From: Sulfitobacter brevis
Lineage (GTDB): Bacteria > Pseudomonadota > Alphaproteobacteria > Rhodobacterales > Rhodobacteraceae
Direction of reading: 5' to 3'
DNA length: 64,000 nt
Assembly: GCF_900112755.1 (NCBI RefSeq)
Contig: NZ_FOMW01000004.1
Span: 124,001 to 188,000, forward strand
Shown: positions 1-64,000 of the stretch, piece by piece
Numbering within the stretch: position 1 is the stretch's first letter
How the letters are laid out: each line of letters begins with the position of its first letter
Program-made: the position numbers and the translations under genes
Notes under the pieces: model-generated
Database searches by the model: none
Seen by the model: the letters and a program-made list of their open reading frames with translations, nothing else
Told to the model about the DNA's origin: nothing

Positions 1-5
1 ACCCG

Positions 6-941
6 TCAACTGGTCATCAATCGCGCCAACCGTCTGATGCGGAGGGCGCGGTTCAGCTCTCCGCCAAAGATAAGCAGAAGCGCGGCGAGATACATAAAGT
101 AAAGCGCGGCAATGATCCCCGCCATGCCCGCGTAATAGCTGGCATAGGTGCCAAAACTTTCGACGTAAAAGGCAAATGCTGCAGCAAGCAGCGTCCAAGC
201 GAAAGCGGTGGTTAACACCCCCGGCCACAGGTTCGCGAAATTGGTGCGGCGGGCAGGTAGCAACACATGCGCCGCAAATAGCGCGACGATAAAAATCGTC
301 GCCGAGGCCGGAAAACGGATCAGCCGGACAGTGACCGATGCCGGATCAAACCCCGGAACCAGCGCATGCAGCCACGACCCTGCCCGTGGCGCAATTACCA
401 GAAGATATCCGACCAGCACCAACGCCAGACTGGCAAAAAGCACCATGGCCATTTGCACTGCAAACAACACCAGCGTTGATCGGGTTTCGCGGATGCCGTA
501 GGCGCGGTTTAGCCCGATCCTGACGCTTTCGACCCCGCCCACCGCAAACCAGATCGTCAACAAGATACCAATGCTGAGAATGCCACCGCGTGGCACCGTC
601 ATCACCTGTTCAACTTCCGACACAATCGGCTCGATCAAGGGGGGCGGCACGATGGCGATGAGAAAGTCGATCAGGTCGTTCGCCATCGACTGGTCCCCGA
701 TAAAGGCCGTAATTGCACTGGTAAAAATCAGAAACGGAAAAACGGCCAACAAGGAGCGGAAGGCGACATTACCCGCCAGCCCGAACGCATCGTCGCTCCA
801 CAGCCGCAGGACTGCTTCCCAAAGGACCGCCCGCATAGCGCGCCAGCCCCGACGGTGAAACAGGTCGTCGGGGTTCTTGCTCAGTACGCCATGGGTCATG
901 ACGATCTCGCGCCTCGGATCCGGCTCCGAACTGGCCTTCAT
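6..941 (-). CDS. YihY/BrkB family inner-membrane protein
   Basis: 311 aa, a polytopic membrane protein of the YihY/virulence factor BrkB family. The N-terminal third carries the family core (GNVAFRSLLAVFPFLIF), followed by several hydrophobic helices and the AYG-R segment near residue 145 (GLNRAYGIRETRS). The C-terminus has the helix ending in FGGELNR. Family members were once called ribonuclease BN but are now treated as membrane proteins of unknown transport or envelope role. An AGGGG about 6 nt upstream supports the ATG at 941. A second ATG 42 nt downstream is possible. The gene stands alone, divergent from the ArsC-like gene. Confidence 0.88.
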   Translation of the reverse strand: MKASSEPDPRREIVMTHGVLSKNPDDLFHRRGWRAMRAVLWEAVLRLWSDDAFGLAGNVAFRSLLAVFPFLIFTSAITAFIGDQSMANDLIDFLIAIVPPPLIEPIVSEVEQVMTVPRGGILSIGILLTIWFAVGGVESVRIGLNRAYGIRETRSTLVLFAVQMAMVLFASLALVLVGYLLVIAPRAGSWLHALVPGFDPASVTVRLIRFPASATIFIVALFAAHVLLPARRTNFANLWPGVLTTAFAWTLLAAAFAFYVESFGTYASYYAGMAGIIAALYFMYLAALLLIFGGELNRALRIRRLARLMTS

Positions 942-1150
942 GCTCCGCCCCTGATGAACTGCAATACCACTGACTTAGACGCATTTGTTGGGAAGGCAAA
1001 AATTAAGAGCGCGTCAGGGCAGATCAACGGAGCTTGTCTACGGTCATTGCTATATTGCGCTGCGGCGTGCGCCCCCTTTCAAACGACCGGTTGTATAACG
1101 CCCGCCGATCCACGAAACTGCGGGCGACCATCGTTTCAGGAGTGCGCGAC

Positions 1151-1480
1151 ATGATCATCTACGGGCTAAGCACTTGCCCCCTTTGCCAAAAAGCGCGGAA
1201 GGCGTTGGAAACAGAGCGCAAGGACGTCAGCTTTCGCGATGTCCGCTCGGAGCCATTGACCGAAGCCGAATTGGGCGCCTTGATCGTGGAATTCGGGGAC
1301 CGCCTGGTGGACCGCACCTCCAATGACTACCGCGCTTTGAATGATTGGTTGAAGAATTCCGAGGCCGAGGCGCAGATTTCGGCGCAGCCCAAAGTGATGA
1401 CCCGTCCGGTGATCCGCGACGGCGATGATCTGTATCTGGGCTGGGACGAGGCTGTTCAAGCAGCACTTGGGTCTGGCTAA
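1151..1480 (+). CDS. ArsC/Spx-family thioredoxin-fold reductase
   Basis: 109 aa. The N-terminus MIIYGLSTCPLCQKARKAL has a CPLC redox motif at residues 9-12, as in glutaredoxin/thioredoxin-fold proteins. The rest matches the ArsC/Spx pattern, with a late RPVIRDGDDLYLGWDEA segment resembling the C-terminal ArsC loop. The ATG at 1151 follows TTTCAGGAG, a good ribosome binding site, so the longer open frame from 1034 is not needed. The family includes arsenate reductases, but there is no arsenic context here, so a general thiol-reductase role is equally likely. Confidence 0.82.
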   Translation: MIIYGLSTCPLCQKARKALETERKDVSFRDVRSEPLTEAELGALIVEFGDRLVDRTSNDYRALNDWLKNSEAEAQISAQPKVMTRPVIRDGDDLYLGWDEAVQAALGSG

Positions 1481-1540
1481 GCCCCCTCAGAGGCGCGCAC
1501 CGCGCTTGCGCCCCGCCTTTGCTGCTATAGTCTCCGGCGT

Positions 1541-1960
1541 ATGGAAATAAAGTTCTCTGGCAGATGCCTCTGCGGTGACGTCACATACCTAGCACAAGGG
1601 CAGCCTGTCGTGGTTGCGCAATGCCACTGCGAAGAGTGCCGCCGTTCGAGCGGAACGGGCCACAGCGTCGGCGCAATGTTTGCGTCAGATACGGTGCGCA
1701 TTGACGGTAGTCTGGGCACATTCAGCTACATCTCTGAAAAGGGGTCAGAGGTCACCAAAGCGTTCTGTGCACGCTGCGCCAGCCCGATCTACGGCGTCAA
1801 TACCCGCCTGCCCGACCACCTCACGCTGTCACTCGGGACAATGGACGATGCCAGCGGTTTGGCTATAGAGGTCGTGATCTTCAAACGGGACAAACCACAT
1901 TGGGACCAGCTTGGGGACGGTGTCACAGCATTCGCGACGCAACCTGACTGGGAGCCTTAA
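1541..1960 (+). CDS. GFA (CENP-V) domain protein
   Basis: 139 aa with the zinc-binding cysteine pattern of the GFA family: CLCGDVTY near residue 8, QCHCEECRRSSG near residue 30, and a third pair FCARCASPIYG near residue 75. The family takes its name from glutathione-dependent formaldehyde-activating enzyme. Most members have no proven reaction, and several act on glutathione adducts. It is a single gene. No formaldehyde-oxidation genes are nearby, so the substrate cannot be inferred. Confidence 0.85.
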   Translation: MEIKFSGRCLCGDVTYLAQGQPVVVAQCHCEECRRSSGTGHSVGAMFASDTVRIDGSLGTFSYISEKGSEVTKAFCARCASPIYGVNTRLPDHLTLSLGTMDDASGLAIEVVIFKRDKPHWDQLGDGVTAFATQPDWEP

Positions 1961-2099
1961 AGCAAGGCTCCGCCTTGCGCTGATAGCACCACGTAGAGGC
2001 CTTGGATGGCTGCTGCCAATACGATAAGCAGGTGTGTGGGCCATACTGGCATTAATGTCGGCTACCGCCTCCATACCTCTCGCTCGAAGGGATACCCGC

Positions 2100-3437
2100 A
2101 TGAGCCACGTCTTTCCGCGTCACAGCAAATCGACCCTTCTGACCGCGACGGGCGGCGACGGATGCTATCTTATCGACAGCACCGGCCGGCGCATTCTGGA
2201 TTGTGGCGACGCTGCTGTCTCCTGCCTGGGCCACAGCAACGCCCGCGTCATCAAGGCCGTGCAGGATCAGGTCGCCAAAATCGCCTTCGCGCATACCGGC
2301 TTCATGACCTCCGAACCTGCCGAAGCGCTGGCGGATTTGTTGATCGAAAAGGCCCCCGGTGATCTGGACCGCGTGTATTTTGTCTCCGGTGGGTCGGAGG
2401 CGACCGAAGCTGCAATCAAACTCGCCCGCCAGTATTACCTTGAGACCGGCCAGCCCGAGCGGCGGCGTGTTATCGCGCGCAAGCAAAGCTATCACGGCAA
2501 TACACTGGGCGCCCTCTCAGCAGGCGGCAACGCGTGGCGGCGCACCCAATTCGCGCCTTTGCTCATCGAAATGACCCATATTGCGCCATGCTATGAATAC
2601 GCGGAAAAGCCCGAAGGCGAGAGCGCTCACGCTTACGGCCAGCGCGTCGCGAACGAACTGGAGGAGGAAATTCTCCGCCTCGGCCCCGAAACAGTGATGG
2701 CTTTCATGGCCGAACCGGTGGTCGGCGCGACCTTGGGCGCTGTCACCGCGGTAGACGGGTACTACAAACGCATTCGCGAGATTTGCGACCAATACGGCGT
2801 GCTGCTTATCCTAGATGAAGTGATGTGTGGCATGGGCCGCACTGGTCATTTGTTTGCCTGTGACTACGATGGAATTGCGCCGGATATTCTGTGCATCGCG
2901 AAGGGGCTCGGGGCGGGATACCAGCCGATTGGCGCGATGCTCTGCACCCGCCACATCTATGACAGCATCGCGCAGGGCAGCGGGTTTTTCCAGCATGGTC
3001 ATACGTACGTGGGCCATCCGGTGGCCACCGCTGCCGCCCTCGCCGTTGTTCAGGAATTGACAGAGCACGACCTCCCGACCCGCGCTGGCGTGATGGGGGA
3101 CAGGCTGCAATCGGCACTGGAACTGGCCTTCGGTCAACACCCTCATATCGGCGATATCCGCGGGCGTGGCCTGTTTCGGGGTCTGGAGATCGTCGCATCG
3201 CGCGAAACCAAGGCCCCCTTTGATCCGTCACTGGGCCTTGCCGGAAAGATCAAGAAATTGGCGCTGGAAAACGGGCTGATCTGCTATCCGATGTCAGGCA
3301 CCCGCGACGGCAAAAATGGCGATCACATCCTTCTGGCCCCGCCGTTCATCATCGAGGACGCGCAGATCGACGAGTTGGTTGAAAAGCTGTCGAAGACGTT
3401 AAAGACGGTCATTCCCGAAAGCACGCCGAGGCTTTAG
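2100..3437 (+). CDS. Class III pyridoxal-phosphate aminotransferase
   Basis: 445 aa from the ATG at 2100 (MSHVFPRHSKSTLL), the full length for fold-type I class III aminotransferases. Seen in the sequence: the PLP phosphate-binding region VSGGSEATEAAIKLARQY, the LDEVMCGMGRTG motif containing the PLP-ring aspartate, and DILCIAKGLGAGYQPIGAM with the Schiff-base lysine. Class III enzymes transfer amino groups from omega-amino acids or amines (GABA, beta-alanine, taurine, diamines). Family alone does not fix the substrate, and no pathway genes adjoin it. It converges on the mrp operon. Confidence 0.85.
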   Translation: MSHVFPRHSKSTLLTATGGDGCYLIDSTGRRILDCGDAAVSCLGHSNARVIKAVQDQVAKIAFAHTGFMTSEPAEALADLLIEKAPGDLDRVYFVSGGSEATEAAIKLARQYYLETGQPERRRVIARKQSYHGNTLGALSAGGNAWRRTQFAPLLIEMTHIAPCYEYAEKPEGESAHAYGQRVANELEEEILRLGPETVMAFMAEPVVGATLGAVTAVDGYYKRIREICDQYGVLLILDEVMCGMGRTGHLFACDYDGIAPDILCIAKGLGAGYQPIGAMLCTRHIYDSIAQGSGFFQHGHTYVGHPVATAAALAVVQELTEHDLPTRAGVMGDRLQSALELAFGQHPHIGDIRGRGLFRGLEIVASRETKAPFDPSLGLAGKIKKLALENGLICYPMSGTRDGKNGDHILLAPPFIIEDAQIDELVEKLSKTLKTVIPESTPRL

Positions 3438-3570
3438 CTGGATCTTGATGCAGCAGGGCCGGATTGAGAGCGTGAACTTTTCGCACGGCCAAAGCCCGAT
3501 CTAAGCTGTAACGCGAGGGTCAGAAACCCGAATACATCTGCCCTTGCGCCATGCGCCGCGCAAGGTGGGC

Positions 3571-3960
3571 TCAGCTATCAGGGAGACCAGCCACCTTCCG
3601 TCCCTCTTTAGGGATCGACAGGGTTGACCATGTATCATCACGTGGCGGAGGCGGCGGGTTGTCACAGGTTCGGCCATGTATTGCGATCTTTGCGATGAAA
3701 TGCGCGGAGATCGGAGCTGTCACGAACAAGAATGCCATGATCAACACTTCATGGACCGACACTGCGCCCAAGACAATCGAATGGATCATCGACGCTAGCA
3801 GCAACATGCCGATGCCGAGGGTACCAACCTTTGTTGGCGCATGCAGGCGCGTCATCGGGTCGTTGAACTTCAACAAACCAATGACCCCCACGAGGATGAA
3901 AAACGATCCGCCTAGCAGGCAAAGCGCAGTGGCATAGGCGGCAATAATTTCGACGGTCAT
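3571..3960 (-). CDS. mrpG: Mrp cation/proton antiporter subunit G
   Basis: 129 aa with three hydrophobic helices and the MrpG/PhaG core FFILVGVIGLLKFNDPMTRLHAPTKVGTLG. Last gene of the operon. Its ATG overlaps the mrpF stop by 4 nt. MrpG is one of the small membrane subunits required for assembly of the hetero-oligomeric Na+(K+)/H+ antiporter in the inner membrane. The C-terminus is charged and proline-rich. Confidence 0.93.
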   Translation of the reverse strand: MTVEIIAAYATALCLLGGSFFILVGVIGLLKFNDPMTRLHAPTKVGTLGIGMLLLASMIHSIVLGAVSVHEVLIMAFLFVTAPISAHFIAKIAIHGRTCDNPPPPPRDDTWSTLSIPKEGRKVAGLPDS

Positions 3961-4244
3961 TCGATGATGTCTCCCCGCAGCAAGAAGCGCGCAAAGGCAA
4001 CGGTGGAGACAAACCCCAGCATCGCGATGAGCAGCGCCACCTCGAAATAGATCTGCACGCCGGAATGGATGCCGATCACCACTACCAGACCCAGCGCGTT
4101 AATCACCATAGTATCAAGGGCAAGGATACGGTCCCCCGCTGTCGGTCCCAGAACGAGCCGTACCATCGACAATATCATCCCCAAAGCCAGTGTGACAAAG
4201 GTGGTCATCAAAGCGATGTCCATCAGCCAGGTTGCGAAGGTCAT
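3957..4244 (-). CDS. mrpF: Mrp cation/proton antiporter subunit F
   Basis: 95 aa, three predicted membrane helices. It shows the MrpF signature around MVRLVLGPTAGDRILALDTM, followed by a hydrophobic helix and a short C-terminal tail (FARFLLRGD). It overlaps mrpE and mrpG by 4 nt on either side, which indicates translational coupling. The small subunit is essential for Mrp complex function in studied systems. Confidence 0.93.
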   Translation of the reverse strand: MTFATWLMDIALMTTFVTLALGMILSMVRLVLGPTAGDRILALDTMVINALGLVVVIGIHSGVQIYFEVALLIAMLGFVSTVAFARFLLRGDIIE

Positions 4245-4741
4245 ATGAAAATCTCCTTCAAGCGGCGCTGGTATCTGTTGTTGATCTCTGCAAGGTCCGC
4301 GTCAGGGTCGTCGGTGTGTAACACGTGCACCAACAGGCTATGGCCCTCGTCCGACAGGTCCGCCGAGACAGTGCCGGGGGTCAGGGTGATGGTGCCCGCG
4401 AGCACTGTAATCGCTTCAGGCTGTACAAGTTCCAGCGGCACCACGATCCATGCCGGTTTCAGCTTGGCGTTTGGTACGGTCAGCACAATCCACGCCACCC
4501 GCACATTGGCGACCAGAATATCCCAGATGACGATGACGCTATACACGGCCATCCGCCCGAGCCGGAACCCTTTCGGCGTGTCGGGCCACCAGATTGACGT
4601 GGCCCAAGGGATCAGAATGCCAAGGATGATCCCGACGACCACCATGCCCGCAGAAACCTCGTTTTGCAAAAGCGTCCAGATCACCGCCAGCAACAGCGTG
4701 AGAAACGGATGCGGCAGCAGCCAATAGAAAGCGCGCAGCAT
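4241..4741 (-). CDS. mrpE: Mrp cation/proton antiporter subunit E
   Basis: 166 aa. Two N-terminal hydrophobic helices are followed by a cytoplasmic domain with the MrpE pattern ITLTPGTVSADLSDEGHSLLVHVL near residue 120. It starts 1 nt after mrpD ends and overlaps mrpF by 4 nt. MrpE is the least hydrophobic of the small Mrp subunits and supports complex stability. Confidence 0.92.
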   Translation of the reverse strand: MLRAFYWLLPHPFLTLLLAVIWTLLQNEVSAGMVVVGIILGILIPWATSIWWPDTPKGFRLGRMAVYSVIVIWDILVANVRVAWIVLTVPNAKLKPAWIVVPLELVQPEAITVLAGTITLTPGTVSADLSDEGHSLLVHVLHTDDPDADLAEINNRYQRRLKEIFI

Positions 4742-4742
4742 A

Positions 4743-6287
4743 TCAGTGATCTCCCTTTGTCGGCTTGCTCATTTTGCCGGGTGTGTCCACGACGGTCGAG
4801 ATATAGGGCTGTGGCGCAAAAAGCTGCCCCGCCATCTTGATGGTAAACCCATGCACCTGTCCTGCAAAAACCGTATGGGCCAGCAAGAGCGCGATCAATC
4901 CACCGACCGCCACATAGGAAAGTGCTGCAGGGCGTGACAACTCCGGCGCATCAGCGGCGGGAACAACACTGTGGGATTTCCAGAACAGGATGCTGCCCGC
5001 ACGAGCAAACCCGACGATGCTGATCAGGCTGGAACCCAAGACGATCACCCAGATCCAGACCATAAGGTCGGAGCCGTAGGCGGCGTCGAGCACCAGCAGT
5101 TTGCCCAAAAATCCCGAAAGCGGCGGCAAGCCTGCCATCGCAATCGCGCCGATGAAGAACAGCCCTGCTGTCAGCGCAGTGCCCGCAATTGGCGGCTGCG
5201 GCGTGAGCTCCAGATCAGCCCTTCCGGTGCGCACCAGATCGGAGATCAGGAACAGTGCCGCGCCGGCCAATGTAGAATGCACAATATAATAAAGCGCCGC
5301 CGCAATGCCCGCCGGCGTAAACAGCGAGATGGACACCAGAACCATACCCATAGAGCCGATGACGGAGAAGGCCACAAGCCGGTCCAGCCGTTTGGCGGCC
5401 AGTACCCCGATCATGCCAATTGCCAGCGACAGCAAGGCCGCAGGTAAAAGCCAGATGTCATGCAGGCCCGCCGTCACCGCCAGATCGGGCGGGAAGATCA
5501 TCGTATAGACGCGAATGATCGCATAGGCGCCGACCTTGGTCATAATCGCAAACAGCGCCGCCACAGGTGCAGGCGCCTCGGCATAACTCGATGGCAGCCA
5601 GAAATGCAGTGGCACCACTGCGGCTTTGATCGCAAAGACCAGCAGCAAGAGCACCGCGGCGACGCGAATGCCTACCGTGTCCTGCGCGCCAATCATCGCG
5701 ACGCGGTTGGCCAGATCGGCCATGTTCAGCGTCCCTGTCTGGGCATAGATCGAACCCAGCGCGAACAAAAACAGCGTCGAGCCGATGAGGTTAAAGAGCA
5801 CATATTGCACACCCGCTTTCAGTCGCGCATTGCCGCCCGCATGGATCATCAGCCCGTAGGACGCAATCAACAGCACCTCGAAGAACACAAACAGGTTGAA
5901 CAGATCGCCAGTTAGAAACGCGCCCATGATGCCCATGAGCTGGAACTGGAACAGCGCATGAAAATGCCGCCCGCGATTGTCCCAACCCGAGCCGATGGCA
6001 TAGAGCAACACAAATAGCGCCAGCACCGCAGTGAGCAGCACCATCATTGTCGACAGCCTGTCACCCACCAGCACGATGCCGAAGGGTGCAGCCCAATCGC
6101 TAAGCTGATAAAGCACGATAGACCCGTCAGACACCTGCAACGCCAGCCCCGCGGCAATGCCGATCAGCGCCAGCACACCGGTCAGCGAAAACACCCGCTG
6201 GATGCCAATATGATAGCGCGCGGCCAGCACGATAAACGGCGCAAGCATCGCCGGCAGAACAATCGGGGCAATGATCCAGTGGTTCAT
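4743..6287 (-). CDS. mrpD: Mrp cation/proton antiporter subunit D
   Basis: 514 aa, about 14 membrane helices, homologous to the proton-pumping subunits NuoM/NuoN of complex I. The core EAPAPVAALFAIMTKVGAYA near the middle is the conserved proton_antipo_M segment with its buried lysine. The upstream FLTGDLFNLFVFFEVLL carries the conserved membrane glutamate. MrpD is one of the two large subunits thought to carry ion translocation. ATGA overlap with mrpC. Confidence 0.94.
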   Translation of the reverse strand: MNHWIIAPIVLPAMLAPFIVLAARYHIGIQRVFSLTGVLALIGIAAGLALQVSDGSIVLYQLSDWAAPFGIVLVGDRLSTMMVLLTAVLALFVLLYAIGSGWDNRGRHFHALFQFQLMGIMGAFLTGDLFNLFVFFEVLLIASYGLMIHAGGNARLKAGVQYVLFNLIGSTLFLFALGSIYAQTGTLNMADLANRVAMIGAQDTVGIRVAAVLLLLVFAIKAAVVPLHFWLPSSYAEAPAPVAALFAIMTKVGAYAIIRVYTMIFPPDLAVTAGLHDIWLLPAALLSLAIGMIGVLAAKRLDRLVAFSVIGSMGMVLVSISLFTPAGIAAALYYIVHSTLAGAALFLISDLVRTGRADLELTPQPPIAGTALTAGLFFIGAIAMAGLPPLSGFLGKLLVLDAAYGSDLMVWIWVIVLGSSLISIVGFARAGSILFWKSHSVVPAADAPELSRPAALSYVAVGGLIALLLAHTVFAGQVHGFTIKMAGQLFAPQPYISTVVDTPGKMSKPTKGDH

Positions 6288-6640
6288 GGGGCGCCCCGCG
6301 TATTATCGTCTACCGCGTCGGGCAGGTCATCAACATGGTCGTCGTCCGACCCCAAAAAGGCCCCAAGGCCGATCATCACCACAACGGCGGTCATCCCGAA
6401 GGAAATCACAATGGCGGTTAGCACCAAGGCTTGTGGCAATGGATCTGTATAAAGAGATGCATCATCGCTCAGGATCGGCGGTGCGCCAATTGTCAGGCGG
6501 CCCGAGGCAAACAGGAAGATATTGACCGCATAGGTCAACAACGACATGCCCAAGATCACCGGAAAGGTCCGCAACCGCAGCATCAGATACAGCCCGCCTG
6601 CGGTCAACACGCCCACAGCAGAGGCAACGAGAAATTCCAT
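6284..6640 (-). CDS. mrpC: Mrp cation/proton antiporter subunit C
   Basis: 118 aa, three helices, NuoK-like. The segment GLYLMLRLRTFPVILGMSLL is the typical MrpC/NuoK core, and the C-terminal tail is acidic (DDDHVDDLPDAVDD). It starts 1 nt after mrpA ends. Homology to NuoK supports a structural and proton-path role within the antiporter. Confidence 0.93.
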   Translation of the reverse strand: MEFLVASAVGVLTAGGLYLMLRLRTFPVILGMSLLTYAVNIFLFASGRLTIGAPPILSDDASLYTDPLPQALVLTAIVISFGMTAVVVMIGLGAFLGSDDDHVDDLPDAVDDNTRGAP

Positions 6641-6641
6641 A

Positions 6642-9521
6642 TCAGCCTCCCTGCTTTACGGTTCTGGTCGCGTTGGAGGACGGACCCTCCCGCGACGGGT
6701 CAATGTCCATCGGGTGTTCGCTATCGGATGCATGGGCGCGCCGCGCAAGCCGCGAAAAGCTCTCCAGTGACAGCATCACCGCGCCCACGACCGCCAAAAA
6801 CACGCCCAGATCAAACAGCGCTGCTGTAGCCAACTCGAACTTATCGAACGGCGGGATGCGAACATAGGTGAAGTCGGAGGTCAGAAACGGCTTGCCGACC
6901 AGCCAGGACCCGATGCCAGTCAACCCCGCGATCAGCACCCCTGCCCCGATCACCCCATGATAGGGGTACCTCAGCCGCGACGACGTCCATGTAAAACCGC
7001 TGGCCATATACTGCATTACAAAGCCGATCGAGACGATCAAGCCTGCGATAAACCCGCCCCCGGGTGCATTGTGGCCGCGCCAGAAGATGTAGAAACCGAC
7101 CAACAGCACAATCGGCATCAGCACCCGCGTCAGCACCACCATCATCATCGGGTGCACGTCGCCCGCGCGGGGTTGATCGGGCAGCCGGTTAAGCAGCCTT
7201 GCGCGCACCGGACCATCCAGCAGCGTCTCGGTCAGCGCATAGATCAGCAGCGCGGCGATACCCAGAACGATGATCTCGCCGTAGGTATCAAAGCCCCGAA
7301 AATCGACAAGAATCACGTTGACCACATTGGTGCCGCCGCCGCCTTTGTACGAGTTGGCGAGGTGGAATTCAGAGATCGGCGTGCCTACCGCATCGCGCAG
7401 CAGGTAATAATAGGTCAGCGCAAATGTCGCCAAGCCCCCCGCGACCGCCACACCGGTATCACGCACGCGCCGCAGCACTGTGCTTTCGACCGGTGTGATA
7501 TTGGGCAGGAAATTTAGCGCCAGTAGCAACAGGACAATGGTGACGACCTCAACAGTGAACTGCGTCATCGCCAGATCTGGCGCGCTAAAGAACACAAAGC
7601 CGACCGATACCATCAGCCCGACGATGCCGATCAGGATCAGCGACAGCAAGCGGTTGCGGTGCATCAGCACCATCCCCGCCGTCGCGGCCACCAGCATCAG
7701 CCAACCCGCAATCGCGACCGGCCCTGCTGTTTGAACTGTCCGCGTTGCCGCACCGACCGATCCCGTGCTCCATGCATGGAAACCCGCCGCGATGATCACG
7801 ACAGCGGCAAGGGCTGCGTAGCGCGTGAACGCACCATTGTGCAGCGGCAAGATGATCGCGCGGGAGAGTTTGGCGATGGCTTCGACGAGACTGTCGAAGA
7901 TGGTTTTAGCCTCGGGCCGTGGGGTCGCATCCCACAGGCGCAGCGCTGGTTTGAACAGGGCCAGCATGAAGAGGCCGCCAGCAATCGCCGTCAAGGACAG
8001 GAACAGCGCCGGAACCGGACCATGCCAGATTTTGATATGCGCCTCGGGCAAGGCAGCAGCACCACCCAGCACCGAAGCCGTGACCAGCTTGACAAAAGGC
8101 TCCGCCAAAAACGGCGCCACGCCGATCATCACCACCAGCACGACCAAGATCGCGGGCGGTATCCACATGCCCGCGCCCGGATCATGCGGCTTGGCGGGAT
8201 AGTCATTGCGCACCGGCCCCAAGAACACATGGTCAATCAGCCGGAAACAGTAAGCCGCCGAGAACAGCGACCCGACAGTTGCCAAAGCAGGCACCAGCCA
8301 ATGCGGCCCGAAGAGCACGGTGTCATGTGCTGCTTCCAGCATCATTTCCTTGGACAAGAACCCGTTGAGCAAGGGTATCCCCGCCATCGACAGTGCCGAG
8401 ATCGTCACGATCACAAAGGTCACGGGCATCAGCTTGCGCAGCCCCCCGAGGCGGCGAATGTCGCGGGTGTGGGTCTCGTGGTCAATGATACCGGCAGACA
8501 TGAACAATGCGGCCTTAAAGGTCGCGTGGTTGAGGATATGAAACACCGCCGCCATCGCGCCAAAGGCGGTGCCTGTCCCCAAGAGCATCGTGATCAGGCC
8601 AAGGTGACTGACCGTCGAAAACGCCAGCAACGCCTTCAGGTCATGCTTGAACAGCGCAATAACCGCGCCCAGCACCATCGTGATCAACCCCGCCGAGGTG
8701 ACAATATAGAACCATTCCGGCGTCCCCGACAGCACCGGCCACATCCGCGCCATCAGGAAGATACCCGCCTTCACCATCGTGGCCGAATGCAGGTAAGCCG
8801 AAACCGGCGTTGGCGCGGCCATGGCGTGCGGCAACCAGAAGTGGAACGGAAACTGCGCCGACTTGGTAAAACAGCCCAGTAAAATCAGGATCAGCGCCGG
8901 AACATAAAGTGGATCAGCCTGAATAAGATCACGGTTCTGCAAGATCACGCTCAGATCATAGCTGCCGACAATCTGGCCAAGGATCACCATGCCACCGATC
9001 ATCGACAAACCGCCCATGCCCGTAACCATCAAGGCCATCCGCGCGCCCTGCCGCCCTTCAGGCAGGTGCTTCCAGTAACCGATGAGCAAGAAGGACGACA
9101 GGGATGTCAGCTCCCAGAAAACTAGCAAAAGCAGTATGTTGTCACTGAGGACAATGCCGACCATCGCGCCTTGGAACAGCAGCAGATAGGTAAAGAACTC
9201 GCCCATATTGTCGTCACGGCTAAGGTAGTGCCGCGCGTAGGCGATGATCAAAAGGCCGATCCCGAGGATCAGCAGAGCAAAGAAAAACCCCAGCCCGTCC
9301 AGCATCAGGGTGAAGTTCAGCCCCAGCGCAGGCATCCAGTCGACCCGCGCCATCACAACCTCGCCCGCCAGAACCATTGGCAGGTTGGTCAGCAACCCGA
9401 TAAACGCCGCCAGCGACACCGCAAAGGTGACACCTGCGCAGGCGGAGCGACCCGCTGAATTCATCAAACCTGGCAGAAGGGCGCCAAAGAACGGTAGTGC
9501 AACAATGATAAGGAGGGACAC
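6642..9521 (-). CDS. mrpA: Mrp antiporter subunit A fused with subunit B
   Basis: 959 aa. Residues about 1-500 are the NuoL-like half, with PTPVSAYLHSATMVKAGIFL as the conserved lysine-bearing segment. Residues 600-770 carry the MrpA C-terminal domain (LIGIVGLMVSVGFVFFSAPDLAMTQF). Residues about 790-930 are MrpB-like (WRGHNAPGGGFIAGLIVSIG). This fused A/B form is known from alphaproteobacteria such as the Sinorhizobium PhaAB protein. It starts at GTG 9521 with a TTGGAG site 6 nt upstream. First gene of a six-cistron operon that extrudes Na+ or K+ in exchange for protons and supports pH and salt tolerance, which suits a marine habitat. Confidence 0.94.
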   Translation of the reverse strand: MSLLIIVALPFFGALLPGLMNSAGRSACAGVTFAVSLAAFIGLLTNLPMVLAGEVVMARVDWMPALGLNFTLMLDGLGFFFALLILGIGLLIIAYARHYLSRDDNMGEFFTYLLLFQGAMVGIVLSDNILLLLVFWELTSLSSFLLIGYWKHLPEGRQGARMALMVTGMGGLSMIGGMVILGQIVGSYDLSVILQNRDLIQADPLYVPALILILLGCFTKSAQFPFHFWLPHAMAAPTPVSAYLHSATMVKAGIFLMARMWPVLSGTPEWFYIVTSAGLITMVLGAVIALFKHDLKALLAFSTVSHLGLITMLLGTGTAFGAMAAVFHILNHATFKAALFMSAGIIDHETHTRDIRRLGGLRKLMPVTFVIVTISALSMAGIPLLNGFLSKEMMLEAAHDTVLFGPHWLVPALATVGSLFSAAYCFRLIDHVFLGPVRNDYPAKPHDPGAGMWIPPAILVVLVVMIGVAPFLAEPFVKLVTASVLGGAAALPEAHIKIWHGPVPALFLSLTAIAGGLFMLALFKPALRLWDATPRPEAKTIFDSLVEAIAKLSRAIILPLHNGAFTRYAALAAVVIIAAGFHAWSTGSVGAATRTVQTAGPVAIAGWLMLVAATAGMVLMHRNRLLSLILIGIVGLMVSVGFVFFSAPDLAMTQFTVEVVTIVLLLLALNFLPNITPVESTVLRRVRDTGVAVAGGLATFALTYYYLLRDAVGTPISEFHLANSYKGGGGTNVVNVILVDFRGFDTYGEIIVLGIAALLIYALTETLLDGPVRARLLNRLPDQPRAGDVHPMMMVVLTRVLMPIVLLVGFYIFWRGHNAPGGGFIAGLIVSIGFVMQYMASGFTWTSSRLRYPYHGVIGAGVLIAGLTGIGSWLVGKPFLTSDFTYVRIPPFDKFELATAALFDLGVFLAVVGAVMLSLESFSRLARRAHASDSEHPMDIDPSREGPSSNATRTVKQGG

Positions 9522-9754
9522 GGCTACTCCAAGTGCGCTGGGTTAGACAACTTGCACAAAATTTTTACAGTTTAGCAATCGCGCAAGCGAGATTGTCAGC
9601 TTCGCTGAGACGCCGCGTTTGTCACATGTACGCCCGACCGTCGCAATACTGAACTCGGCACTTTGCGGCTGAAACCAATGGTCGCACCCAGCTTAAACAT
9701 TGCCACAGCCTCAGAAATGCGAGGAAGGCGGCATTCACGGCACTTTCAAATTTT

Positions 9755-9771
9755 CGTAAGGTTCACGTAAG
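9755..9771 (+). promoter_or_regulatory. PmrA-box-like direct repeat upstream of eptA
   Basis: Two CGTAAG half-sites separated by exactly 5 nt (CGTAAG-GTTCA-CGTAAG), giving an 11-bp period, 46 bp before the eptA ATG. Enterobacterial PmrA/BasR boxes are direct CTTAAG-type half-sites with the same 5-nt gap. The operon below encodes a PmrA-like regulator, so autoregulation is plausible. Assignment is by pattern only. Confidence 0.5.
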
Positions 9772-9817
9772 GTCGGGGTGATGAATGGCGCTGAAACAGC
9801 CATGAAGATTCTCCCCG

Positions 9818-11482
9818 ATGACCCTATTCCAGAAACTGACCACCCGTTTTTCAGACCTGCGCAAGGTGCGCGCGGTCTCTCCGACGGGGTTAATCCTGCT
9901 GACCATTGCTTATCTTTTTGCCGCGAGCAACGCGACCTTCTGGTCGATTGGCGCGCAGGTCTTTACCGGCCACCCTCTGTCGTTCGCAGGCTTTTCCCTG
10001 GCCGTGCTTTTTCTGACCCTCGCGTTTTTTAGTCCCTTCGGGCTGCGCTGGACGCTCAAACCGTTTCTGGTGTTCATGGTACTGCTCAGCGCGGTGACCT
10101 CCTACTACATGGATACGCTCGGTGTGATCATTGATCGCGACATGATCCAGAACGTGATGGTCACGACGGTCACAGAGTCCAAACATCTGATCACCGCCGG
10201 TTTTATCAGCCACATCGTCATCTACGGCGTGCTGCCTGCTTCGCTAATCTTTTGCATTCGGGTTAAGCAATATAGCTGGGTTAGAACTTTCGCGACGCCG
10301 GTACTGGTGACCGCGGTGAGCGTTGCACTGGCGGCAGGACTGCTGATGACCGACTTTAAATCCTATGCCTCCATCCTGCGCGAGCGCAAAGATTACATGA
10401 GCAGCTTCCAACCCGGCATGCCGGTGGTCAGCGCCATCCGCTATGCCAAAATGATGACCCGCACGGCGAGCACAGTCGTTGAAGCGATTGAGCATGACGC
10501 CACGAAAGGCCCCGCCTATGGCCCGGACCGCAAGCCGCTACTGACCATTGTCGTAGCAGGCGAAACTGCCCGTGCGCAAAACTTCAGCCTCAACGGCTAC
10601 GGCGTCGAGACCAATCCACGGCTGGCAGCGCTTCCGGTGGTCAGCTTCAATAACGTCAGTTCCTGCGGTACAGCGACGGCGGTTTCGCTGCCTTGCATGT
10701 TCTCGAACTACAACCGCGACCAGTATTCCTATGAGAAAGGCGTGTCGCATCAGAACGTGCTGGATGTACTCAGCCACGCAGGGCTGCACGTCGAATGGTG
10801 GGACAATAACACCGGCGATAAGGGCCTTGCTGCGCGAATCCCCTCGCGGTCACTGACCCATAGCGACAATGCCGAATTCTGTGCGGCGGGCGAATGTACC
10901 GACGGGATATTCATGGCACAGCTCAAGGAATATGCCGCGACGATCACCGAAGACACCGTGCTGGTGCTGCACCAGATCGGCAGCCACGGCCCGACCTATT
11001 ATCTGCGCTATCCTGAAACAGCCGAGCGGTTCCAGCCTGCCTGCCGCACGGCGGAGTTCAAATTCTGCACGCCGGACGAGATCGCCAATGCCTATGACAA
11101 TACCATTGCCTATACCGATGAAATTCTGGCCCAGACGATCGAATTCCTGGCGGGTCAGGACCAGCTCTCCACCGCGCTGCTCTATGTCTCCGATCACGGT
11201 GAATCTCTGGGTGAAAGCGGGCTCTACCTGCACGGCTCGCCCTATTTCATGGCGCCTGATTACCAGACCAAAGTGCCGATGATCCTGTGGATGTCGCAAG
11301 CGTTCAAAACCCAGTTCGACATCGATAAACCCTGTATGGCGGCCAAGGCGGGGGAGACACTTTCCCACGACAACCTGTTTCACTCACTGTTGGGGATGCT
11401 GGACATTCGCACCCAACAGCGCGACCCTGAGCTTGATCTCTTCGCTTCCTGTCGGAACCTGCAAAAAGTCGTCAGCCAATGA
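9818..11482 (+). CDS. eptA: Lipid A phosphoethanolamine transferase, EptA family
   Basis: 554 aa. Five N-terminal membrane helices (to about residue 175) are followed by a periplasmic alkaline-phosphatase-fold domain. Metal-site and nucleophile motifs are visible: AGETARAQNFSLNGYG near 248, SSCGTATAVSLPCMFSNY near 281 with the catalytic threonine, and YVSDHGESLGESGLYLHGSP near residue 464. The family moves phosphoethanolamine from phosphatidylethanolamine to lipid A, leaving diacylglycerol, and lowers affinity for cationic peptides. The downstream dgkA (4-nt ATGA overlap) and PmrAB-like genes fit this role. The specific acceptor (lipid A or core sugar) is inferred. Confidence 0.88.
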   Translation: MTLFQKLTTRFSDLRKVRAVSPTGLILLTIAYLFAASNATFWSIGAQVFTGHPLSFAGFSLAVLFLTLAFFSPFGLRWTLKPFLVFMVLLSAVTSYYMDTLGVIIDRDMIQNVMVTTVTESKHLITAGFISHIVIYGVLPASLIFCIRVKQYSWVRTFATPVLVTAVSVALAAGLLMTDFKSYASILRERKDYMSSFQPGMPVVSAIRYAKMMTRTASTVVEAIEHDATKGPAYGPDRKPLLTIVVAGETARAQNFSLNGYGVETNPRLAALPVVSFNNVSSCGTATAVSLPCMFSNYNRDQYSYEKGVSHQNVLDVLSHAGLHVEWWDNNTGDKGLAARIPSRSLTHSDNAEFCAAGECTDGIFMAQLKEYAATITEDTVLVLHQIGSHGPTYYLRYPETAERFQPACRTAEFKFCTPDEIANAYDNTIAYTDEILAQTIEFLAGQDQLSTALLYVSDHGESLGESGLYLHGSPYFMAPDYQTKVPMILWMSQAFKTQFDIDKPCMAAKAGETLSHDNLFHSLLGMLDIRTQQRDPELDLFASCRNLQKVVSQ

Positions 11483-11880
11483 TACGTCAAGATACCGCGC
11501 ACCGCGCGAAGCCCGAACGCCTCACCGGCATCGCCCATGTGTTTGCCGCAGCGGGCTATTCCATCGGGGGCCTGAAACGCCTGTGGCGCGAAACCGCGTT
11601 TCGCCACATTGTGCTGGCCCTGCCCGTCTGTCTCGCTGTGCTGGCGCTTTCTGGGGCGGGCTTTGCCGACTATTGCATCATGTTGATTCTGTTCCTCGGC
11701 CTTGTTGCAGTGGAGGCGCTGAACACGGCAATCGAATGTATCGTTGATCATCTGGCCCCGAACTGGGAGGTTTTTGCCCGCGATGCAAAAGACCTCGGAT
11801 CGCTGGCGACCATGTGCCTGCTTGGCGCCAATGGAATCTTTCTCGGGTCGGTGATTTATCGCGGCTTGGCGGGCGGCTGA
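11479..11880 (+). CDS. dgkA: Diacylglycerol kinase, DgkA type
   Basis: 133 aa, three membrane helices. The family motif EALNTAIECIVDHLAPNW lies near residue 76, followed by AKDLGS with the conserved Lys-Asp. It phosphorylates diacylglycerol to phosphatidic acid in the inner membrane. Its start overlaps the eptA stop. EptA releases diacylglycerol from phosphatidylethanolamine, so the pair forms a transfer-and-recycle unit. Confidence 0.92.
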   Translation: MIRQDTAHRAKPERLTGIAHVFAAAGYSIGGLKRLWRETAFRHIVLALPVCLAVLALSGAGFADYCIMLILFLGLVAVEALNTAIECIVDHLAPNWEVFARDAKDLGSLATMCLLGANGIFLGSVIYRGLAGG

Positions 11881-11961
11881 CGCGGGCAAGATCACGGGAG
11901 GTTCTCCCCCGTTTCATGCTAGGTATTGCATCATCTACACCCCATAGGCCGACACAAAACC

Positions 11962-12618
11962 ATGCGCATCCTGCTGATCGAAGACGAGGCCGCCCTTGCC
12001 CGCCCGCTGCGCGAGCATCTGGAAGCGGACCATCATATTGTCGAATGGTTCACCACGTTGGACGAAGCTCATAGCGCCATCCGCGCGCTAGAATATGACG
12101 TGGTGCTGCTGGACCTGCATCTGCCCGACGGCGATGGGCTGACGTTTCTCAGCAAGATCCGCGACCAGCACATCCGCACCCCGGTAATTATCCTGACCGC
12201 GCGCGACAAAATCTCCGACCGCATCGACGGGCTAAACCGGGGTGCCGATGATTATGTCATTAAGCCCTTCGATCTGGACGAGGTCAAAGCGCGCATTCAC
12301 ACCGTGTGCCGCCGCAGCGCTGATCAGCTGACGCAAACCACCGTGATCCGCGATCTGAGCATTTGTTTCTCCGACCATTCCGTTACACGCCAAGGCCAGC
12401 CCGTCCGGCTGACCGCGCGAGAATGGAGCGTGCTGGAGGTGCTGTTGCGGCGCAAATCGCGCATTGTGCCAAAAGAGAGCCTAGAGGCCGCCGTTTATGC
12501 CTACGGTGAGGAGGTCGAAAGCAATGCGCTTGAAGCCCATATCAGCCGCCTGCGCACCAAGCTCGGAAAAGATTTGATCGTGACCCATCGCGGCGTGGGG
12601 TACATGCTGCAACCATGA
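11962..12618 (+). CDS. PmrA-like OmpR-family response regulator
   Basis: 218 aa from the ATG at 11962 (MRILLIEDEAAL). Receiver domain: acidic pocket E7-D8, phospho-acceptor D51 in VVLLDLHLPDGDG, T79 in IILTARDK, K101 in YVIKPFD. The C-terminal winged helix (residues about 130-218) includes TAREWSVLEVLLRRKSRIV and RLRTKLGKDLIVTHRGVGYM. Its gene overlaps the kinase gene by ATGA. Placement after eptA-dgkA suggests control of lipid A modification, as PmrA/BasR does elsewhere. Confidence 0.9.
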   Translation: MRILLIEDEAALARPLREHLEADHHIVEWFTTLDEAHSAIRALEYDVVLLDLHLPDGDGLTFLSKIRDQHIRTPVIILTARDKISDRIDGLNRGADDYVIKPFDLDEVKARIHTVCRRSADQLTQTTVIRDLSICFSDHSVTRQGQPVRLTAREWSVLEVLLRRKSRIVPKESLEAAVYAYGEEVESNALEAHISRLRTKLGKDLIVTHRGVGYMLQP

Positions 12619-13997
12619 GCAAAAGCCGCACCAGCCTGCTGAACACTGTCTTTCGGGATCTGCTGCTGCCCGGTATCATCGCGGCGGTGCTGGGCGTGCT
12701 GATTGTCTATAACCTCGTAAAAGAAGAGTATGACGAGCTTCAGGACGTCGCGCTGATGAGCAAAGCGCAGCTTATCTTGCAGGTCATTGAAGCCCACGCC
12801 AGCGCCCCTGATCTCCCTGCCTCAGTGAACTTGGCCGATATGCTGGCCTTTGAGCAGGTCATCATAACCGATGACGACGAACGCTCGATCTTCTGGCTAC
12901 TGGATGCCGAGGCGCAGGTCATCGCGCAATCTGCGAATGCCGATCCCGCCTTGCTGCCCGCGCAGATCGACGGGCTGATGACCGCACAAGCACATCGGAT
13001 CGCATCCGCGACCGCCACCGGACCGGAGCCCTTAACGGTCGTTGTTGCCACCCCGATGAGCGAGCGGAACGAGGCTATCCGCGACGTGTTGTTGGGGGTC
13101 ATCCTCGGCTTTGGGCTGCTCGGGATGCTGGGCGCGATTGCCGCCTATCGCGCGATCCGCCGCTCGGCTGCGGTGATCGCGGACCTCAGCGTCGAGATTG
13201 CCACCAAGGACGTGCACGACCTGTCGCCGATCAACCGCGGCAATGCCTTTGCCGAGATCGAGCCAGCGATTGATACTGTTGATACGCTGATGGCCCGCCT
13301 TGACGCCGCGCTGACAGCCGAGCGTGCCTTCGCCACCAATGCCGCGCATGAGCTGCGCACGCCTGTTGCGATTTGTCTGGCACATGTACAGCGGCTGAAA
13401 GCCAAGCTTGCGGATCCGGCAACTTTGGGCAGCGCCGCCGAGATCGAGCAGGGGCTGAAACGTCTGACGAGATTGATCGAACGCCTGCTGCAGCTGTCGC
13501 GGGTGCAGTCTGGTTTGGGCAGCGGCGCGACGGTGACCGATATCGTACCGGTTATCCGGCTGCTGCTACGCGAACTGCGTGACCGTGTTGCGACGCCGGA
13601 AATGCTGGAGGTGGCAGAGCCGCAGAGTTCGTGGTTCAGCCCCGTTGACCCCGATGCGGTCGGGATCATCCTGAACAACCTTTTCGACAACGCCCTAAAG
13701 CATGCGTCGGGTACGGTGCCGATGGTCGTAGACGCCAGCCAAACCGGACGCATTGTGATCTCGAACGACTGCGCGCCACTGGCCTCGGCCGACCTGCGCA
13801 AGATCAGCCAGCGATTTGTGCGCAATGCACCGCTGTCGGATGGCTTCGGCCTCGGGCTCTCCATTGTGCAAGAACTGTGCGTCCAATCCGGGACCGAGTT
13901 TGAGATCACCTCCCCCACGCCCGGACAGACAAGCGGCTTTACCGCTGTTTTGATATTTCCGCTGGGCGAAAACCCTGCGCAATCAGTGACAGAATAG
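12615..13997 (+). CDS. PmrB-like sensor histidine kinase
   Basis: 460 aa. A transmembrane helix near 17-35, a periplasmic sensor region to about 155, a second helix at 157-180, then DHp and ATPase domains. H-box ATNAAHELRTPVA with H245, N-box IILNNLFDNALKHA near 351, and G-box SDGFGLGLSIVQEL near 418. It is the cognate kinase of the preceding regulator (4-nt overlap). PmrB-type sensors respond to metals, low pH or cationic peptides. The signal here is unknown. Confidence 0.9.
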   Translation: MSKSRTSLLNTVFRDLLLPGIIAAVLGVLIVYNLVKEEYDELQDVALMSKAQLILQVIEAHASAPDLPASVNLADMLAFEQVIITDDDERSIFWLLDAEAQVIAQSANADPALLPAQIDGLMTAQAHRIASATATGPEPLTVVVATPMSERNEAIRDVLLGVILGFGLLGMLGAIAAYRAIRRSAAVIADLSVEIATKDVHDLSPINRGNAFAEIEPAIDTVDTLMARLDAALTAERAFATNAAHELRTPVAICLAHVQRLKAKLADPATLGSAAEIEQGLKRLTRLIERLLQLSRVQSGLGSGATVTDIVPVIRLLLRELRDRVATPEMLEVAEPQSSWFSPVDPDAVGIILNNLFDNALKHASGTVPMVVDASQTGRIVISNDCAPLASADLRKISQRFVRNAPLSDGFGLGLSIVQELCVQSGTEFEITSPTPGQTSGFTAVLIFPLGENPAQSVTE

Positions 13998-14270
13998 CCC
14001 TCTGACGCCCGAACTGGCCACTTGGTCACATAGAGCACGGAACCGTGAACCCGTTGTGATTCAGAATTATACGCGCAAAAAATTCCTACCAAAGCTTTGT
14101 TATTGAATAGAAATTCTTTAATCCCGGGGATTGATCCGAGCTTCGGGACGCCCCTTCACCTAGCGTCACTTGCTGCGATGCGGAAACCTTTTGCGCCGAC
14201 GAGCAGTTCTTTCCCCGACACCGAGGCGCAGCAGACTGTGCCCGGTAAATGAATGACTAGGAGAACGACT

Positions 14271-14567
14271 ATGAAACTGATTATTGCAACTACCGCCGCC
14301 GCCCTGCTTAGCACCGCAGCATTTGCCGATGAGTCCACGCGCTACAACGACCTGCGTTTGGACACTTCGAAATCTGCAATCGAGCTTTCAGGCGACCACC
14401 GTGAGACCCTCATCGGCGAAGACCAATCGACACGTGCCGCCGACCTGCGTTTGGACACCAGCGACGATTCTGGTGTTGATGCCTCCCTCTCGACCCGTGG
14501 CAGCATCCAGTCGCCCGGCGAAGGTTATATCTACGGTGGCTACGGCCCAGGCAACGACAGCCGCTAA
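14271..14567 (+). CDS. Small secreted protein with repeated LRLDTS motif
   Basis: 98 aa from ATG 14271, preceded by TAGGAGAACGACT. The N-terminus is a clear signal peptide (MKLIIATTAAALLSTAAFA). The mature part contains two similar blocks, STRYNDLRLDTS at about 21-32 and STRAADLRLDTS at about 53-64, then a third STRG and a glycine/tyrosine-rich tail. I do not recognise a family. It lies 273 bp behind the PmrB-like kinase and ends at a strong terminator, so it is probably its own transcript. An envelope or periplasmic location is inferred. Confidence 0.75.
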   Translation: MKLIIATTAAALLSTAAFADESTRYNDLRLDTSKSAIELSGDHRETLIGEDQSTRAADLRLDTSDDSGVDASLSTRGSIQSPGEGYIYGGYGPGNDSR

Positions 14568-14582
14568 TAGCTGTTAACCCTA

Positions 14583-14617
14583 CAAAAAAGGCCCGGTCAT
14601 TTGACCGGGCCTTTTTC
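14583..14617. terminator. Bidirectional rho-independent terminator
   Basis: A 10-bp GC-rich stem (GGCCCGGTCA / TGACCGGGCC) is flanked by an A-run on the left and a T-run on the right. It sits between the secreted-protein gene and convergent ychF and can serve both strands. Confidence 0.88.
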
Positions 14618-14676
14618 TTTGCACCTAAGCAAATCTGTCGAACTTGAAGGTAGTGAAAGTTACCTTGGCTACCGAC

Positions 14677-15774
14677 TTAATTATTAAACAAGAAATGCAA
14701 CACGTCGCCGTCTTTGACGATATAGCTCTTGCCTTCCGAGCGCATCTTGCCTGCTTCCTTGGCGGGCCCTTCGCCGCCGAGCGTGACAAAATCGTCAAAT
14801 GCGATTGTCTCGGCGCGGATGAAGCCTTTTTCGAAATCACCGTGGATCACGCCTGCCGCTTTCGGAGCACTTGTACCTGCTGGAATGGTCCAAGCCCGCG
14901 CCTCTTTGGGACCGACGGTAAAATAAGTTTCCAGGTGCAGCAATTCGTAGCCGGCACGAATTAACCGATCAAGGCCCGCTTCCTTCAGGCCCATCTCGTC
15001 GAGAAACATGTCGGCTTCTTCACGGTCAAGCTGGCTGATCTCTTCTTCGATCTGGGCCGAGATGACCACATGGGCATTCCCCTGCTCCGCTGCCATAACC
15101 GCAACTTTTTCGGAAAAGGCGTTGCCCTCTGCGGCTTCGGCTTCGCCGACGTTGCAGACATAGAGCACCGGTTTGGTGGTCAGCAATTGCATCATCCGCC
15201 ATGCCTTGCGGTCATCCTCGTCGACATCCACGACGCGTGCGGGCTGGCCTTGCTCCAGAACTTCGAGCGCTTTGCGCATCAACCGTTCTTGCTGCACCGC
15301 TTCCTTGTCGCCACCGCGCACTTTGCGCACGATGTTTTGCAGGCGCTTCTCGATGCTTTCGATATCGGCCAACATCAACTCGGTATCAATGGTTTCGGCA
15401 TCGGCTACCGGATCAACACGGCCCTCGACATGGGTCACATCGCCGTCTTCGAAACAGCGCAGTACGTGGGCGATGGCATCAGTTTCGCGAATGTTGGCCA
15501 AAAATTGGTTGCCCAAGCCCTCACCCTTGGACGCGCCTTTGACCAAACCCGCGATATCGACAAATGTCATGCGGGTCGGAATGATCTGTTTTGATTGCGC
15601 AATCGCGGCAAGTTTGTCCAACCGCGCGTCCGGTACCGCGACTTCACCAACGTTTGGTTCGATCGTACAGAACGGAAAATTCGCAGCCTGAGCGGCAGCG
15701 GTACGGGTTAGCGCGTTAAATAGCGTGGATTTGCCGACGTTCGGCAGGCCCACGATGCCCATTTTAAAGCCCAT
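14677..15774 (-). CDS. ychF: Redox-regulated ATPase YchF (Obg family)
   Basis: 365 aa from the ATG at 15774 (MGFKMGIVGLPNVGKSTLFN), matching the usual length of about 363. P-loop GLPNVGKST at residues 8-16. The altered G4 position (VLYVCNVGEAE in place of NKxD) explains the ATP preference of this family. The C-terminal TGS-like domain includes IPAGTSAPKAAGVIHGDFEKGFIRAE. YchF binds the ribosome and influences stress responses. AAAGGA lies 9 nt before the chosen start. Two upstream in-frame ATGs are less likely. Confidence 0.94.
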   Translation of the reverse strand: MGFKMGIVGLPNVGKSTLFNALTRTAAAQAANFPFCTIEPNVGEVAVPDARLDKLAAIAQSKQIIPTRMTFVDIAGLVKGASKGEGLGNQFLANIRETDAIAHVLRCFEDGDVTHVEGRVDPVADAETIDTELMLADIESIEKRLQNIVRKVRGGDKEAVQQERLMRKALEVLEQGQPARVVDVDEDDRKAWRMMQLLTTKPVLYVCNVGEAEAAEGNAFSEKVAVMAAEQGNAHVVISAQIEEEISQLDREEADMFLDEMGLKEAGLDRLIRAGYELLHLETYFTVGPKEARAWTIPAGTSAPKAAGVIHGDFEKGFIRAETIAFDDFVTLGGEGPAKEAGKMRSEGKSYIVKDGDVLHFLFNN

Positions 15775-15833
15775 GAGGTGCATCCTTTGCAAGTTGGCGT
15801 TGTCCTAGGGATTTGACGCCACCTGCGCAAGCC

Positions 15834-16025
15834 TCAGCGTGCGCGCCGACCCTCGCGGGATTGGAATATCAGCAGCCATGCAAGCAAAATGAACATCGGA
15901 TGGGTCAACCCGCCCGAGAAAATCAGCGCCGGTATCCAGATGATGAACACGAGGATCGACAGGATCGGCCGCCCTGTGAGCAGGATCGACAAGGGCGGCA
16001 GCAGGATGGCAAGCAAATAATTCAT
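15834..16025 (-). CDS. Small YqaE/Pmp3-like membrane protein
   Basis: 63 aa, two hydrophobic helices. The N-terminal [18 protein letters not shown] matches the ILLPPL core of Pmp3/YqaE stress-associated membrane proteins. The second half ([18 protein letters not shown]) is looser and the tail is basic (SREGRRAR). These proteins affect membrane potential and salt tolerance in other organisms. Its role here is not established. Confidence 0.7.
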
Positions 16026-16200
16026 GGGCTTTGTGTCCTATTCTGAGCGCGCCGCGTTCTCCGGCGCCAGCCGAAACTGCCCTTTTGCGGGCAACGTGAC
16101 GGCACGTTTAGAAGACAACCCCATAGCAGGGCATTCGGTTCCTCATTGCAAAAGCGCGCGCGGTGCGACAGAAGAACCATGCTATTCAAGGAGTGCCGCC

Positions 16201-16992
16201 ATGACCCGTATTGACGCCAAATTCGCAGACCTGCGGGCCCGTGGCAAAAAAGCCTTTGTGTCCTACGTGATGGCGGGCGACCCCGACTTTGACACATCGC
16301 TTGAAATCGTGCGCGGCTTGCCGGGCGCGGGTGTGGACATCATCGAGCTTGGCCTGCCCTTCACCGACCCAATGGCCGATGGCCCGACGATCCAGCTTGC
16401 CGGACAGCGGGCTTTGGAAGGCGGCATGACCCTGCGGCGCACTCTGGAACTTGCCACTGCCTTCCGGCGTGAGGACAACACCACGCCGATCGTGCTGATG
16501 GGCTATTACAACCCGATCTATTCCATGGGCGTTGAAAAATTCCTCATCGCTGCAAAAGAAGCGGGCATTGACGGGTTGATCGTGGTCGACCTGCCCCCCG
16601 AAGAAGACACCGAGCTGTGCCTGCCCGCGCAGGCCGCCGGACTGAACTTCATTCGCTTGGCAACGCCCACCACCGATGATGCGCGTCTGCCGCGGGTCGT
16701 GCAGAACACCTCGGGCTTTGTCTATTATGTCTCTATCACGGGGATCACCGGATCGGCCGAGGCCGATGCAGGCGATGTGGCCCCAGAGGTCACGCGCATT
16801 CGCGAGGCTTCAGGCCTGCCGGTGATTGTTGGCTTTGGTGTCAACACACCCGAAAAATCACGCGCTATTGCCGAGGTCGCTGACGGGGTGGTTGTCGGAT
16901 CCGCCATTGTGTCGCGCATTGCCAACGGTGACAGCGTGCAAGATGTGCTGAGCTTTGTGAAATCTCTGTCCGACGGCGCCCATTCCGCGTGA
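16201..16992 (+). CDS. trpA: Tryptophan synthase alpha subunit
   Basis: 263 aa from ATG 16201, preceded by AAGGAGTGCCGCC. TIM-barrel enzyme cleaving indole-3-glycerol phosphate to indole and glyceraldehyde 3-phosphate. Catalytic Glu in [20 protein letters not shown] (about residue 50) and Asp in the same segment (FTDPMAD) are present. Phosphate-binding loops GITGSA and VIVGFGVN are visible. trpB is about 7 kb away on the other strand, so the usual trpBA pairing is split. Confidence 0.95.
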
Positions 16993-17199
16993 TTTGAGGT
17001 CTAGCCCACCGTTTTTCGTGTTTGCGAGAGGTTCAGCTCATCGCCCCATTGCGTGTACCACCTCTTGCCAGACCAATGGACCGCATGTGGTTGGGAGCCG
17101 ATGATAATGAAGCAGCTTTCGCGGACTTGGACGATCCTTGTTGATTTCAGGTGAACGGTTGCGTTAGCAACAAAAGGCCGAAAACAATGAGGTCTGAAG

Positions 17200-18366
17200 A
17201 TGCCAGTAATTACCAATATCGACGACCTTAAAAGGATTTATCAGCGGCGTGTACCGCGGATGTTCTTTGATTATGCCGAATCGGGCAGCTGGACCGAGCA
17301 GACCTTCCGCGAGAACTCCTCGGATTTCGAAGCGATCCGGCTGCGCCAGCGGGTGGCTGTCGATATGTCAGGACGCTCGACCACATCGCAGATGATCGGG
17401 CAGGATGTGGCCATGCCAGTGGCGCTGGCCCCTGTCGGGTTGACCGGCATGCAGCATGCAGACGGAGAGATCAAAGCGGCGCGTGCCGCGCGGGATTTTG
17501 GCGTACCCTTTACCCTATCGACCATGTCGATCAACTCCATCGAGGACGTAGCCGAAGCGACAGGTGCCCCGTTCTGGTTCCAGCTTTATACGATGAAAGA
17601 TCAAGATTACGTCTCTCGTCTGATCCAGCGCGCCAAGGATGCGGGATGTTCTGCATTGGTGATCACGTTGGATCTGCAAATATTGGGCCAGCGCCACAAG
17701 GATTTGAAAAACGGCCTGTCTGCTCCGCCGAAGCTGACACCGAAGACCATTGCCAATTTAGCGACCAAATGGGCATGGGGCATCGGGATGCTGGGCGCAA
17801 AACGGCGCGAATTTGGCAACATCGTCGGGCATGTCGAAGGTATTTCTGATGCTTCCAGTCTTGGTGCATGGACAAACGAGCAGTTCGATCTAACGCTGGA
17901 CTGGGCCAAGATCGCCAAGATTAAAGAACAATGGGGCGGCAAGGTGATCCTTAAGGGTATCCTGGATGCCGAAGATGCGCGCATGGCGCTCAAGGTCGGT
18001 GCCGATGCGATTGTCGTTAGCAACCACGGCGGGCGGCAGCTTGATGGCGCGATCAGCTCAATCCGTGCGCTGCCCGAGATTTTGGAGGCGGTCGGCGACC
18101 AGATCGAGGTGCATCTGGACAGCGGTATTCGCTCGGGTCAGGACGTTTTGAAGGCGTTGGCGATGGGGGCCAAGGGTGTCTATATCGGCAGGGCATTTAT
18201 TTACGGGCTAGGCGCGATGGGCCAACCGGGTGTAACGCGGGCCTTGGAAATTATTCACCGCGAACTTGATGTGACGATGGCCTTGTGCGGCGAGACTTCG
18301 GTGCAGAAACTCGGACGCCACAATCTGCTCATCCCGAAAGATTTTCGCGGGAAGTGGGAGGCATAG
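17200..18366 (+). CDS. lldD: FMN-dependent L-lactate dehydrogenase
   Basis: 388 aa, full-length alpha-hydroxy-acid dehydrogenase. Substrate/FMN motifs: ALAPVGLTGMQHADGE near 70, FQLYTMKDQDY near 127, the active-site segment VVSNHGGRQLDGAISS (catalytic His near 275), and LDSGIRSGQDVLKALAMGAKG. It oxidises L-lactate to pyruvate at the membrane, feeding the respiratory chain. Glycolate or other 2-hydroxyacids are alternatives within the family. A sulfotransferase-like gene follows at 8 nt and may be cotranscribed. Confidence 0.87.
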   Translation: MPVITNIDDLKRIYQRRVPRMFFDYAESGSWTEQTFRENSSDFEAIRLRQRVAVDMSGRSTTSQMIGQDVAMPVALAPVGLTGMQHADGEIKAARAARDFGVPFTLSTMSINSIEDVAEATGAPFWFQLYTMKDQDYVSRLIQRAKDAGCSALVITLDLQILGQRHKDLKNGLSAPPKLTPKTIANLATKWAWGIGMLGAKRREFGNIVGHVEGISDASSLGAWTNEQFDLTLDWAKIAKIKEQWGGKVILKGILDAEDARMALKVGADAIVVSNHGGRQLDGAISSIRALPEILEAVGDQIEVHLDSGIRSGQDVLKALAMGAKGVYIGRAFIYGLGAMGQPGVTRALEIIHRELDVTMALCGETSVQKLGRHNLLIPKDFRGKWEA

Positions 18367-18374
18367 GGAAACCT

Positions 18375-18992
18375 ATGCTGATCTTTCTGAGCCACCAGCT
18401 TGCCTATCTGGCGACACCCAAGACCGGCACGACCGCAACGGAGCATGCCCTGCGCCCGCATGCCGAGATCGTATTCGCACGCAACCGCAAGCACCTTACG
18501 GCGCAGCGGTTTCAATTGCGTGTCGCCCCGTTTTTAGAACAGACTTTCTCAGTAAAATGCGCCGCAGTAGCGGTGATGCGCGATCCTGTCGATCAGATCC
18601 GCAGTTGGTATCGCTACCGCCAATCGCCCAAGCTGGACGACACCCCGATGAGCTCAAAAGGTATGAGTTTTGAGGAGTTTGCACTTGCTGTGATTTCGGA
18701 GGCGCCCCCGCCTGCGGCGCAGATCGGTAGCCAGCATGTGTTTCTTACGGCAGGCAAGCAAAACATCCTGGTAGATCATTTGTTCGCCTACGAAGAGGCC
18801 GCACGGATGCAGGACTTCTTCCGCGACAAAATCTCCAAAGATCTGGCTTTTAAGGAAATTAACGTCTCACAGCGCGTCCCTGCATCCATCTCAGAAGGTG
18901 TTTTGGCAAAACTGCGCGCTGCGCGCGCCGATGAATTTGCGCTCTATGAACATCTGACCCAGGCAGGCGGATATCTCCACACGCCGCGCTGA
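18375..18992 (+). CDS. Sulfotransferase-like P-loop protein
   Basis: 205 aa from the ATG at 18375. The N-terminal LAYLATPKTGTTATEHAL has the PKTGTT loop that binds the 5'-phosphosulfate of PAPS. VMRDPVDQIRSWYRYR near residue 72 resembles the 3'-phosphate motif. The protein is short for a full sulfotransferase (usually 250-300 aa). Acceptor unknown. It sits directly behind lldD. Confidence 0.72.
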   Translation: MLIFLSHQLAYLATPKTGTTATEHALRPHAEIVFARNRKHLTAQRFQLRVAPFLEQTFSVKCAAVAVMRDPVDQIRSWYRYRQSPKLDDTPMSSKGMSFEEFALAVISEAPPPAAQIGSQHVFLTAGKQNILVDHLFAYEEAARMQDFFRDKISKDLAFKEINVSQRVPASISEGVLAKLRAARADEFALYEHLTQAGGYLHTPR

Positions 18993-19139
18993 CCCTCATG
19001 CCGGCGGCAATAGCAGCGGCAGTTCCCGCTGCTCCGGACCATTTACGGCTTTTCTTAAGGGGAAATCGCGTCTATACGCGCGACTTCACGCGGGGATACA
19101 GCCTTGGAGGATTCCCGCCCTAACCAATTGGAGAATAAA

Positions 19140-19805
19140 ATGGCTGGACAGATTCCTGATCTTGAAGCCCAGGTCCGGACGGGGACAGGCAAGGGCGCCG
19201 CTCGTCAAGCACGCCGTGACGGCTTGGTTCCTGGTATCGTGTTTGGTGGCGACAAAGAGCCCCTGCCGATTACCCTGAATTTCAACAAACTGCTGACCAT
19301 GCTGCGTGCAGGCCGCTTCAAAGCGACCCTGTTCAACCTGAAGGTCGAAGGCCACGATGACGTCCGCGTTATCTGCCGCGACGTTCAGCGCCATGTTGTC
19401 AAAGACCTGCCCACGCACGTCGACTTCATGCGCCTCAAGCGCACCACCCAGATCAACCTCTTCATCAACGTCGAAGTTTCCGGCGAAGAAGAGTGCCCGG
19501 GTCTGAAAAAAGGTGGCGTTCTGACTTTGGTACGTCCCGAAGTCGAACTGGTTGTAACCGCAGCAGACATTCCCGAGAGCATCACCGTTGATATCTCGGG
19601 CCTGCAAATCGGTGACAGCGCGACAATCGCCAACGTCAAGCTGCCTGAAGGTGCCAAGCCGGTCATCGACCGTGACTTCGTGATCGCTCAGGTTTCCGCA
19701 CCTTCCGGCCTCGCGTCACAGGACGACGAAGACGAAGATGTGGCAGCAGACGAAGTGCCGACCACCGAAATGGGTCCGCCCGACGGCGAAGAAGCCAAAG
19801 ACTAA
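19140..19805 (+). CDS. rplY: Ribosomal protein bL25 (long, CTC form)
   Basis: 221 aa from the ATG at 19140 ([20 protein letters not shown]). The 5S rRNA-binding L25 domain spans about 5-95, with [18 protein letters not shown]. The TL5/CTC beta domain follows to about 195, then an acidic low-complexity tail ([11 protein letters not shown]). It binds 5S rRNA in the large subunit. It is followed by a strong terminator and then pth, the common alphaproteobacterial rplY-pth order. Confidence 0.95.
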
Positions 19806-19830
19806 TTCCTTCCCCCTCGGGACAGGATCG

Positions 19831-19858
19831 ACGGGGCCGCAATTTGCGGCCCCGTTTT
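19831..19858 (+). terminator. Terminator after rplY
   Basis: 11-bp near-perfect stem ACGGGGCCGCA / TGCGGCCCCGT with a 3-nt loop, followed by TTTT. Confidence 0.88.
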
Positions 19859-19969
19859 GCGTTTAACGGTTGCTATGTGCGGGCCAATCCACCCGAACCA
19901 TACCGTTTCGCATTCCGTTAGGGCGACCAAACGGCTAGTGTAGGGCAAGCAAGCGCACAGGAGCCCTAT

Positions 19970-20680
19970 ATGAAATTGATCGTTGGCCTTGGCAATCCGG
20001 GCGGCAAATATGCCCGCAACCGGCACAACGTCGGATTTATGGCGCTGGACCTGATTGCTGCGGATCACGGCTTTTCGCCGTGGAAGTCAAAGCACCAAGG
20101 CAGCATCAGCGAAGGCCGTTTGGGTTCTGACCGCGCCGCACTGCTGAAGCCCGAAACCTTCATGAACAATTCGGGTCAGTCGGTGCAGGCGGCTATGCGG
20201 TTTTACAAGCTTGAGTCGGCTGACGTGATTGTCTTTCACGACGAGATCGACCTCGCGCCCGGCAAGGTGAAGGTCAAGACCGGCGGCGGTCATGCCGGTC
20301 ACAATGGTCTGCGGTCGCTGCATGCACATATCGGCCCCGACTATACCCGCGTGCGCATCGGTGTCGGCCATCCGGGCCATAAAGACGCTGTACCGGGCTT
20401 TGTGCTGCGCGATTTTCCAAAGGCAGACGAAGGTTGGCTTGATGATGTGCTGCGCGGGATGAGCGAGGGCGCGCCGGATCTGGCGGCAGGCGATGCTGGC
20501 CGGTTTATGAATGCCGTCGGCATGCGGGTCAGCCCGCCGCGTTCGGGGACTGGCACGCGCGGTGCGGATGCTGACAAATCCCCGACTGCCGCCCCACCCC
20601 CTGCTGCAAATGCCCCCGCAGCCCCGACGCCGGAACAGCCGCAATCACCGTTGCAAAAGCTGATGGACCGGTTCCGATGA
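19970..20680 (+). CDS. pth: Peptidyl-tRNA hydrolase with C-terminal extension
   Basis: 236 aa. The catalytic domain (1-185) has GLGNPGGKYARNRHNVGF (Asn10, His20 equivalents), PETFMNNSGQSV and FHDEIDLAPGK with the catalytic Asp. It releases tRNA from prematurely dropped peptidyl-tRNA. Residues about 187-236 are an Ala/Pro-rich tail not present in E. coli Pth (194 aa). Its stop overlaps the start of the DUF2332 gene. Confidence 0.95.
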   Translation: MKLIVGLGNPGGKYARNRHNVGFMALDLIAADHGFSPWKSKHQGSISEGRLGSDRAALLKPETFMNNSGQSVQAAMRFYKLESADVIVFHDEIDLAPGKVKVKTGGGHAGHNGLRSLHAHIGPDYTRVRIGVGHPGHKDAVPGFVLRDFPKADEGWLDDVLRGMSEGAPDLAAGDAGRFMNAVGMRVSPPRSGTGTRGADADKSPTAAPPPAANAPAAPTPEQPQSPLQKLMDRFR

Positions 20681-21708
20681 GTTTGCAAAAGGCGTTTCTT
20701 GATCAAGCCGAAAGCTGTACGGCACTTGGCTCTCCCTTCATGGCGCGGCTGTTGAAACTTCTGGCAGCAGACTGGCCGGAAGACAGCCCCGTCGCGCGCA
20801 AATGCGCGGCGTTTGAGGGCGATATCGGTCCACGTGGCCATTCTCTGCCGCTGCGGATTACTGCCGGATTACATGCCTTGGTCTTAAACCGTGCCGCGCC
20901 CGCGCTGGTCGCGGTTTACCCGCCAAACCAGTCAAGTGACGCGGAATTGCGCGCGGCGGTGCTCGGAGCCCTCCAAGATCATGCTGCATTTTTAACCACG
21001 TGGATCGACAGCGCCCCGCAAACCAACGAAGTCCGCCGCTCTGCCGCGCTGATTGCCGGCGCTCGGGTAGCTGTCGCGCATTTCGACCTGCCGATACGGC
21101 TGAGCGAGCTTGGCACCAGTGGCGGGCTCAACATGATGTGGGACCACTACGCGCTGGAGATCGCCGGACGCCGTTTCGGTCCCGCGATGCCGACCGTGAT
21201 CCTCTCGCCCGAGTGGAAGGGCCCGCTGCCACTTGAGAAAACCCCGAACATCGCCAGTCGCGCCGGTGTTGACCTAAACCCTCTGGACCCGTCACGGGGG
21301 GACCATCTGCTGCGCCTGACGGCCTACCTCTGGGCCGATCAACCAGAGCGCGTGATGATGACCCGCGCCGCCGCCTCTGTGGCCACGACCGAGCTGGCGC
21401 GCGGCGACGCGATCGACTGGATCACCCCGCGGCTTTATTCCGCGCCGCAAGGCCAGTTGCACCTGATCCAGCACACGGTTGCATGGCAGTACTTCCCTGC
21501 CGAAACCCAAGCCCAGGGTCGTGCCCTTATTGAGGCGGCTGGCGCACAGGCCACGGCCAAACGCCCGCTTGCGTGGCTGGCGATGGAGGATGACGGCGGC
21601 GACAGGGGCGCGGCAGTCACGCTGCGCCTCTGGCCCGGCGATATACGGCTCAATCTGGGCCGCGCCGACTTTCATGGCCGCTGGATCGACTGGCAGTATC
21701 CGGCCTGA
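20677..21708 (+). CDS. DUF2332 family protein
   Basis: 343 aa, soluble, no signal peptide. Family recognised from the N-terminal pattern (DQAESCTALGSPFMARLLKLL), LHALVLNRAAPAL and the SELGTSGGLNMMWD segment near residue 145, which is a glycine-rich turn. Function unknown. It is translationally coupled to pth (ATGA overlap), a conserved neighbour relation in this lineage as far as I recall. Confidence 0.8.
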   Translation: MSLQKAFLDQAESCTALGSPFMARLLKLLAADWPEDSPVARKCAAFEGDIGPRGHSLPLRITAGLHALVLNRAAPALVAVYPPNQSSDAELRAAVLGALQDHAAFLTTWIDSAPQTNEVRRSAALIAGARVAVAHFDLPIRLSELGTSGGLNMMWDHYALEIAGRRFGPAMPTVILSPEWKGPLPLEKTPNIASRAGVDLNPLDPSRGDHLLRLTAYLWADQPERVMMTRAAASVATTELARGDAIDWITPRLYSAPQGQLHLIQHTVAWQYFPAETQAQGRALIEAAGAQATAKRPLAWLAMEDDGGDRGAAVTLRLWPGDIRLNLGRADFHGRWIDWQYPA

Positions 21709-21773
21709 CCGATAACAGGCTGGCACCCGACCAGACCTTGTGATTGGATGCCCCTTAAAAGCGGAGGCCGGTA

Positions 21774-22937
21774 ATGCGCAAGTTTGGAAAATGGGTGGGT
21801 CGGGTGCTTTTGGCGCTGGTATTGGCTGCCGTGGTGATCGGGCTGTGGAAGCGCGAGGAAATCACCCGCCTGCTTGCGGTCAATTCCCTGTTCTCCGAAG
21901 AAAATATTGTCCAGAACTTCAGCCACATGGACCGCGCCTTCCTGACCCAGCCCGTGTCGCGCGGCAGTGGCCCAACAGTTGACCTGCCCTATGGCCCGGA
22001 AACCACCCTGCCCGCCGCCGTCGACGATTGGATCAAGGACCGCACCGTGACTGCGCTGGTCGTGCTCAAGGATGGTGCGGTGGTCTATGAGAATTATTTC
22101 CGCGGCACCGCGCGCGATGACCGCCGCATCAGTTGGTCGGTTGCCAAAAGCTTTCTGTCAGCGCTTGTCGGCGTGTTGATTGACGAGGGCAAAATCGCCT
22201 CTATTGATGATCCGGTGACCAAATATGCGCCTTCCCTCATGGGCGGCGCCTATGACGGCGCCACCCTGCGCCACGTGCTGAACATGGCCAGCGGCGTCAC
22301 CTTCGACGAGGACTACCTCGACCAAAGCTCCGACATTAGCCGCATGGGACGCGTGCTGGCCCTTGGCGGCAAAATGGACGATTTCGCTGCAGGGCTGGAC
22401 CAGACGTTCGCAGCCCCCGGCGAGACATGGCAATATGTCTCGATTGATACGCATGTTGTGGGCATGGTTGTGCGCGGTGCTACAGGGCGGCCAATTGCCG
22501 AACTGCTGAGTGAAAAGATCATCGCCCCCCTCGGCTTGGAGTTTGCGCCCTATTACGTCACCGATGGCGTCGGGACCGCGTTTGTGCTTGGGGGGCTGAA
22601 CCTGACCACCCGCGATTATGCTCGCTTTGGCCAGATGTTTGCGCAAAAAGGCGAGTGGCAAGGCAAGCAGATCGTACCCGCCGCGTGGGTCGAAGCCTCG
22701 ACCACGGCCAGCGCCCCGACCGAACCGGGCAGCATCGGCTACGGCCTGCAATGGTGGGTGCCCCAAGGCGCCGCCGCCGGAGAATACATGGCGCGGGGCA
22801 TCTACGGCCAATACATTTACATCGACACGGCGCGAAACGTCGTGATTGCCACCAACGCCGCCGACCGCCGCTTTCGTGATGCTGGCGTGTCTGACCAGAA
22901 CATCGCGATCTTCCGCGAGATCGCCCAAAGCCTGTGA
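21774..22937 (+). CDS. Membrane-anchored beta-lactamase-family serine hydrolase
   Basis: 387 aa. An N-terminal membrane anchor (residues about 8-24) is followed by a class C beta-lactamase/DD-peptidase fold. Catalytic SxxK in ISWSVAKSFLSALVG near residue 124, a Tyr-x-Ser element in TWQYVSIDTHV near 222, and a C-terminal ARGIYGQYIYID segment. Members include esterases, D-aminopeptidases and penicillin-binding relatives, so the substrate is not set. Three short-spaced genes follow on the same strand. Confidence 0.85.
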   Translation: MRKFGKWVGRVLLALVLAAVVIGLWKREEITRLLAVNSLFSEENIVQNFSHMDRAFLTQPVSRGSGPTVDLPYGPETTLPAAVDDWIKDRTVTALVVLKDGAVVYENYFRGTARDDRRISWSVAKSFLSALVGVLIDEGKIASIDDPVTKYAPSLMGGAYDGATLRHVLNMASGVTFDEDYLDQSSDISRMGRVLALGGKMDDFAAGLDQTFAAPGETWQYVSIDTHVVGMVVRGATGRPIAELLSEKIIAPLGLEFAPYYVTDGVGTAFVLGGLNLTTRDYARFGQMFAQKGEWQGKQIVPAAWVEASTTASAPTEPGSIGYGLQWWVPQGAAAGEYMARGIYGQYIYIDTARNVVIATNAADRRFRDAGVSDQNIAIFREIAQSL

Positions 22938-22943
22938 GGTCCC

Positions 22944-23327
22944 ATGCAACCTGACGATCCTATCAATGTCCTTGGTGGCCCGCTCGAACTCTGCGGCCGC
23001 GACCCGCTCACCGGATTTTTTCGCGATGGCCACTGCAATACCTGCAGTGAAGACCAAGGCAGCCATACCGTCTGTGCGATCATGACAGCCGAGTTTCTGG
23101 CCTATTCCAAATATGTCGGCAACGACCTCTCCACCCCGCGCCCCGAATTCGGGTTTGCAGGGCTGAGCGCTGGCGACCCGTGGTGCCTCTGCGCGGGGCG
23201 CTTCTTGCAAGCTGCCGACGAAGGCTGCGGACCCAAGCTGCGCCTCGCCGCCACCCATCTGCGCGCCACCGATATCGTACCGCTGCAAGTGCTGCGCAGC
23301 CACGCAATTGACGACACCTCCTTCTGA
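22944..23327 (+). CDS. DUF2237 family protein
   Basis: 127 aa with the whole DUF2237 pattern: NVLGGPLELCGRDPLTGFFR at the start, CNTCSEDQGSHTVCAIMTAEFL in the middle, and GDPWCLCAGRFLQA near 78, followed by VPLQVLRSHAID. Several conserved cysteines suggest metal or redox chemistry, but no function is known. It begins 6 nt after the serine hydrolase. Confidence 0.88.
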   Translation: MQPDDPINVLGGPLELCGRDPLTGFFRDGHCNTCSEDQGSHTVCAIMTAEFLAYSKYVGNDLSTPRPEFGFAGLSAGDPWCLCAGRFLQAADEGCGPKLRLAATHLRATDIVPLQVLRSHAIDDTSF

Positions 23328-23340
23328 TCGGACCTCGCGC

Positions 23341-23931
23341 ATGACATCGGCTCTACACTTCCTCGCCCTCGTCGCGATCCTGCTCCTCCCCGCTGTCGCC
23401 ACGGCGCAGAACGATCCGCGCCCCGAGGATGCCGCGCGCCTTAGCCGTTATGATGCCGCTGCTGGCGATGCGTTGCTGCAAGCCCTCGCAAACGGCGCGC
23501 CGAAAGATATCACTGCCCTCACAACCGCCTTAGCTGGGGAGCCTCTACCCGCACTGGACGAGACCCTACAAGGCGATTGGACCTGCCGCACAATGAAGCT
23601 CGGCGGGCTTGCCGACCTCGTGGTCTACAGCCCGTTCAAATGCAGCTTCACTATAAACGACACCGGTTTTGCGTTTGAAAAATTGACAGGTTCCCAACGC
23701 ACACGGGGCGCGATCATCCTGCTTGATGGCCGTGCGATCTATCTGGGTGTTGGCTACGTAGCGGGTCAAAACCCGCCCGCTTACGCCGATCTGCCGCAGG
23801 AATTCACGTCTGATGGCAGCGTCCAAAGCGACATCGCGATACTCGAACGGGTAAGCCCGACCCGCGCGCGCCTGCTCTTTCCCTCACCCGCCGTCGAGAG
23901 CGACTTCGACATACTCGAACTCACCCGCTAG
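23341..23931 (+). CDS. Secreted DUF4893-like protein
   Basis: 196 aa from ATG 23341. The signal peptide ends near ATAQN (about residue 23). The mature domain has GDWTCRTMKLGG, CSFTINDTGFAFEKLTGSQR and IAILERVSPTRARLLFP, which I match to DUF4893. Periplasmic, function unknown. Last gene of the hydrolase/DUF2237 run, ending at a hairpin and converging on trpB. Confidence 0.75.
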   Translation: MTSALHFLALVAILLLPAVATAQNDPRPEDAARLSRYDAAAGDALLQALANGAPKDITALTTALAGEPLPALDETLQGDWTCRTMKLGGLADLVVYSPFKCSFTINDTGFAFEKLTGSQRTRGAIILLDGRAIYLGVGYVAGQNPPAYADLPQEFTSDGSVQSDIAILERVSPTRARLLFPSPAVESDFDILELTR

Positions 23932-23968
23932 GGTATCTTCTCTTTTTAGCCAGAAACTGGTTGTGGGT

Positions 23969-23996
23969 CTGGGGGCAGAGCCCCCAGCGCCCTTTT
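23969..23996 (+). terminator. Hairpin terminator between convergent genes
   Basis: 8-bp stem CTGGGGGC / GCCCCCAG with a 3-nt loop. TTTT follows 5 nt later on the plus strand. The GGGGGC-AGA-GCCCCC hairpin type is common between genes in this family. Confidence 0.55.
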
Positions 23997-24014
23997 CGCG
24001 TCAGCCCATGTTAA

Positions 24015-25247
24015 TCAGGCAAACTTGCCCATCTCAAAGCCCAAAGCCCGCGCTACGGTAAAGATGTCTTTATCGCCACGCCCGCACATGTTCATGCAGA
24101 TGATGTGATCTTTCGGCAGTTCGGGGGCGATTTTCATCACATGCGCCAAGGCATGCGAGGGCTCCAACGCGGGAATAATTCCCTCCAACTGGCACGACAG
24201 CTGAAACGCTTCCAGCGCCTCGACATCTGTGATCGAAACATATTTCGCCCGCCCGATCTCATGCAGCCATGCGTGCTCAGGCCCGATGCCGGGATAGTCG
24301 AGCCCCGCCGAAATTGAAAATCCTTCTAAAATCTGGCCGTCATCGTCCTGCAGCAGATAGGTCCGGTTGCCGTGCAACACACCTGGCCGCCCGCCTGTCA
24401 GCGAGGCACAATGTTCCATCTTTTCGTTCACGCCCTTGCCGCCAGCCTCGACACCGATGATGCCGACTTCCTTGTCGTCAAGGAACGGATAGAACAGCCC
24501 CATCGCGTTCGATCCGCCACCGATGGCGGCGATCAAGGTGTCAGGCAGGCGCCCTTCGGCAGCGGTCATTTGCTCGCGAACTTCCTTACCGATAATCGAC
24601 TGGAAATCACGGACCATGGCCGGATAGGGGTGCGGACCTGCCACCGTGCCAATGCAATAGAACGTGTCGCGCACGTTGGTCACCCAGTCGCGCAGCGCGT
24701 CGTTCATCGCGTCCTTCAGCGTGCCACGACCCGAGGTCACCGGCACCACTTCCGCCCCCAGAAGGCGCATGCGGAACACGTTCGGGGCCTGACGTTCGAC
24801 ATCATGTGCGCCCATATAGACCACACACTGCAAACCGAACTTTGCACAGACCGTCGCGGTGGCCACGCCGTGCTGGCCTGCGCCAGTTTCGGCGATGATG
24901 CGTTTCTTGCCCATGCGGCGCGCCAGAATGATCTGGCCAAGTACGTTGTTGATCTTATGCGCGCCGGTGTGGTTCAGCTCGTCGCGCTTCATATAGATCT
25001 TGGCACCGCCCAGATGGTCGGTCAGCCGCTCGGCGAAATAGAGCGGGCTTGGGCGGCCCACATAATGGGTCCACAGATCGTGCATTTCGGCCCAGAAACT
25101 CTCGTCGGTCTTGGCCTTTTCGTATTCTTCCTCAAGGCTGAGGATCAGTGGCATCAGTGTCTCGGATACAAACCGCCCGCCGAAATCGCCAAAGCGGCCA
25201 TTCTCGTCCGGGCCGGACATGAAGCTGTTGAAAAGGTCATTTGCCAT
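24015..25247 (-). CDS. trpB: Tryptophan synthase beta subunit
   Basis: 410 aa, full length. PLP lysine in [16 protein letters not shown] near residue 96, the catalytic Glu in [15 protein letters not shown], and the PLP phosphate loop GGGSNAMG near 240. Condenses indole with serine to tryptophan. No trpF or trpA adjoins it, so the subunits are encoded at separate loci in this genome. An AGGAGA-like site precedes the ATG at 25247. Confidence 0.96.
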
Positions 25248-25337
25248 GATGGTCTCCTGTCGGGGCTGTGCCCGTTTATCGCCGTTCAGGGGCGGGGTAA
25301 AGCCGACCTGCGCGGCAAGTGCCCCCGCCCCCGTTTC

Positions 25338-27287
25338 TCACTCGAAAATCTTGAACAACTCGCGCTTCAGCTTGTTCTCCAATCCCTCCTTCAACGCATC
25401 CTCGACCGATTGCCCATCCTGCCGCGTCACGCCAAGCTCGTCTTGCAATTTCTCGTCCAGCTTTTGCTTTATCTGATCTGCAGCGCGCTGTGCCTCAGCG
25501 TTAAAGTTCAAGTCTACCGCCGCCTTTAAGTCTGGCTTGATCTGGGGGTCGGCCCAAGGCCCGTATATGCGCACCGGCACGGCCAGCCCGCGCCCTGCAT
25601 TCACCCGCAGCGCCTTGGGTGTAACGGTATAGTCCAGCGTTTGCGCGCCAAGATTGACCTCGCCGCGCCCGCTGGCATTGAAGTTCGGCAACAGCATCAG
25701 CAGATCATCGTTGCGCAACACCCCGCCCAAAATCTCGAAGGTTGCCCCCATCTCATCAAACACCGTGGTGCCGCCCTTCACATCGTAAGAGCCGAGCAGG
25801 TTATCCAGATCGATCCCTTCAATGCTGCCGCGCCCGACTGTGATCCCACCGTCCCCTTTGAGCGAGCGCATGATCGCGTCCATGCTGGCCCCTGCCGCGA
25901 GAAAGCTGATTTCGGCATCCCCCTTGCCCGTGAAGCGGGTCAGGTCGGCCATGTCAGTCAACAGTGGCTTCATCTCGACCCCTAGCGCGCTCAGACTGCC
26001 ACCGACCGAAAGGCCTTTGCGGTTGTTCAGCACGACTTCGCCGAGCAGTTTACCGCCATAGGCCGCCACGTCGCGCAGCTCAAATACCAACCGCGAGCGG
26101 TCATTACTCAATAAGGCGCGCGTCGGCCCCAATTGCAGTGATCCCAGGTCGATGCTGTCAGCGCTCAGCGCAATCGCCCCGTTAAATGCAGCCAAGGCGG
26201 AGAGGTCGATCGCCGCAGTGGACCAGCCTGCGGGTGCAGGCGCAGGTGCAGCGGGGGCGGATTCCACGGTTCCTTCGGGTGCAGCACCAAATGCGCTCAG
26301 GTCCAGCGCTCCGGCATTGAGCTGTGCATTCACTTGAGGCGTTCCGTCCAAACCGATGTCTGCCGCGCCGCGCAAGGTATTGCCACCCAGATCCGCCACC
26401 AATTCGCGCAGCGCAAGTTGGCGGTCGGTCGTGAGCGTCAGCTGCGTGCGGATATCCGTGCGTTGCCCCAGCTTTTCAGGCAAATCGACCCCGTCAAAGC
26501 CCAATTGCGCCAGAAAATTCGCTGTGTCGGAGGTTTTGAACCACAGATCGCCTGCGGCTTCGCCCTTCAGCGACCCGCGCCCCGTTAGCGTCACCCCGCC
26601 GCCCGTCGCGGTCAGACGCGCGCGCAGTTGCTGAACGCCGCCTTGCAAGAAGCTGGCGAAGTTTTCGACCTTTGCGTCGAGCGTTACGACATCCCGCGCG
26701 GGACGCATGCTGGCGATAACCTGCGCCGCGCCGCCCGCTTCGGGCCAATCCAGCGACAGATCGACCCCTTCGTAAGACACCAGATCAGCCCCTTCTGCAT
26801 CATAGATCAGGGTCGCATCAGTGATCTTGAGTTTTTGGATTGTAACGGGTCGCGCTGCTCGTGCGGGCGTGGTTTCAGTTTCGATCACAGCCTCGCCCGT
26901 GGCATCCGAAAACTGCCAACTTGCACGCCCGTCGCGGCGCTGTTCCAACCGGATCGTCGGGCTTTGCGCCTCGATATTGGTGATTTTGATCTCGCCGCGC
27001 AGCAGGGCCATCGCATCCACACCGATTGCCGCGTTTGACGTGGTCAGCATCGCGCCATCTTTGGCCCAGCTCGCGTTTCCAACCTCCAGCTTGCCCGCAC
27101 TAATCCCCAGTTCGGGCCAGAGCGTCATCGACACATCGCCCGAGATTGTCACGTCGCGGCCCGTGATCTTGCGCAGCTGATCCCCCGCAATCCGTGCAAT
27201 CCGGTCGGCGGGCAACATCACTAACGAGACCCCGGCTACCACAACAATCAGCACCAATACGCCGAAAATCCGCAAAATCCACTTCAT
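25338..27287 (-). CDS. AsmA-family envelope protein
   Basis: 649 aa from ATG 27287. One N-terminal membrane helix ([19 protein letters not shown]) anchors a long periplasmic region. The AsmA core is seen in [20 protein letters not shown] near residue 40 and in the C-terminal part with [20 protein letters not shown] near 490. AsmA-like proteins are bridge-type proteins that influence lipid transport to the outer membrane. The C-terminus is lysine-rich and helical. Divergent from rimO. Confidence 0.85.
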
Positions 27288-27351
27288 CAACCGCTCTCCC
27301 ACTGGTTTGCGGGCCTTTCGCAGACCCTTTGCTTGGCTTATAGCGCAGTTC

Positions 27352-28722
27352 ATGAGCACAAACCCACCCAATCTGCGCCCCGACCTTGCCCCCAAGGCAA
27401 AGCTGTCGGAACTCTCCCGCCCCGGCCAGCCGACCATCGGCATGGTCTCGCTTGGCTGCCCTAAGGCGCTGGTCGATTCCGAGCGAATTCTGACGCGGCT
27501 GCGCGCCGAAGGCTATGCGGTATCGCCTGACTATGCGGGCGCTGATGCGGTGATCGTCAACACCTGCGGGTTTCTCGACTCCGCCAAGGCGGAATCGCTG
27601 GATGCCATCGGCGAGGCGCTGACCGAGAATGGCCGCGTGATCGTGACCGGATGTCTGGGCGCCGAGCCCGATTACATCCGCGAACACCACCCGCGCATTC
27701 TGGCCGTGACCGGCCCGCACCAATATGAACAGGTGCTCGACGCTGTGCATAAGGCCGTGCCGCCCTCGCCTGATCCGTTTATTGATCTGCTCCCAGCGCA
27801 GGCCGTCTCCCTGACGCCGCGGCACTATAGCTACCTCAAGATTTCCGAGGGCTGTAACCACAAGTGCAAATTCTGCATCATTCCCGACATGCGCGGCCGG
27901 TTGCAATCGCGCCCTGCCCACGCCGTCGTGCGCGAGGCTGAGCGGCTGGTCGCCAGCGGCGTGAAAGAGCTGCTGGTCATCAGTCAGGACACCTCGGCCT
28001 ACGGGGTCGATATCAAACATGCCGAGGACCGTGGCCATCGCGCCCATATCACCGATCTGGCCCGCGATCTGGGTTCGCTCGGGGCTTGGGTCCGGCTGCA
28101 CTACGTCTATCCCTACCCGCATGTGCGCCAGTTGATCCCACTGATGGCCGAAGGGCTGGTGTTGCCCTATCTCGATATCCCGTTCCAGCACGCACATCCG
28201 GATGTATTGAAGCGTATGGCGCGGCCTGCTGCGGCCTCCAAAACGCTGGACGAGATTGCGGCGTGGCGCGATACATGTCCCGACATTACCTTGCGCTCGA
28301 CCTTTATCGTCGGCTATCCGGGCGAGACCGAGGCCGAGTTCCAGACCCTGCTTGATTGGCTTGATGAGGCGCAACTCGACCGCGTTGGCTGTTTTCAATA
28401 CGAGAACGTTGAGGGCGCGCGGTCAAATGCGCTGCCCGACCATGTGGCGGACGAGATCAAACAAGATCGTTGGGACCGCTTCATGGCCAAGGCGCAGGCG
28501 ATTTCCGAGGCCAAGCTCGCCGCCAAGGTCGGTAAGCGCATCGAGGTCATTATTGATGAGATCGACAGCGATGCCGCCACCTGCCGCACCAAATCCGACG
28601 CGCCGGAGATCGACGGCAACCTGTATATCGACGAGGGCCATGAGGCTTTGACCGTTGGCGATATTGTCACCGTCGAGGTCGAGGAAGCCGGAGAATACGA
28701 TCTCTGGGGTCGTTTGGTCTGA
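27352..28722 (+). CDS. rimO: Ribosomal protein uS12 methylthiotransferase RimO
   Basis: 456 aa from ATG 27352. UPF0004 domain with [17 protein letters not shown] and [14 protein letters not shown] (auxiliary Fe-S cysteines), radical-SAM CxxxCxxC in [18 protein letters not shown] near 165, and a C-terminal TRAM domain ending in [12 protein letters not shown]. It adds a methylthio group to Asp88 of S12. The RimO-specific [15 protein letters not shown] segment separates it from MiaB. Confidence 0.95.
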
Positions 28723-28755
28723 CAGTTTAACGGCACCTTAAAACATTCACGCTCA

Positions 28756-28786
28756 CGGCGGTCGGATACTCCGGCCGCCGTTTTGC
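28756..28786 (+). terminator. Terminator after rimO
   Basis: 11-bp stem (one G-T pair) ACGGCGGTCGG / CCGGCCGCCGT with a 5-nt loop, then TTTT. Confidence 0.82.
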
Positions 28787-28855
28787 ATTGTCGGGTCAGG
28801 AACCTTACTTGATCGCCGCTCCGGCAGTCCCTCCGAGATCGGCCACTTTTAGCCT

Positions 28856-28888
28856 ATGTAGTGGAAGGGGCATTAATGCGCACTACAT
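28856..28888. promoter_or_regulatory. Nested palindromes upstream of the 122-aa gene
   Basis: Outer inverted repeat ATGTAGTG / CACTACAT with a 17-nt spacer. Inside the spacer is a perfect GCATTAATGC palindrome (28870-28879). It lies about 95 bp before the TTG start, a position suited to an operator. No regulator is identified. Confidence 0.4.
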
Positions 28889-28982
28889 GTACCTAAAGAC
28901 AGCATAGTGAGACAAGCAACCCTTGCAAATGTTCACGCTATGTTCTATATTGGTGTTAACCAGAACGTAAGGAGGCTTCACA

Positions 28983-29351
28983 TTGTCCTTCCAACCTCAG
29001 TTTCCCGGTATATTCACCTCCGCCGAGGGGGCCCGACCGGTACAAGACGACCTGCCACTCGCCCATCCGCTGCCTGCTACCGAAAAGCAGATCAGCTATG
29101 CCCGTGTGTTGGCCGCTAAAACCGGCGCTGCACTGCCGCGCCATGCTGAACAGGACCGCGTGGCCCTGTCCAAGTGGATTGACAACCACAAAGTCCCTGC
29201 GCCTCAAGGGCGGTTTTCTGAGTATCCTTCTTCGAAGCAGGTCCAATTTGCCGAGCGGATCGCGCGGATCAAACGCAGCGAAGTACCCCCCGAGTGTTTT
29301 CGCGACAAAACGCTGATGTCGCGTTGGATCGACGGCAATAAGCCGCGCTAG
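28983..29351 (+). CDS. Uncharacterised protein with two copies of a KQ-x-x-A...WID motif
   Basis: 122 aa starting at TTG 28983, with AAGGAGG seven nt upstream, which fixes the start. Residues about 33-70 (EKQISYARVLAAKTG ... LSKWIDNHK) and 82-119 (SKQVQFAERIARIKR ... MSRWIDGNK) are an internal duplication. Similar single units occur at the C-termini of some topoisomerases and other DNA-associated proteins, so nucleic acid binding is possible, but this is inference. It is basic and has no signal peptide. Confidence 0.75.
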   Translation: MSFQPQFPGIFTSAEGARPVQDDLPLAHPLPATEKQISYARVLAAKTGAALPRHAEQDRVALSKWIDNHKVPAPQGRFSEYPSSKQVQFAERIARIKRSEVPPECFRDKTLMSRWIDGNKPR

Positions 29352-29412
29352 GCGGGTGCGCTGACGCTAAGTCAGCCATCGTTTATTAACCGGCGGGTGC
29401 TAGGTATCGTCT

Positions 29413-30033
29413 ATGGCGTATCCTTATTCCCCTGCTGAAACGATTGCTGACGGTGCCGTGCACATAGCCGGACTGGCCTTTGCCATTCCGGCTACGGTGC
29501 TGCTGTTAATGCAGGCTGCACAGACCGACAGTAGCATCACGGCAGCAGCGCTTTACGGCGGCTGCCTGATCTTTGCCTTCGCTGCCTCGGCGATCTATCA
29601 CCTCAGCCCCTATGACCGCACACGCCCGCTTTTGAACCGGATTGACCATGCGGCGATCTATTTCAAAATTGCTGGCACCTATACGCCTTTGGTGGGCGTT
29701 ATCGGTACCGGCTTTGCCTATGGCATCCTCGGCGTTGTCTGGACATTGGCTGGCATTGGCGCACTAGCAAAGCTGTGGTTCTGGCGCACTGATGCACGCG
29801 GCTCGCTTGCGCTTTATTTAGCAATGGGCTGGCTGTCGGTTCTGCTGATCTGGCCGATGTGGGCGCATCTCCCCCCCGCCGCGATGAGCTTGGTGGTGAT
29901 AGGCGGGCTGACCTATTCCTTGGGCACCATCGTCTTTGCACAGAAGGCTATGCGGTTTCAGAACGCGATCTGGCATAGTTTTGTGCTGATTGCCTCAATC
30001 TGCTTTTTCGCGGCCATCGCGCTCAGCCTTTAG
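29413..30033 (+). CDS. Hemolysin III / PAQR family membrane protein
   Basis: 206 aa, seven predicted helices. Family motifs: YSPAETIADGAVHIAGLAF at the start, AASAIYHLSPYDRTRPLLNRIDHAAIYF near 55-82 with the conserved Ser, His and Asp, and AIWHSFVLIASICFFAAI at the end with the last His. Related to E. coli YqfA and eukaryotic PAQR receptors, whose fold is a zinc-dependent hydrolase. The physiological substrate is unknown and the haemolysin name is historical. Confidence 0.9.
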   Translation: MAYPYSPAETIADGAVHIAGLAFAIPATVLLLMQAAQTDSSITAAALYGGCLIFAFAASAIYHLSPYDRTRPLLNRIDHAAIYFKIAGTYTPLVGVIGTGFAYGILGVVWTLAGIGALAKLWFWRTDARGSLALYLAMGWLSVLLIWPMWAHLPPAAMSLVVIGGLTYSLGTIVFAQKAMRFQNAIWHSFVLIASICFFAAIALSL

Positions 30034-30093
30034 CGGCTTGGAGGCTCCAGCACGCGTTGGGGCGCCACCTATTGCATAATCTGGTTCGAAAAG

Positions 30094-30120
30094 AAAAAGG
30101 CTCCCACAAAGGGAGCCTTT
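30094..30120. terminator. Bidirectional terminator
   Basis: Stem GGCTCCC / GGGAGCC with loop ACAAA, flanked by AAAAA and TTT, between the convergent PAQR and M48 genes. Confidence 0.85.
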
Positions 30121-30154
30121 AATCACGCTGTCAAACCTGACGATTGCAAAGGCC

Positions 30155-30871
30155 TTAAAGCCCCGCCGCCGTTTTTCTTACCACCTCAAGTCGGGACGAG
30201 TTGGGCGGGTGTGTCCCGAGGAAACGATCGCCTGGATCGGGGATACGGGCGAAGAACTGCGCGCCGCGCAGCGGATCATATCCGGCCCGCTTAGTGATCA
30301 CCGTACCCAGCGCATCGGCCTCAAGCTCGAAATTCTTCGAATAGGTTCGTGCGCCAACCTGAGCGCCCAAGCGCTGCGCTGATTCCACTGCGCTGGAATC
30401 ACCGCCGCTCAACGTCGCCAAACCGGAGAAAATCACAGCACCCGCCACCGCGTTCTGCTGCTGACGCCCGATATGTCCTGCGATGTGGTGGGCAGTTTCA
30501 TGGCCCAACACAAAAGCCAGCTCGTCCTCGTTGCGCGCATCATCGATCAGCGCCAGCGTAAAGGCCACCACGGGGCGCCCCTGCTTGTCGATGGTCTGGA
30601 ATGCATTCGCGGGCTGGCCCGGGCGATCATCGACCACGATGTTGAAATCACAATTTACACCAGTTGTTCGGGTCCGGCACTCTCGCTCGGCCACCGGCTC
30701 AACGGTCCTGACCACACGGATAAAACTGCGCGCGGCTGCATCTACCGATTGGGTCGGCGCACTGCTGGGTTGCGGGGCGGGTCCGGGGGCTGGCATCGGT
30801 GTAATGGTGGTCACATCACAGGCGCTTAACAAGGCAACAGCGGCAAAGACGCTTAGGGTACTTTTGATCAT
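30155..30871 (-). CDS. M48-family metalloprotease, lipoprotein
   Basis: 238 aa from ATG 30871. The signal peptide ends in LLSAC, a lipobox, with Cys near residue 18, so a membrane lipoprotein is likely. Zinc motif HETAHH in FVLGHETAHHIAGHIG near 121 and the distal ELEADALG supplying the third ligand. It resembles the LoiP/YcaL type of periplasmic M48 proteases involved in envelope quality control. A longer frame to 30967 lacks a ribosome site. Confidence 0.85.
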   Translation of the reverse strand: MIKSTLSVFAAVALLSACDVTTITPMPAPGPAPQPSSAPTQSVDAAARSFIRVVRTVEPVAERECRTRTTGVNCDFNIVVDDRPGQPANAFQTIDKQGRPVVAFTLALIDDARNEDELAFVLGHETAHHIAGHIGRQQQNAVAGAVIFSGLATLSGGDSSAVESAQRLGAQVGARTYSKNFELEADALGTVITKRAGYDPLRGAQFFARIPDPGDRFLGTHPPNSSRLEVVRKTAAGL

Positions 30872-30995
30872 CAGGGGAAATCTCCGGCGTGACGTTTCAT
30901 AGGATGTTTTAGCACGTCGCGCGGCCATCGCCACCCCGATCACGCTAGATTGAAACCACACTTGCATTGATCCGCCGAACGCCTAGTGTGCGGAC

Positions 30996-31226
30996 ATGTT
31001 TACCATCGAACACGAATTTGACGCCACCGTGATCACTCTGATTGACGAAGGCACCGCCCCCCTGCGGGAAGACGTGGTTGTTCAGGCATTTGCCGAGGAA
31101 ATCACCTTTGAGCAATGGGATCCGCGCACCGACAGGATCCATAAAATCACGCTCTCGCCAGACCAGTTACGTGACCTTACGGCAGCCCTGAACCTGCCCG
31201 AAGGCATTTACCGAAGCGCACCCTAA
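30996..31226 (+). CDS. Conserved small hypothetical protein
   Basis: 76 aa, acidic, no signal peptide or membrane helix. The central EEITFEQWDPRTDRIHKITLSP segment reads as a compact beta domain. No family recognised. It is divergent from the protease and 11 nt upstream of an aminotransferase gene, so probably cotranscribed with it. Confidence 0.68.
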   Translation: MFTIEHEFDATVITLIDEGTAPLREDVVVQAFAEEITFEQWDPRTDRIHKITLSPDQLRDLTAALNLPEGIYRSAP

Positions 31227-31237
31227 AGGACATCTCT

Positions 31238-32116
31238 ATGGCTACCGGAACCAATATCAGGACCTATTTCAATGGCACCTGGCACGAAGGCGATGTCAGC
31301 GTCATCAATGCCGCCGACCACGGCGCGTGGCTGGGCACAACCGTATTTGACGGCGCGCGCTTGTTTGACGGATTGTCGCCCGATCTCGATGCGCATTGCG
31401 CGCGGATCAATCGCTCTGCCGAGGCGTTGATGATCACGCCGACGATGTCCTCCGCCGATATTGCCGCCATCGCCCGCGAAGGTTTGGCCAGCTACAGCCG
31501 CGACGCCGCCGTCTATATCCGCCCGATGTATTGGGCGCTGGCGGGCGACGAATTGGGCATTGTGCCACTTAAGGATGCGACCGGTTTTTGCATCAGCCTT
31601 GAGGAAATCCCGATGGCCCCGCCCGAAGCCGCGACCACGTTGACCCGCACTCGGTTCCGCAGACCAGTGCTGGAAGACAACGTGGTAAATGCCAAAGCTG
31701 GCTGCCTCTACCCCAACAACGCCCGCATGATGGCCGAGGCGCGCACCAAAGGCTTTGGCAACGCGTTGGTCGCTGATGCGATGGGCAATGTCGCCGAAAG
31801 CGCCAGCGCCAATGTCTTTATGGTGAAAGACGGCGAGGTTTTCACGCCGATCCCGAACGGCACTTTCCTCGCGGGCATTACCCGCGCGCGACATATGCAA
31901 AACATGGCCGCCGACGGCATTAAGGTGCATGAAACAGTGCTGAGCTTTGACGATTTCCACTCAGCCGATGAAGTGTTCCTGTCTGGCAACATGATGAAGG
32001 TCACCCCAGTCAAAGCCTTTGACGACACCGCCTATCAGGTCGGCACCAATGGCAATCCGGTCACCCGCCGGGTGCGCGAGATGTATTGGGACTGGGCTGC
32101 TTCCGAGCGCGCCTAG
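31238..32116 (+). CDS. Class IV (branched-chain type) aminotransferase
   Basis: 292 aa, fold-type IV PLP enzyme. PLP lysine in DNVVNAKAGCLYPNNARM near residue 152, phosphate-binding GNVAESASANVFMVKDG near 185, and GTFLAGITRARHM near 208. The family covers branched-chain amino acid, D-amino acid and aminodeoxychorismate enzymes. The N-terminal YFNGTWHEGDV and overall pattern favour the branched-chain type, but the substrate should be treated as probable. Confidence 0.85.
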   Translation: MATGTNIRTYFNGTWHEGDVSVINAADHGAWLGTTVFDGARLFDGLSPDLDAHCARINRSAEALMITPTMSSADIAAIAREGLASYSRDAAVYIRPMYWALAGDELGIVPLKDATGFCISLEEIPMAPPEAATTLTRTRFRRPVLEDNVVNAKAGCLYPNNARMMAEARTKGFGNALVADAMGNVAESASANVFMVKDGEVFTPIPNGTFLAGITRARHMQNMAADGIKVHETVLSFDDFHSADEVFLSGNMMKVTPVKAFDDTAYQVGTNGNPVTRRVREMYWDWAASERA

Positions 32117-32227
32117 GTTTTCCGGTGCGGAAGGGCTGTGCGGCGATGAAACGCAATTCTCAATTGCAAGGAATGTCCGCGCAGGCCATGATCCCCGCGC
32201 CCCTGCGGGCGCAGAATGGAGAAGCCA

Positions 32228-32686
32228 ATGCGTAAATTTCTGGTTGTGCTGGATGACAGTAAAGAATGTCTGAACGCGATGCGTTTCGCAGCCCTGCGTG
32301 CGGCCCACACCGGCGGCGGTGTCACAGTGCTCTCGGTCATTCCGCCTGACGAGTTTAACCACTGGATCGGCGTATCAGACATCATGCGCGAAGAGGCCCG
32401 CGAACGTATCGAGGTGCATTTCGATGTCTTTGCCAAATGGATGCGCGACAAACAGGGGGTGAACCCCGAATTGATCATTCGCGAAGGCGTACCGGTGGAC
32501 GAGATCATCGCCCATGTGACCGAAGATCCCGACATCGGCGTTCTGGTACTGGGGGCCAGTGCCGACAAAAAGAAGGGCCCCGGCCCCTTGGTGACGCAAA
32601 TGTCGCGCAGTGCGGGATCGTTGCCGATCCCGATTACCATTGTCCCCGGAGACATGAGCAAGGAGCGGATCGAGGCAATCACCTGA
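32228..32686 (+). CDS. Universal stress protein family (UspA)
   Basis: 152 aa from ATG 32228, preceded by GGAGAAGCC. Single Usp domain: MRKFLVVLDDSKECLNAMRFA at the start with the ATP-binding Asp, and GVLVLGASADKKKGPGPLVT near residue 108 as the nucleotide loop. An upstream in-frame ATG at 32216 would remove the ribosome site, so 32228 is preferred. Cytoplasmic, stress-linked, exact role unknown. Confidence 0.88.
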   Translation: MRKFLVVLDDSKECLNAMRFAALRAAHTGGGVTVLSVIPPDEFNHWIGVSDIMREEARERIEVHFDVFAKWMRDKQGVNPELIIREGVPVDEIIAHVTEDPDIGVLVLGASADKKKGPGPLVTQMSRSAGSLPIPITIVPGDMSKERIEAIT

Positions 32687-32705
32687 TCCGCCTGCCCCTT
32701 ATCTA

Positions 32706-33077
32706 TCAGGCCACTGCAGCCGCTATCGAAGGCGCTGCATTTGCGTTATCGGCCGCCACCTCTCCTGCGCGCGCGCTCGTCTTGCGGGCAGGACGCACCA
32801 GCAGCGGGCAAGAAATTACCGCCATCAGAGCGAGCGCTGCCGCAATCACCAGACCGATGACGCTTGTTGTGGCCAGTTCTCGCGCGGGCGACAGCGCAGC
32901 AGTTACAAGAAAGCCAAGTCCGACTGGCCCCATGAGGGTGAATGCCACGCAGGTTAACATGCTCAACGCCGGAACGCGGGTCCAACGCGAGGGAACGGGC
33001 CTGCGGTGTGCGCCATACGCATAGGCAAACAGCAGCGCCGTCACTGCCAAAGTGCCAATACCCAACACGATATTCAT
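32706..33077 (-). CDS. Small three-helix membrane protein
   Basis: 123 aa from ATG 33077 with GGAGAG seven nt upstream. Three hydrophobic stretches (about 2-20, 37-60, 70-92), then an Ala-rich hydrophilic tail. No family recognised. Convergent with the universal stress protein gene. Confidence 0.65.
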   Translation of the reverse strand: MNIVLGIGTLAVTALLFAYAYGAHRRPVPSRWTRVPALSMLTCVAFTLMGPVGLGFLVTAALSPARELATTSVIGLVIAAALALMAVISCPLLVRPARKTSARAGEVAADNANAAPSIAAAVA

Positions 33078-33318
33078 AGTGCTCTCCGAGGAAGGGTGCA
33101 GCGCAGTCGAGACGGGCTTCCGGCCCGGCGACTCATGCACCAATGCGCGCAGATATACGCCTGATTTGTCGTTCCGCTAAACTTATTTTGCGCGGTTGGC
33201 AGCGCTTTGCCATGCGCCGCAGAATGCCTGCGCTCCCGCCCTTAGAATCGTTCCAAACCTTGACTTGCACGGCCTGAGCCCGCATATCAATCACAAGCCT
33301 AATTCAAGGAAACCTGTC

Positions 33319-33879
33319 ATGTTTATCCAGACCGAATCCACCCCCAATCCGGCAACATTGAAATTCCTGCCCGGTCAGTCTGTTCTGGAAATGGGCACGG
33401 CTGATTTCCCGACGCCCGATACCGCTGGCGACTCGCCCTTGGCACAGCGCCTGTTTGCAGTCGAAGGTGTCGCTGGTGTGTTCTTTGGCATTGATTTCGT
33501 TACCGTCACCAAAGCCGAAAACATCGAGTGGGATCATATCAAGCCCTCGCTGCTGGGCGCGATCATGGAGCACTATCAATCCGGTCAGCCCGTGATGGCA
33601 GCGGATCACCAGCCCACCTCCGGCCATGCCGCCCACGAAGGCGAAAACAGCGAGATTGTCAGCCAGATCAAAGAACTGCTCGACAGCCGTGTACGCCCTG
33701 CCGTGGCACAAGACGGCGGCGACATCACATTCCACGGTTTCGAGCGCGGCGTTGTCTATCTGCACATGCAAGGCGCCTGCGCAGGTTGCCCGTCCTCCAC
33801 GCTCACCTTGAAAATGGGCATCGAGAATCTGCTGCGCCACTATATCCCCGAAGTAACCGAGGTGCGTCCGGTTGCCTGA
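33319..33879 (+). CDS. nfuA: Fe-S cluster carrier, NfuA/NifU family
   Basis: 186 aa from ATG 33319. The N-terminal Nfu_N domain begins MFIQTESTPNPATLKFLPG. The C-terminal NifU domain has the cluster-binding GACAGCPSSTLTLKMGIENL with CxxC near residue 155. It delivers 4Fe-4S clusters to apo-proteins such as aconitase and lipoate synthase. First of three overlapping genes with tsaB and rimI. Confidence 0.92.
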   Translation: MFIQTESTPNPATLKFLPGQSVLEMGTADFPTPDTAGDSPLAQRLFAVEGVAGVFFGIDFVTVTKAENIEWDHIKPSLLGAIMEHYQSGQPVMAADHQPTSGHAAHEGENSEIVSQIKELLDSRVRPAVAQDGGDITFHGFERGVVYLHMQGACAGCPSSTLTLKMGIENLLRHYIPEVTEVRPVA

Positions 33880-34483
33880 CACGCCGCTGGTTCTGGGCTT
33901 TGACACATCGGCCGCGCATTGCGCGGCCGCTTTGCTGTCCGGCGACAAGATCATCGCCAGTGCGCTGGAGCCGATGGCAAAAGGGCAGGCTGAACGCCTC
34001 ATGGTGCTCTGTCAGGAACTCATTAACGATGCAGGTCTGACATTTGGAGATCTGGACGCCATCGGCGTCGGCATCGGGCCCGGCAATTTCACCGGCATCC
34101 GCATTTCCGTCGCTGCCGCGCGCGGGCTGGCGCTGGGACTGGGCGTGCCCGCCGTCGGGGTCTCTAACTTTGACACGCTGCGTTATGGGGTAGCGGGACC
34201 CTGCGCCTGTGCCGTGGATGCGCGGCACGATCAAGTTTATTTGCAGATCTTTGGGAATGCCGAAACTAACGCACCGGTCCTCTGCGATGCCGCGACCCTA
34301 CCACAATTTGACGGCCCGCTAATCGGTCAAACCGGCCAACCCGCAGCACTGCCCGTGGCCGAGGCCATCGCCCGTCTCGCGGCAGAGCGGTATCTGCACA
34401 CCACCGAGCGCCCCGCGCCGCTATACTTGCGCGCCCCCGATGCGGCCCCGGCCCGCGACGCGCCGCCCGTGATCCTTCCGTGA
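33872..34483 (+). CDS. tsaB: tRNA threonylcarbamoyladenosine protein TsaB
   Basis: 203 aa from TTG 33872, overlapping the nfuA end by 8 nt. ASKHA-type N-terminus LVLGFDTSAAHCAAAL and GIGPGNFTGIRISVAAARGLAL near residue 68 are diagnostic. TsaB partners TsaD and TsaE in forming t6A37 of ANN-reading tRNAs. It is degenerate as a nucleotide-binding protein itself, as in the family. Confidence 0.92.
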   Translation: MPDTPLVLGFDTSAAHCAAALLSGDKIIASALEPMAKGQAERLMVLCQELINDAGLTFGDLDAIGVGIGPGNFTGIRISVAAARGLALGLGVPAVGVSNFDTLRYGVAGPCACAVDARHDQVYLQIFGNAETNAPVLCDAATLPQFDGPLIGQTGQPAALPVAEAIARLAAERYLHTTERPAPLYLRAPDAAPARDAPPVILP

Positions 34484-34947
34484 CAGCGGCAGATCTGACG
34501 GAGAGACTGGCCGAAATCCACCGCAGGGCGTTTGTCACCGAGCGGGCATGGCAGGCTGCCGAATTTGCCGACCTTCTGAACAACCGGTATGTGCAGGTTT
34601 TTGATGCTGCACAGGGTTTCGCGCTGACCCGCACGGTCGCGGGGGAATCAGAGCTGCTCACAATCGCGGTGGCACCGCCCCATCAGCGGCAAGGAATCGC
34701 CGCACGATTGGTGCAAGAATGGCTGGCTACACTGGAGGGCACCGCCGAGACCGCGTTTTTGGAAGTCGCCGCAGATAATACGGGGGCGATTGCGCTCTAT
34801 CACGTTGCGGGCTTTGAAAAGGTGGCAGTCCGGCGGGGCTATTACCATCGCGGCGAAAGCGTGGCCGTGGATGCTTGGGTCATGCGCCGCGCGATTACCA
34901 AGGGTAAGGCACCAGATTCCCTCCCCTACGCGCCAGAAAGCAGTTGA
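34480..34947 (+). CDS. rimI: Ribosomal-protein-alanine N-acetyltransferase-like (GNAT)
   Basis: 155 aa starting GTG 34480, overlapping the tsaB stop by 4 nt. GNAT acetyl-CoA site IAVAPPHQRQGIAARLVQEW near residue 64 (the Q/RxxGxG/A loop) and FLEVAADNTGAIALYHVAGF near 87. RimI acetylates the N-terminus of ribosomal protein S18. The tsaB-rimI adjacency is conserved in many bacteria. Confidence 0.88.
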   Translation: MTAADLTERLAEIHRRAFVTERAWQAAEFADLLNNRYVQVFDAAQGFALTRTVAGESELLTIAVAPPHQRQGIAARLVQEWLATLEGTAETAFLEVAADNTGAIALYHVAGFEKVAVRRGYYHRGESVAVDAWVMRRAITKGKAPDSLPYAPESS

Positions 34948-35047
34948 CCCTTCCCCCTAGCTGCGCCCTAAATTACATCTGATCACAAGATCGCGGGTAA
35001 AGGGCTATCAATGGCTCGACCCGCACTAAAAAACACGGGAGAATATC

Positions 35048-36043
35048 ATGACCCTTATGACCAAATTTCTTGGTGCCGCCGCCGCTGTGGCGCTGAGCGC
35101 CGGTGCCGCGCTCGCCGAGCCTGCGCTGATCTTCGATCTGGGCGGTAAGTTCGACAAATCATTCAACGAAGCGGCCTTTAACGGCGCGAAACGTTGGGCC
35201 GATGAGACCGGCAACACCTTCCGCGAGATCGAGCTTCAGTCCGAAGCCCAGCGTGAGCAAGCGCTGCGCCGCTTTGCCGAAGCAGGCTCCAACCCGATCG
35301 TGATGACAGGTTTTGCCTTTGGCGATATCCTTAATCAGGTCGCACCAGACTACCCGGACACCGACTTCGCGATCATCGACATGGTTGTTGACCAGCCCAA
35401 CGTGCGCTCGGTTGTGTTCAACGAGCATGAAGGCTCCTATCTCGTTGGCATGATGGCGGCCGAAGCCTCGAAAACCGGCACCGTCGGTTTCATTGGCGGC
35501 ATGGACATCCCGCTGATCCGCAAATTCGCGTGCGGCTTTGCCGAAGGCGTCAAGGCGGTGAACCCAGACGCAACTGTGATCGCCAATATGACCGGCACCA
35601 CCCCTGCCGCATGGAATGACCCCGTGAAGGGATCGGAATTGACCAAAGCCCAGATCAGCCAAGGCGCTGACGTGGTCTATGCTGCCGCTGGCGGCACTGG
35701 CGTAGGCGTGCTGCAAACTGCCGCTGACGAGGGCATTTTGTCCATCGGCGTCGACAGCAACCAGAACCACCTGCACCCAGGTAAGGTTCTGACATCAATG
35801 ACAAAACGCGTTGATAATGCCGTGTATCAGGCCTTCACCGATGGTGCTGGCATGGAAAAAGGCTTTAACGTTATGGGCGTTGCCAACGAAGGCGTCGGCT
35901 TTGCGATGGATGAAAACAACGCCGATCTGGTCTCGGCCGAGATGAAAGCGAATGTCGAAGCGGCCGCAGCCAAAATCGCCGATGGCTCGCTCATGGTGCA
36001 CGACTATATGTCCGACGACAGCTGCCCTGTTCTGGACTTTTAA
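35048..36043 (+). CDS. BMP-family ABC transporter substrate-binding protein
   Basis: 331 aa. Signal peptide to ALAEP (about residue 24), no lipobox. BMP/PnrA motifs: LIFDLGGKFDKSFNEAAFNG, IVMTGFAFGD and GFIGGMDIPLIRKFACGFAEG. This family binds purine nucleosides or related bases in the periplasm. It is the first gene of an ABC operon with an ATPase and two permeases. The ligand class is inferred from the family. Confidence 0.9.
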   Translation: MTLMTKFLGAAAAVALSAGAALAEPALIFDLGGKFDKSFNEAAFNGAKRWADETGNTFREIELQSEAQREQALRRFAEAGSNPIVMTGFAFGDILNQVAPDYPDTDFAIIDMVVDQPNVRSVVFNEHEGSYLVGMMAAEASKTGTVGFIGGMDIPLIRKFACGFAEGVKAVNPDATVIANMTGTTPAAWNDPVKGSELTKAQISQGADVVYAAAGGTGVGVLQTAADEGILSIGVDSNQNHLHPGKVLTSMTKRVDNAVYQAFTDGAGMEKGFNVMGVANEGVGFAMDENNADLVSAEMKANVEAAAAKIADGSLMVHDYMSDDSCPVLDF

Positions 36044-36045
36044 GC

Positions 36046-37674
36046 GTGACGGCAAATGACTCGAGGGGGCAGCCGGAAACGGCTGCCCCTGCCATTGAAC
36101 TCAAAGGTATTTCCAAAGCCTTTGGTCCGGTTCAAGCCAATAAAGATATCTCGATCCGCGTGATGCCCGGCACGATTCACGGGATCATCGGTGAAAACGG
36201 CGCGGGCAAATCGACACTGATGTCGATCCTTTACGGATTCTATAAGGCGGATGCGGGCGAGATATTCATCGCCGGACGCAAGGCCAACATCACCGACAGC
36301 CAAGCCGCGATTGCAGCGGGCATCGGGATGGTGTTCCAGCACTTCAAACTGGTCGAAAATTTCACGGTGCTTGAGAATATCATTCTGGGTGCCGAAGACG
36401 GATGGAAGCTGCGCCCTTCGCTGAACAAGGCGCGCAAATCGCTGGTCGAACTGGCCAAGGATTACGGGCTAAATGTAGAGCCCGATGCGCTGGTGCAGGA
36501 CATCGGCGTGGGCATGCAGCAGCGTGTCGAAATCCTCAAGGCGCTGTACCGGCAGGCCGATATTCTGATTCTGGACGAACCCACGGGCGTGTTGACCCCC
36601 GCAGAGGCCGACCAGTTGTTTCGCATCCTCGGGCGGCTGCGCTCGGAAGGAAAGACGATCATCCTGATCACCCATAAGCTGCGCGAAATTATGGAGATCA
36701 CGGACACCGTCAGCGTCATGCGCCGTGGCGAGATGACCGCGACTGTTCAGACAGCCGAGACCTCGCCCGCCGAACTGGCAGAGCTGATGGTGGGCCGTAA
36801 GGTATTGCTACGGGTAGATAAAACCCCCGCCACTCCGGGCGAGGTGGTGCTGGATGTCAAAAACCTAAAGGTCGTCGACGACAAGGGGGTCGAGCGTCTG
36901 CGCGGGATCAATCTCAACGTCCGCGCCGGAGAGGTTTTGGGCATCGCAGGGGTCGCCGGCAACGGGCAATCAGAACTGCTGGAGGTCTTGGGCGGATATC
37001 AGGACGGCACCGGCGAAGTACGGGTAAACGGCCAGTTGATCGACCTGACCGGCAAGAAATCCGACGGTCAGTCGCGCCGCGCACGGGGCATCGCGCATGT
37101 CCCCGAAGACCGCCAGCGCGAGGGCCTGATTATGGAATATCAGGCGTGGGAGAATACCGCCTTCGGCTACCACCGCGATCCGGCTTACAAGTCGGGCATC
37201 CTGATGGACAATGCCGCGATCCGCGCCGATACCGCCGAAAAGATGGAGCGTTTCGACGTGCGCCCGCCCAACCCGCGTCTTGAGGCCAAAAACTTTTCCG
37301 GCGGCAATCAGCAAAAGCTGGTGCTGGCCCGCGAAATAGAACGCAACCCCGACCTTTTGCTGATCGGCCAGCCAACCCGCGGTGTCGATATCGGTGCCAT
37401 TGAATTCATCCACCAGCAGATCGTAGCGCTGCGCGATCAGGGCAAAGCGATCTTGCTGGTCAGCGTCGAGCTGGAAGAGATTCTCGCTCTCAGCGACCGC
37501 ATCGCGGTGATGTTTGACGGCAAAATTATGGGCGAACGCCTGCCCGACCAGACCGACGAGAAAGAATTGGGCCTGTTGATGGCGGGGATCACCGACACCG
37601 ACCGCGATCACAGTGTCGAAGAGGTCGAGGCCAATCTCGCCCACGCCGGCGGTGACACCAGCAAGGAGGTATAA
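36046..37674 (+). CDS. ABC transporter ATPase, nucleoside/sugar type (two ABC domains)
   Basis: 542 aa from GTG 36046, 2 nt after the binding-protein stop. The first ABC domain has Walker A GENGAGKSTLMSILYG near 46 and the Walker B segment ILILDEPTGVLTP. The second has the degenerate Walker A GVAGNGQSELLEV (no GKS), signature FSGGNQQKLVLAREIE and LLLIGQPTRGVD. This asymmetric arrangement is typical of RbsA/NupA-type ATPases. It energises the two permeases that follow. Confidence 0.92.
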   Translation: MTANDSRGQPETAAPAIELKGISKAFGPVQANKDISIRVMPGTIHGIIGENGAGKSTLMSILYGFYKADAGEIFIAGRKANITDSQAAIAAGIGMVFQHFKLVENFTVLENIILGAEDGWKLRPSLNKARKSLVELAKDYGLNVEPDALVQDIGVGMQQRVEILKALYRQADILILDEPTGVLTPAEADQLFRILGRLRSEGKTIILITHKLREIMEITDTVSVMRRGEMTATVQTAETSPAELAELMVGRKVLLRVDKTPATPGEVVLDVKNLKVVDDKGVERLRGINLNVRAGEVLGIAGVAGNGQSELLEVLGGYQDGTGEVRVNGQLIDLTGKKSDGQSRRARGIAHVPEDRQREGLIMEYQAWENTAFGYHRDPAYKSGILMDNAAIRADTAEKMERFDVRPPNPRLEAKNFSGGNQQKLVLAREIERNPDLLLIGQPTRGVDIGAIEFIHQQIVALRDQGKAILLVSVELEEILALSDRIAVMFDGKIMGERLPDQTDEKELGLLMAGITDTDRDHSVEEVEANLAHAGGDTSKEV

Positions 37675-37675
37675 G

Positions 37676-38800
37676 ATGGACGTGATGCCCAAATGGGCCG
37701 AGGTGATCCTCGTGCCGCTGATCTCGCTTTTGCTGGCGGCTGCGCTCTCGGCACTGGTAATTCTGGCGATCGGCGAAGACCCGGTGGCCGCCGTCAAAAT
37801 GATGGTTACCGGCGCGTTGGGGTCGACCTATGGCTGGGGCTACACGCTCTATTACGCGACCAATTTTATGTTCACCGGCCTAGCGGTGGCGATCGCCTTT
37901 CACGCGCGTCTGTTCAATATCGGCGGCGAAGGTCAGGCGATGCTGGGCGGTCTTGGCGTGGCGCTGGCCTGTCTTTATATCCCTTGGCCGCATTGGTCGC
38001 TGGCGCTGATCGGTGCGGCTGTGATGGCAGGGCTTTTTGGCGCTGTCTGGGCCGCGATCCCCGCGTGGCTGCAAGCCAAACGCGGCAGCCACATCGTGAT
38101 TACCACGATCATGTTTAACTTTATCGCTGCTGCTTTGCTGAACTATGTGCTGGTGAACCTGTTGCGCCCGCGCGGTCAGATGGATCCGGCAACAGCGCGC
38201 TTCCCCGAAGCCACAAACCTGCCGACGTTACATGAATTGCTGGCGCCCCTTGGCATCGAGTTCTCGAAATCCGCGCCTGCGAACGTATCTTTTTTGGTCG
38301 CTGTCGCGGCCTGCTTTGTCCTTTGGGTACTGATCTGGCGCACGCGGCTTGGCTATGAAATCCGCGCTTATGGCCATTCCGAGTCTGCTGCTAAATATGC
38401 GGGTATTTCGCCGGTGCGGATCACCATGATTGCAATGATCATCTCCGGTGCGCTGGCCGGAATGATGGCGATCAACAATGTCATGGGCGAGGCCGAAAGG
38501 CTGGTGCTCAACTCGACCGAGGGGGCAGGCTTCATCGGCATCGCTGTGGCGCTGATGGGGCGGTCGCATCCGCTCGGCGTGTTTTTCTCTGCCATTCTCT
38601 TCGGGTTCTTGTATCAAGGTGGTGCAGAACTCGCGCTTTGGACGTCGATCCCCCGCGAGCTGATCGTGGTCATTCAGGCTTTGGTAATCCTGTTTACCGG
38701 TGCGTTGGATAATATGGTGCGGATGCCGCTGGAGCGGTTTTTCCTCATGGTTCGAACCCCGCCCAAGCCTGAGCGCAAACCGGTGGAGCCTGCGGAATGA
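37676..38800 (+). CDS. ABC transporter permease (nucleoside type)
   Basis: 374 aa from ATG 37676, preceded by AAGGAGG. About eight membrane helices with the BPD_transp_2 family elements FHARLFNIGGEGQAMLGGLG near residue 75 and AKYAGISPVRITMIAMIISG near 238. A proline-rich cytoplasmic tail ends it. One half of the transmembrane channel. Confidence 0.92.
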   Translation: MDVMPKWAEVILVPLISLLLAAALSALVILAIGEDPVAAVKMMVTGALGSTYGWGYTLYYATNFMFTGLAVAIAFHARLFNIGGEGQAMLGGLGVALACLYIPWPHWSLALIGAAVMAGLFGAVWAAIPAWLQAKRGSHIVITTIMFNFIAAALLNYVLVNLLRPRGQMDPATARFPEATNLPTLHELLAPLGIEFSKSAPANVSFLVAVAACFVLWVLIWRTRLGYEIRAYGHSESAAKYAGISPVRITMIAMIISGALAGMMAINNVMGEAERLVLNSTEGAGFIGIAVALMGRSHPLGVFFSAILFGFLYQGGAELALWTSIPRELIVVIQALVILFTGALDNMVRMPLERFFLMVRTPPKPERKPVEPAE

Positions 38801-38871
38801 GCACACTCACCTTGCCCCGTCGAAATCCACCTTGCACCACTACATTCTCTGAAACGGGCGGGGTCTGACAG

Positions 38872-39840
38872 ATGGATTATATGACACTGATCCAGCTGCT
38901 TGATTCTACAGTTCGTCTGGCCACGCCACTGCTTTTGGCCTGTCTGGCCGGGTTGTTCAGTGAACGTGCCGGTATTTTTGACATCGGCCTTGAGGGCAAA
39001 ATGCTGGCCGCTGCGTTTTTCTCGGCCGCCGTCGCATCGCTGACAGGTTCAGTCTGGATCGGCCTTTTGGCGGGTATCGCCGCATCAATGTCGCTGGCCG
39101 CGCTGCACGGTGTCGCCTCGATCACTTTCCGCGGCAACCAATTGATTTCCGGCGTCGCAATCAACTTTCTCGCAGCGGGGCTGACAGTGCTGATCGCGCA
39201 GGATTGGTTCAGCCAAGGCGGGCGCACGCCGTCGTTGATGGGCGGCGCGCGGTTTGAGGGCATCACCCTGCCCGGCGCTGATGCGATCGCCGATGTGCCG
39301 GTTATCGGCCCGCTCTACGCTGAGCTGATTTCCGGCCATTCGATCTTGGTTTACATGGCCTTCGCTGCTGTGCCGCTCACGTGGTGGCTGCTCTATCGGA
39401 CGCGGTTTGGCCTGCGCTTGAGGGCCGTTGGCGAAAATCCGGCGGCTGTGGATACGGCAGGCGTCTCGGTCGTCGGGCTACGCTACGCTGCCGTGGCCAT
39501 CTGCGGCGTGCTTTGCGGGATCGCAGGCGCTTATCTCTCCACGGCTTTGCAGGCGGGATTTGTCAAAGACATGTCTGCTGGGCGCGGATTTATTGCGCTG
39601 GCTGCCCTGATTTTTGCCAAATGGCGGCCTTGGTACGCGCTTTGGGCGACGCTGCTATTCGGCCTTTTTGGCGCGTTGGAAACACGGCCCGACGTCATAG
39701 AAAACGTGATCGGTTTTAAGGTTCAGGGCCAGCTTTTGGGAGCGCTTCCATACCTGATGACAGTTGTGATCCTTGCCGGTTTTGTCGGCAAAGCCATCCC
39801 GCCACGCGCGGGCGGCGAGCCCTACGTCAAGGAACGCTAA
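38872..39840 (+). CDS. ABC transporter permease (nucleoside type)
   Basis: 322 aa, the second permease, with ERAGIFDIGLEGKMLAAAFF near residue 28 and AVDTAGVSVVGLRYAAVAIC near 196 matching the NupC-like subunit of BMP systems. It starts 71 nt after the first permease. A 23-codon open frame occupies that gap. The operon ends at a 13-bp hairpin. Confidence 0.92.
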   Translation: MDYMTLIQLLDSTVRLATPLLLACLAGLFSERAGIFDIGLEGKMLAAAFFSAAVASLTGSVWIGLLAGIAASMSLAALHGVASITFRGNQLISGVAINFLAAGLTVLIAQDWFSQGGRTPSLMGGARFEGITLPGADAIADVPVIGPLYAELISGHSILVYMAFAAVPLTWWLLYRTRFGLRLRAVGENPAAVDTAGVSVVGLRYAAVAICGVLCGIAGAYLSTALQAGFVKDMSAGRGFIALAALIFAKWRPWYALWATLLFGLFGALETRPDVIENVIGFKVQGQLLGALPYLMTVVILAGFVGKAIPPRAGGEPYVKER

Positions 39841-39886
39841 GCCATTATCCGCGCGCCTTAGCGCTGAAACCTGGGTGAATAACGGC

Positions 39887-39922
39887 CTCTGTTTGCTGCA
39901 AAGCAGCAAGCAGAGTTGATTT
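39887..39922 (+). terminator. Terminator-like hairpin after the ABC operon
   Basis: 13-bp stem CTCTGTTTGCTGC / GCAGCAAGCAGAG (one G-T pair) with an AAA loop, then TTGATTT. The T-run is weak. Confidence 0.6.
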
Positions 39923-39951
39923 CGTAATCGGACCTGCCTAACAGGAGTGTT

Positions 39952-40869
39952 ATGCAAATCTACCTGCCCATTGCTGAGATTTCAGTGAATGCCTACCTCA
40001 TTCTGGGGTTAGGTGGGCTTGTCGGCATTCTGTCCGGTATGTTTGGTGTGGGTGGGGGTTTTCTGATCACCCCGTTGTTGTTCTTTGTCGGTATTCCTCC
40101 TGCGGTCGCCGTGGCCACCTCCACCAACCAGATTGTTGCATCGTCATTCTCCGCTCTGCTGGCGCATTTGAAACGGCGCACTGTCGATTTTCGCATGGGT
40201 TGGGTGCTGCTCATCGGTGGCTTGATCGGCTCCGGCCTCGGGGTGATCGTCTTCAACATGCTGCGCGCACTTGGCCAAGTCGATCTGCTGGTGAAGCTTT
40301 GCTACGTTATCTTTCTGGGTGTGATTGGCGGCTTGATGTTTATCGAGTCGCTGAACGCAATCCGCCGAACCCGCAAGGGCGGGCGCGCGACACTGCGCAA
40401 GAAGCACAACTGGATTCACGGATTGCCATTCAAGGTACGGTTTCGGGTTTCCGGGCTTTATATCTCTGTGATCCCGCCGCTGATGGTGGGGGTTCTCGTT
40501 GGTATTCTGGCGGCAATCATGGGCGTTGGCGGCGGGTTCATCATGGTCCCCGCAATGATCTATCTGCTTGGCATGCCCACGAAAGTAGTGGTGGGCACCT
40601 CGCTGTTTCAGATCATATTCGTCACAGCCTTCACCACGATGTTGCACGCGACGACGAACTACACGGTCGATATCGTGCTCGCGGTCTTGCTTCTGGTTGG
40701 CGGTGTGATCGGTGCGCAGGTGGGCACGCAAATCGGTATGCGGATGAAGGCCGAGCAGTTGCGAATTCTGCTCGCGTTTCTCGTGCTTTTGGTCTGCGGC
40801 AACCTCGCGCTTGACCTGCTGCTCCAGCCCGATGAGCTTTTCTCCCTCAGCCCTGTGGTGATAAAATGA
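39952..40869 (+). CDS. TauE/SafE-family sulfite/sulfonate exporter-like permease
   Basis: 305 aa, about eight helices in two repeats. Each half carries the glycine-rich core, SGMFGVGGGFLITPLLFFVG near residue 27 and AAIMGVGGGFIMVPAMIYLL near 188, as in TauE/SafE (UPF0721). Members export sulfite or sulfoacetate-type anions. Its start codon region follows AACAGGAG. It overlaps the TIGR02186 gene by 4 nt, a pairing common in Rhodobacteraceae. Confidence 0.88.
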   Translation: MQIYLPIAEISVNAYLILGLGGLVGILSGMFGVGGGFLITPLLFFVGIPPAVAVATSTNQIVASSFSALLAHLKRRTVDFRMGWVLLIGGLIGSGLGVIVFNMLRALGQVDLLVKLCYVIFLGVIGGLMFIESLNAIRRTRKGGRATLRKKHNWIHGLPFKVRFRVSGLYISVIPPLMVGVLVGILAAIMGVGGGFIMVPAMIYLLGMPTKVVVGTSLFQIIFVTAFTTMLHATTNYTVDIVLAVLLLVGGVIGAQVGTQIGMRMKAEQLRILLAFLVLLVCGNLALDLLLQPDELFSLSPVVIK

Positions 40870-41633
40870 GGCGGCTGGTCGTTGGCCTGCTGCTTGCTGT
40901 CGGCCTTGCTGTTTCTGCCAATGCGGAAGAAGAAATTGTATTGGGGCTCAGCCAAGCCGAAGTGTCGATCAGCACCAATTTCAACGGGTCCGAGATCCTG
41001 ATCTACGGTGCGGTTAAACGCGAAACGCCGGTGCCCCAAGGCGCCCCGCTCGAAGTGGTCATGACAGTCTCTGGCCCCTCGCTGCCCATCAACGTCTGGC
41101 GCAAGCACAAGCGTTTTGGCATCTGGATCAACACCGAGGCCGTTGAGGTCGATCGCGCCCCAAGCTTTTATGCGGTGGTGACCAGCGGCCCGCTCGATCA
41201 TGTGCTGAAACGGATCGAAGACCTACGCCACAAAATCTCGATCCCGCGCGCTATCAGATCGGTCGGCGCGCCAATGACGATCAAGGACTCCACAGCGTTC
41301 ACCGAGGCACTGATCCGCATCCGAAGCCGCGCCAACCTGTATCAGGTGATCGAGGATGGCGTGAAAGTTGACCAGCAAACTCTATTTCGCGCCGCAATTG
41401 CCCTGCCCGCAGCCCTGACCGAAGGCGATTACATCACCCGGATCTTCCTGACCCGCGGCGGCACCGTCGTGTCGCAATACCAGACTGTGATCGACGTGCG
41501 CAAAGTTGGGATGGAACGCTGGCTATTCAACCTGTCGCGGGAAAATGCGTTTCTTTACGGTCTTTTGTCATTGGTCATCGCGATCGCGGCGGGATGGGGC
41601 GCCTCAGCCGCGTTCGCACTGCTGCGACGCTAA
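40866..41633 (+). CDS. TIGR02186 family membrane-anchored protein
   Basis: 255 aa. Signal peptide (ends near ANAEEE), a long periplasmic region and one C-terminal membrane helix (about residues 226-252). The pattern IVLGLSQAEVSISTNFNGSE near residue 20 and PLEVVMTVSGPSLPINVWRK identify TIGR02186. It is tied to the TauE-like exporter by a 4-nt overlap, so it is probably an accessory subunit. Function unproven. Confidence 0.85.
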   Translation: MRRLVVGLLLAVGLAVSANAEEEIVLGLSQAEVSISTNFNGSEILIYGAVKRETPVPQGAPLEVVMTVSGPSLPINVWRKHKRFGIWINTEAVEVDRAPSFYAVVTSGPLDHVLKRIEDLRHKISIPRAIRSVGAPMTIKDSTAFTEALIRIRSRANLYQVIEDGVKVDQQTLFRAAIALPAALTEGDYITRIFLTRGGTVVSQYQTVIDVRKVGMERWLFNLSRENAFLYGLLSLVIAIAAGWGASAAFALLRR

Positions 41634-41688
41634 GAACTTCGCGTTTCTGCCCCATTAGCCAGCGCAAACTTCGGCCAGCGTCGTCACC

Positions 41689-43227
41689 CTAGTCTAGCGC
41701 ATCGACAGGCGCATCCAGCTTCAGCAGCGCGGCGGGTGCCGCCCTAAGGTCATCAATTTCCAACGGTCCGGACGGCTTTGAAAGACGATTGCGCACAACC
41801 CAAATTAGCCGCTCCTGCGCGCGCGTGATCGCCACATAGGCAAGCCGCTTCCACAGCGGCTGTCCTGCCTCACTGCGTCCCATCCGCGCTGCGATAGCGA
41901 GATCGGGCGCAAAGACCTGAACAGTTTCCCACTGACTGCCTTGCGCCTTGTGGATGGTCACAGCAGCCCCGTGCAGAAAGGTAGCCCCCATGCGCGCGGC
42001 GAAGGGGATAAACGGCTCTTCTTCGTCTGGCTTTTCAATCTTTACGATGCTCGCCGCGCTGATCTGCGGATCTTCGGCTCCCATCACATGCAGGCGACTA
42101 AACCCGGGCTTGCGCCCTTCGCCCAGATAGATGACCTGCGCACCTTTGATCAGGCCTCGCGCCTCCAGATCAAGCCGCTTTTTACGATGTTTAAGCGGCA
42201 GCTCCAGCCCGTCACATATCAAGGGCTCGCCCTGCAAAAGCGCATCTTCCGGGGCGCCGTGCACCGCGCGAAATGCATTGATCAGCCGGATCCGCGTCGC
42301 GTTGCGCCACACCAAAACTGGCGAGCGTGCCATCAGATCAACCTCGACCCTTTGGCCCCATACCACGCGATCATCCCGTGCTGCGGCCTGCTCGATCATC
42401 CGCTCGAAGGCCTCGAAAGTCAGCTCGGGATCGGCAAGCGTGTGGGCAAGATCCAGGATCGGGTTGCCAGCATCCTGACGGTGAATACGGCTCAGCGTCA
42501 AAACCCGCTTTTCGGGCAGCTTTTCGAATACCATCGTTCCTGATTGCTTCACGGGCGCCAACTGGGCCGGATCGCCAAACAGCAAAAGCGTTGGAAAGAT
42601 TTCCTTCAGATCTTCGAACTGCTTGTCATCCAACATGGAGGATTCATCGACAAACCCGATATCCAATGGCTCTTCGCGACGCTTCCACCCCGTGATGAAA
42701 TCGCTGCCCCGCAAGCCCGCCGCCGCAAGGGCACCGGGAATGGATTTATTATTCGCATAGAACGCGGCCGCGCGATCCAGAGCGATTTCGGTCATCCCCT
42801 CGACGACAGGCCGTTCACCCGATCCCGCCAGCCACTCGGCCATACGTTCGTATTCCGGATCATAAACCGGCGTGTACAATATACGGTGGATCGTCGTGGC
42901 CGGCACCCCGCGCAGCCGCAACACACTCGCAGCCTTATTGGTCGGCGCGAGAATGGCCAAGGTGCGCTTGTCTTTGCGCTTGCGGCTTTCATAATCGCCC
43001 GAGACGATCTCGACACCGACCGCTTGCATCGCTTTATAAAGCTCGGCCAACAACAGCGTTTTGCCAGATCCGGCTTTGCCTGTGACAGCCATGACCTGAT
43101 TTGCGCCACCGGCTGGCGGCATCAATAGACTGTCCTCCAAATCGACGCCCGCATGGCGCAGCATTGCCGCCACATCATCAAATGCGGCGGCTTGGTCTTG
43201 CGAATATGTAACAGTTGGCAAACTCAT
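41689..43227 (-). CDS. RecD-like ATP-dependent DNA helicase
   Basis: 512 aa, superfamily 1. Walker A in AVTGKAGSGKTLLLAELYK near residue 48, Walker B IGFVDESSMLDDKQ near 191, motif III LLLFGDPAQLAPVKQSG, and the C-terminal motifs VTIHKAQGSQWETV and AYVAITRAQERLIWVV. Shorter than RecD2 and Dda-like in layout. It is a stand-alone gene, so not part of RecBCD. Role in replication or repair inferred from the family. Confidence 0.87.
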   Translation of the reverse strand: MSLPTVTYSQDQAAAFDDVAAMLRHAGVDLEDSLLMPPAGGANQVMAVTGKAGSGKTLLLAELYKAMQAVGVEIVSGDYESRKRKDKRTLAILAPTNKAASVLRLRGVPATTIHRILYTPVYDPEYERMAEWLAGSGERPVVEGMTEIALDRAAAFYANNKSIPGALAAAGLRGSDFITGWKRREEPLDIGFVDESSMLDDKQFEDLKEIFPTLLLFGDPAQLAPVKQSGTMVFEKLPEKRVLTLSRIHRQDAGNPILDLAHTLADPELTFEAFERMIEQAAARDDRVVWGQRVEVDLMARSPVLVWRNATRIRLINAFRAVHGAPEDALLQGEPLICDGLELPLKHRKKRLDLEARGLIKGAQVIYLGEGRKPGFSRLHVMGAEDPQISAASIVKIEKPDEEEPFIPFAARMGATFLHGAAVTIHKAQGSQWETVQVFAPDLAIAARMGRSEAGQPLWKRLAYVAITRAQERLIWVVRNRLSKPSGPLEIDDLRAAPAALLKLDAPVDALD

Positions 43228-43269
43228 CCGGTGACACTACGCGAGCGCCGGTCGGGGGGCCAGATAGGT

Positions 43270-43860
43270 TCAACCGGTTTTTGACCATTGCCGCGGTGCT
43301 GAGCATCCGAACGCCTGATCAAACCAGAACCGCGACTGTGGCAACGAGACCCCTGCCCGCGCAGCGATTTTCTGCTGCATCGTCTCTTCAAACTGCCACA
43401 ACCCAACGCTGATCCGCGCGGGGCCGTCCCCTTTGCTGCCCAGAACCTCTGGTGATGCCCCGATCATCCGGTAGATACGGACCATGCGGGCATCAAAAAC
43501 TCCGACGAAATGTTCAATGGCGAAACCTTGCATGATCTCGGCACCGCCTAACATCAACGCAGCCGCGACCGAGCCACCTGCATTTCGAGACAGGCAGAAT
43601 CTTGTGCACTCCCAGATCAGCGGGCTGCGCACTGGGCCCGTGAGTAAATCGGCAAAATGGTCATTAACCATCACCGGCCCCGTCGTCGGCAAGAATCTCA
43701 TGGAGCCGCCATGGGAGCCATCCGGCTGTTCCCAAATCACATAGAGCGGGTCAAGCGCATCATAGCGGTCTCGCTCCTCGCCCCGCGCATCGACCTCGAC
43801 CTCCCACCCCAGCCTTGTCTTGAACTGGTCGGCGCGATCACGAAACATGCCGCGCGCCAA
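43270..43860 (-). CDS. LuxI-family acyl-homoserine lactone synthase (5' end disrupted)
   Basis: The open frame (196 aa from TTG 43860) holds all conserved LuxI residues: MFRDRADQFKTRLGWEVEVD (Arg, Phe, Trp), YDALDPLYVI (both Asp), GSMRFLPTTGP, and SPLIWECTRFCLSR (Glu, Arg). The homologous reading continues upstream as YLYGSELCSFPKLAR and then meets TGA at 43897-43899, the third codon after an ATG at 43905 that has GAGG seven nt before it. The family usually reads M-hydrophobic-Arg-Tyr there, so CGA to TGA is likely. TTG 43860 lacks a clear ribosome site. The full frame would be 211 aa. May be a pseudogene. Confidence 0.8.
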   Translation of the reverse strand: MARGMFRDRADQFKTRLGWEVEVDARGEERDRYDALDPLYVIWEQPDGSHGGSMRFLPTTGPVMVNDHFADLLTGPVRSPLIWECTRFCLSRNAGGSVAAALMLGGAEIMQGFAIEHFVGVFDARMVRIYRMIGASPEVLGSKGDGPARISVGLWQFEETMQQKIAARAGVSLPQSRFWFDQAFGCSAPRQWSKTG

Positions 43861-44045
43861 CTTTGGAAAGGAGCATAGTTCGGAGCCGTAAAGATATCAT
43901 AACATTGTGTGCCCTCATGCCAATATGGAAGGCTGACAGAGCTACATCATTGCGACTTAATGCTTCCGGACCACAACGCACGCTCCACCCCCAATCAGGC
44001 AACACCAGAGCGGTGCAGCTTTTTTAACGGTGACGAGCCCCCCGG

Positions 44046-44764
44046 TTACACGACGATCATCCCACGGCTCAGCGCCCGCGCAACGGCATGAGTGGTATTC
44101 AACGCGCCCAGTTTGTACCGCGCACTTTCGATATAGACCCGCAAAGTATGTTCGGAGATTGAAAGCGTATCTGCGACCTGTGCACGGCTGTAACCAACAG
44201 CAATCAACGTCATGGCGTCTATCTCTCGCGGGCTCAGTGCACGCGATTGGCCCGGGGCGCGATCCGGTTCCAGTGCCAGCGCCTTTTCATTGAAATAATG
44301 GGCAACAAGGATCAGCGTCCGCCGGTGGGTTTCGGTAAACTCGGCCCAAGTGGCATCGTCGCAGGAGTGATTAACCGAGAATAGCGCGAATTGCCCATTG
44401 GGCCCCGCACTGGTACGGAATACCCTTGATTGCCCAATCCATATTTTTCGCTTTCCTGACGAAATTCCCGAGCGCCTTTGCCTGACCAATCCAGGCGTTT
44501 CCACTCGACCGGATGGAAGCGCTGGTAGCACCCGATAACCACCGGATCGACCCGTAAGTAATTCTGCTCCACATAGCGCTGCTGCCATTCCTGCGAATAC
44601 GTGCCACAACCGAACTGCTCGCCGGCCGAGTCCACCCAGTGATAGGCAATGTGGGCGATAGCAAAACAATCCCGCAGCGCGACACTCGCGGTCTGCATTG
44701 CGTCAAGCGTATCGGCCCGCTCAAGCGACTCCAGAATTAATTCCTTTTTCGGCTGTATACCCAT
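44046..44764 (-). pseudogene. LuxR-family quorum-sensing regulator, frameshifted
   Basis: The autoinducer-binding half lies in one frame (44764 to about 44405): SQEWQQRYVEQNYLRVDPVV and HPVEWKRLDWSG carry the Trp, Tyr, Asp-Pro and Trp residues of the ligand pocket, then GNQGYSVPVRG. The reading continues in another frame as PNGQFALFSVNHSC and the HTH domain ALSPREIDAMTLIAVGYSRA ... ISEHTLRVYIESAR to the stop at 44046. The switch is at a run of four C on the plus strand (44403-44406). One more base would give VRGPNGQF and 239 aa, the normal LuxR length. As it stands the product ends at 150 aa without a DNA-binding domain. Confidence 0.85.
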
Positions 44765-44918
44765 ACGTATCGCCCGCTTTCCTTTTCTCTGCGGCAGCGA
44801 TCTCGGTCAGGGCAATTATTGCGGTATCGTCCAATTGCTCAGCGAGCTTGGGAAGATCATTTGATACCGCGAAAACCCTCAGATCGGCCAGAACATCCAT
44901 AATCCAGTCATTTCGCAT
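44721..44918 (-). CDS. Small protein upstream of and overlapping luxR
   Basis: 65 aa from ATG 44918 with GGGGAG 8 nt upstream. It begins MRNDWIMDVLADLRVFAVSN, then KLAEQLDDTAIIALTEIAAAE, predicted helical and acidic. Its 3' end overlaps the luxR start by 44 nt, so coupling is likely. I recall similar short ORFs beside luxR in this family, without known function. Confidence 0.7.
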   Translation of the reverse strand: MRNDWIMDVLADLRVFAVSNDLPKLAEQLDDTAIIALTEIAAAEKRKAGDTYGYTAEKGINSGVA

Positions 44919-44964
44919 ACCAAACTCTCCCCTAATTGGTTAATTTTCATATAACACAAGTATA

Positions 44965-44993
44965 ACGCGAATTATTTTTTCCGATATTCGCGT
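44965..44993. promoter_or_regulatory. Inverted repeat upstream of the quorum-sensing operon
   Basis: Perfect 8-bp arms ACGCGAAT and ATTCGCGT separated by 13 nt of AT-rich sequence, about 50 bp before the small ORF. Arm spacing of two helical turns fits a dimeric regulator. It does not match the usual lux box. No binding protein identified. Confidence 0.4.
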
Positions 44994-45064
44994 ATTACCG
45001 CTCCCCCGAAATAGCGGGGTCGTGATCCTTTAAGTGACTGGTTAAGAACTTGCCCGTTTTCCAC

Positions 45065-45099
45065 AAAAAAAACCCGCGAACCAACTGGTGATTCGCGGG
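45065..45099 (-). terminator. Terminator after ccr
   Basis: On the minus strand an 8-bp stem CCCGCGAA / TTCGCGGG is followed by eight T residues, 40 nt past the ccr stop. Confidence 0.9.
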
Positions 45100-45139
45100 C
45101 ATTGTTCCATGGTCAAAACAAACAAAAAGTTAACGGTAG

Positions 45140-46420
45140 TTACCGCCGTGCATCCAGTGCATCTTCGAGTGTTCTCAGGCCCGTGGTCGGGGCCTGCACC
45201 AGCACTGACATATTGCCCGGCTTGTGTTCGTTGCGGCGCATTTTCACGTGTGCCTGAGGCAGATCAGCCCAAGTAAAGACCTCGGACATGCAGGGGTCCA
45301 AACGCCGCTCCAGCATCAATTTATTTGCCGCTGATGCTTGTTTGAGGTGGGCAAAATGCGAGCCCTGCAAACGTTTCTGGTGCATCCACATATACCGTAC
45401 GTCAAAGGTTAAGTTAAAGCCGCTGGTACCGGCACAGATCACCACCATGCCGCCCTTTTTCACGACGAAAGTAGACACAGGGAATGTCGCCTCGCCGGGG
45501 TGCTCGAACACCATGTCGACGTTGACACCCTTGCCGGTGATATCCCAGATCGCTTTGCCGAACTTACGGGTCTCGTCGAACCACGTTTTGTATTCCGGCG
45601 TGTTCACTGTGGGGAGTTGCCCCCAGCAATTGAAATCCTTGCGGTTGAGCACACCCTTCGCGCCCAGATCGAGCACAAACTGGCGCTTGCTTTCGTCACT
45701 GATAACCCCGATGGCATTCGCGCCTGCGGTGTTGATCAACTGGATCGCATAGGACCCCAGACCACCCGACGCGCCCCAAACCAGCACGTTCTGTCCGGGC
45801 TTGAGGTCATGCGGCTCATGGCCAAACAGCATGCGATATGCGGTGGCGAGCGTCAGCGTATAGCACGCACTTTCTTCCCACGTCAGGTGCTTGGGGCGTG
45901 GCATCAACTGCTGGCTCTGCACGCGAGTGAACTGGCTGAAGGACCCATCGGGCGTCTCGTAGCCCCAGATTCGTTGGCTCGACGAATACATCGGATCGCC
46001 GCCGTTACATTCCTCGTCGTCGCCATCGTCCTGATTGCAGTGAATCACCACCTCGTCGCCGACCTTCCAGCGCTTCACCTTGTCACCTACCGCCCAAACG
46101 ATGCCCGAGGCATCCGAGCCCGCGATGTGATAAGGCTGCTTGTGGCCGTCGAACGGGCTGATCGGCTGACCGAGCGAAGCCCAGACGCCGTTATAGTTAA
46201 CGCCTGCAGCCATCACGAGGACAAGCACGTCCTGGCTATCGAGTTGCGGGACGTCGACGACTTCTTCGAGCATTGCTTTATCCGGCTCGCCGTGGCGTTC
46301 GCGGCGGATCGCCCATGCGTACATCTGTTTTGGCACATGGCCCATCGGGGGCATCTCGCCCACTTCGTAAAGGTCTTTTTCCGGCGCATCATACTGCGCA
46401 ATGGTGGTATCAAGTGCCAT
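45140..46420 (-). CDS. ccr: Crotonyl-CoA carboxylase/reductase
   Basis: 426 aa, the usual length. Medium-chain dehydrogenase/reductase fold. N-terminal substrate domain with YNGVWASLGQPISPFDGHK near 91, Rossmann motif VLVWGASGGLGSYAIQLI near 216, and EVFTWADLPQAHVKMRRNEHKPGNM at the end. Catalyses NADPH-dependent reductive carboxylation of crotonyl-CoA to ethylmalonyl-CoA, the defining step of the ethylmalonyl-CoA pathway for acetyl-CoA assimilation. AGGAGG precedes the ATG. ecm is about 2.6 kb away on the other strand, and mcl2-type and mch genes lie downstream in the window. Confidence 0.95.
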   Translation of the reverse strand: MALDTTIAQYDAPEKDLYEVGEMPPMGHVPKQMYAWAIRRERHGEPDKAMLEEVVDVPQLDSQDVLVLVMAAGVNYNGVWASLGQPISPFDGHKQPYHIAGSDASGIVWAVGDKVKRWKVGDEVVIHCNQDDGDDEECNGGDPMYSSSQRIWGYETPDGSFSQFTRVQSQQLMPRPKHLTWEESACYTLTLATAYRMLFGHEPHDLKPGQNVLVWGASGGLGSYAIQLINTAGANAIGVISDESKRQFVLDLGAKGVLNRKDFNCWGQLPTVNTPEYKTWFDETRKFGKAIWDITGKGVNVDMVFEHPGEATFPVSTFVVKKGGMVVICAGTSGFNLTFDVRYMWMHQKRLQGSHFAHLKQASAANKLMLERRLDPCMSEVFTWADLPQAHVKMRRNEHKPGNMSVLVQAPTTGLRTLEDALDARR

Positions 46421-46533
46421 AGGGGCCTCCTGCCTTCAGACTTTCGTGCCGCAATGCAGAATCGCAGCGTATGCAGGATGGAATATGAGGTAACGCGCAA
46501 TAATGCAACATCTGACGGTGCGTTATTGTAATT

Positions 46534-47928
46534 TTATGACCCTGCAGTCGCAGCATCGGCCTTCGCTGCCGCAGCATTCAACGTTGAAAAATGCGAGATA
46601 GAATTTGCATAGAACTGCAGTACCGCCCTTTGCTCAGGGACTAGCTCCCAACCCACATCGGTCTCGCGAATGATCCCCCGCGCCGCTAACCCTGCGGCGG
46701 CCTCCTGCACGGCCTCGGCAAGCTCTGCCAGCGTCGGAACGATATTATCGGCAGGCAACTTTGCGACCAGCGCTCTGGATTGCGCTACCAGTGCGTCTTT
46801 GCCGACCGCCTCACTCTGCAACAACAGATGCGCCACCAATGGCACAGCTGGCACGGGCATTGCCGCCTCGATCCGCTTCATCAACTGCGCCGAAAGGTCT
46901 TCGATTTGGACGTCTGGCCCTGCGTCGCGCAAAGACAAAGGCGCCCCGAAGGCCACCGCTGCCGTGCCAAACCGCGTATCTTTGCCCCGCGCCCGCTGCC
47001 AGAATTTGCGGAGAATGAATCCGACAACGACACTGATCCGTGCCCCGAACCGGCGATCGCCACGCGCGTCGGCGGCAATAAGCACGCGATCTTCCAGAAC
47101 TCGATCATAGTTAATTGCCACAGGGACAAACACCACATCCCGCTCGGCGGTGGGGTCAAACCCTTCGACAACATAGGCCAGAAGTCCCATCTTGGGCGGC
47201 TGCAACCGCCCGTTCAAGCTCAGCCCGCCTTCGGGATAGATCGCTTGGGTGACGCCGCCTGCGGTTGCCAGCTGCACATAGCGCGACAGAACCTTACGAT
47301 ACAGCGCACCGCGCGACCGCCGCCGGATGAAATACGCCCCCATTGATTTGATCAACCGGCTCAGCGGCCAAACCCGCGCCCACTCCCCCACTGCATAGCT
47401 GAGCGCGGAAGACCGCGCGGCGAGATAGGTCACCAGCACATAATCCATGTTGGACCTGTGGTTCATAATAAACACGACAGTGGCATCCTTGGGGATCGCG
47501 GCAAAGGTCGCGTCATTGGTATCAGCAGTTTTGATGCGGTAAACTGCATTGCCCAACAGTTTGGCGACGCGGATGCCGAAACTGAAATAGGCAAAGGCCG
47601 AAAAGCTCGGGACGATCTCTCGGGCATACTCGCGGGCTTTTTGGAAACCGACATTCTCGGGCACATCATGCTCGCGGGCGTAATTCACGATCTCGCGGGT
47701 GACCTCCGGATCATAGATCAGCCGCTGGATCATGTCGTGGCGCCGCGCCAGCTTGAAAGGCTCAATCGGGCGGGTCAAACGGGTATTAAGCCGCGCTACT
47801 GCTTTCTCCAACCGTCGTCGGAAAAACCACCGCACCGACGGCAGCAGAAAGTGGCTTAACGCCGTGACTGCGGCAAAAAGCACGATCAGGATAAACAGCC
47901 AGAGCGGCATTTGCACAGTTTGCGTCAT
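46534..47928 (-). CDS. Glycerol-3-phosphate acyltransferase-like (PlsC/PlsB domain)
   Basis: 464 aa from ATG 47928. One N-terminal helix (residues about 7-26), then an acyltransferase domain with the HX4D motif in FIMNHRSNMDYVLVTY near 168 and AIYPEGGLSLNGRLQPPKMG near 235. Length and layout are closer to a PlsB-type enzyme than to short PlsC. It probably acylates glycerol-3-phosphate or lyso-PA at the inner membrane. Ala-rich C-terminus. Confidence 0.8.
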   Translation of the reverse strand: MTQTVQMPLWLFILIVLFAAVTALSHFLLPSVRWFFRRRLEKAVARLNTRLTRPIEPFKLARRHDMIQRLIYDPEVTREIVNYAREHDVPENVGFQKAREYAREIVPSFSAFAYFSFGIRVAKLLGNAVYRIKTADTNDATFAAIPKDATVVFIMNHRSNMDYVLVTYLAARSSALSYAVGEWARVWPLSRLIKSMGAYFIRRRSRGALYRKVLSRYVQLATAGGVTQAIYPEGGLSLNGRLQPPKMGLLAYVVEGFDPTAERDVVFVPVAINYDRVLEDRVLIAADARGDRRFGARISVVVGFILRKFWQRARGKDTRFGTAAVAFGAPLSLRDAGPDVQIEDLSAQLMKRIEAAMPVPAVPLVAHLLLQSEAVGKDALVAQSRALVAKLPADNIVPTLAELAEAVQEAAAGLAARGIIRETDVGWELVPEQRAVLQFYANSISHFSTLNAAAAKADAATAGS

Positions 47929-48018
47929 ACGCCGACAGTGACAGCATTCCGCCGCGCGGTAAATCCTGCGCAAGCTCGGCGATTGACCCGCCTCTGCTAC
48001 GCGTCCCGCGCAACGGCG

Positions 48019-48819
48019 TTAGCTCCCGTTCGGTAACTTCACCGTATTGAGTAATGCCCGCATCGCGCTTTGATCGACCTCAATAATGCCGCGCCGCGGT
48101 CGGTCAAGGTCAACGATCAGGAACACCAGTAACACGATCAGCGTCAACATAAGATAGACTGGCGTCGCAGGTTTGGAGCCATTGGTCCCGGACGAGAACC
48201 CCAGCATCGCCCCTGAGAGGACAAAGGTGACGAAGAGCATGTACAGCACGATCTCCGGCACATGGCGGTCGAGCGCTGCGTTACGCGACGCTAGGGCATC
48301 AATCATGTCATTCAGCGAGGTCGCAAATGACACGTTGGCCGGACCACCGGGATCTTGAACCCGCGCCGAAGCCAAGGCCCAGACTTTGTCAAAAGCGGCT
48401 TCGGCATTTTGGGTTAAACGGGCACGGCGCTGGACCTTGTCGGCGGAGACTTCGCCAGCTTCGACCCGCAACCGCAGATACCGGCGCAAGTCTGCTTTCG
48501 CAGCCACTTGATCCTGTGCTGGCAGGAAATCGGTGCGCAACCACGCTGTTCCAATTGCATTCGCCTCACTCACTACCGAAGCCGAGCGTGCATCATGCCG
48601 CGCGAGCGCCAGCGAAAAGGTAAAACCAAGCAGCAGGGCCAGAAGCCCGAGTAACGACCCCTGAACTGCGGTAGTTTGCGAACGGGTTTGTTCGGTCTCG
48701 CGCGATTGCCGACCTGTGCCCGCACGGTAGCCAAGCCACATGGCAAGAAGCATCGCCAGCAGAAGTACGATTGCAATAATCGGGGTCGGGATATCGTACA
48801 TCAGGTCACCACTTTTCAT
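48019..48819 (-). CDS. Bestrophin-like (DUF4239) membrane protein
   Basis: 266 aa (ATG 48819; an internal ATG at 48801 is equally possible). Two N-terminal helices, a helical middle domain (SEANAIGTAWLRTDFLPAQ, RRYLRLRVE), and two C-terminal helices including LMLTLIVLLVFLIVDLDRPRRG. This layout is the DUF4239/bestrophin-like family, possibly anion channels. Function not shown. Confidence 0.75.
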   Translation of the reverse strand: MKSGDLMYDIPTPIIAIVLLLAMLLAMWLGYRAGTGRQSRETEQTRSQTTAVQGSLLGLLALLLGFTFSLALARHDARSASVVSEANAIGTAWLRTDFLPAQDQVAAKADLRRYLRLRVEAGEVSADKVQRRARLTQNAEAAFDKVWALASARVQDPGGPANVSFATSLNDMIDALASRNAALDRHVPEIVLYMLFVTFVLSGAMLGFSSGTNGSKPATPVYLMLTLIVLLVFLIVDLDRPRRGIIEVDQSAMRALLNTVKLPNGS

Positions 48820-48985
48820 CGGCTACGCCACGGTTTCTATCCAACTGTGCCTAGCCATGCATTGCTGACAGGTCAAATATAACGCCACGATATGCCGCAA
48901 TGCAGCGAATTGACAGTTGACTAAAATTTCACGTATCAACCCACTAACGCAAGAATATTACGCAACCAATAACAAGGGTGTTCCC

Positions 48986-50974
48986 ATGTCGCAGCCGTCA
49001 AAAGACCACAGCAAGCCAGCCACAGACCGCCCTTGGTTGATCCGCACCTATGCGGGACATTCGACCGCTGAGGCCTCCAACGCGCTTTACCGCGCGAATT
49101 TGGCGAAGGGGCAAACCGGCCTCTCGGTGGCCTTCGATCTGCCGACGCAAACCGGCTATGACAGTGATCATATCCTGTCACGGGGCGAGGTCGGCAAAGT
49201 CGGCGTGCCTGTAGGGCATCTGGGCGACATGCGCGCGCTATTCAAGGATATCCCGCTAGAACAGATGAACACTTCCATGACGATCAACGCCACCGCGCCT
49301 TGGTTGCTGGCACTGTATATCGCGGTGGCCGAGGAACAGGGCGCAGATATATCGGAGCTGCAAGGCACAGTCCAAAACGACTTGATCAAGGAATACCTCA
49401 GCCGCGGCACTTATATCTGCCCGCCTGCTCCATCGCTCCGGATGATCGCGGACGTGGCCGAATACTGCTATACTCACGTGCCCAAATGGAACCCAATGAA
49501 CGTGTGTTCCTATCACCTGCAAGAGGCGGGCGCGACGCCCGAGCAGGAACTTGCCTTTGCGCTCGCCACCGCCACCGCCGTATTGGACGCGCTGAAACCA
49601 AGGGTGCCTGACGCGGATTTTCCGGCATTGGTCGGGCGTATCTCGTTCTTCGTAAATGCCGGCATCCGGTTCGTTACCGAGATGTGCAAAATGCGTGCCT
49701 TCGTCGACCTCTGGGACGAGATTTGCGAAAAGCGCTATGGCGTATCCGATCCAAAATATCGTCGCTTTCGCTATGGCGTGCAGGTCAATTCTCTGGGTCT
49801 GACCGAACAGCAACCCGAGAACAACGTTTACCGTATTTTGATTGAAATGCTGGCCGTGACGCTTTCGAAAAAGGCCCGTGCCCGTGCTGTGCAGTTACCA
49901 GCGTGGAACGAAGCCTTGGGCCTGCCGCGCCCGTGGGACCAGCAGTGGTCAATGCGGATGCAACAGATTCTCGCCTATGAAACGGACCTGCTGGAATTTG
50001 ACGATCTGTTCGAGGGCAATCCGGCAGTCGATGCGAAGGTCGAGTTGCTTAAAGATGGCGCGCGGGCAGAACTGGCCAATTTGGACAATATGGGCGGCGC
50101 AATCTCTGCGATTGATTATATGAAAGGCCGGTTGGTCGAGTCGAATGCAGAACGATTGGGCCGGATAGAATCCGGCGAGACGGTCGTGGTCGGAGTGAAC
50201 CGCTGGCAACAGGGCGAACCATCGCCGCTCATGACCGGTGACGGCGGCATCATGGTCGTGGACCCTGCTGTAGAGGCGCAACAAATCACGCGGCTTGATG
50301 ACTGGCGCGCTGAACGCGATGCCGCAGCAGTAGAGAAGGCATTGACAGAATTACGCGCCGCAGCTGCCGAAGGGCGCAATGTGATGCCCGCATCAATCGC
50401 AGCTGCCAAAGCGGGTGTGACAACTGGCGAATGGGCCGCACAGATGCGCGCGGTACACGGCGAATACCGCGGCCCGACAGGCGTAGCGTCAGGCCAGTCC
50501 AACAAAACCGAAGGGTTGGACGACCTGCGTGCCGCCGTAGATGCCGTGAGCGACCGGCTGGGGCACCGGATGAGGTTCTTGGTCGGCAAACCCGGCCTCG
50601 ACGGTCACTCCAATGGCGCGGAACAGATCGCGGTCCGGGCGCGCGATTGCGGAATAGATATCGCCTACGAGGGAATTCGCCTCACCCCTTCCGAGATTGT
50701 GGCCGCTGCAAAGATTGAAACCACCGACGTTGTTGGCCTTTCAATTCTATCTGGATCGCACATTCCATTAGTCAAAGACCTGATGGACCAAATGCGCTTG
50801 GCGGGATTGGGCCATATCCCCGTTATTGTCGGCGGGATCATCCCCGAGGCCGACGCAGCCCGTCTCCGGGAAATGGGAGTAGCACGGGTTTATACTCCCA
50901 AAGATTTCGAACTGAACACCATCATGTCGGACATTATTACCCTCGTGGACCCCGAAACAATCGCCGCCCAGTAG
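48986..50974 (+). CDS. ecm: Ethylmalonyl-CoA mutase (B12-dependent)
   Basis: 662 aa from ATG 48986, preceded by AAGGGTG. Methylmalonyl-CoA mutase-like TIM barrel at about 13-480 (WLIRTYAGHSTAEASNALYR, LSVAFDLPTQTGYDSDH). The C-terminal B12 domain has GLDGHSNGAEQIAVRARDCG with the cobalt-ligating Asp-x-His-x-x-Gly near residue 535, and PVIVGGIIPEADAARL. Converts ethylmalonyl-CoA to methylsuccinyl-CoA. Assigned as Ecm rather than methylmalonyl-CoA mutase from its single-subunit 660-aa length and ccr neighbourhood. Confidence 0.92.
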   Translation: MSQPSKDHSKPATDRPWLIRTYAGHSTAEASNALYRANLAKGQTGLSVAFDLPTQTGYDSDHILSRGEVGKVGVPVGHLGDMRALFKDIPLEQMNTSMTINATAPWLLALYIAVAEEQGADISELQGTVQNDLIKEYLSRGTYICPPAPSLRMIADVAEYCYTHVPKWNPMNVCSYHLQEAGATPEQELAFALATATAVLDALKPRVPDADFPALVGRISFFVNAGIRFVTEMCKMRAFVDLWDEICEKRYGVSDPKYRRFRYGVQVNSLGLTEQQPENNVYRILIEMLAVTLSKKARARAVQLPAWNEALGLPRPWDQQWSMRMQQILAYETDLLEFDDLFEGNPAVDAKVELLKDGARAELANLDNMGGAISAIDYMKGRLVESNAERLGRIESGETVVVGVNRWQQGEPSPLMTGDGGIMVVDPAVEAQQITRLDDWRAERDAAAVEKALTELRAAAAEGRNVMPASIAAAKAGVTTGEWAAQMRAVHGEYRGPTGVASGQSNKTEGLDDLRAAVDAVSDRLGHRMRFLVGKPGLDGHSNGAEQIAVRARDCGIDIAYEGIRLTPSEIVAAAKIETTDVVGLSILSGSHIPLVKDLMDQMRLAGLGHIPVIVGGIIPEADAARLREMGVARVYTPKDFELNTIMSDIITLVDPETIAAQ

Positions 50975-51058
50975 AAGGCTGACACAAATTTGTTGATGCC
51001 ATGTTAATGACCGTGCGGTACATTCGGGTAATAGCAATTAGTAATGACGGGTAATCTA

Positions 51059-51409
51059 ATGGAAATAGACCTTAAATCGATGAACAGCAAAGAGCTTGAA
51101 AAGCTTTTATCCGATGTGAAGAAGACATTGGCGTCGACACAGGCACGTGACCGAAAAGAGGCGCGCAAGGCTGCGCAGAAAGCTGCAGCGGAATGGGGCT
51201 TTTCGCTCTCGGATATCTCCGACGACGAGAAGCCACAGGTCAAGCCTAAGAAAACTAAGGCAAAATCCTCAAAGCCTAAAGCTGCATCAAAACCTCAGTT
51301 CGCCAATCCGTCAGATGCCTCTCAAACTTGGACAGGAAAAGGGCGCCAGCCCAACTGGTATCGAAGCGAGATCGAGAACGGTAAATCACCGGACGATATG
51401 CGCATCTAA
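51059..51409 (+). CDS. H-NS family nucleoid protein (HvrA/Spb-like)
   Basis: 116 aa from ATG 51059. The N-terminal coiled-coil dimerisation part (MEIDLKSMNSKELEKLLSDV) is followed by a Lys/Pro-rich linker (KPKKTKAKSSKPKAASKP) and the H-NS DNA-binding motif TWTGKGRQPNWYRSEIENGK. H-NS proteins bind AT-rich minor grooves and silence genes. Alphaproteobacterial relatives are HvrA and Spb. The start at 51044 is an alternative. Confidence 0.88.
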   Translation: MEIDLKSMNSKELEKLLSDVKKTLASTQARDRKEARKAAQKAAAEWGFSLSDISDDEKPQVKPKKTKAKSSKPKAASKPQFANPSDASQTWTGKGRQPNWYRSEIENGKSPDDMRI

Positions 51410-51487
51410 CTTAGCTTGTGAAGTTTATTATCCCGATGCGAACCAATATAGAATCGGGTAAAAAAATCTTCATCAATAATATTTGGA

Positions 51488-51517
51488 ACGGGGCCTGTGA
51501 TAGCAGGCCCCGTTTTA
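51488..51517 (+). terminator. Terminator after the H-NS-like gene
   Basis: 10-bp stem ACGGGGCCTG / CAGGCCCCGT, 6-nt loop, then TTTT. Confidence 0.88.
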
Positions 51518-51692
51518 ATTTAACAACCTCTAGGTGCGCAGATAGCAACCCATTCGAGCATAAATGGAAGTTTAAGAGGTCAATTTAGCAAGGTGCAAAT
51601 TAATTTTCGGCAAATTCTGAACTGCCGGTTGCCTCTTGCCTCCCGGTTGCAGGGCAGGCAAATTGACCCCACCCGCAGTCAGGAGAAATCAA

Positions 51693-52397
51693 ATGACCGT
51701 TCATATCGGCGCCAAGCCTGGTGATATTGCTGAAACCGTTCTAATGCCTGGCGACCCGTATCGCGCGAAATGGGCGGCAGAAACATTTCTTAAAGATGCA
51801 AAACTTGTCAATGAAGTCCGTGGGATGCTGGGATTTACCGGCACGTGGCAGGGCCACCGAGTGACTATTCAAGGCTCGGGAATGGGCATGCCGTCCCTGT
51901 CGATTTATGCCAATGAGCTGATGGCCGAATACAATGCGCAAACTCTAATCCGCATCGGCTCTTGTGGCGGCATGCAGCCCCACGTGAATATACGCGACGT
52001 GATTATTGCAATGACAGCGAGCACGATCACCTCGCCTTCTTCAGGTATTTTCCGCGAATTCAACTACGCTCCCTGTGCGGACTGGTCTCTATTAATTGCA
52101 GCCGTCAAGGCTGCGGAGGCTAAGGGCACGCGCACCCATGTCGGCGGTATATATTCGTCGGATGTGTTTTATGCCGAACGGCCCGACCTTGATGAGCAAA
52201 TGGTCCGTCACGGAATTCTAGGCGTCGAAATGGAAGCGGCGGAGCTTTATACACTCGCCGCCCGCCACAAGCGCCGCGCTTTGGCCGTGCTGACGGTTTC
52301 GGACCATTTGCAAACCGGAGAAGCGCTACCTGCGGCGGACCGTGAAAAGACATTTGGCGATATGGTTGAGATCGCCTTGCAGGCCGCTTTCTCCTAA
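51693..52397 (+). CDS. deoD: Purine nucleoside phosphorylase DeoD
   Basis: 234 aa from ATG 51693, preceded by AGGAGAAATCAA. Family 1 phosphorylase, with [15 protein letters not shown] near residue 20 (phosphate Arg), [16 protein letters not shown] near 64, [16 protein letters not shown] and [17 protein letters not shown] near 177, then [11 protein letters not shown] with the catalytic Asp. Splits purine nucleosides to base and ribose-1-phosphate. May process nucleosides brought in by the BMP transporter at 35-40 kb, although the genes are not linked. Confidence 0.93.
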
Positions 52398-52440
52398 AAA
52401 CGGCCTCAGTTCGCCGCAAAGCCTGTGAATGATGCCTGCG

Positions 52441-53283
52441 TTACGCCCCGTGCGATCTATCATAGCTGTTGCGCTTGGAGGGCGACCACCCTTCCAGCGC
52501 AGCCGCTTTGGGCGCAAAAACTTCAACCAACAGCGGATGACAGGCAGCTTTGTCTGACGAATGAACCGTGGAGCAATCGCCGCCGGGGCAAGCGCTTAGC
52601 GCACCAAGCAAGTTGGTCTCGGCGAAGAACTCGATGTAATCTCCAGGCCTGACAGGACTTGCCTTCATAAAGTACTGTCCGGTGTCGCGGGTGAAACCGG
52701 TGCACATGAAAACGTTTAAAACATCATGCACGAAAGGCTCGGCCTCGTCCGTAGAGACATTAAGATGCTCCGCCAATGCGCGGGTCAGGTTGGAATGGCA
52801 GCAATGGTGGTACATGTCTCCGGCCAGCAGACGGTGAGTATAGGGATCGCAGCGGGTGCCAATAACATCGTGCACAGCGCCACCGAATGCATCAATACCA
52901 TACCACGCAAGACTGTCGTGGGTGATGGTCGCGAGCGGTCGCAAATGCGGAAAGCTTGACCACATTCTGTCGCCGCGCGTGATATGAGTGCCGTGCAGCG
53001 CCCGTGTTTTCCCTGAATAGAACCGTTCATTCAGGTCGTCGGCGTGCCACAGATTCAAGTCTCCGACCTGCGAGCCCTCAACACTGGTGATGCGAAAAAA
53101 ATGCCCCTCGGGCACCGAGAAAACCCCAGCGTCACGTGGCGCCACAACGACCTCGTCCACCTTCGTCAGCGTGGCGCGCGCGGCATCATAGAGCGCCATG
53201 TCGGGCGCAGGCAGGCTGTCGTTGGGATAGCAGATAACGGGTGTGACAGCGCGGCGCGCGGCGGCATCGGTTGGTTCGGTCAT
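52441..53283 (-). CDS. DUF1989 (urea carboxylase-associated) family protein
   Basis: 280 aa. Family segments: FRITSVEGSQVGDLNLWHAD near residue 62, GTRCDPYTHRLLAGDMYHHC near 140, CHSNLTRALAE and FMCTGFTRDTGQYFMKASP. Conserved Cys and His could bind a metal. DUF1989 proteins are often encoded with urea amidolyase. No such genes are near, so the role here is open. Confidence 0.85.
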   Translation of the reverse strand: MTEPTDAAARRAVTPVICYPNDSLPAPDMALYDAARATLTKVDEVVVAPRDAGVFSVPEGHFFRITSVEGSQVGDLNLWHADDLNERFYSGKTRALHGTHITRGDRMWSSFPHLRPLATITHDSLAWYGIDAFGGAVHDVIGTRCDPYTHRLLAGDMYHHCCHSNLTRALAEHLNVSTDEAEPFVHDVLNVFMCTGFTRDTGQYFMKASPVRPGDYIEFFAETNLLGALSACPGGDCSTVHSSDKAACHPLLVEVFAPKAAALEGWSPSKRNSYDRSHGA

Positions 53284-53365
53284 ATTCGGCCTCTTTGCTG
53301 GATCCGTAAAGTTGGTTCAGTTTCAAACCACACGCAAGAGGCTTAGTGTAGGGCGAAATGCGCCC

Positions 53366-53581
53366 CTATAACCGGGGCACACCCTGACCAGAGAGGCAGC
53401 GGTCCGGTTGGCCCTGCGCCCGAAAAGCTTCGGCACCACAGGTAATACAATTGTATTTGACCAACGCACCTTTGCTGGCCGAACGGTCTTCGCGCCAACG
53501 GCAGGCGCGGGTCGGGGCCTTGCGGCGCGCGACAACGGCGACGATGATAAATGCAAGGATGAGGGCGATCAGAATGGGCAT
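53366..53581 (-). CDS. Small membrane protein with a CxxC motif
   Basis: 71 aa. One N-terminal helix (MPILIALILAFIIVAVVA), then a basic segment and KYNCITCGAEAFRAQG with CxxC near residue 45. No family recognised. Its ATG lies 60 nt after sdhB, so it may be the last gene of the sdh transcript. Confidence 0.65.
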   Translation of the reverse strand: MPILIALILAFIIVAVVARRKAPTRACRWREDRSASKGALVKYNCITCGAEAFRAQGQPDRCLSGQGVPRL

Positions 53582-53641
53582 GATCCGGTCCTCTTGGGGG
53601 CGTTTTCGGGCCGCCCGATCCGCGGGCGGCCCAAATCGGCG

Positions 53642-54418
53642 TTAGATGGTGCGTTCGACCATCAGTTTCTTGATATTGGCAATCGCTGCGGCCGGGTTCA
53701 GGCCCTTGGGGCAGGTCTTGGCGCAGTTCATGATGGTGTGGCACCGATAAAGTTTGAACGGATCTTCAAGCTCGTCCAAACGCTCGCCGGTGGCTTCATC
53801 ACGGCTGTCGACGATCCAGCGATAGGCATGCAGTAGGGCTGCGGGTCCGAGGTAGCGATCGCCGTTCCACCAGTAGCTCGGGCAGGAAGTCGAACAGCAG
53901 GCGCACAAAATGCATTCGTACAGGCCATCAAGTTTAGCACGGTCGTCAACCGACTGCTTCCACTCTTTTGCGGGCGCAGGCGTCTCGGTTTCCAGCCACG
54001 GCTGGATCGAGGCATGTTGGGCATAGAAATGCGACAGGTCGGGGATCAAATCCTTCACGACCGGCATGTGCGGCAGCGGGTAAATCTTCACGACACCCTT
54101 CACCTCTGCCATGCCATAGGTACAGGCCAGCGTGTTGATACCGTCGATGTTCATCGCACAAGACCCACAGATGCCTTCTCGGCACGAACGGCGGAAGGTC
54201 AGCGTCGGATCAATCTCGTTTTTGATCTTGATCAACGCGTCGAGGATCATCGGGCCGCAGGTATCCAGATCGACAAAATAGGTATCGACCGCAGGGTTTT
54301 TGCCGTCATCAGGATTCCAACGATAGATGTGGAATTCCTTAACGTTATCCCCTGCAGGCTTCGGCCATGTCTTGCCGCTGGTCATGCGGGAATTCTTCGG
54401 GAGCGTCAGTTGCACCAT
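53642..54418 (-). CDS. sdhB: Succinate dehydrogenase iron-sulfur subunit
   Basis: 258 aa from ATG 54418 with AAGGAGA eight nt upstream. The 2Fe-2S cysteines are in [21 protein letters not shown] near residue 72, the 4Fe-4S site in [18 protein letters not shown] near 162, and the 3Fe-4S site in [17 protein letters not shown] near 220. Complex II electron-transfer subunit. It is separated from sdhA by two genes, see findings. Confidence 0.95.
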
Positions 54419-54480
54419 TTTGCGTCTCCTTGCTTGGCGCAGCGCGCCAGTCCGTCCATGCCCCTTGCGGAGCGTTTCAA

Positions 54481-55281
54481 TCAGCTTCTGTCGTCTTTGA
54501 CAAAAAGCGTGTTTCCATCGGCTTCGAGCGTTGCCGCAAAGCCGCGCGCGGTGATCTGGCCGACCAGATCGGTGTCCCATTCGTCCGCATGCCGTGTTTC
54601 CATTAACATCGCATCGGGCATCCAGTCCCCCGCCAAAAGCGGTGCAAGGGCCGCGACTTCGGCCCCCTCCACATCAATCTTGATGACTGTCAGATCATGC
54701 TTTGCCGCTTGCCCGATAAAGTCGGTGATCGGGCGGATCGGCACCAAGGTCCCGCCATCACGGACCGCCTTGCGCACCGGCATCAATGACGCCTGCCCGA
54801 AATTGCGCTGGCGAAAATTCAACATGCCTTCGCCCGCTTCGACTCCCAGCGCGCAGCCTTCGATGCGCACCACATTGCCCAAATCATTCAACCGGATGTT
54901 ATGGCCCAAACGCCCGATCATCATCGGATTAGGCTCAAACGCGACGACGCGGCTGCCCGGCCCTGCGGCAAGTCCCAGCGGCACGGCGTAGGCTCCGCAA
55001 TTCGCACCAATATCAAGGATCAGCGCATTGCGCCCCTCAATCAAGTCAACCAGCGCCATTAACGACTGCATTTCAGGCGGTTGCCCGTCGAGCCAGATCA
55101 TCCGGTCGGTATAGTTATCGCGTGGATCGACATACATCCGCACCCCTGCAAATTCGACCTCGGCGGGCGGCAGGATCGGCACCAAGGTCTGGCGCATCGC
55201 CTTATCCGCACGCTTGAACACGGCACGCAGGGCGGCAATTTGCGCCGCCTCTGCTGTCGGGTCCAACGTGGGATGGGCCAT
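54481..55281 (-). CDS. FkbM-family methyltransferase
   Basis: 266 aa from ATG 55281 (AAGGG 9 nt upstream; another ATG at 55290 lacks spacing). SAM-binding [20 protein letters not shown] near residue 92, then [20 protein letters not shown], and [20 protein letters not shown] near 203, the full FkbM pattern. Acts on an unknown, often O-linked substrate such as a polysaccharide or natural product. Located inside the sdh operon between a lipoprotein gene and sdhB. Confidence 0.85.
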
Positions 55282-55293
55282 TAACGTCATCCC

Positions 55294-55623
55294 TTACACA
55301 AGACCACTGCTCAGCGCGCGGCTTTGCAAACACTGCGCCGTTTCAGGCCGCGCCAAGACGCCGCGCACGGTGGCCACAGTCGTATCGTCCACGCCAATAA
55401 CCGCAGCACGGGCGTATTCACGCACTTCCAACGCCGACGAATTGTCGATGATGCAATCGGTGAAGGGCGTGATCAGCTTTTTGGGTACCTGCGGGAAACG
55501 GGTCGCGAGGGTTTCGGTAATCACCCCCTTGGCCGCTGTCCGTGCAGTATTGTCCACGGCGGTCTGCACCTCGACGCAGGCGCCGAGGCTCAGGGCAACG
55601 AGAGCGGCAAGAACCAAACGCAT
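55294..55623 (-). CDS. Small lipoprotein encoded after sdhA
   Basis: 109 aa from ATG 55623. Signal peptide with lipobox LSLGAC (Cys near residue 16), then a predicted soluble helical domain containing ITPFTDCIIDNSSALEVRE. No family recognised. It starts 2 nt after the sdhA stop, so it is cotranscribed with sdhA and probably envelope-located. Confidence 0.7.
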   Translation of the reverse strand: MRLVLAALVALSLGACVEVQTAVDNTARTAAKGVITETLATRFPQVPKKLITPFTDCIIDNSSALEVREYARAAVIGVDDTTVATVRGVLARPETAQCLQSRALSSGLV

Positions 55624-55625
55624 GA

Positions 55626-57440
55626 TCAATACACCCGCTTCTTGGGCGCGATCTTTTTCAGATCAATGCCGCCTTCACTTTCGGTGGTCAGCGGGTTCAG
55701 ATGCACAGCGCGGAAGCCGAGTTTGGCATCATTGGCCTGATCGCCACTGAACCAGACAAGGCTGTGTTTGCGCCATTCTTTATCATCCCGTTCGGGATAA
55801 TCCTCATGCGCATGGGCGCCGCGGCTTTCCTTGCGGGCCGCAGCGGCGGTAATGGTGGCCACTGCGTTGGGCATCAGGTTGGTCAGCTCAAGCGTTTCCA
55901 TCAGATCAGAGTTCCAGACCAGCGAGGTGTCGGTGACATGTAGATCGTTCAACTTTGCCGCGACTTCGTTCATCTTGACGCGCCCTTCTTCGAGGGTTTT
56001 GTCAGTGCGGAATACGGCTGCGTCGGCCTGCATGGTTTTCTGCATTTCCAGACGCAGATCGGCGGTCGGAACGCCACCCTTGGCATAGCGCAGACCGTCA
56101 AAGCGCGCGAACGCCGCCTCAACCGAAGCTTTGTTCGGCGTCGGCACGGCGGAATTGGGATCAACCACCTCTTTCGCGCGGATCGCGGCCGCACGGCCAA
56201 AGACCACGAGATCGATAAGCGAGTTGGACCCCAAACGGTTGGCCCCATGCACAGAGGCACAGCCAGCCTCACCCACAGCCATCAAACCGGGGGAGATTGC
56301 ATCGGGCTTGTCGTCGGTGGGCGCCAGAACTTCCCCCCAATAGTTGGTCGGAATACCGCCCATGTTGTAGTGCACTGTCGGCAGAACCGGGATCGGCTCT
56401 TTCGTCAGATCGACACCCGCGAAAATGCGCGCGGATTCGGAAATACCCGGCAGACGCAGATCGAGGGTTTCTGGTGGCAGGTGGTTGAGATGCAGGTGGA
56501 TGTGGTCTTTGTTTTCGCCCACACCGCGACCTTCACGGATTTCCATCGTCATGCAGCGCGACACCACATCGCGCGAGGCGAGGTCTTTGTATGTCGGTGC
56601 ATAACGCTCCATAAAGCGTTCGCCTTCGGAATTGGTCAGATAGCCGCCCTCGCCGCGTGCGCCTTCGGTGATCAAACAACCCGCGCCGTAGATGCCGGTG
56701 GGGTGGAACTGGACAAACTCCATATCCTGCAACGCCAGACCGGCCCGCGCGGTCATGCCGCCGCCGTCACCTGTACAGGTATGCGCCGAGGTCGCGGAGA
56801 AATAGGCGCGGCCATAGCCGCCGGTCGCCAACACAGTCATCTTTGCTGCGAACAAATGCATGGTGCCGTCATCGAGCTTCCAGCACAACACGCCCTGACA
56901 AGTGCCATCCTCGCCCATAATCAGATCAATGGCAAAATATTCGATGAAGAACTCGGCTTTTTGCTTCAGGCTCTGGCCATAGAGCGTGTGCAGGATCGCG
57001 TGACCGGTGCGGTCAGCAGCAGCACAGGTGCGCTGCACGGGCGGGCCTTCGCCAAATTCGGTGGTATGGCCGCCAAACGGACGCTGGTAGATTTTACCTT
57101 CGTCGGTGCGGCTGAACGGCACGCCGTAATGCTCAAGCTCGTAGACCGCCTTGGGCGCCTCACGGGCGAGATATTCCATCGCGTCGGTATCACCCAACCA
57201 GTCGGAGCCCTTGACCGTGTCATACATATGCCACTGCCAATTGTCGGGACCCATGTTCGACAAAGACGCGGCAATACCCCCCTGTGCGGCAACCGTGTGC
57301 GACCGCGTCGGGAACACTTTGGAGATACAGGCCGTGCGCAGCCCCTGCTCCGCCATGCCCAAAGTCGCGCGCAAACCTGCGCCGCCTGCCCCTACAACGA
57401 CAACGTCGTATTCGTGGGTCTCATATTCATATGCTGCCAT
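55626..57440 (-). CDS. sdhA: Succinate dehydrogenase flavoprotein subunit
   Basis: 604 aa. FAD site [20 protein letters not shown] near residue 13, the covalent-FAD histidine in [15 protein letters not shown] near 46, substrate residues in [20 protein letters not shown] near 246, and [19 protein letters not shown] near 392. Oxidises succinate to fumarate. Its conserved C-terminus ends [12 protein letters not shown]. Confidence 0.96.
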
Positions 57441-57470
57441 GTTTTCGGTCTCCCGTTCGGCGAAATTGGA

Positions 57471-57842
57471 TCAGAGCGCCAAACGCGCGATGGCAAAAAC
57501 ACCTACCGCTGCGGCACCGTAGCTGATGCAAGTCATCACGATAATCGCGACCTTCTTGCTCAGCCCGTGGACATAGTCCTCGATCATGACTTGCACTCCG
57601 TCGTTGAAGTGCTTGAAGCCTACGAGCAGCGTCAGCGCCGCGACAATCGCGGGGAATGGACGGCTGTAATAGGCAAGGATTTCTTCATAGCTGCCGCCCA
57701 GCGCGGGACCGAAGGTGAACACGAACAGCGGGATCAGGATCAGCAAAGCAACCGAGCTGAGCTTCATCGACCAGAAATGTCCGGTGCCTGAGTTCGCCGA
57801 GCCGAGACCCTTGGCGCGTTTGCGATCTGTCATATAAGCCAT
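57471..57842 (-). CDS. sdhD: Succinate dehydrogenase membrane anchor subunit D
   Basis: 123 aa, three helices. KRAKGLGSANSGTGHFWSMK at the start and FKHFNDGVQVMIEDYVHGLS near 84 (haem/quinone region) mark the alphaproteobacterial SdhD. 30 nt upstream of sdhA. Confidence 0.92.
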   Translation of the reverse strand: MAYMTDRKRAKGLGSANSGTGHFWSMKLSSVALLILIPLFVFTFGPALGGSYEEILAYYSRPFPAIVAALTLLVGFKHFNDGVQVMIEDYVHGLSKKVAIIVMTCISYGAAAVGVFAIARLAL

Positions 57843-57852
57843 GTCAGCCCCC

Positions 57853-58236
57853 TCAGACGATTATGACGGTAAGAATTGTCAGCACGACAGAACCGATCAG
57901 GCAGGCCCAGCCCAGCTTCTCGGCGGTCGGAATATCCAGCGCATGACCGGTGTCCCAGATCAGGTGCCGGATACCGGCAAGCGTGTGATACCACAGGCCC
58001 AGAACCGACAGCAGCATGACCAGATCACCAAACCAGCTGGTGACGAAGCCGTTGACCGTGTTGAAGTAATCCTCAGACGAGGCCGCCGCGAGAAACCACC
58101 AAACGATCAGCAACGCCGATATCAGCATCGCGTTTCCGGTAATCCGCGTCAGGATCGAGGTCATCGAGGTCAACTGCGGGCGATAGATCGAGAGATGCGG
58201 CGAAAGCGGGCGATTGCCCCGGTTCACATCGGCCAT
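57853..58236 (-). CDS. sdhC: Succinate dehydrogenase cytochrome b556 subunit
   Basis: 127 aa, three helices. NRPLSPHLSIYRPQLTSMTS near residue 7 is the SdhC signature, and WYHTLAGIRHLIWDTGHALD near 82 has the haem histidine. First gene of sdhCDA-x-y-B. The promoter region upstream carries the palindromes listed separately. Confidence 0.94.
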   Translation of the reverse strand: MADVNRGNRPLSPHLSIYRPQLTSMTSILTRITGNAMLISALLIVWWFLAAASSEDYFNTVNGFVTSWFGDLVMLLSVLGLWYHTLAGIRHLIWDTGHALDIPTAEKLGWACLIGSVVLTILTVIIV

Positions 58237-58341
58237 ATGTCAGGTCCTTTGTCACTACGTTGGGTACTTGATAGCGCTTTTTACGGAAGTGTCACGACCC
58301 TGCGACACAGGCAGGCAAGGTTTGTCCACCTATCGAGAGGG

Positions 58342-58351
58342 TTAGCGCTAA
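58342..58351. promoter_or_regulatory. TTAGCGCTAA palindrome upstream of sdhC
   Basis: Perfect 10-bp palindrome with central CG, about 105 bp before the sdhC ATG. The central CG is typical of LacI-family operators, and from memory it resembles the site described for the alphaproteobacterial carbon regulator CceR. The regulator is an inference. Confidence 0.5.
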
Positions 58352-58362
58352 AAACTATGATA

Positions 58363-58398
58363 TGTGATCACAAAGTGGTAAATTTTTGTGATCACAAA
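58363..58398. promoter_or_regulatory. Paired TGTGATCACA palindromes upstream of sdhC
   Basis: TGTGATCACA at 58363-58372 and a longer perfect palindrome TTTGTGATCACAAA at 58385-58398, with centres 24 bp apart. Two copies of one operator-like site, just beyond the TTAGCGCTAA element. The regulator is not identified. Confidence 0.5.
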
Positions 58399-58477
58399 GA
58401 CGCCACGGAAGCGCTGTCAGGCGTAACCAGACATCCGGCGATACAATATTCTGCATTGATTCCCGCCTGCATCGACG

Positions 58478-58513
58478 AAAAATGGCGCGCCCCGATACCG
58501 AGACGCGCCATTT
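58478..58513 (-). terminator. Terminator after mdh
   Basis: 10-bp stem AAATGGCGCG / CGCGCCATTT with a 14-nt loop, read on the minus strand and followed by TTTTT, 21 nt past the mdh stop. Confidence 0.78.
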
Positions 58514-58533
58514 CTGTCAAACTTCCGTTAGCC

Positions 58534-59658
<1,125 letters not shown>

Positions 59659-60651
59659 TCAATCTTCGTATTCTGGCAGTGTTTCCAGCTTGCCTTCAGT
59701 GCTGTCCACATAGATGCGGAAGTCATTTGCGTCGCCATTGCGGACCAACTGCAGCTCTTCAAAAGAAAGCTTCACAGTGTGTTCGCCCATGCCGAGGAAG
59801 CCACCGATATCTGCAAGAACGTGAGTGATCTTGCCGCTGTCATCAACGATCAGCTCGTCGATTTCACCAATATCTTCGTCTTCCATGCCGTAAATGCGGG
59901 CACCTTCCAGATCGTCAGCGGTCATTTCTGTCCACTCAACGTCAGCGTAATTTTCACGCTCGACCGCTGGGCGGGTCAGCAAGTCACGCTCAACTGTGTT
60001 TTCAGTAGCAACAACAGCTTCTTTGGTCTCTGCTTCTGCGTTCGCAGCCATTTCTTCTGTCTTGGCTTCGGCGTCAGCGGCCATCTCTTCAGTTTTCGCT
60101 TCAGCGTTCTCGGCCATTACTTCGGTTTTGGCTTCTGCATTTTCAGCCGCAACTTCGGTTTTGACTTCGGCGCTCTCAGCTACTTGTTCAGTTTTCATTT
60201 TAGCTTCGTTTGCGTCAGCTTCCATGTTGCGCTCAAACGCAGGAGACTGCTCGAGCATTTCTTTGGATGTATTCACAACCAAGAAACGGTCGTCGGCATC
60301 GCCCTGCTCACGGACGATACGGATGTCGTCCATGGAAACAGCGATGTCACGCTCGCCTATGCCCAGAAAGCCACCGATGCCGAGGATAACAGCAGTGACG
60401 TTGCCGTCTTTGCTGACGATAATATCGTTGATTTCGCCGATATCATCCCACTCTTTTTCGGCGCCAGCTTCAATCTCGGCGTCGTTTTCGAATTCAGTTT
60501 CGGAGCTGTAGATCCGCATGCCGATCAGGTTCGACGCGAGGAAGTCGCTCTGCTCCAACGCGACAGTGCCGAACGCGCTTGCGTGTGCGTCGGCATAGGC
60601 TGCGCCACTCATGGTCAGAAGGACAGCTGTTGTGCTCAGAAAACGTTTCAT
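59659..60651 (-). CDS. Secreted protein with two PRC-barrel domains and 11-residue repeats
   Basis: 330 aa from ATG 60651. Signal peptide to AYADA (about residue 21). PRC-barrel one at about 36-126 (IGEINDIIVSKDGN ... LGIGGFLGIGERDIAVSMDD) and two at about 238-318 (IGEIDELIVDDSG ... ADIGGFLGMGEHTVKLSF) are duplicates. Between them residues 155-209 form five 11-residue repeats of type E-x-x-A-E-x-A-E-A-K-T. Periplasmic or envelope, function unknown. PRC domains bind other proteins or lipids. Confidence 0.85.
   Translation of the reverse strand: MKRFLSTTAVLLTMSGAAYADAHASAFGTVALEQSDFLASNLIGMRIYSSETEFENDAEIEAGAEKEWDDIGEINDIIVSKDGNVTAVILGIGGFLGIGERDIAVSMDDIRIVREQGDADDRFLVVNTSKEMLEQSPAFERNMEADANEAKMKTEQVAESAEVKTEVAAENAEAKTEVMAENAEAKTEEMAADAEAKTEEMAANAEAETKEAVVATENTVERDLLTRPAVERENYADVEWTEMTADDLEGARIYGMEDEDIGEIDELIVDDSGKITHVLADIGGFLGMGEHTVKLSFEELQLVRNGDANDFRIYVDSTEGKLETLPEYED
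60025..60189 (-). repeat. Five tandem 33-bp coding repeats (11-residue units)
   Basis: Encodes EQVAESAEVKT, EVAAENAEAKT, EVMAENAEAKT, EEMAADAEAKT and EEMAANAEAET in tandem. The 11-residue period and Ala/Glu/Lys composition resemble LEA group 3-type amphipathic helices. Confidence 0.85.
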
Positions 60652-60873
60652 CTTAAAACTCCTTGTACAGTTTCGCGTGGGTCTCACGCTGCTGTGAACC
60701 CAACCCGAAAAGGCGGTTAGAGTTCCGAAGTCTTGAAAAAAAATGAGTCCATTTGGCAGAGCCAAGCGCTTTGATGCGCTGCAGGGTATATAAAAGCAGG
60801 GGCGGATTATCGCTTTGCTAAATAGTCGTATAAAATGGCCCCTGTCTGAAGGCTCAATCGCAAGTAAGCTTTA

Positions 60874-61203
60874 TCAGGCATCCTGATCCGTTGTCGGCAA
60901 AGCTTCGGCCAGCTCTTCGAATTGCTGACCTGACGCAACAACACAGGTCAGCCCAGTCGGCATCGTGACAGTGATCGTCCAGCTGCCCGTCTCGTCAGAG
61001 GCAAACACTTCAACAACTGAATTGTTTCCTCCCATGCCCATTGATTGCCGCGTCTCTCCATAGCCTTCCGCCAGCCGCAACACCACCTTCTCAAGTGGGG
61101 CGCAATTCTGGCTTTGGGCAGCGACATCTGTGGTGGTTGCCAATACGACAGCCGCCGCTGCGGTCAAGGCTGCCAGATGGAGGATTTTGATAGTACGGTG
61201 CAT
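60874..61203 (-). CDS. Small secreted hypothetical protein
   Basis: 109 aa. Signal peptide to VAAQS (about residue 29), then NCAPLEKVVLRLAEGYGETR and GSWTITVTMPTGLTCVVASG, with two Cys that could pair. I do not recognise a named family. Divergent from the mcl2-type gene. Confidence 0.7.
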   Translation of the reverse strand: MHRTIKILHLAALTAAAAVVLATTTDVAAQSQNCAPLEKVVLRLAEGYGETRQSMGMGGNNSVVEVFASDETGSWTITVTMPTGLTCVVASGQQFEELAEALPTTDQDA

Positions 61204-61519
61204 TGCAGTCTACCTTCTGTCCTGTGGCCCGGCCCTCGGTCATTGTGGCCCATCCGGAGTTTTCCGGCGACACGGTGGTGGCCTCATGTTTCTCGACTAT
61301 TCACTCTACCCTCTATTGCGATCCAGCGACCTGCCGGAGCGCGGATTGGAGCAGAAACAACTTCCAAAACTTTGCGCCTGAAAATTGAAATAATGGTTAA
61401 CGCTGCGTCCCGCCGTGTTTCGCCCCCACCGTTTCGCTGCACTGCGGCACATGATGGCTTGCAATAATCGGCAAGAAATGCCCCTTTGTCGCGCAATGAT
61501 CAAACCTAGGACCTTCGCC
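61204..61519. other. 316-bp intergenic region, divergent promoters
   Basis: Lies between the divergent secreted-protein gene and the malyl-CoA thioesterase gene, so it must hold both promoters. I see no convincing gene, strong hairpin or repeat. Short TTGC/GCAA motifs near 61470-61500 are too brief to assign. Confidence 0.5.
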
Positions 61520-62377
61520 ATGACCAAACTCACACGCCCCCTGCGCTCGGTGCTCTACATCCCGGGATCAAAGCCACGCGCTCTCGAAAAAGCCCGCACG
61601 CTGGCCTGTGACGCGATCATTTTCGATCTCGAAGATGCAGTGACCCCCGAAGAAAAAGCCTCCGCGCGTGACATTCTGGCAGAAGCGCTGAAAACTGGCG
61701 GCTACGGTGCGCGCTTGCGGATCATCCGGATCAACGGGCTTGATACTGAATGGGGCGCCGATGACGCCCGCGCCGCCGCCGGGATGAAGCCGGACGCAAT
61801 CTTGTTGCCGAAAGTCGGCAGCCCCGCCGATCTCGAAGCCCTCGCCGAACTGGTCGGTGACATCCCGCTTTGGGCGATGATGGAAACACCAGCCGCCATG
61901 CTGAACGCGCCCGCAATCGCCGCCCACCGCCAGTTGCAAGCGATGGTTATGGGCACCAACGATCTTGCCAAAGACTTGCAAACCCGGTTCCGCCCCGACC
62001 GCCTGCCGTTGATGGCCGGTTTAGGACTGTGCCTGCTGGCCGCCAAATCCCAAAATATCGCCATTATCGACGGCGTCTATAACGCCTTCAAGGACGATGC
62101 AGGTCTGCAAGTTGAATGTGATCAGGGCCGTGATATGGGCTTTGACGGCAAAACACTGATCCATCCGGCGCAACTCGACGTGGCCAACGCCGCCTTCTCA
62201 CCCTCCCAGGACGAGGCCGACCTCGCCCGCCGCCAGATCGCCGCTTACGAAGCAGCGCAGGCAGGTGGCCAAGGTGTTGCGGTGGTTGATGGCCGCATCG
62301 TTGAGAATCTTCATGTTGCCACAGCCCGCGAAACTCTGGCAAAGCTTGACGCTATCGCATCCCTCACCGCGGAGTGA
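61520..62377 (+). CDS. mcl2: (3S)-malyl-CoA thioesterase-like CitE-family protein
   Basis: 285 aa from ATG 61520. HpcH/HpaI (CitE) TIM barrel with the magnesium residues in CDAIIFDLEDAVTPEEK near residue 30, IIRINGLDTEWG near 72, LWAMMETPAAML near 118, and VMGTNDLAKDLQTRFR near 145. It resembles the R. sphaeroides malyl-CoA thioesterase Mcl2 rather than the larger Mcl1 lyase (PGSKPRALEKARTLACD start). The thioesterase hydrolyses (3S)-malyl-CoA in acetate assimilation. A lyase role cannot be excluded from sequence alone. Confidence 0.82.
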   Translation: MTKLTRPLRSVLYIPGSKPRALEKARTLACDAIIFDLEDAVTPEEKASARDILAEALKTGGYGARLRIIRINGLDTEWGADDARAAAGMKPDAILLPKVGSPADLEALAELVGDIPLWAMMETPAAMLNAPAIAAHRQLQAMVMGTNDLAKDLQTRFRPDRLPLMAGLGLCLLAAKSQNIAIIDGVYNAFKDDAGLQVECDQGRDMGFDGKTLIHPAQLDVANAAFSPSQDEADLARRQIAAYEAAQAGGQGVAVVDGRIVENLHVATARETLAKLDAIASLTAE

Positions 62378-62379
62378 CC

Positions 62380-62937
62380 ATGACCCTACTTGTACTCGGA
62401 CTGATCCTGTGGATCGGCGCCCATTGGCTGAGCCGCCTCGCCCCCGCCCTGCGCGATCAAATGGGCAAAGCTGGCAAAGGACTGGTGGCGGTTTTGATCG
62501 TTGCCGGTCTCATACTGATGATCCTCGGCTATCGTGGCGCAGACTATATCGACGTCTGGACCCCGCCCGCCTTCTTTATCCATATCAACAACGCGCTCAT
62601 GCTTCTCGCGCTTTGGGTTTATGGCTCCAGTGCTGCCAAAGGCGCAAAGGCCTGGCCGGCCTACAAGACCCGCCATCCGCAGCTGCTGGCCGTAAAAATC
62701 TGGGCATTGGCACACCTGCTGGTCAACGGTGATCTGGCTTCGATCGTGCTTTTCGGCACGCTTCTGGCTTGGGCCATCGGCTCGGTCATCTTAGTCAACC
62801 GCGCCGAGCCGAACTGGACACCCCCTGCCCGCGCAGGCCGCCCTACTTATATCCGCCTGATCGTCATCTCACTGGTCATGTTCGCCATTATCGCAGGCAT
62901 CCACCTGCTGCTCGGCGTCTCGCCTTTCCCCCGCTAA
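62380..62937 (+). CDS. NnrU family membrane protein
   Basis: 185 aa from ATG 62380 (GGAG 5 nt upstream). About five helices, with ILWIGAHWLSRLAPALRDQM near residue 8, HINNALMLLALWVYGSSAAK near 68 and HLLVNGDLASIVLFGTLLAW near 110 matching NnrU. NnrU is linked to nitrite/nitric oxide metabolism in some genomes, with a weak functional basis. It sits between the mcl2-type and mch genes. Confidence 0.85.
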   Translation: MTLLVLGLILWIGAHWLSRLAPALRDQMGKAGKGLVAVLIVAGLILMILGYRGADYIDVWTPPAFFIHINNALMLLALWVYGSSAAKGAKAWPAYKTRHPQLLAVKIWALAHLLVNGDLASIVLFGTLLAWAIGSVILVNRAEPNWTPPARAGRPTYIRLIVISLVMFAIIAGIHLLLGVSPFPR

Positions 62938-62971
62938 AGCTGCAAGGCCCCGCTAAGCTATAAGGACTGCC

Positions 62972-63175
62972 ATGAAACTCTATCGCTTCCTCTCCGAAGA
63001 AGACACATCCGCGTTCTGCCATAAGGTCACGGACGCCCTTAACAAAGGCTGGGAGCTTTACGGCACGCCAACCCAAACCTGGGATCATACAGCAGGCATC
63101 ATGCGCTGCGGCCAAGCCGTGACCAAAGAGGTTGAAGGCACCTATACGCCAGACACCAAGCTCGGAGCACACTGA
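62972..63175 (+). CDS. DUF1737 family protein
   Basis: 67 aa. MKLYRFLSEEDTSAFCHKV at the start, ALNKGWELYGTPTQTWD near residue 22, and RCGQAVTKEVEGTY. Matches DUF1737, a small family of unknown function. Its stop overlaps the mch start (TGATG), so the two are coupled. Confidence 0.85.
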   Translation: MKLYRFLSEEDTSAFCHKVTDALNKGWELYGTPTQTWDHTAGIMRCGQAVTKEVEGTYTPDTKLGAH

Positions 63176-64000
63176 TGGGAAAAACCAACCCGGGCAGGTT
63201 TTTCGAAGACTACCGCATCGGTGACGTCCTCTCCCACGCGGTGCCCCGCACCGTGGGGGGCGGCGAACGCGCACTCTACCACATGCTTTATCCGGCCCGT
63301 CACGCGCTCTATTCTTCTGATGAATTTGCAAAATCCTGTGGCCTCGTTTCCAGCCCGCTGGATGATCTGATCAACTTCCACGTGGTCTTTGGCAAAACAG
63401 TCCCCGATGTCTCGCTTAACGCTGTGGCCAACCTCGGCTATGCCCAAGGCCGCTGGCTGCTGCCGGTCTGGCCCGGTGACACGCTGCGCGCCGAGTCCGA
63501 AGTTATCGGCCTGAAACAAAACTCCAACGGCAAGACCGGCGTGCTTTATGTGCGCACCACAGGCCTTAACCAAAATGATGAAGCTGTGCTGGAATATGTC
63601 CGCTGGGTCATGGTCCGCAAACGCGATGAAACCGCTCCAGCCCCCGAAACTGTGATACCGGACTTGCCCACCACCGTTGCCGCCGATCAATTAGTCGTGC
63701 CCGAGGGCTTGGACTTCACCAACTATGATTTTACCCTTGCGGGCGAACCGCACCGCTGGGGGGATTATGAGATCGGCGAGCAGATCGACCACGTTGACGG
63801 CGTCACGATAGAGGAGGCCGAACACATGATGGCCACCCGCCTGTGGCAGAACACAGCCAAGGTCCATTTCGACACCTCAGCCCGTCCCGATGGCAGTCGC
63901 CTGATCTATGGTGGTCACGTCATCTCGATGGCGCGTGCGCTATCTTTTAACGGCCTGGCCAATGCGCAAATGATCGTGGGGATCAACGCCGGCGCCCATG
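63175..64000 (+). CDS. mch: Mesaconyl-CoA hydratase (partial, runs off the window)
   Basis: 275 codons are present, without a stop before 64000. Full length in R. sphaeroides is about 343 aa. It begins MGKTNPGRFFEDYRIGDVLS, a MaoC-like double hot-dog start. GERALYHMLYPARHALYSSD and SPLDDLINFHVVFGKTVPD carry the first hot dog. A second MaoC-type half begins near residue 190 (NYDFTLAGEPHRWGDYEIGE). Converts mesaconyl-C1-CoA to (2R,3S)-beta-methylmalyl-CoA in the ethylmalonyl-CoA pathway. Confidence 0.93.
   Translation, partial: MGKTNPGRFFEDYRIGDVLSHAVPRTVGGGERALYHMLYPARHALYSSDEFAKSCGLVSSPLDDLINFHVVFGKTVPDVSLNAVANLGYAQGRWLLPVWPGDTLRAESEVIGLKQNSNGKTGVLYVRTTGLNQNDEAVLEYVRWVMVRKRDETAPAPETVIPDLPTTVAADQLVVPEGLDFTNYDFTLAGEPHRWGDYEIGEQIDHVDGVTIEEAEHMMATRLWQNTAKVHFDTSARPDGSRLIYGGHVISMARALSFNGLANAQMIVGINAGAH

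What the first reader, a model, noticed from the sequence alone, without database searches (positions are those of the whole stretch)
43270..43905. luxI with an in-frame TGA at codon 3 after a well-placed ATG
Seen: upstream of the open frame the LuxI-like reading continues (YLYGSELCSFPKLAR) to a TGA, preceded by ATG TTA and a GAGG ribosome site. LuxI proteins typically read M-hydrophobic-Arg-Tyr, so CGA to TGA fits a single transition. The catalytic residues downstream are intact. Alternatives are a TTG start at 43860 giving a shortened protein, or a small indel after the ATG at 43900.
Basis: partly seen in the sequence, partly recalled or inferred. Interest (0 to 1): 0.75.

Follow-up and report, generated by a model that had tools for sequence, protein, structure and literature searches.

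The report
Quorum-sensing gene pair, both genes broken
A marine bacterium carries a signal-making gene (luxI) cut short by a stop at its third codon, beside a signal-sensing gene (luxR) that is broken too, so this cell-to-cell signalling pair looks switched off, probably by ordinary gene decay.

Summary
On the minus strand luxI reads ATG (43905-43903), TTA, TGA (43899-43897), then an open LuxI frame to TGA at 43272-43270. Among 106 distinct related luxI genes codon 3 is Arg in 104, His in 1, Lys in 1, never a stop. The neighbouring luxR is also broken: its halves lie in different frames, meeting at GGGGCCC (44406-44400), whereas 106 of 106 related loci with both halves keep one frame. No other gene compared between 33 and 53 kb is split. 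The order ccr-luxR-luxI-helicase is the known Roseobacter topology B. Best reading: a recent double pseudogene. In 57 genus genomes the locus erodes repeatedly: luxI gone with luxR kept in 13, both gone in 8. Absence of this luxI goes with a second, orphan synthase (Fisher p 3e-6; tree-corrected p 0.005), which this genome has intact; the fitted rates do not show that the orphan causes the loss. Readthrough, selenocysteine and internal starts have little support. No reads were available, so sequencing error is not excluded.

The parts
43270..43905 (-). luxI (AHL synthase, I-beta type), interrupted by a stop at codon 3
   Evidence: (PF00765 E 4.5e-21)
43897..43899 (-). in-frame TGA where 104 of 106 distinct relatives have Arg
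43913..43916 (-). GAGG ribosome site, 7 bases before the luxI ATG
44046..44764 (-). luxR (AHL receptor, R-beta type), split into two frames: N half 44764-44399 (autoinducer-binding domain), C half 44398-44046 (DNA-binding half)
   Evidence: (PF03472 E 2e-26 for the N half)
44400..44406 (-). GGGGCCC run at which the luxR frame changes
44721..44918 (-). small ORF (65 aa) between ccr and luxR, found beside luxR in the fetched genus loci
45140..46420 (-). crotonyl-CoA carboxylase/reductase gene (ccr), intact flank
   Evidence: TIGR01751, 616 bits, cut-off 379
41689..43227 (-). superfamily 1 type helicase gene, intact flank
   Evidence: PF13604 and PF13538 above cut-off

Best explanation
A recently inactivated luxR-luxI quorum-sensing pair of Roseobacter topology B in a Sulfitobacter-like genome. 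Ribosomes that start at the luxI ATG stop after two residues, so no AHL synthase is made. The luxR frame changes in the middle, so the receptor loses its DNA-binding half (lesions shown from sequence; absence of product inferred). The pair is decaying as it has repeatedly in this genus, perhaps tolerated because the genome also carries a second, intact orphan synthase gene beside a sensor kinase (co-occurrence shown; cause inferred).
For: TGA at a codon that is never a stop in 106 distinct relatives. luxR split in all five comparisons with genus-mates while no other gene compared over 33-53 kb is split, and 0 of 106 related loci with both halves (96 with a distinct luxI) show such a split. Topology B order. 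Repeated loss at the same locus: of 57 genus genomes, luxI present 35, luxR alone 13, neither 8, one not assessable on its contig. Further point lesions: G056 luxI frameshift and G043 luxR TAA at codon 50. Second synthase gene open, 236 aa, PF00765 50.8 bits, next to a divergent histidine kinase. Association of I-beta absence with I-delta presence: Fisher p 3.3e-6, Pagel LR 15.0, p 0.0047, n=55. luxR N half has the second-longest terminal branch of 94.
Against: No reads and no second strain of the species, so neither lesion is confirmed independently. The luxI body looks well kept: 3 outlier residues, with 11 of 30 other sequences having more; its terminal branch ranks 14 of 94 and the luxR C half 15 of 94, against 31 of 94 for the helicase, so neither is extreme. 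That fits a young lesion but also an error or a gene still in use. The fitted rates go against the orphan synthase driving the loss: I-beta loss was estimated lower with I-delta (7.9) than without (14), and I-delta gain higher where I-beta is absent (27) than present (4).
Confidence: 0.83

Rival explanations
1. Sequencing or assembly error: one or both lesions are not in the living strain. The luxR change sits in a G/C run, a usual place for an indel error.
For: Draft assembly of 68 contigs; luxR lesion in GGGGCCC; luxI body well kept.
Against: Two lesions of different kind fall in the two genes of one functional pair, and none in the other genes compared over 33-53 kb. The same pair is lost or broken repeatedly in the genus. 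A substitution to TGA is not a run-length error.
Confidence: 0.1
2. luxI still makes an active enzyme from an internal start (TTG 43860 or ATG 43848) or by low-level TGA readthrough.
For: Downstream frame open and well kept; some leaky readthrough is always possible (established knowledge).
Against: No ribosome site at either internal start. The shortened proteins lose residues that are the same in 31 of 31 sequences. The receptor beside it is broken as well. No fold near the TGA beyond chance.
Confidence: 0.04
3. Recoding: selenocysteine at the luxI TGA, and -1 frameshifting at the luxR slip-like site G GGC CCA.
For: The genome has a tRNA-Sec with anticodon tca on the same contig. The luxR site has the XXXYYYZ shape in the right frame (sequence).
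Against: Relatives have Arg, His or Lys at the site, never Cys. No stable hairpin after the TGA (z 0.20) or after the slip site (z 0.41). GGGCCC occurs at the same codons in 16 of 99 relatives with luxR in one frame, so the run comes with the codons for R-G-P. None of the relatives examined shares either arrangement.
Confidence: 0.02

Closest known systems
Roseobacter topology B luxRI (I-beta/R-beta), Cude and Buchan 2013, PMC3824088 (section 5 and passages read)
   Same: Gene order crotonyl-CoA reductase, luxR, luxI, helicase; luxI 61-77% identical to the 80 relatives
   Different: Here both luxI and luxR are interrupted; the words truncat- and pseudogene do not occur in that paper's main text
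ssbIR-type luxIR pairs of Roseobacter isolates (PMC4337385, passages read)
   Same: Same flanks (crotonyl-CoA reductase, helicase)
   Different: Isolates there that grew densely made detectable AHLs; no broken copy is mentioned in the passages read
Other interrupted topology-B luxI genes found here: Roseovarius litorisediminis L051 (TAG at codon 159), G056 and G300 (frameshifts), G408 (TGA at codon 105)
   Same: LuxI frame interrupted, helicase match beside it
   Different: Different lesions; luxR halves are in one frame in all four
luxR without luxI at the same locus in the same genus (13 of 57 genomes)
   Same: No working luxI at the locus
   Different: luxR is kept in one frame there, whereas it is broken in the window

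Membership tests
LuxI AHL synthase (PF00765) | Match to the Autoind_synth profile above the curated cut-off | tested here: met
   75.7 bits against a cut-off of 24; LasI 1ro5 E 3.7e-15
LuxI AHL synthase (PF00765) | Conserved Arg/Phe/Trp, Asp, Arg, Glu, Arg positions (catalytic role recalled) | tested here: met
   R21, F25, W31, D43, D46, R67, E96, R99 are the same in the window and 30 chosen relatives
LuxI AHL synthase (PF00765) | Uninterrupted frame from its start codon (a working gene) | tested here: not met
   TGA at codon 3
LuxI AHL synthase (PF00765) | Makes an AHL | not testable with these tools
   Needs culture and a reporter or mass spectrometry
Roseobacter topology B luxRI | ccr before luxRI and helicase after it | tested here: met
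   Order; ccr TIGR01751; helicase domains; definition
Roseobacter topology B luxRI | B1 variant: short-chain dehydrogenase after the helicase | tested here: not met
   The next gene, 40866-41633 on the other strand, is Alph_Pro_TM (PF09608)
LuxR receptor (PF03472) | Binding domain and DNA-binding half in one frame | tested here: not met
   Frames differ in the window; in 47 of 47 genus-mates with both halves they agree
Selenoprotein | Cys at the TGA position in relatives | tested here: not met
   Arg 104, His 1, Lys 1 of 106
Selenoprotein | Stable hairpin just after the TGA | tested here: not met
   z -0.04 and 0.20
Programmed -1 frameshifting | Slippery heptamer plus downstream structure, conserved in relatives | tested here: inconclusive
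   Heptamer shape present; no structure in the one 61-base stretch folded (z 0.41); 0 of 106 relatives share the frame arrangement

The most novel reading that the evidence does not exclude
The genus is swapping its quorum signal: the orphan I-delta synthase with its sensor kinase and the ancestral I-beta/R-beta pair replace each other, the pair going either luxI first, with luxR kept as a solo, or both at once. The window catches the second route midway, with both genes still in place but broken. (Odds lowered from 0.4 to 0.33 on rechecking, because the fitted rates lean against I-delta coming first.)
Probability: 0.33. Interest if true: 0.55.

Novelty: new member of a known kind. Interest (0 to 1): 0.36.

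Why it matters
It corrects what could be annotated as a luxI-luxR quorum system into a probably dead pair, so a prediction that this strain makes the I-beta type signal is probably wrong. The wider pattern, one locus seen intact, point-mutated, reduced to luxR alone or removed within one genus, and nearly complementary to a second synthase, makes the question of how quorum systems are replaced testable in marine bacteria.

Tried and rejected
Considered and rejected: small indel after the ATG at 43900 (relatives align to the ATG at 43905 without a gap); internal starts; selenocysteine; programmed frameshifting in luxR. Whether the genome has many broken genes was not tested; only 33-53 kb of the window was compared, with ORFs of five genus-mates, rows of 100 aa or more. 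Two further rows flagged there as multi-frame were set aside by inspection: a 478 aa ORF of L125 antisense to conserved genes and a 118 aa ORF antisense to luxR itself. Of the three rows flagged '1 TGA' in the listed part (394 genomes, 222 with a match, list cut), two proved to be ordinary terminators (L141, L142) and one, L140, a real internal TGA.

Rates were not decisive for luxI. The Pagel fit supports dependence but its rates do not support I-delta driving the loss. It rests on one FastTree tree of helicase plus ccr, midpoint-rooted; both genes flank the locus, and the six-genome clade that lacks both lux genes has support of only 0.33. The I-delta set is defined by E <= 1e-30 and spans 47-70% identity, one match being partial (G005), so it may mix subtypes.

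Rows dropped: G061 (66% complete) was not fetched; G004 and G049 had no helicase match; G059 and G060 are not in the set; G006 and G017 (under 90% complete) were left out of the n=55 tests. G006's luxI lies on another contig than its helicase. Broken luxI copies (G000, G056) count as present in the main test; coded as absent they give Fisher p 5.1e-6 and Pagel LR 14.95, p 0.0048. Of 109 loci three lack a full pair of luxR halves (L034, L054, L080), and 99 of 109 have a distinct luxI protein, since the two collections overlap. One search used 30 loci that I picked from 80. The delta and beta lists were copied by hand.

Literature: searches (open-licence PMC only; some searches listed 20 of 62, 116, 377 and 114 papers) listed no title or abstract start on a broken topology-B luxI or on the beta/delta complementarity. 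I read section 5 and passages of PMC3824088 and passages of PMC4337385; all other papers were seen as listings only.

Full report
What was checked. The window lies in a 4.24 Mb draft genome of 68 contigs, 99.98% complete. Two genus-mates have contigs of exactly the same length as records titled Sulfitobacter (85386 bases, Sulfitobacter sp. EhC04, and 1967633 bases, S. aestuariivivens), so I take the genus as Sulfitobacter. On the minus strand luxI begins ATG TTA TGA TAT CTT TAC (43905 onward). The frame after the TGA stays open to TGA at 43272-43270. A GAGG site sits 7 bases before the ATG.

The TGA stands in for a conserved Arg. In 80 of 80 relatives from the species-level genome collection codons 2-4 read [L/I]-R-[Y/F] (79) or LHY (1). 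With genus loci added, 117 loci give 106 distinct genes: Arg 104, His 1, Lys 1, stop 0. No gap is needed, so a substitution is the simplest account; CGA (12 of 106) and AGA (6 of 106) are both one change away. The body of the protein is LuxI by Pfam (75.7 bits) and by similarity to LasI (E 3.7e-15). Compared with 30 relatives picked from the 80, it departs from the common residue at 3 highly conserved columns; 11 of the 30 depart at more.

The neighbour is broken too. The luxR N half (44764-44399; PF03472 E 2e-26) and C half (to 44046) lie in different frames, which meet at GGGGCCC, 44406-44400. Of 109 related loci 106 hold both halves and none has them in different frames (96 of these have a distinct luxI). 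In the fetched genus loci 48 of 57, the window included, hold both halves and only the window's frames differ; one other, G043, has a stop inside luxR. When ORFs of five genus-mates are laid on the window, LuxR is split in all five comparisons, and no other gene from 33 to 53 kb is. Two lesions of different kinds in the two genes of one pair, beside intact neighbours, point to loss of function rather than random error. Without reads this is not proof.

Alternatives. Internal starts have no ribosome site and drop residues that are the same in 31 of 31 sequences. The genome carries a tRNA-Sec (69.5 bits; anticodon tca), so selenocysteine was considered: relatives have Arg, not Cys, and the RNA after the TGA folds no better than shuffles (z 0.20). 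The luxR site has the shape of a slippery heptamer, but the stretch after it has no structure beyond chance (z 0.41), and GGGCCC occurs at the same codons in 16 of 99 relatives whose luxR is in one frame.

What kind of system. The order crotonyl-CoA reductase (TIGR01751), luxR, luxI, helicase is topology B of Cude and Buchan 2013 (PMC3824088, section 5 read), with I-beta and R-beta proteins. It is not their B1 variant: the gene beyond the helicase is Alph_Pro_TM on the other strand. The genome has a second synthase-like gene, 236 aa, PF00765 50.8 bits, beside a divergent histidine kinase, as described there for orphan I-delta genes; that it makes an AHL is inferred. It also has one further gene with a LuxR-type binding domain elsewhere (not studied).

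The locus across the genus. In 62 genomes searched, 37 including this one have the I-beta synthase at E <= 1e-30. I fetched the ccr-helicase stretch from 56 genus-mates and compared it with the window. Of 57, luxI is present in 35; luxR stands alone in 13 (ccr-to-helicase gap 1.13 to 1.33 kb); neither is found in 8 (gap 138 to 195 bases); one (G006) could not be judged on its contig. Of the 35 luxI genes two are interrupted before residue 196 or split, the window's and G056's. Outside the genus, L051 has TAG at codon 159, L143 a frameshift and L140 a TGA at codon 105 of luxI. So decay of this pair recurs.

Link with the orphan synthase. I-delta was found in 26 of 60 genus genomes. Among 55 genomes at least 90% complete, I-beta and I-delta occur together in 7, I-beta alone in 27, I-delta alone in 18 and neither in 3 (Fisher p 3.3e-6). 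On a tree of helicase plus ccr the dependence remains (Pagel LR 15.0, df 4, p 0.0047), and coding the two broken luxI as absent changes little (LR 14.95). Against a simple causal reading, the fitted loss of I-beta is not faster with I-delta (7.9 against 14), and the gain of I-delta is faster where I-beta is absent (27 against 4). The window genome groups (support 0.96) with a clade of eleven, of which six have neither lux gene and nine carry I-delta; the six do not form a well-supported clade (0.33). It looks like an intermediate in that lineage. The swap of signals is an inference.

Verdict. The fuller picture is a probably dead luxR-luxI pair in a genus where this module is repeatedly lost. 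As a single gene this is an ordinary kind of finding; the genus pattern raises the interest somewhat.

Noticed in passing
L140 (G408:C291:30000-36000), luxI on the minus strand, codon 105: An in-frame TGA replaces the Cys after ECTRF, a position that is the same in the 31 LuxI proteins aligned. It may be another pseudogene; a Cys-to-TGA change is also what a selenoprotein would show. Not tested for a hairpin.
   Followed up: partly
G000:C53:109096-109186 (outside the window, same contig): A tRNA-Sec gene (anticodon tca), so the organism may use selenocysteine somewhere.
   Followed up: partly
L051 (Roseovarius litorisediminis CECT 8287), luxI codon 159: TAG interrupts luxI of the same type; the luxR halves beside it are in one frame.
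   Followed up: partly
L149 (G043:C57:14444-23173), luxR: TAA at codon 50 of luxR while luxI is open: a synthase without its neighbouring receptor.
   Followed up: partly
L124:5705-7948 (G000:C36): Orphan synthase-like gene next to a divergent sensor histidine kinase; relatives of the synthase occur in 26 of 60 genus genomes.
   Followed up: partly
window 44721-44918, minus strand: A 65-aa ORF between ccr and luxR, matched in all 48 fetched genus loci that have luxR and in none of the 8 that lack luxR and luxI; function unknown.
   Followed up: no
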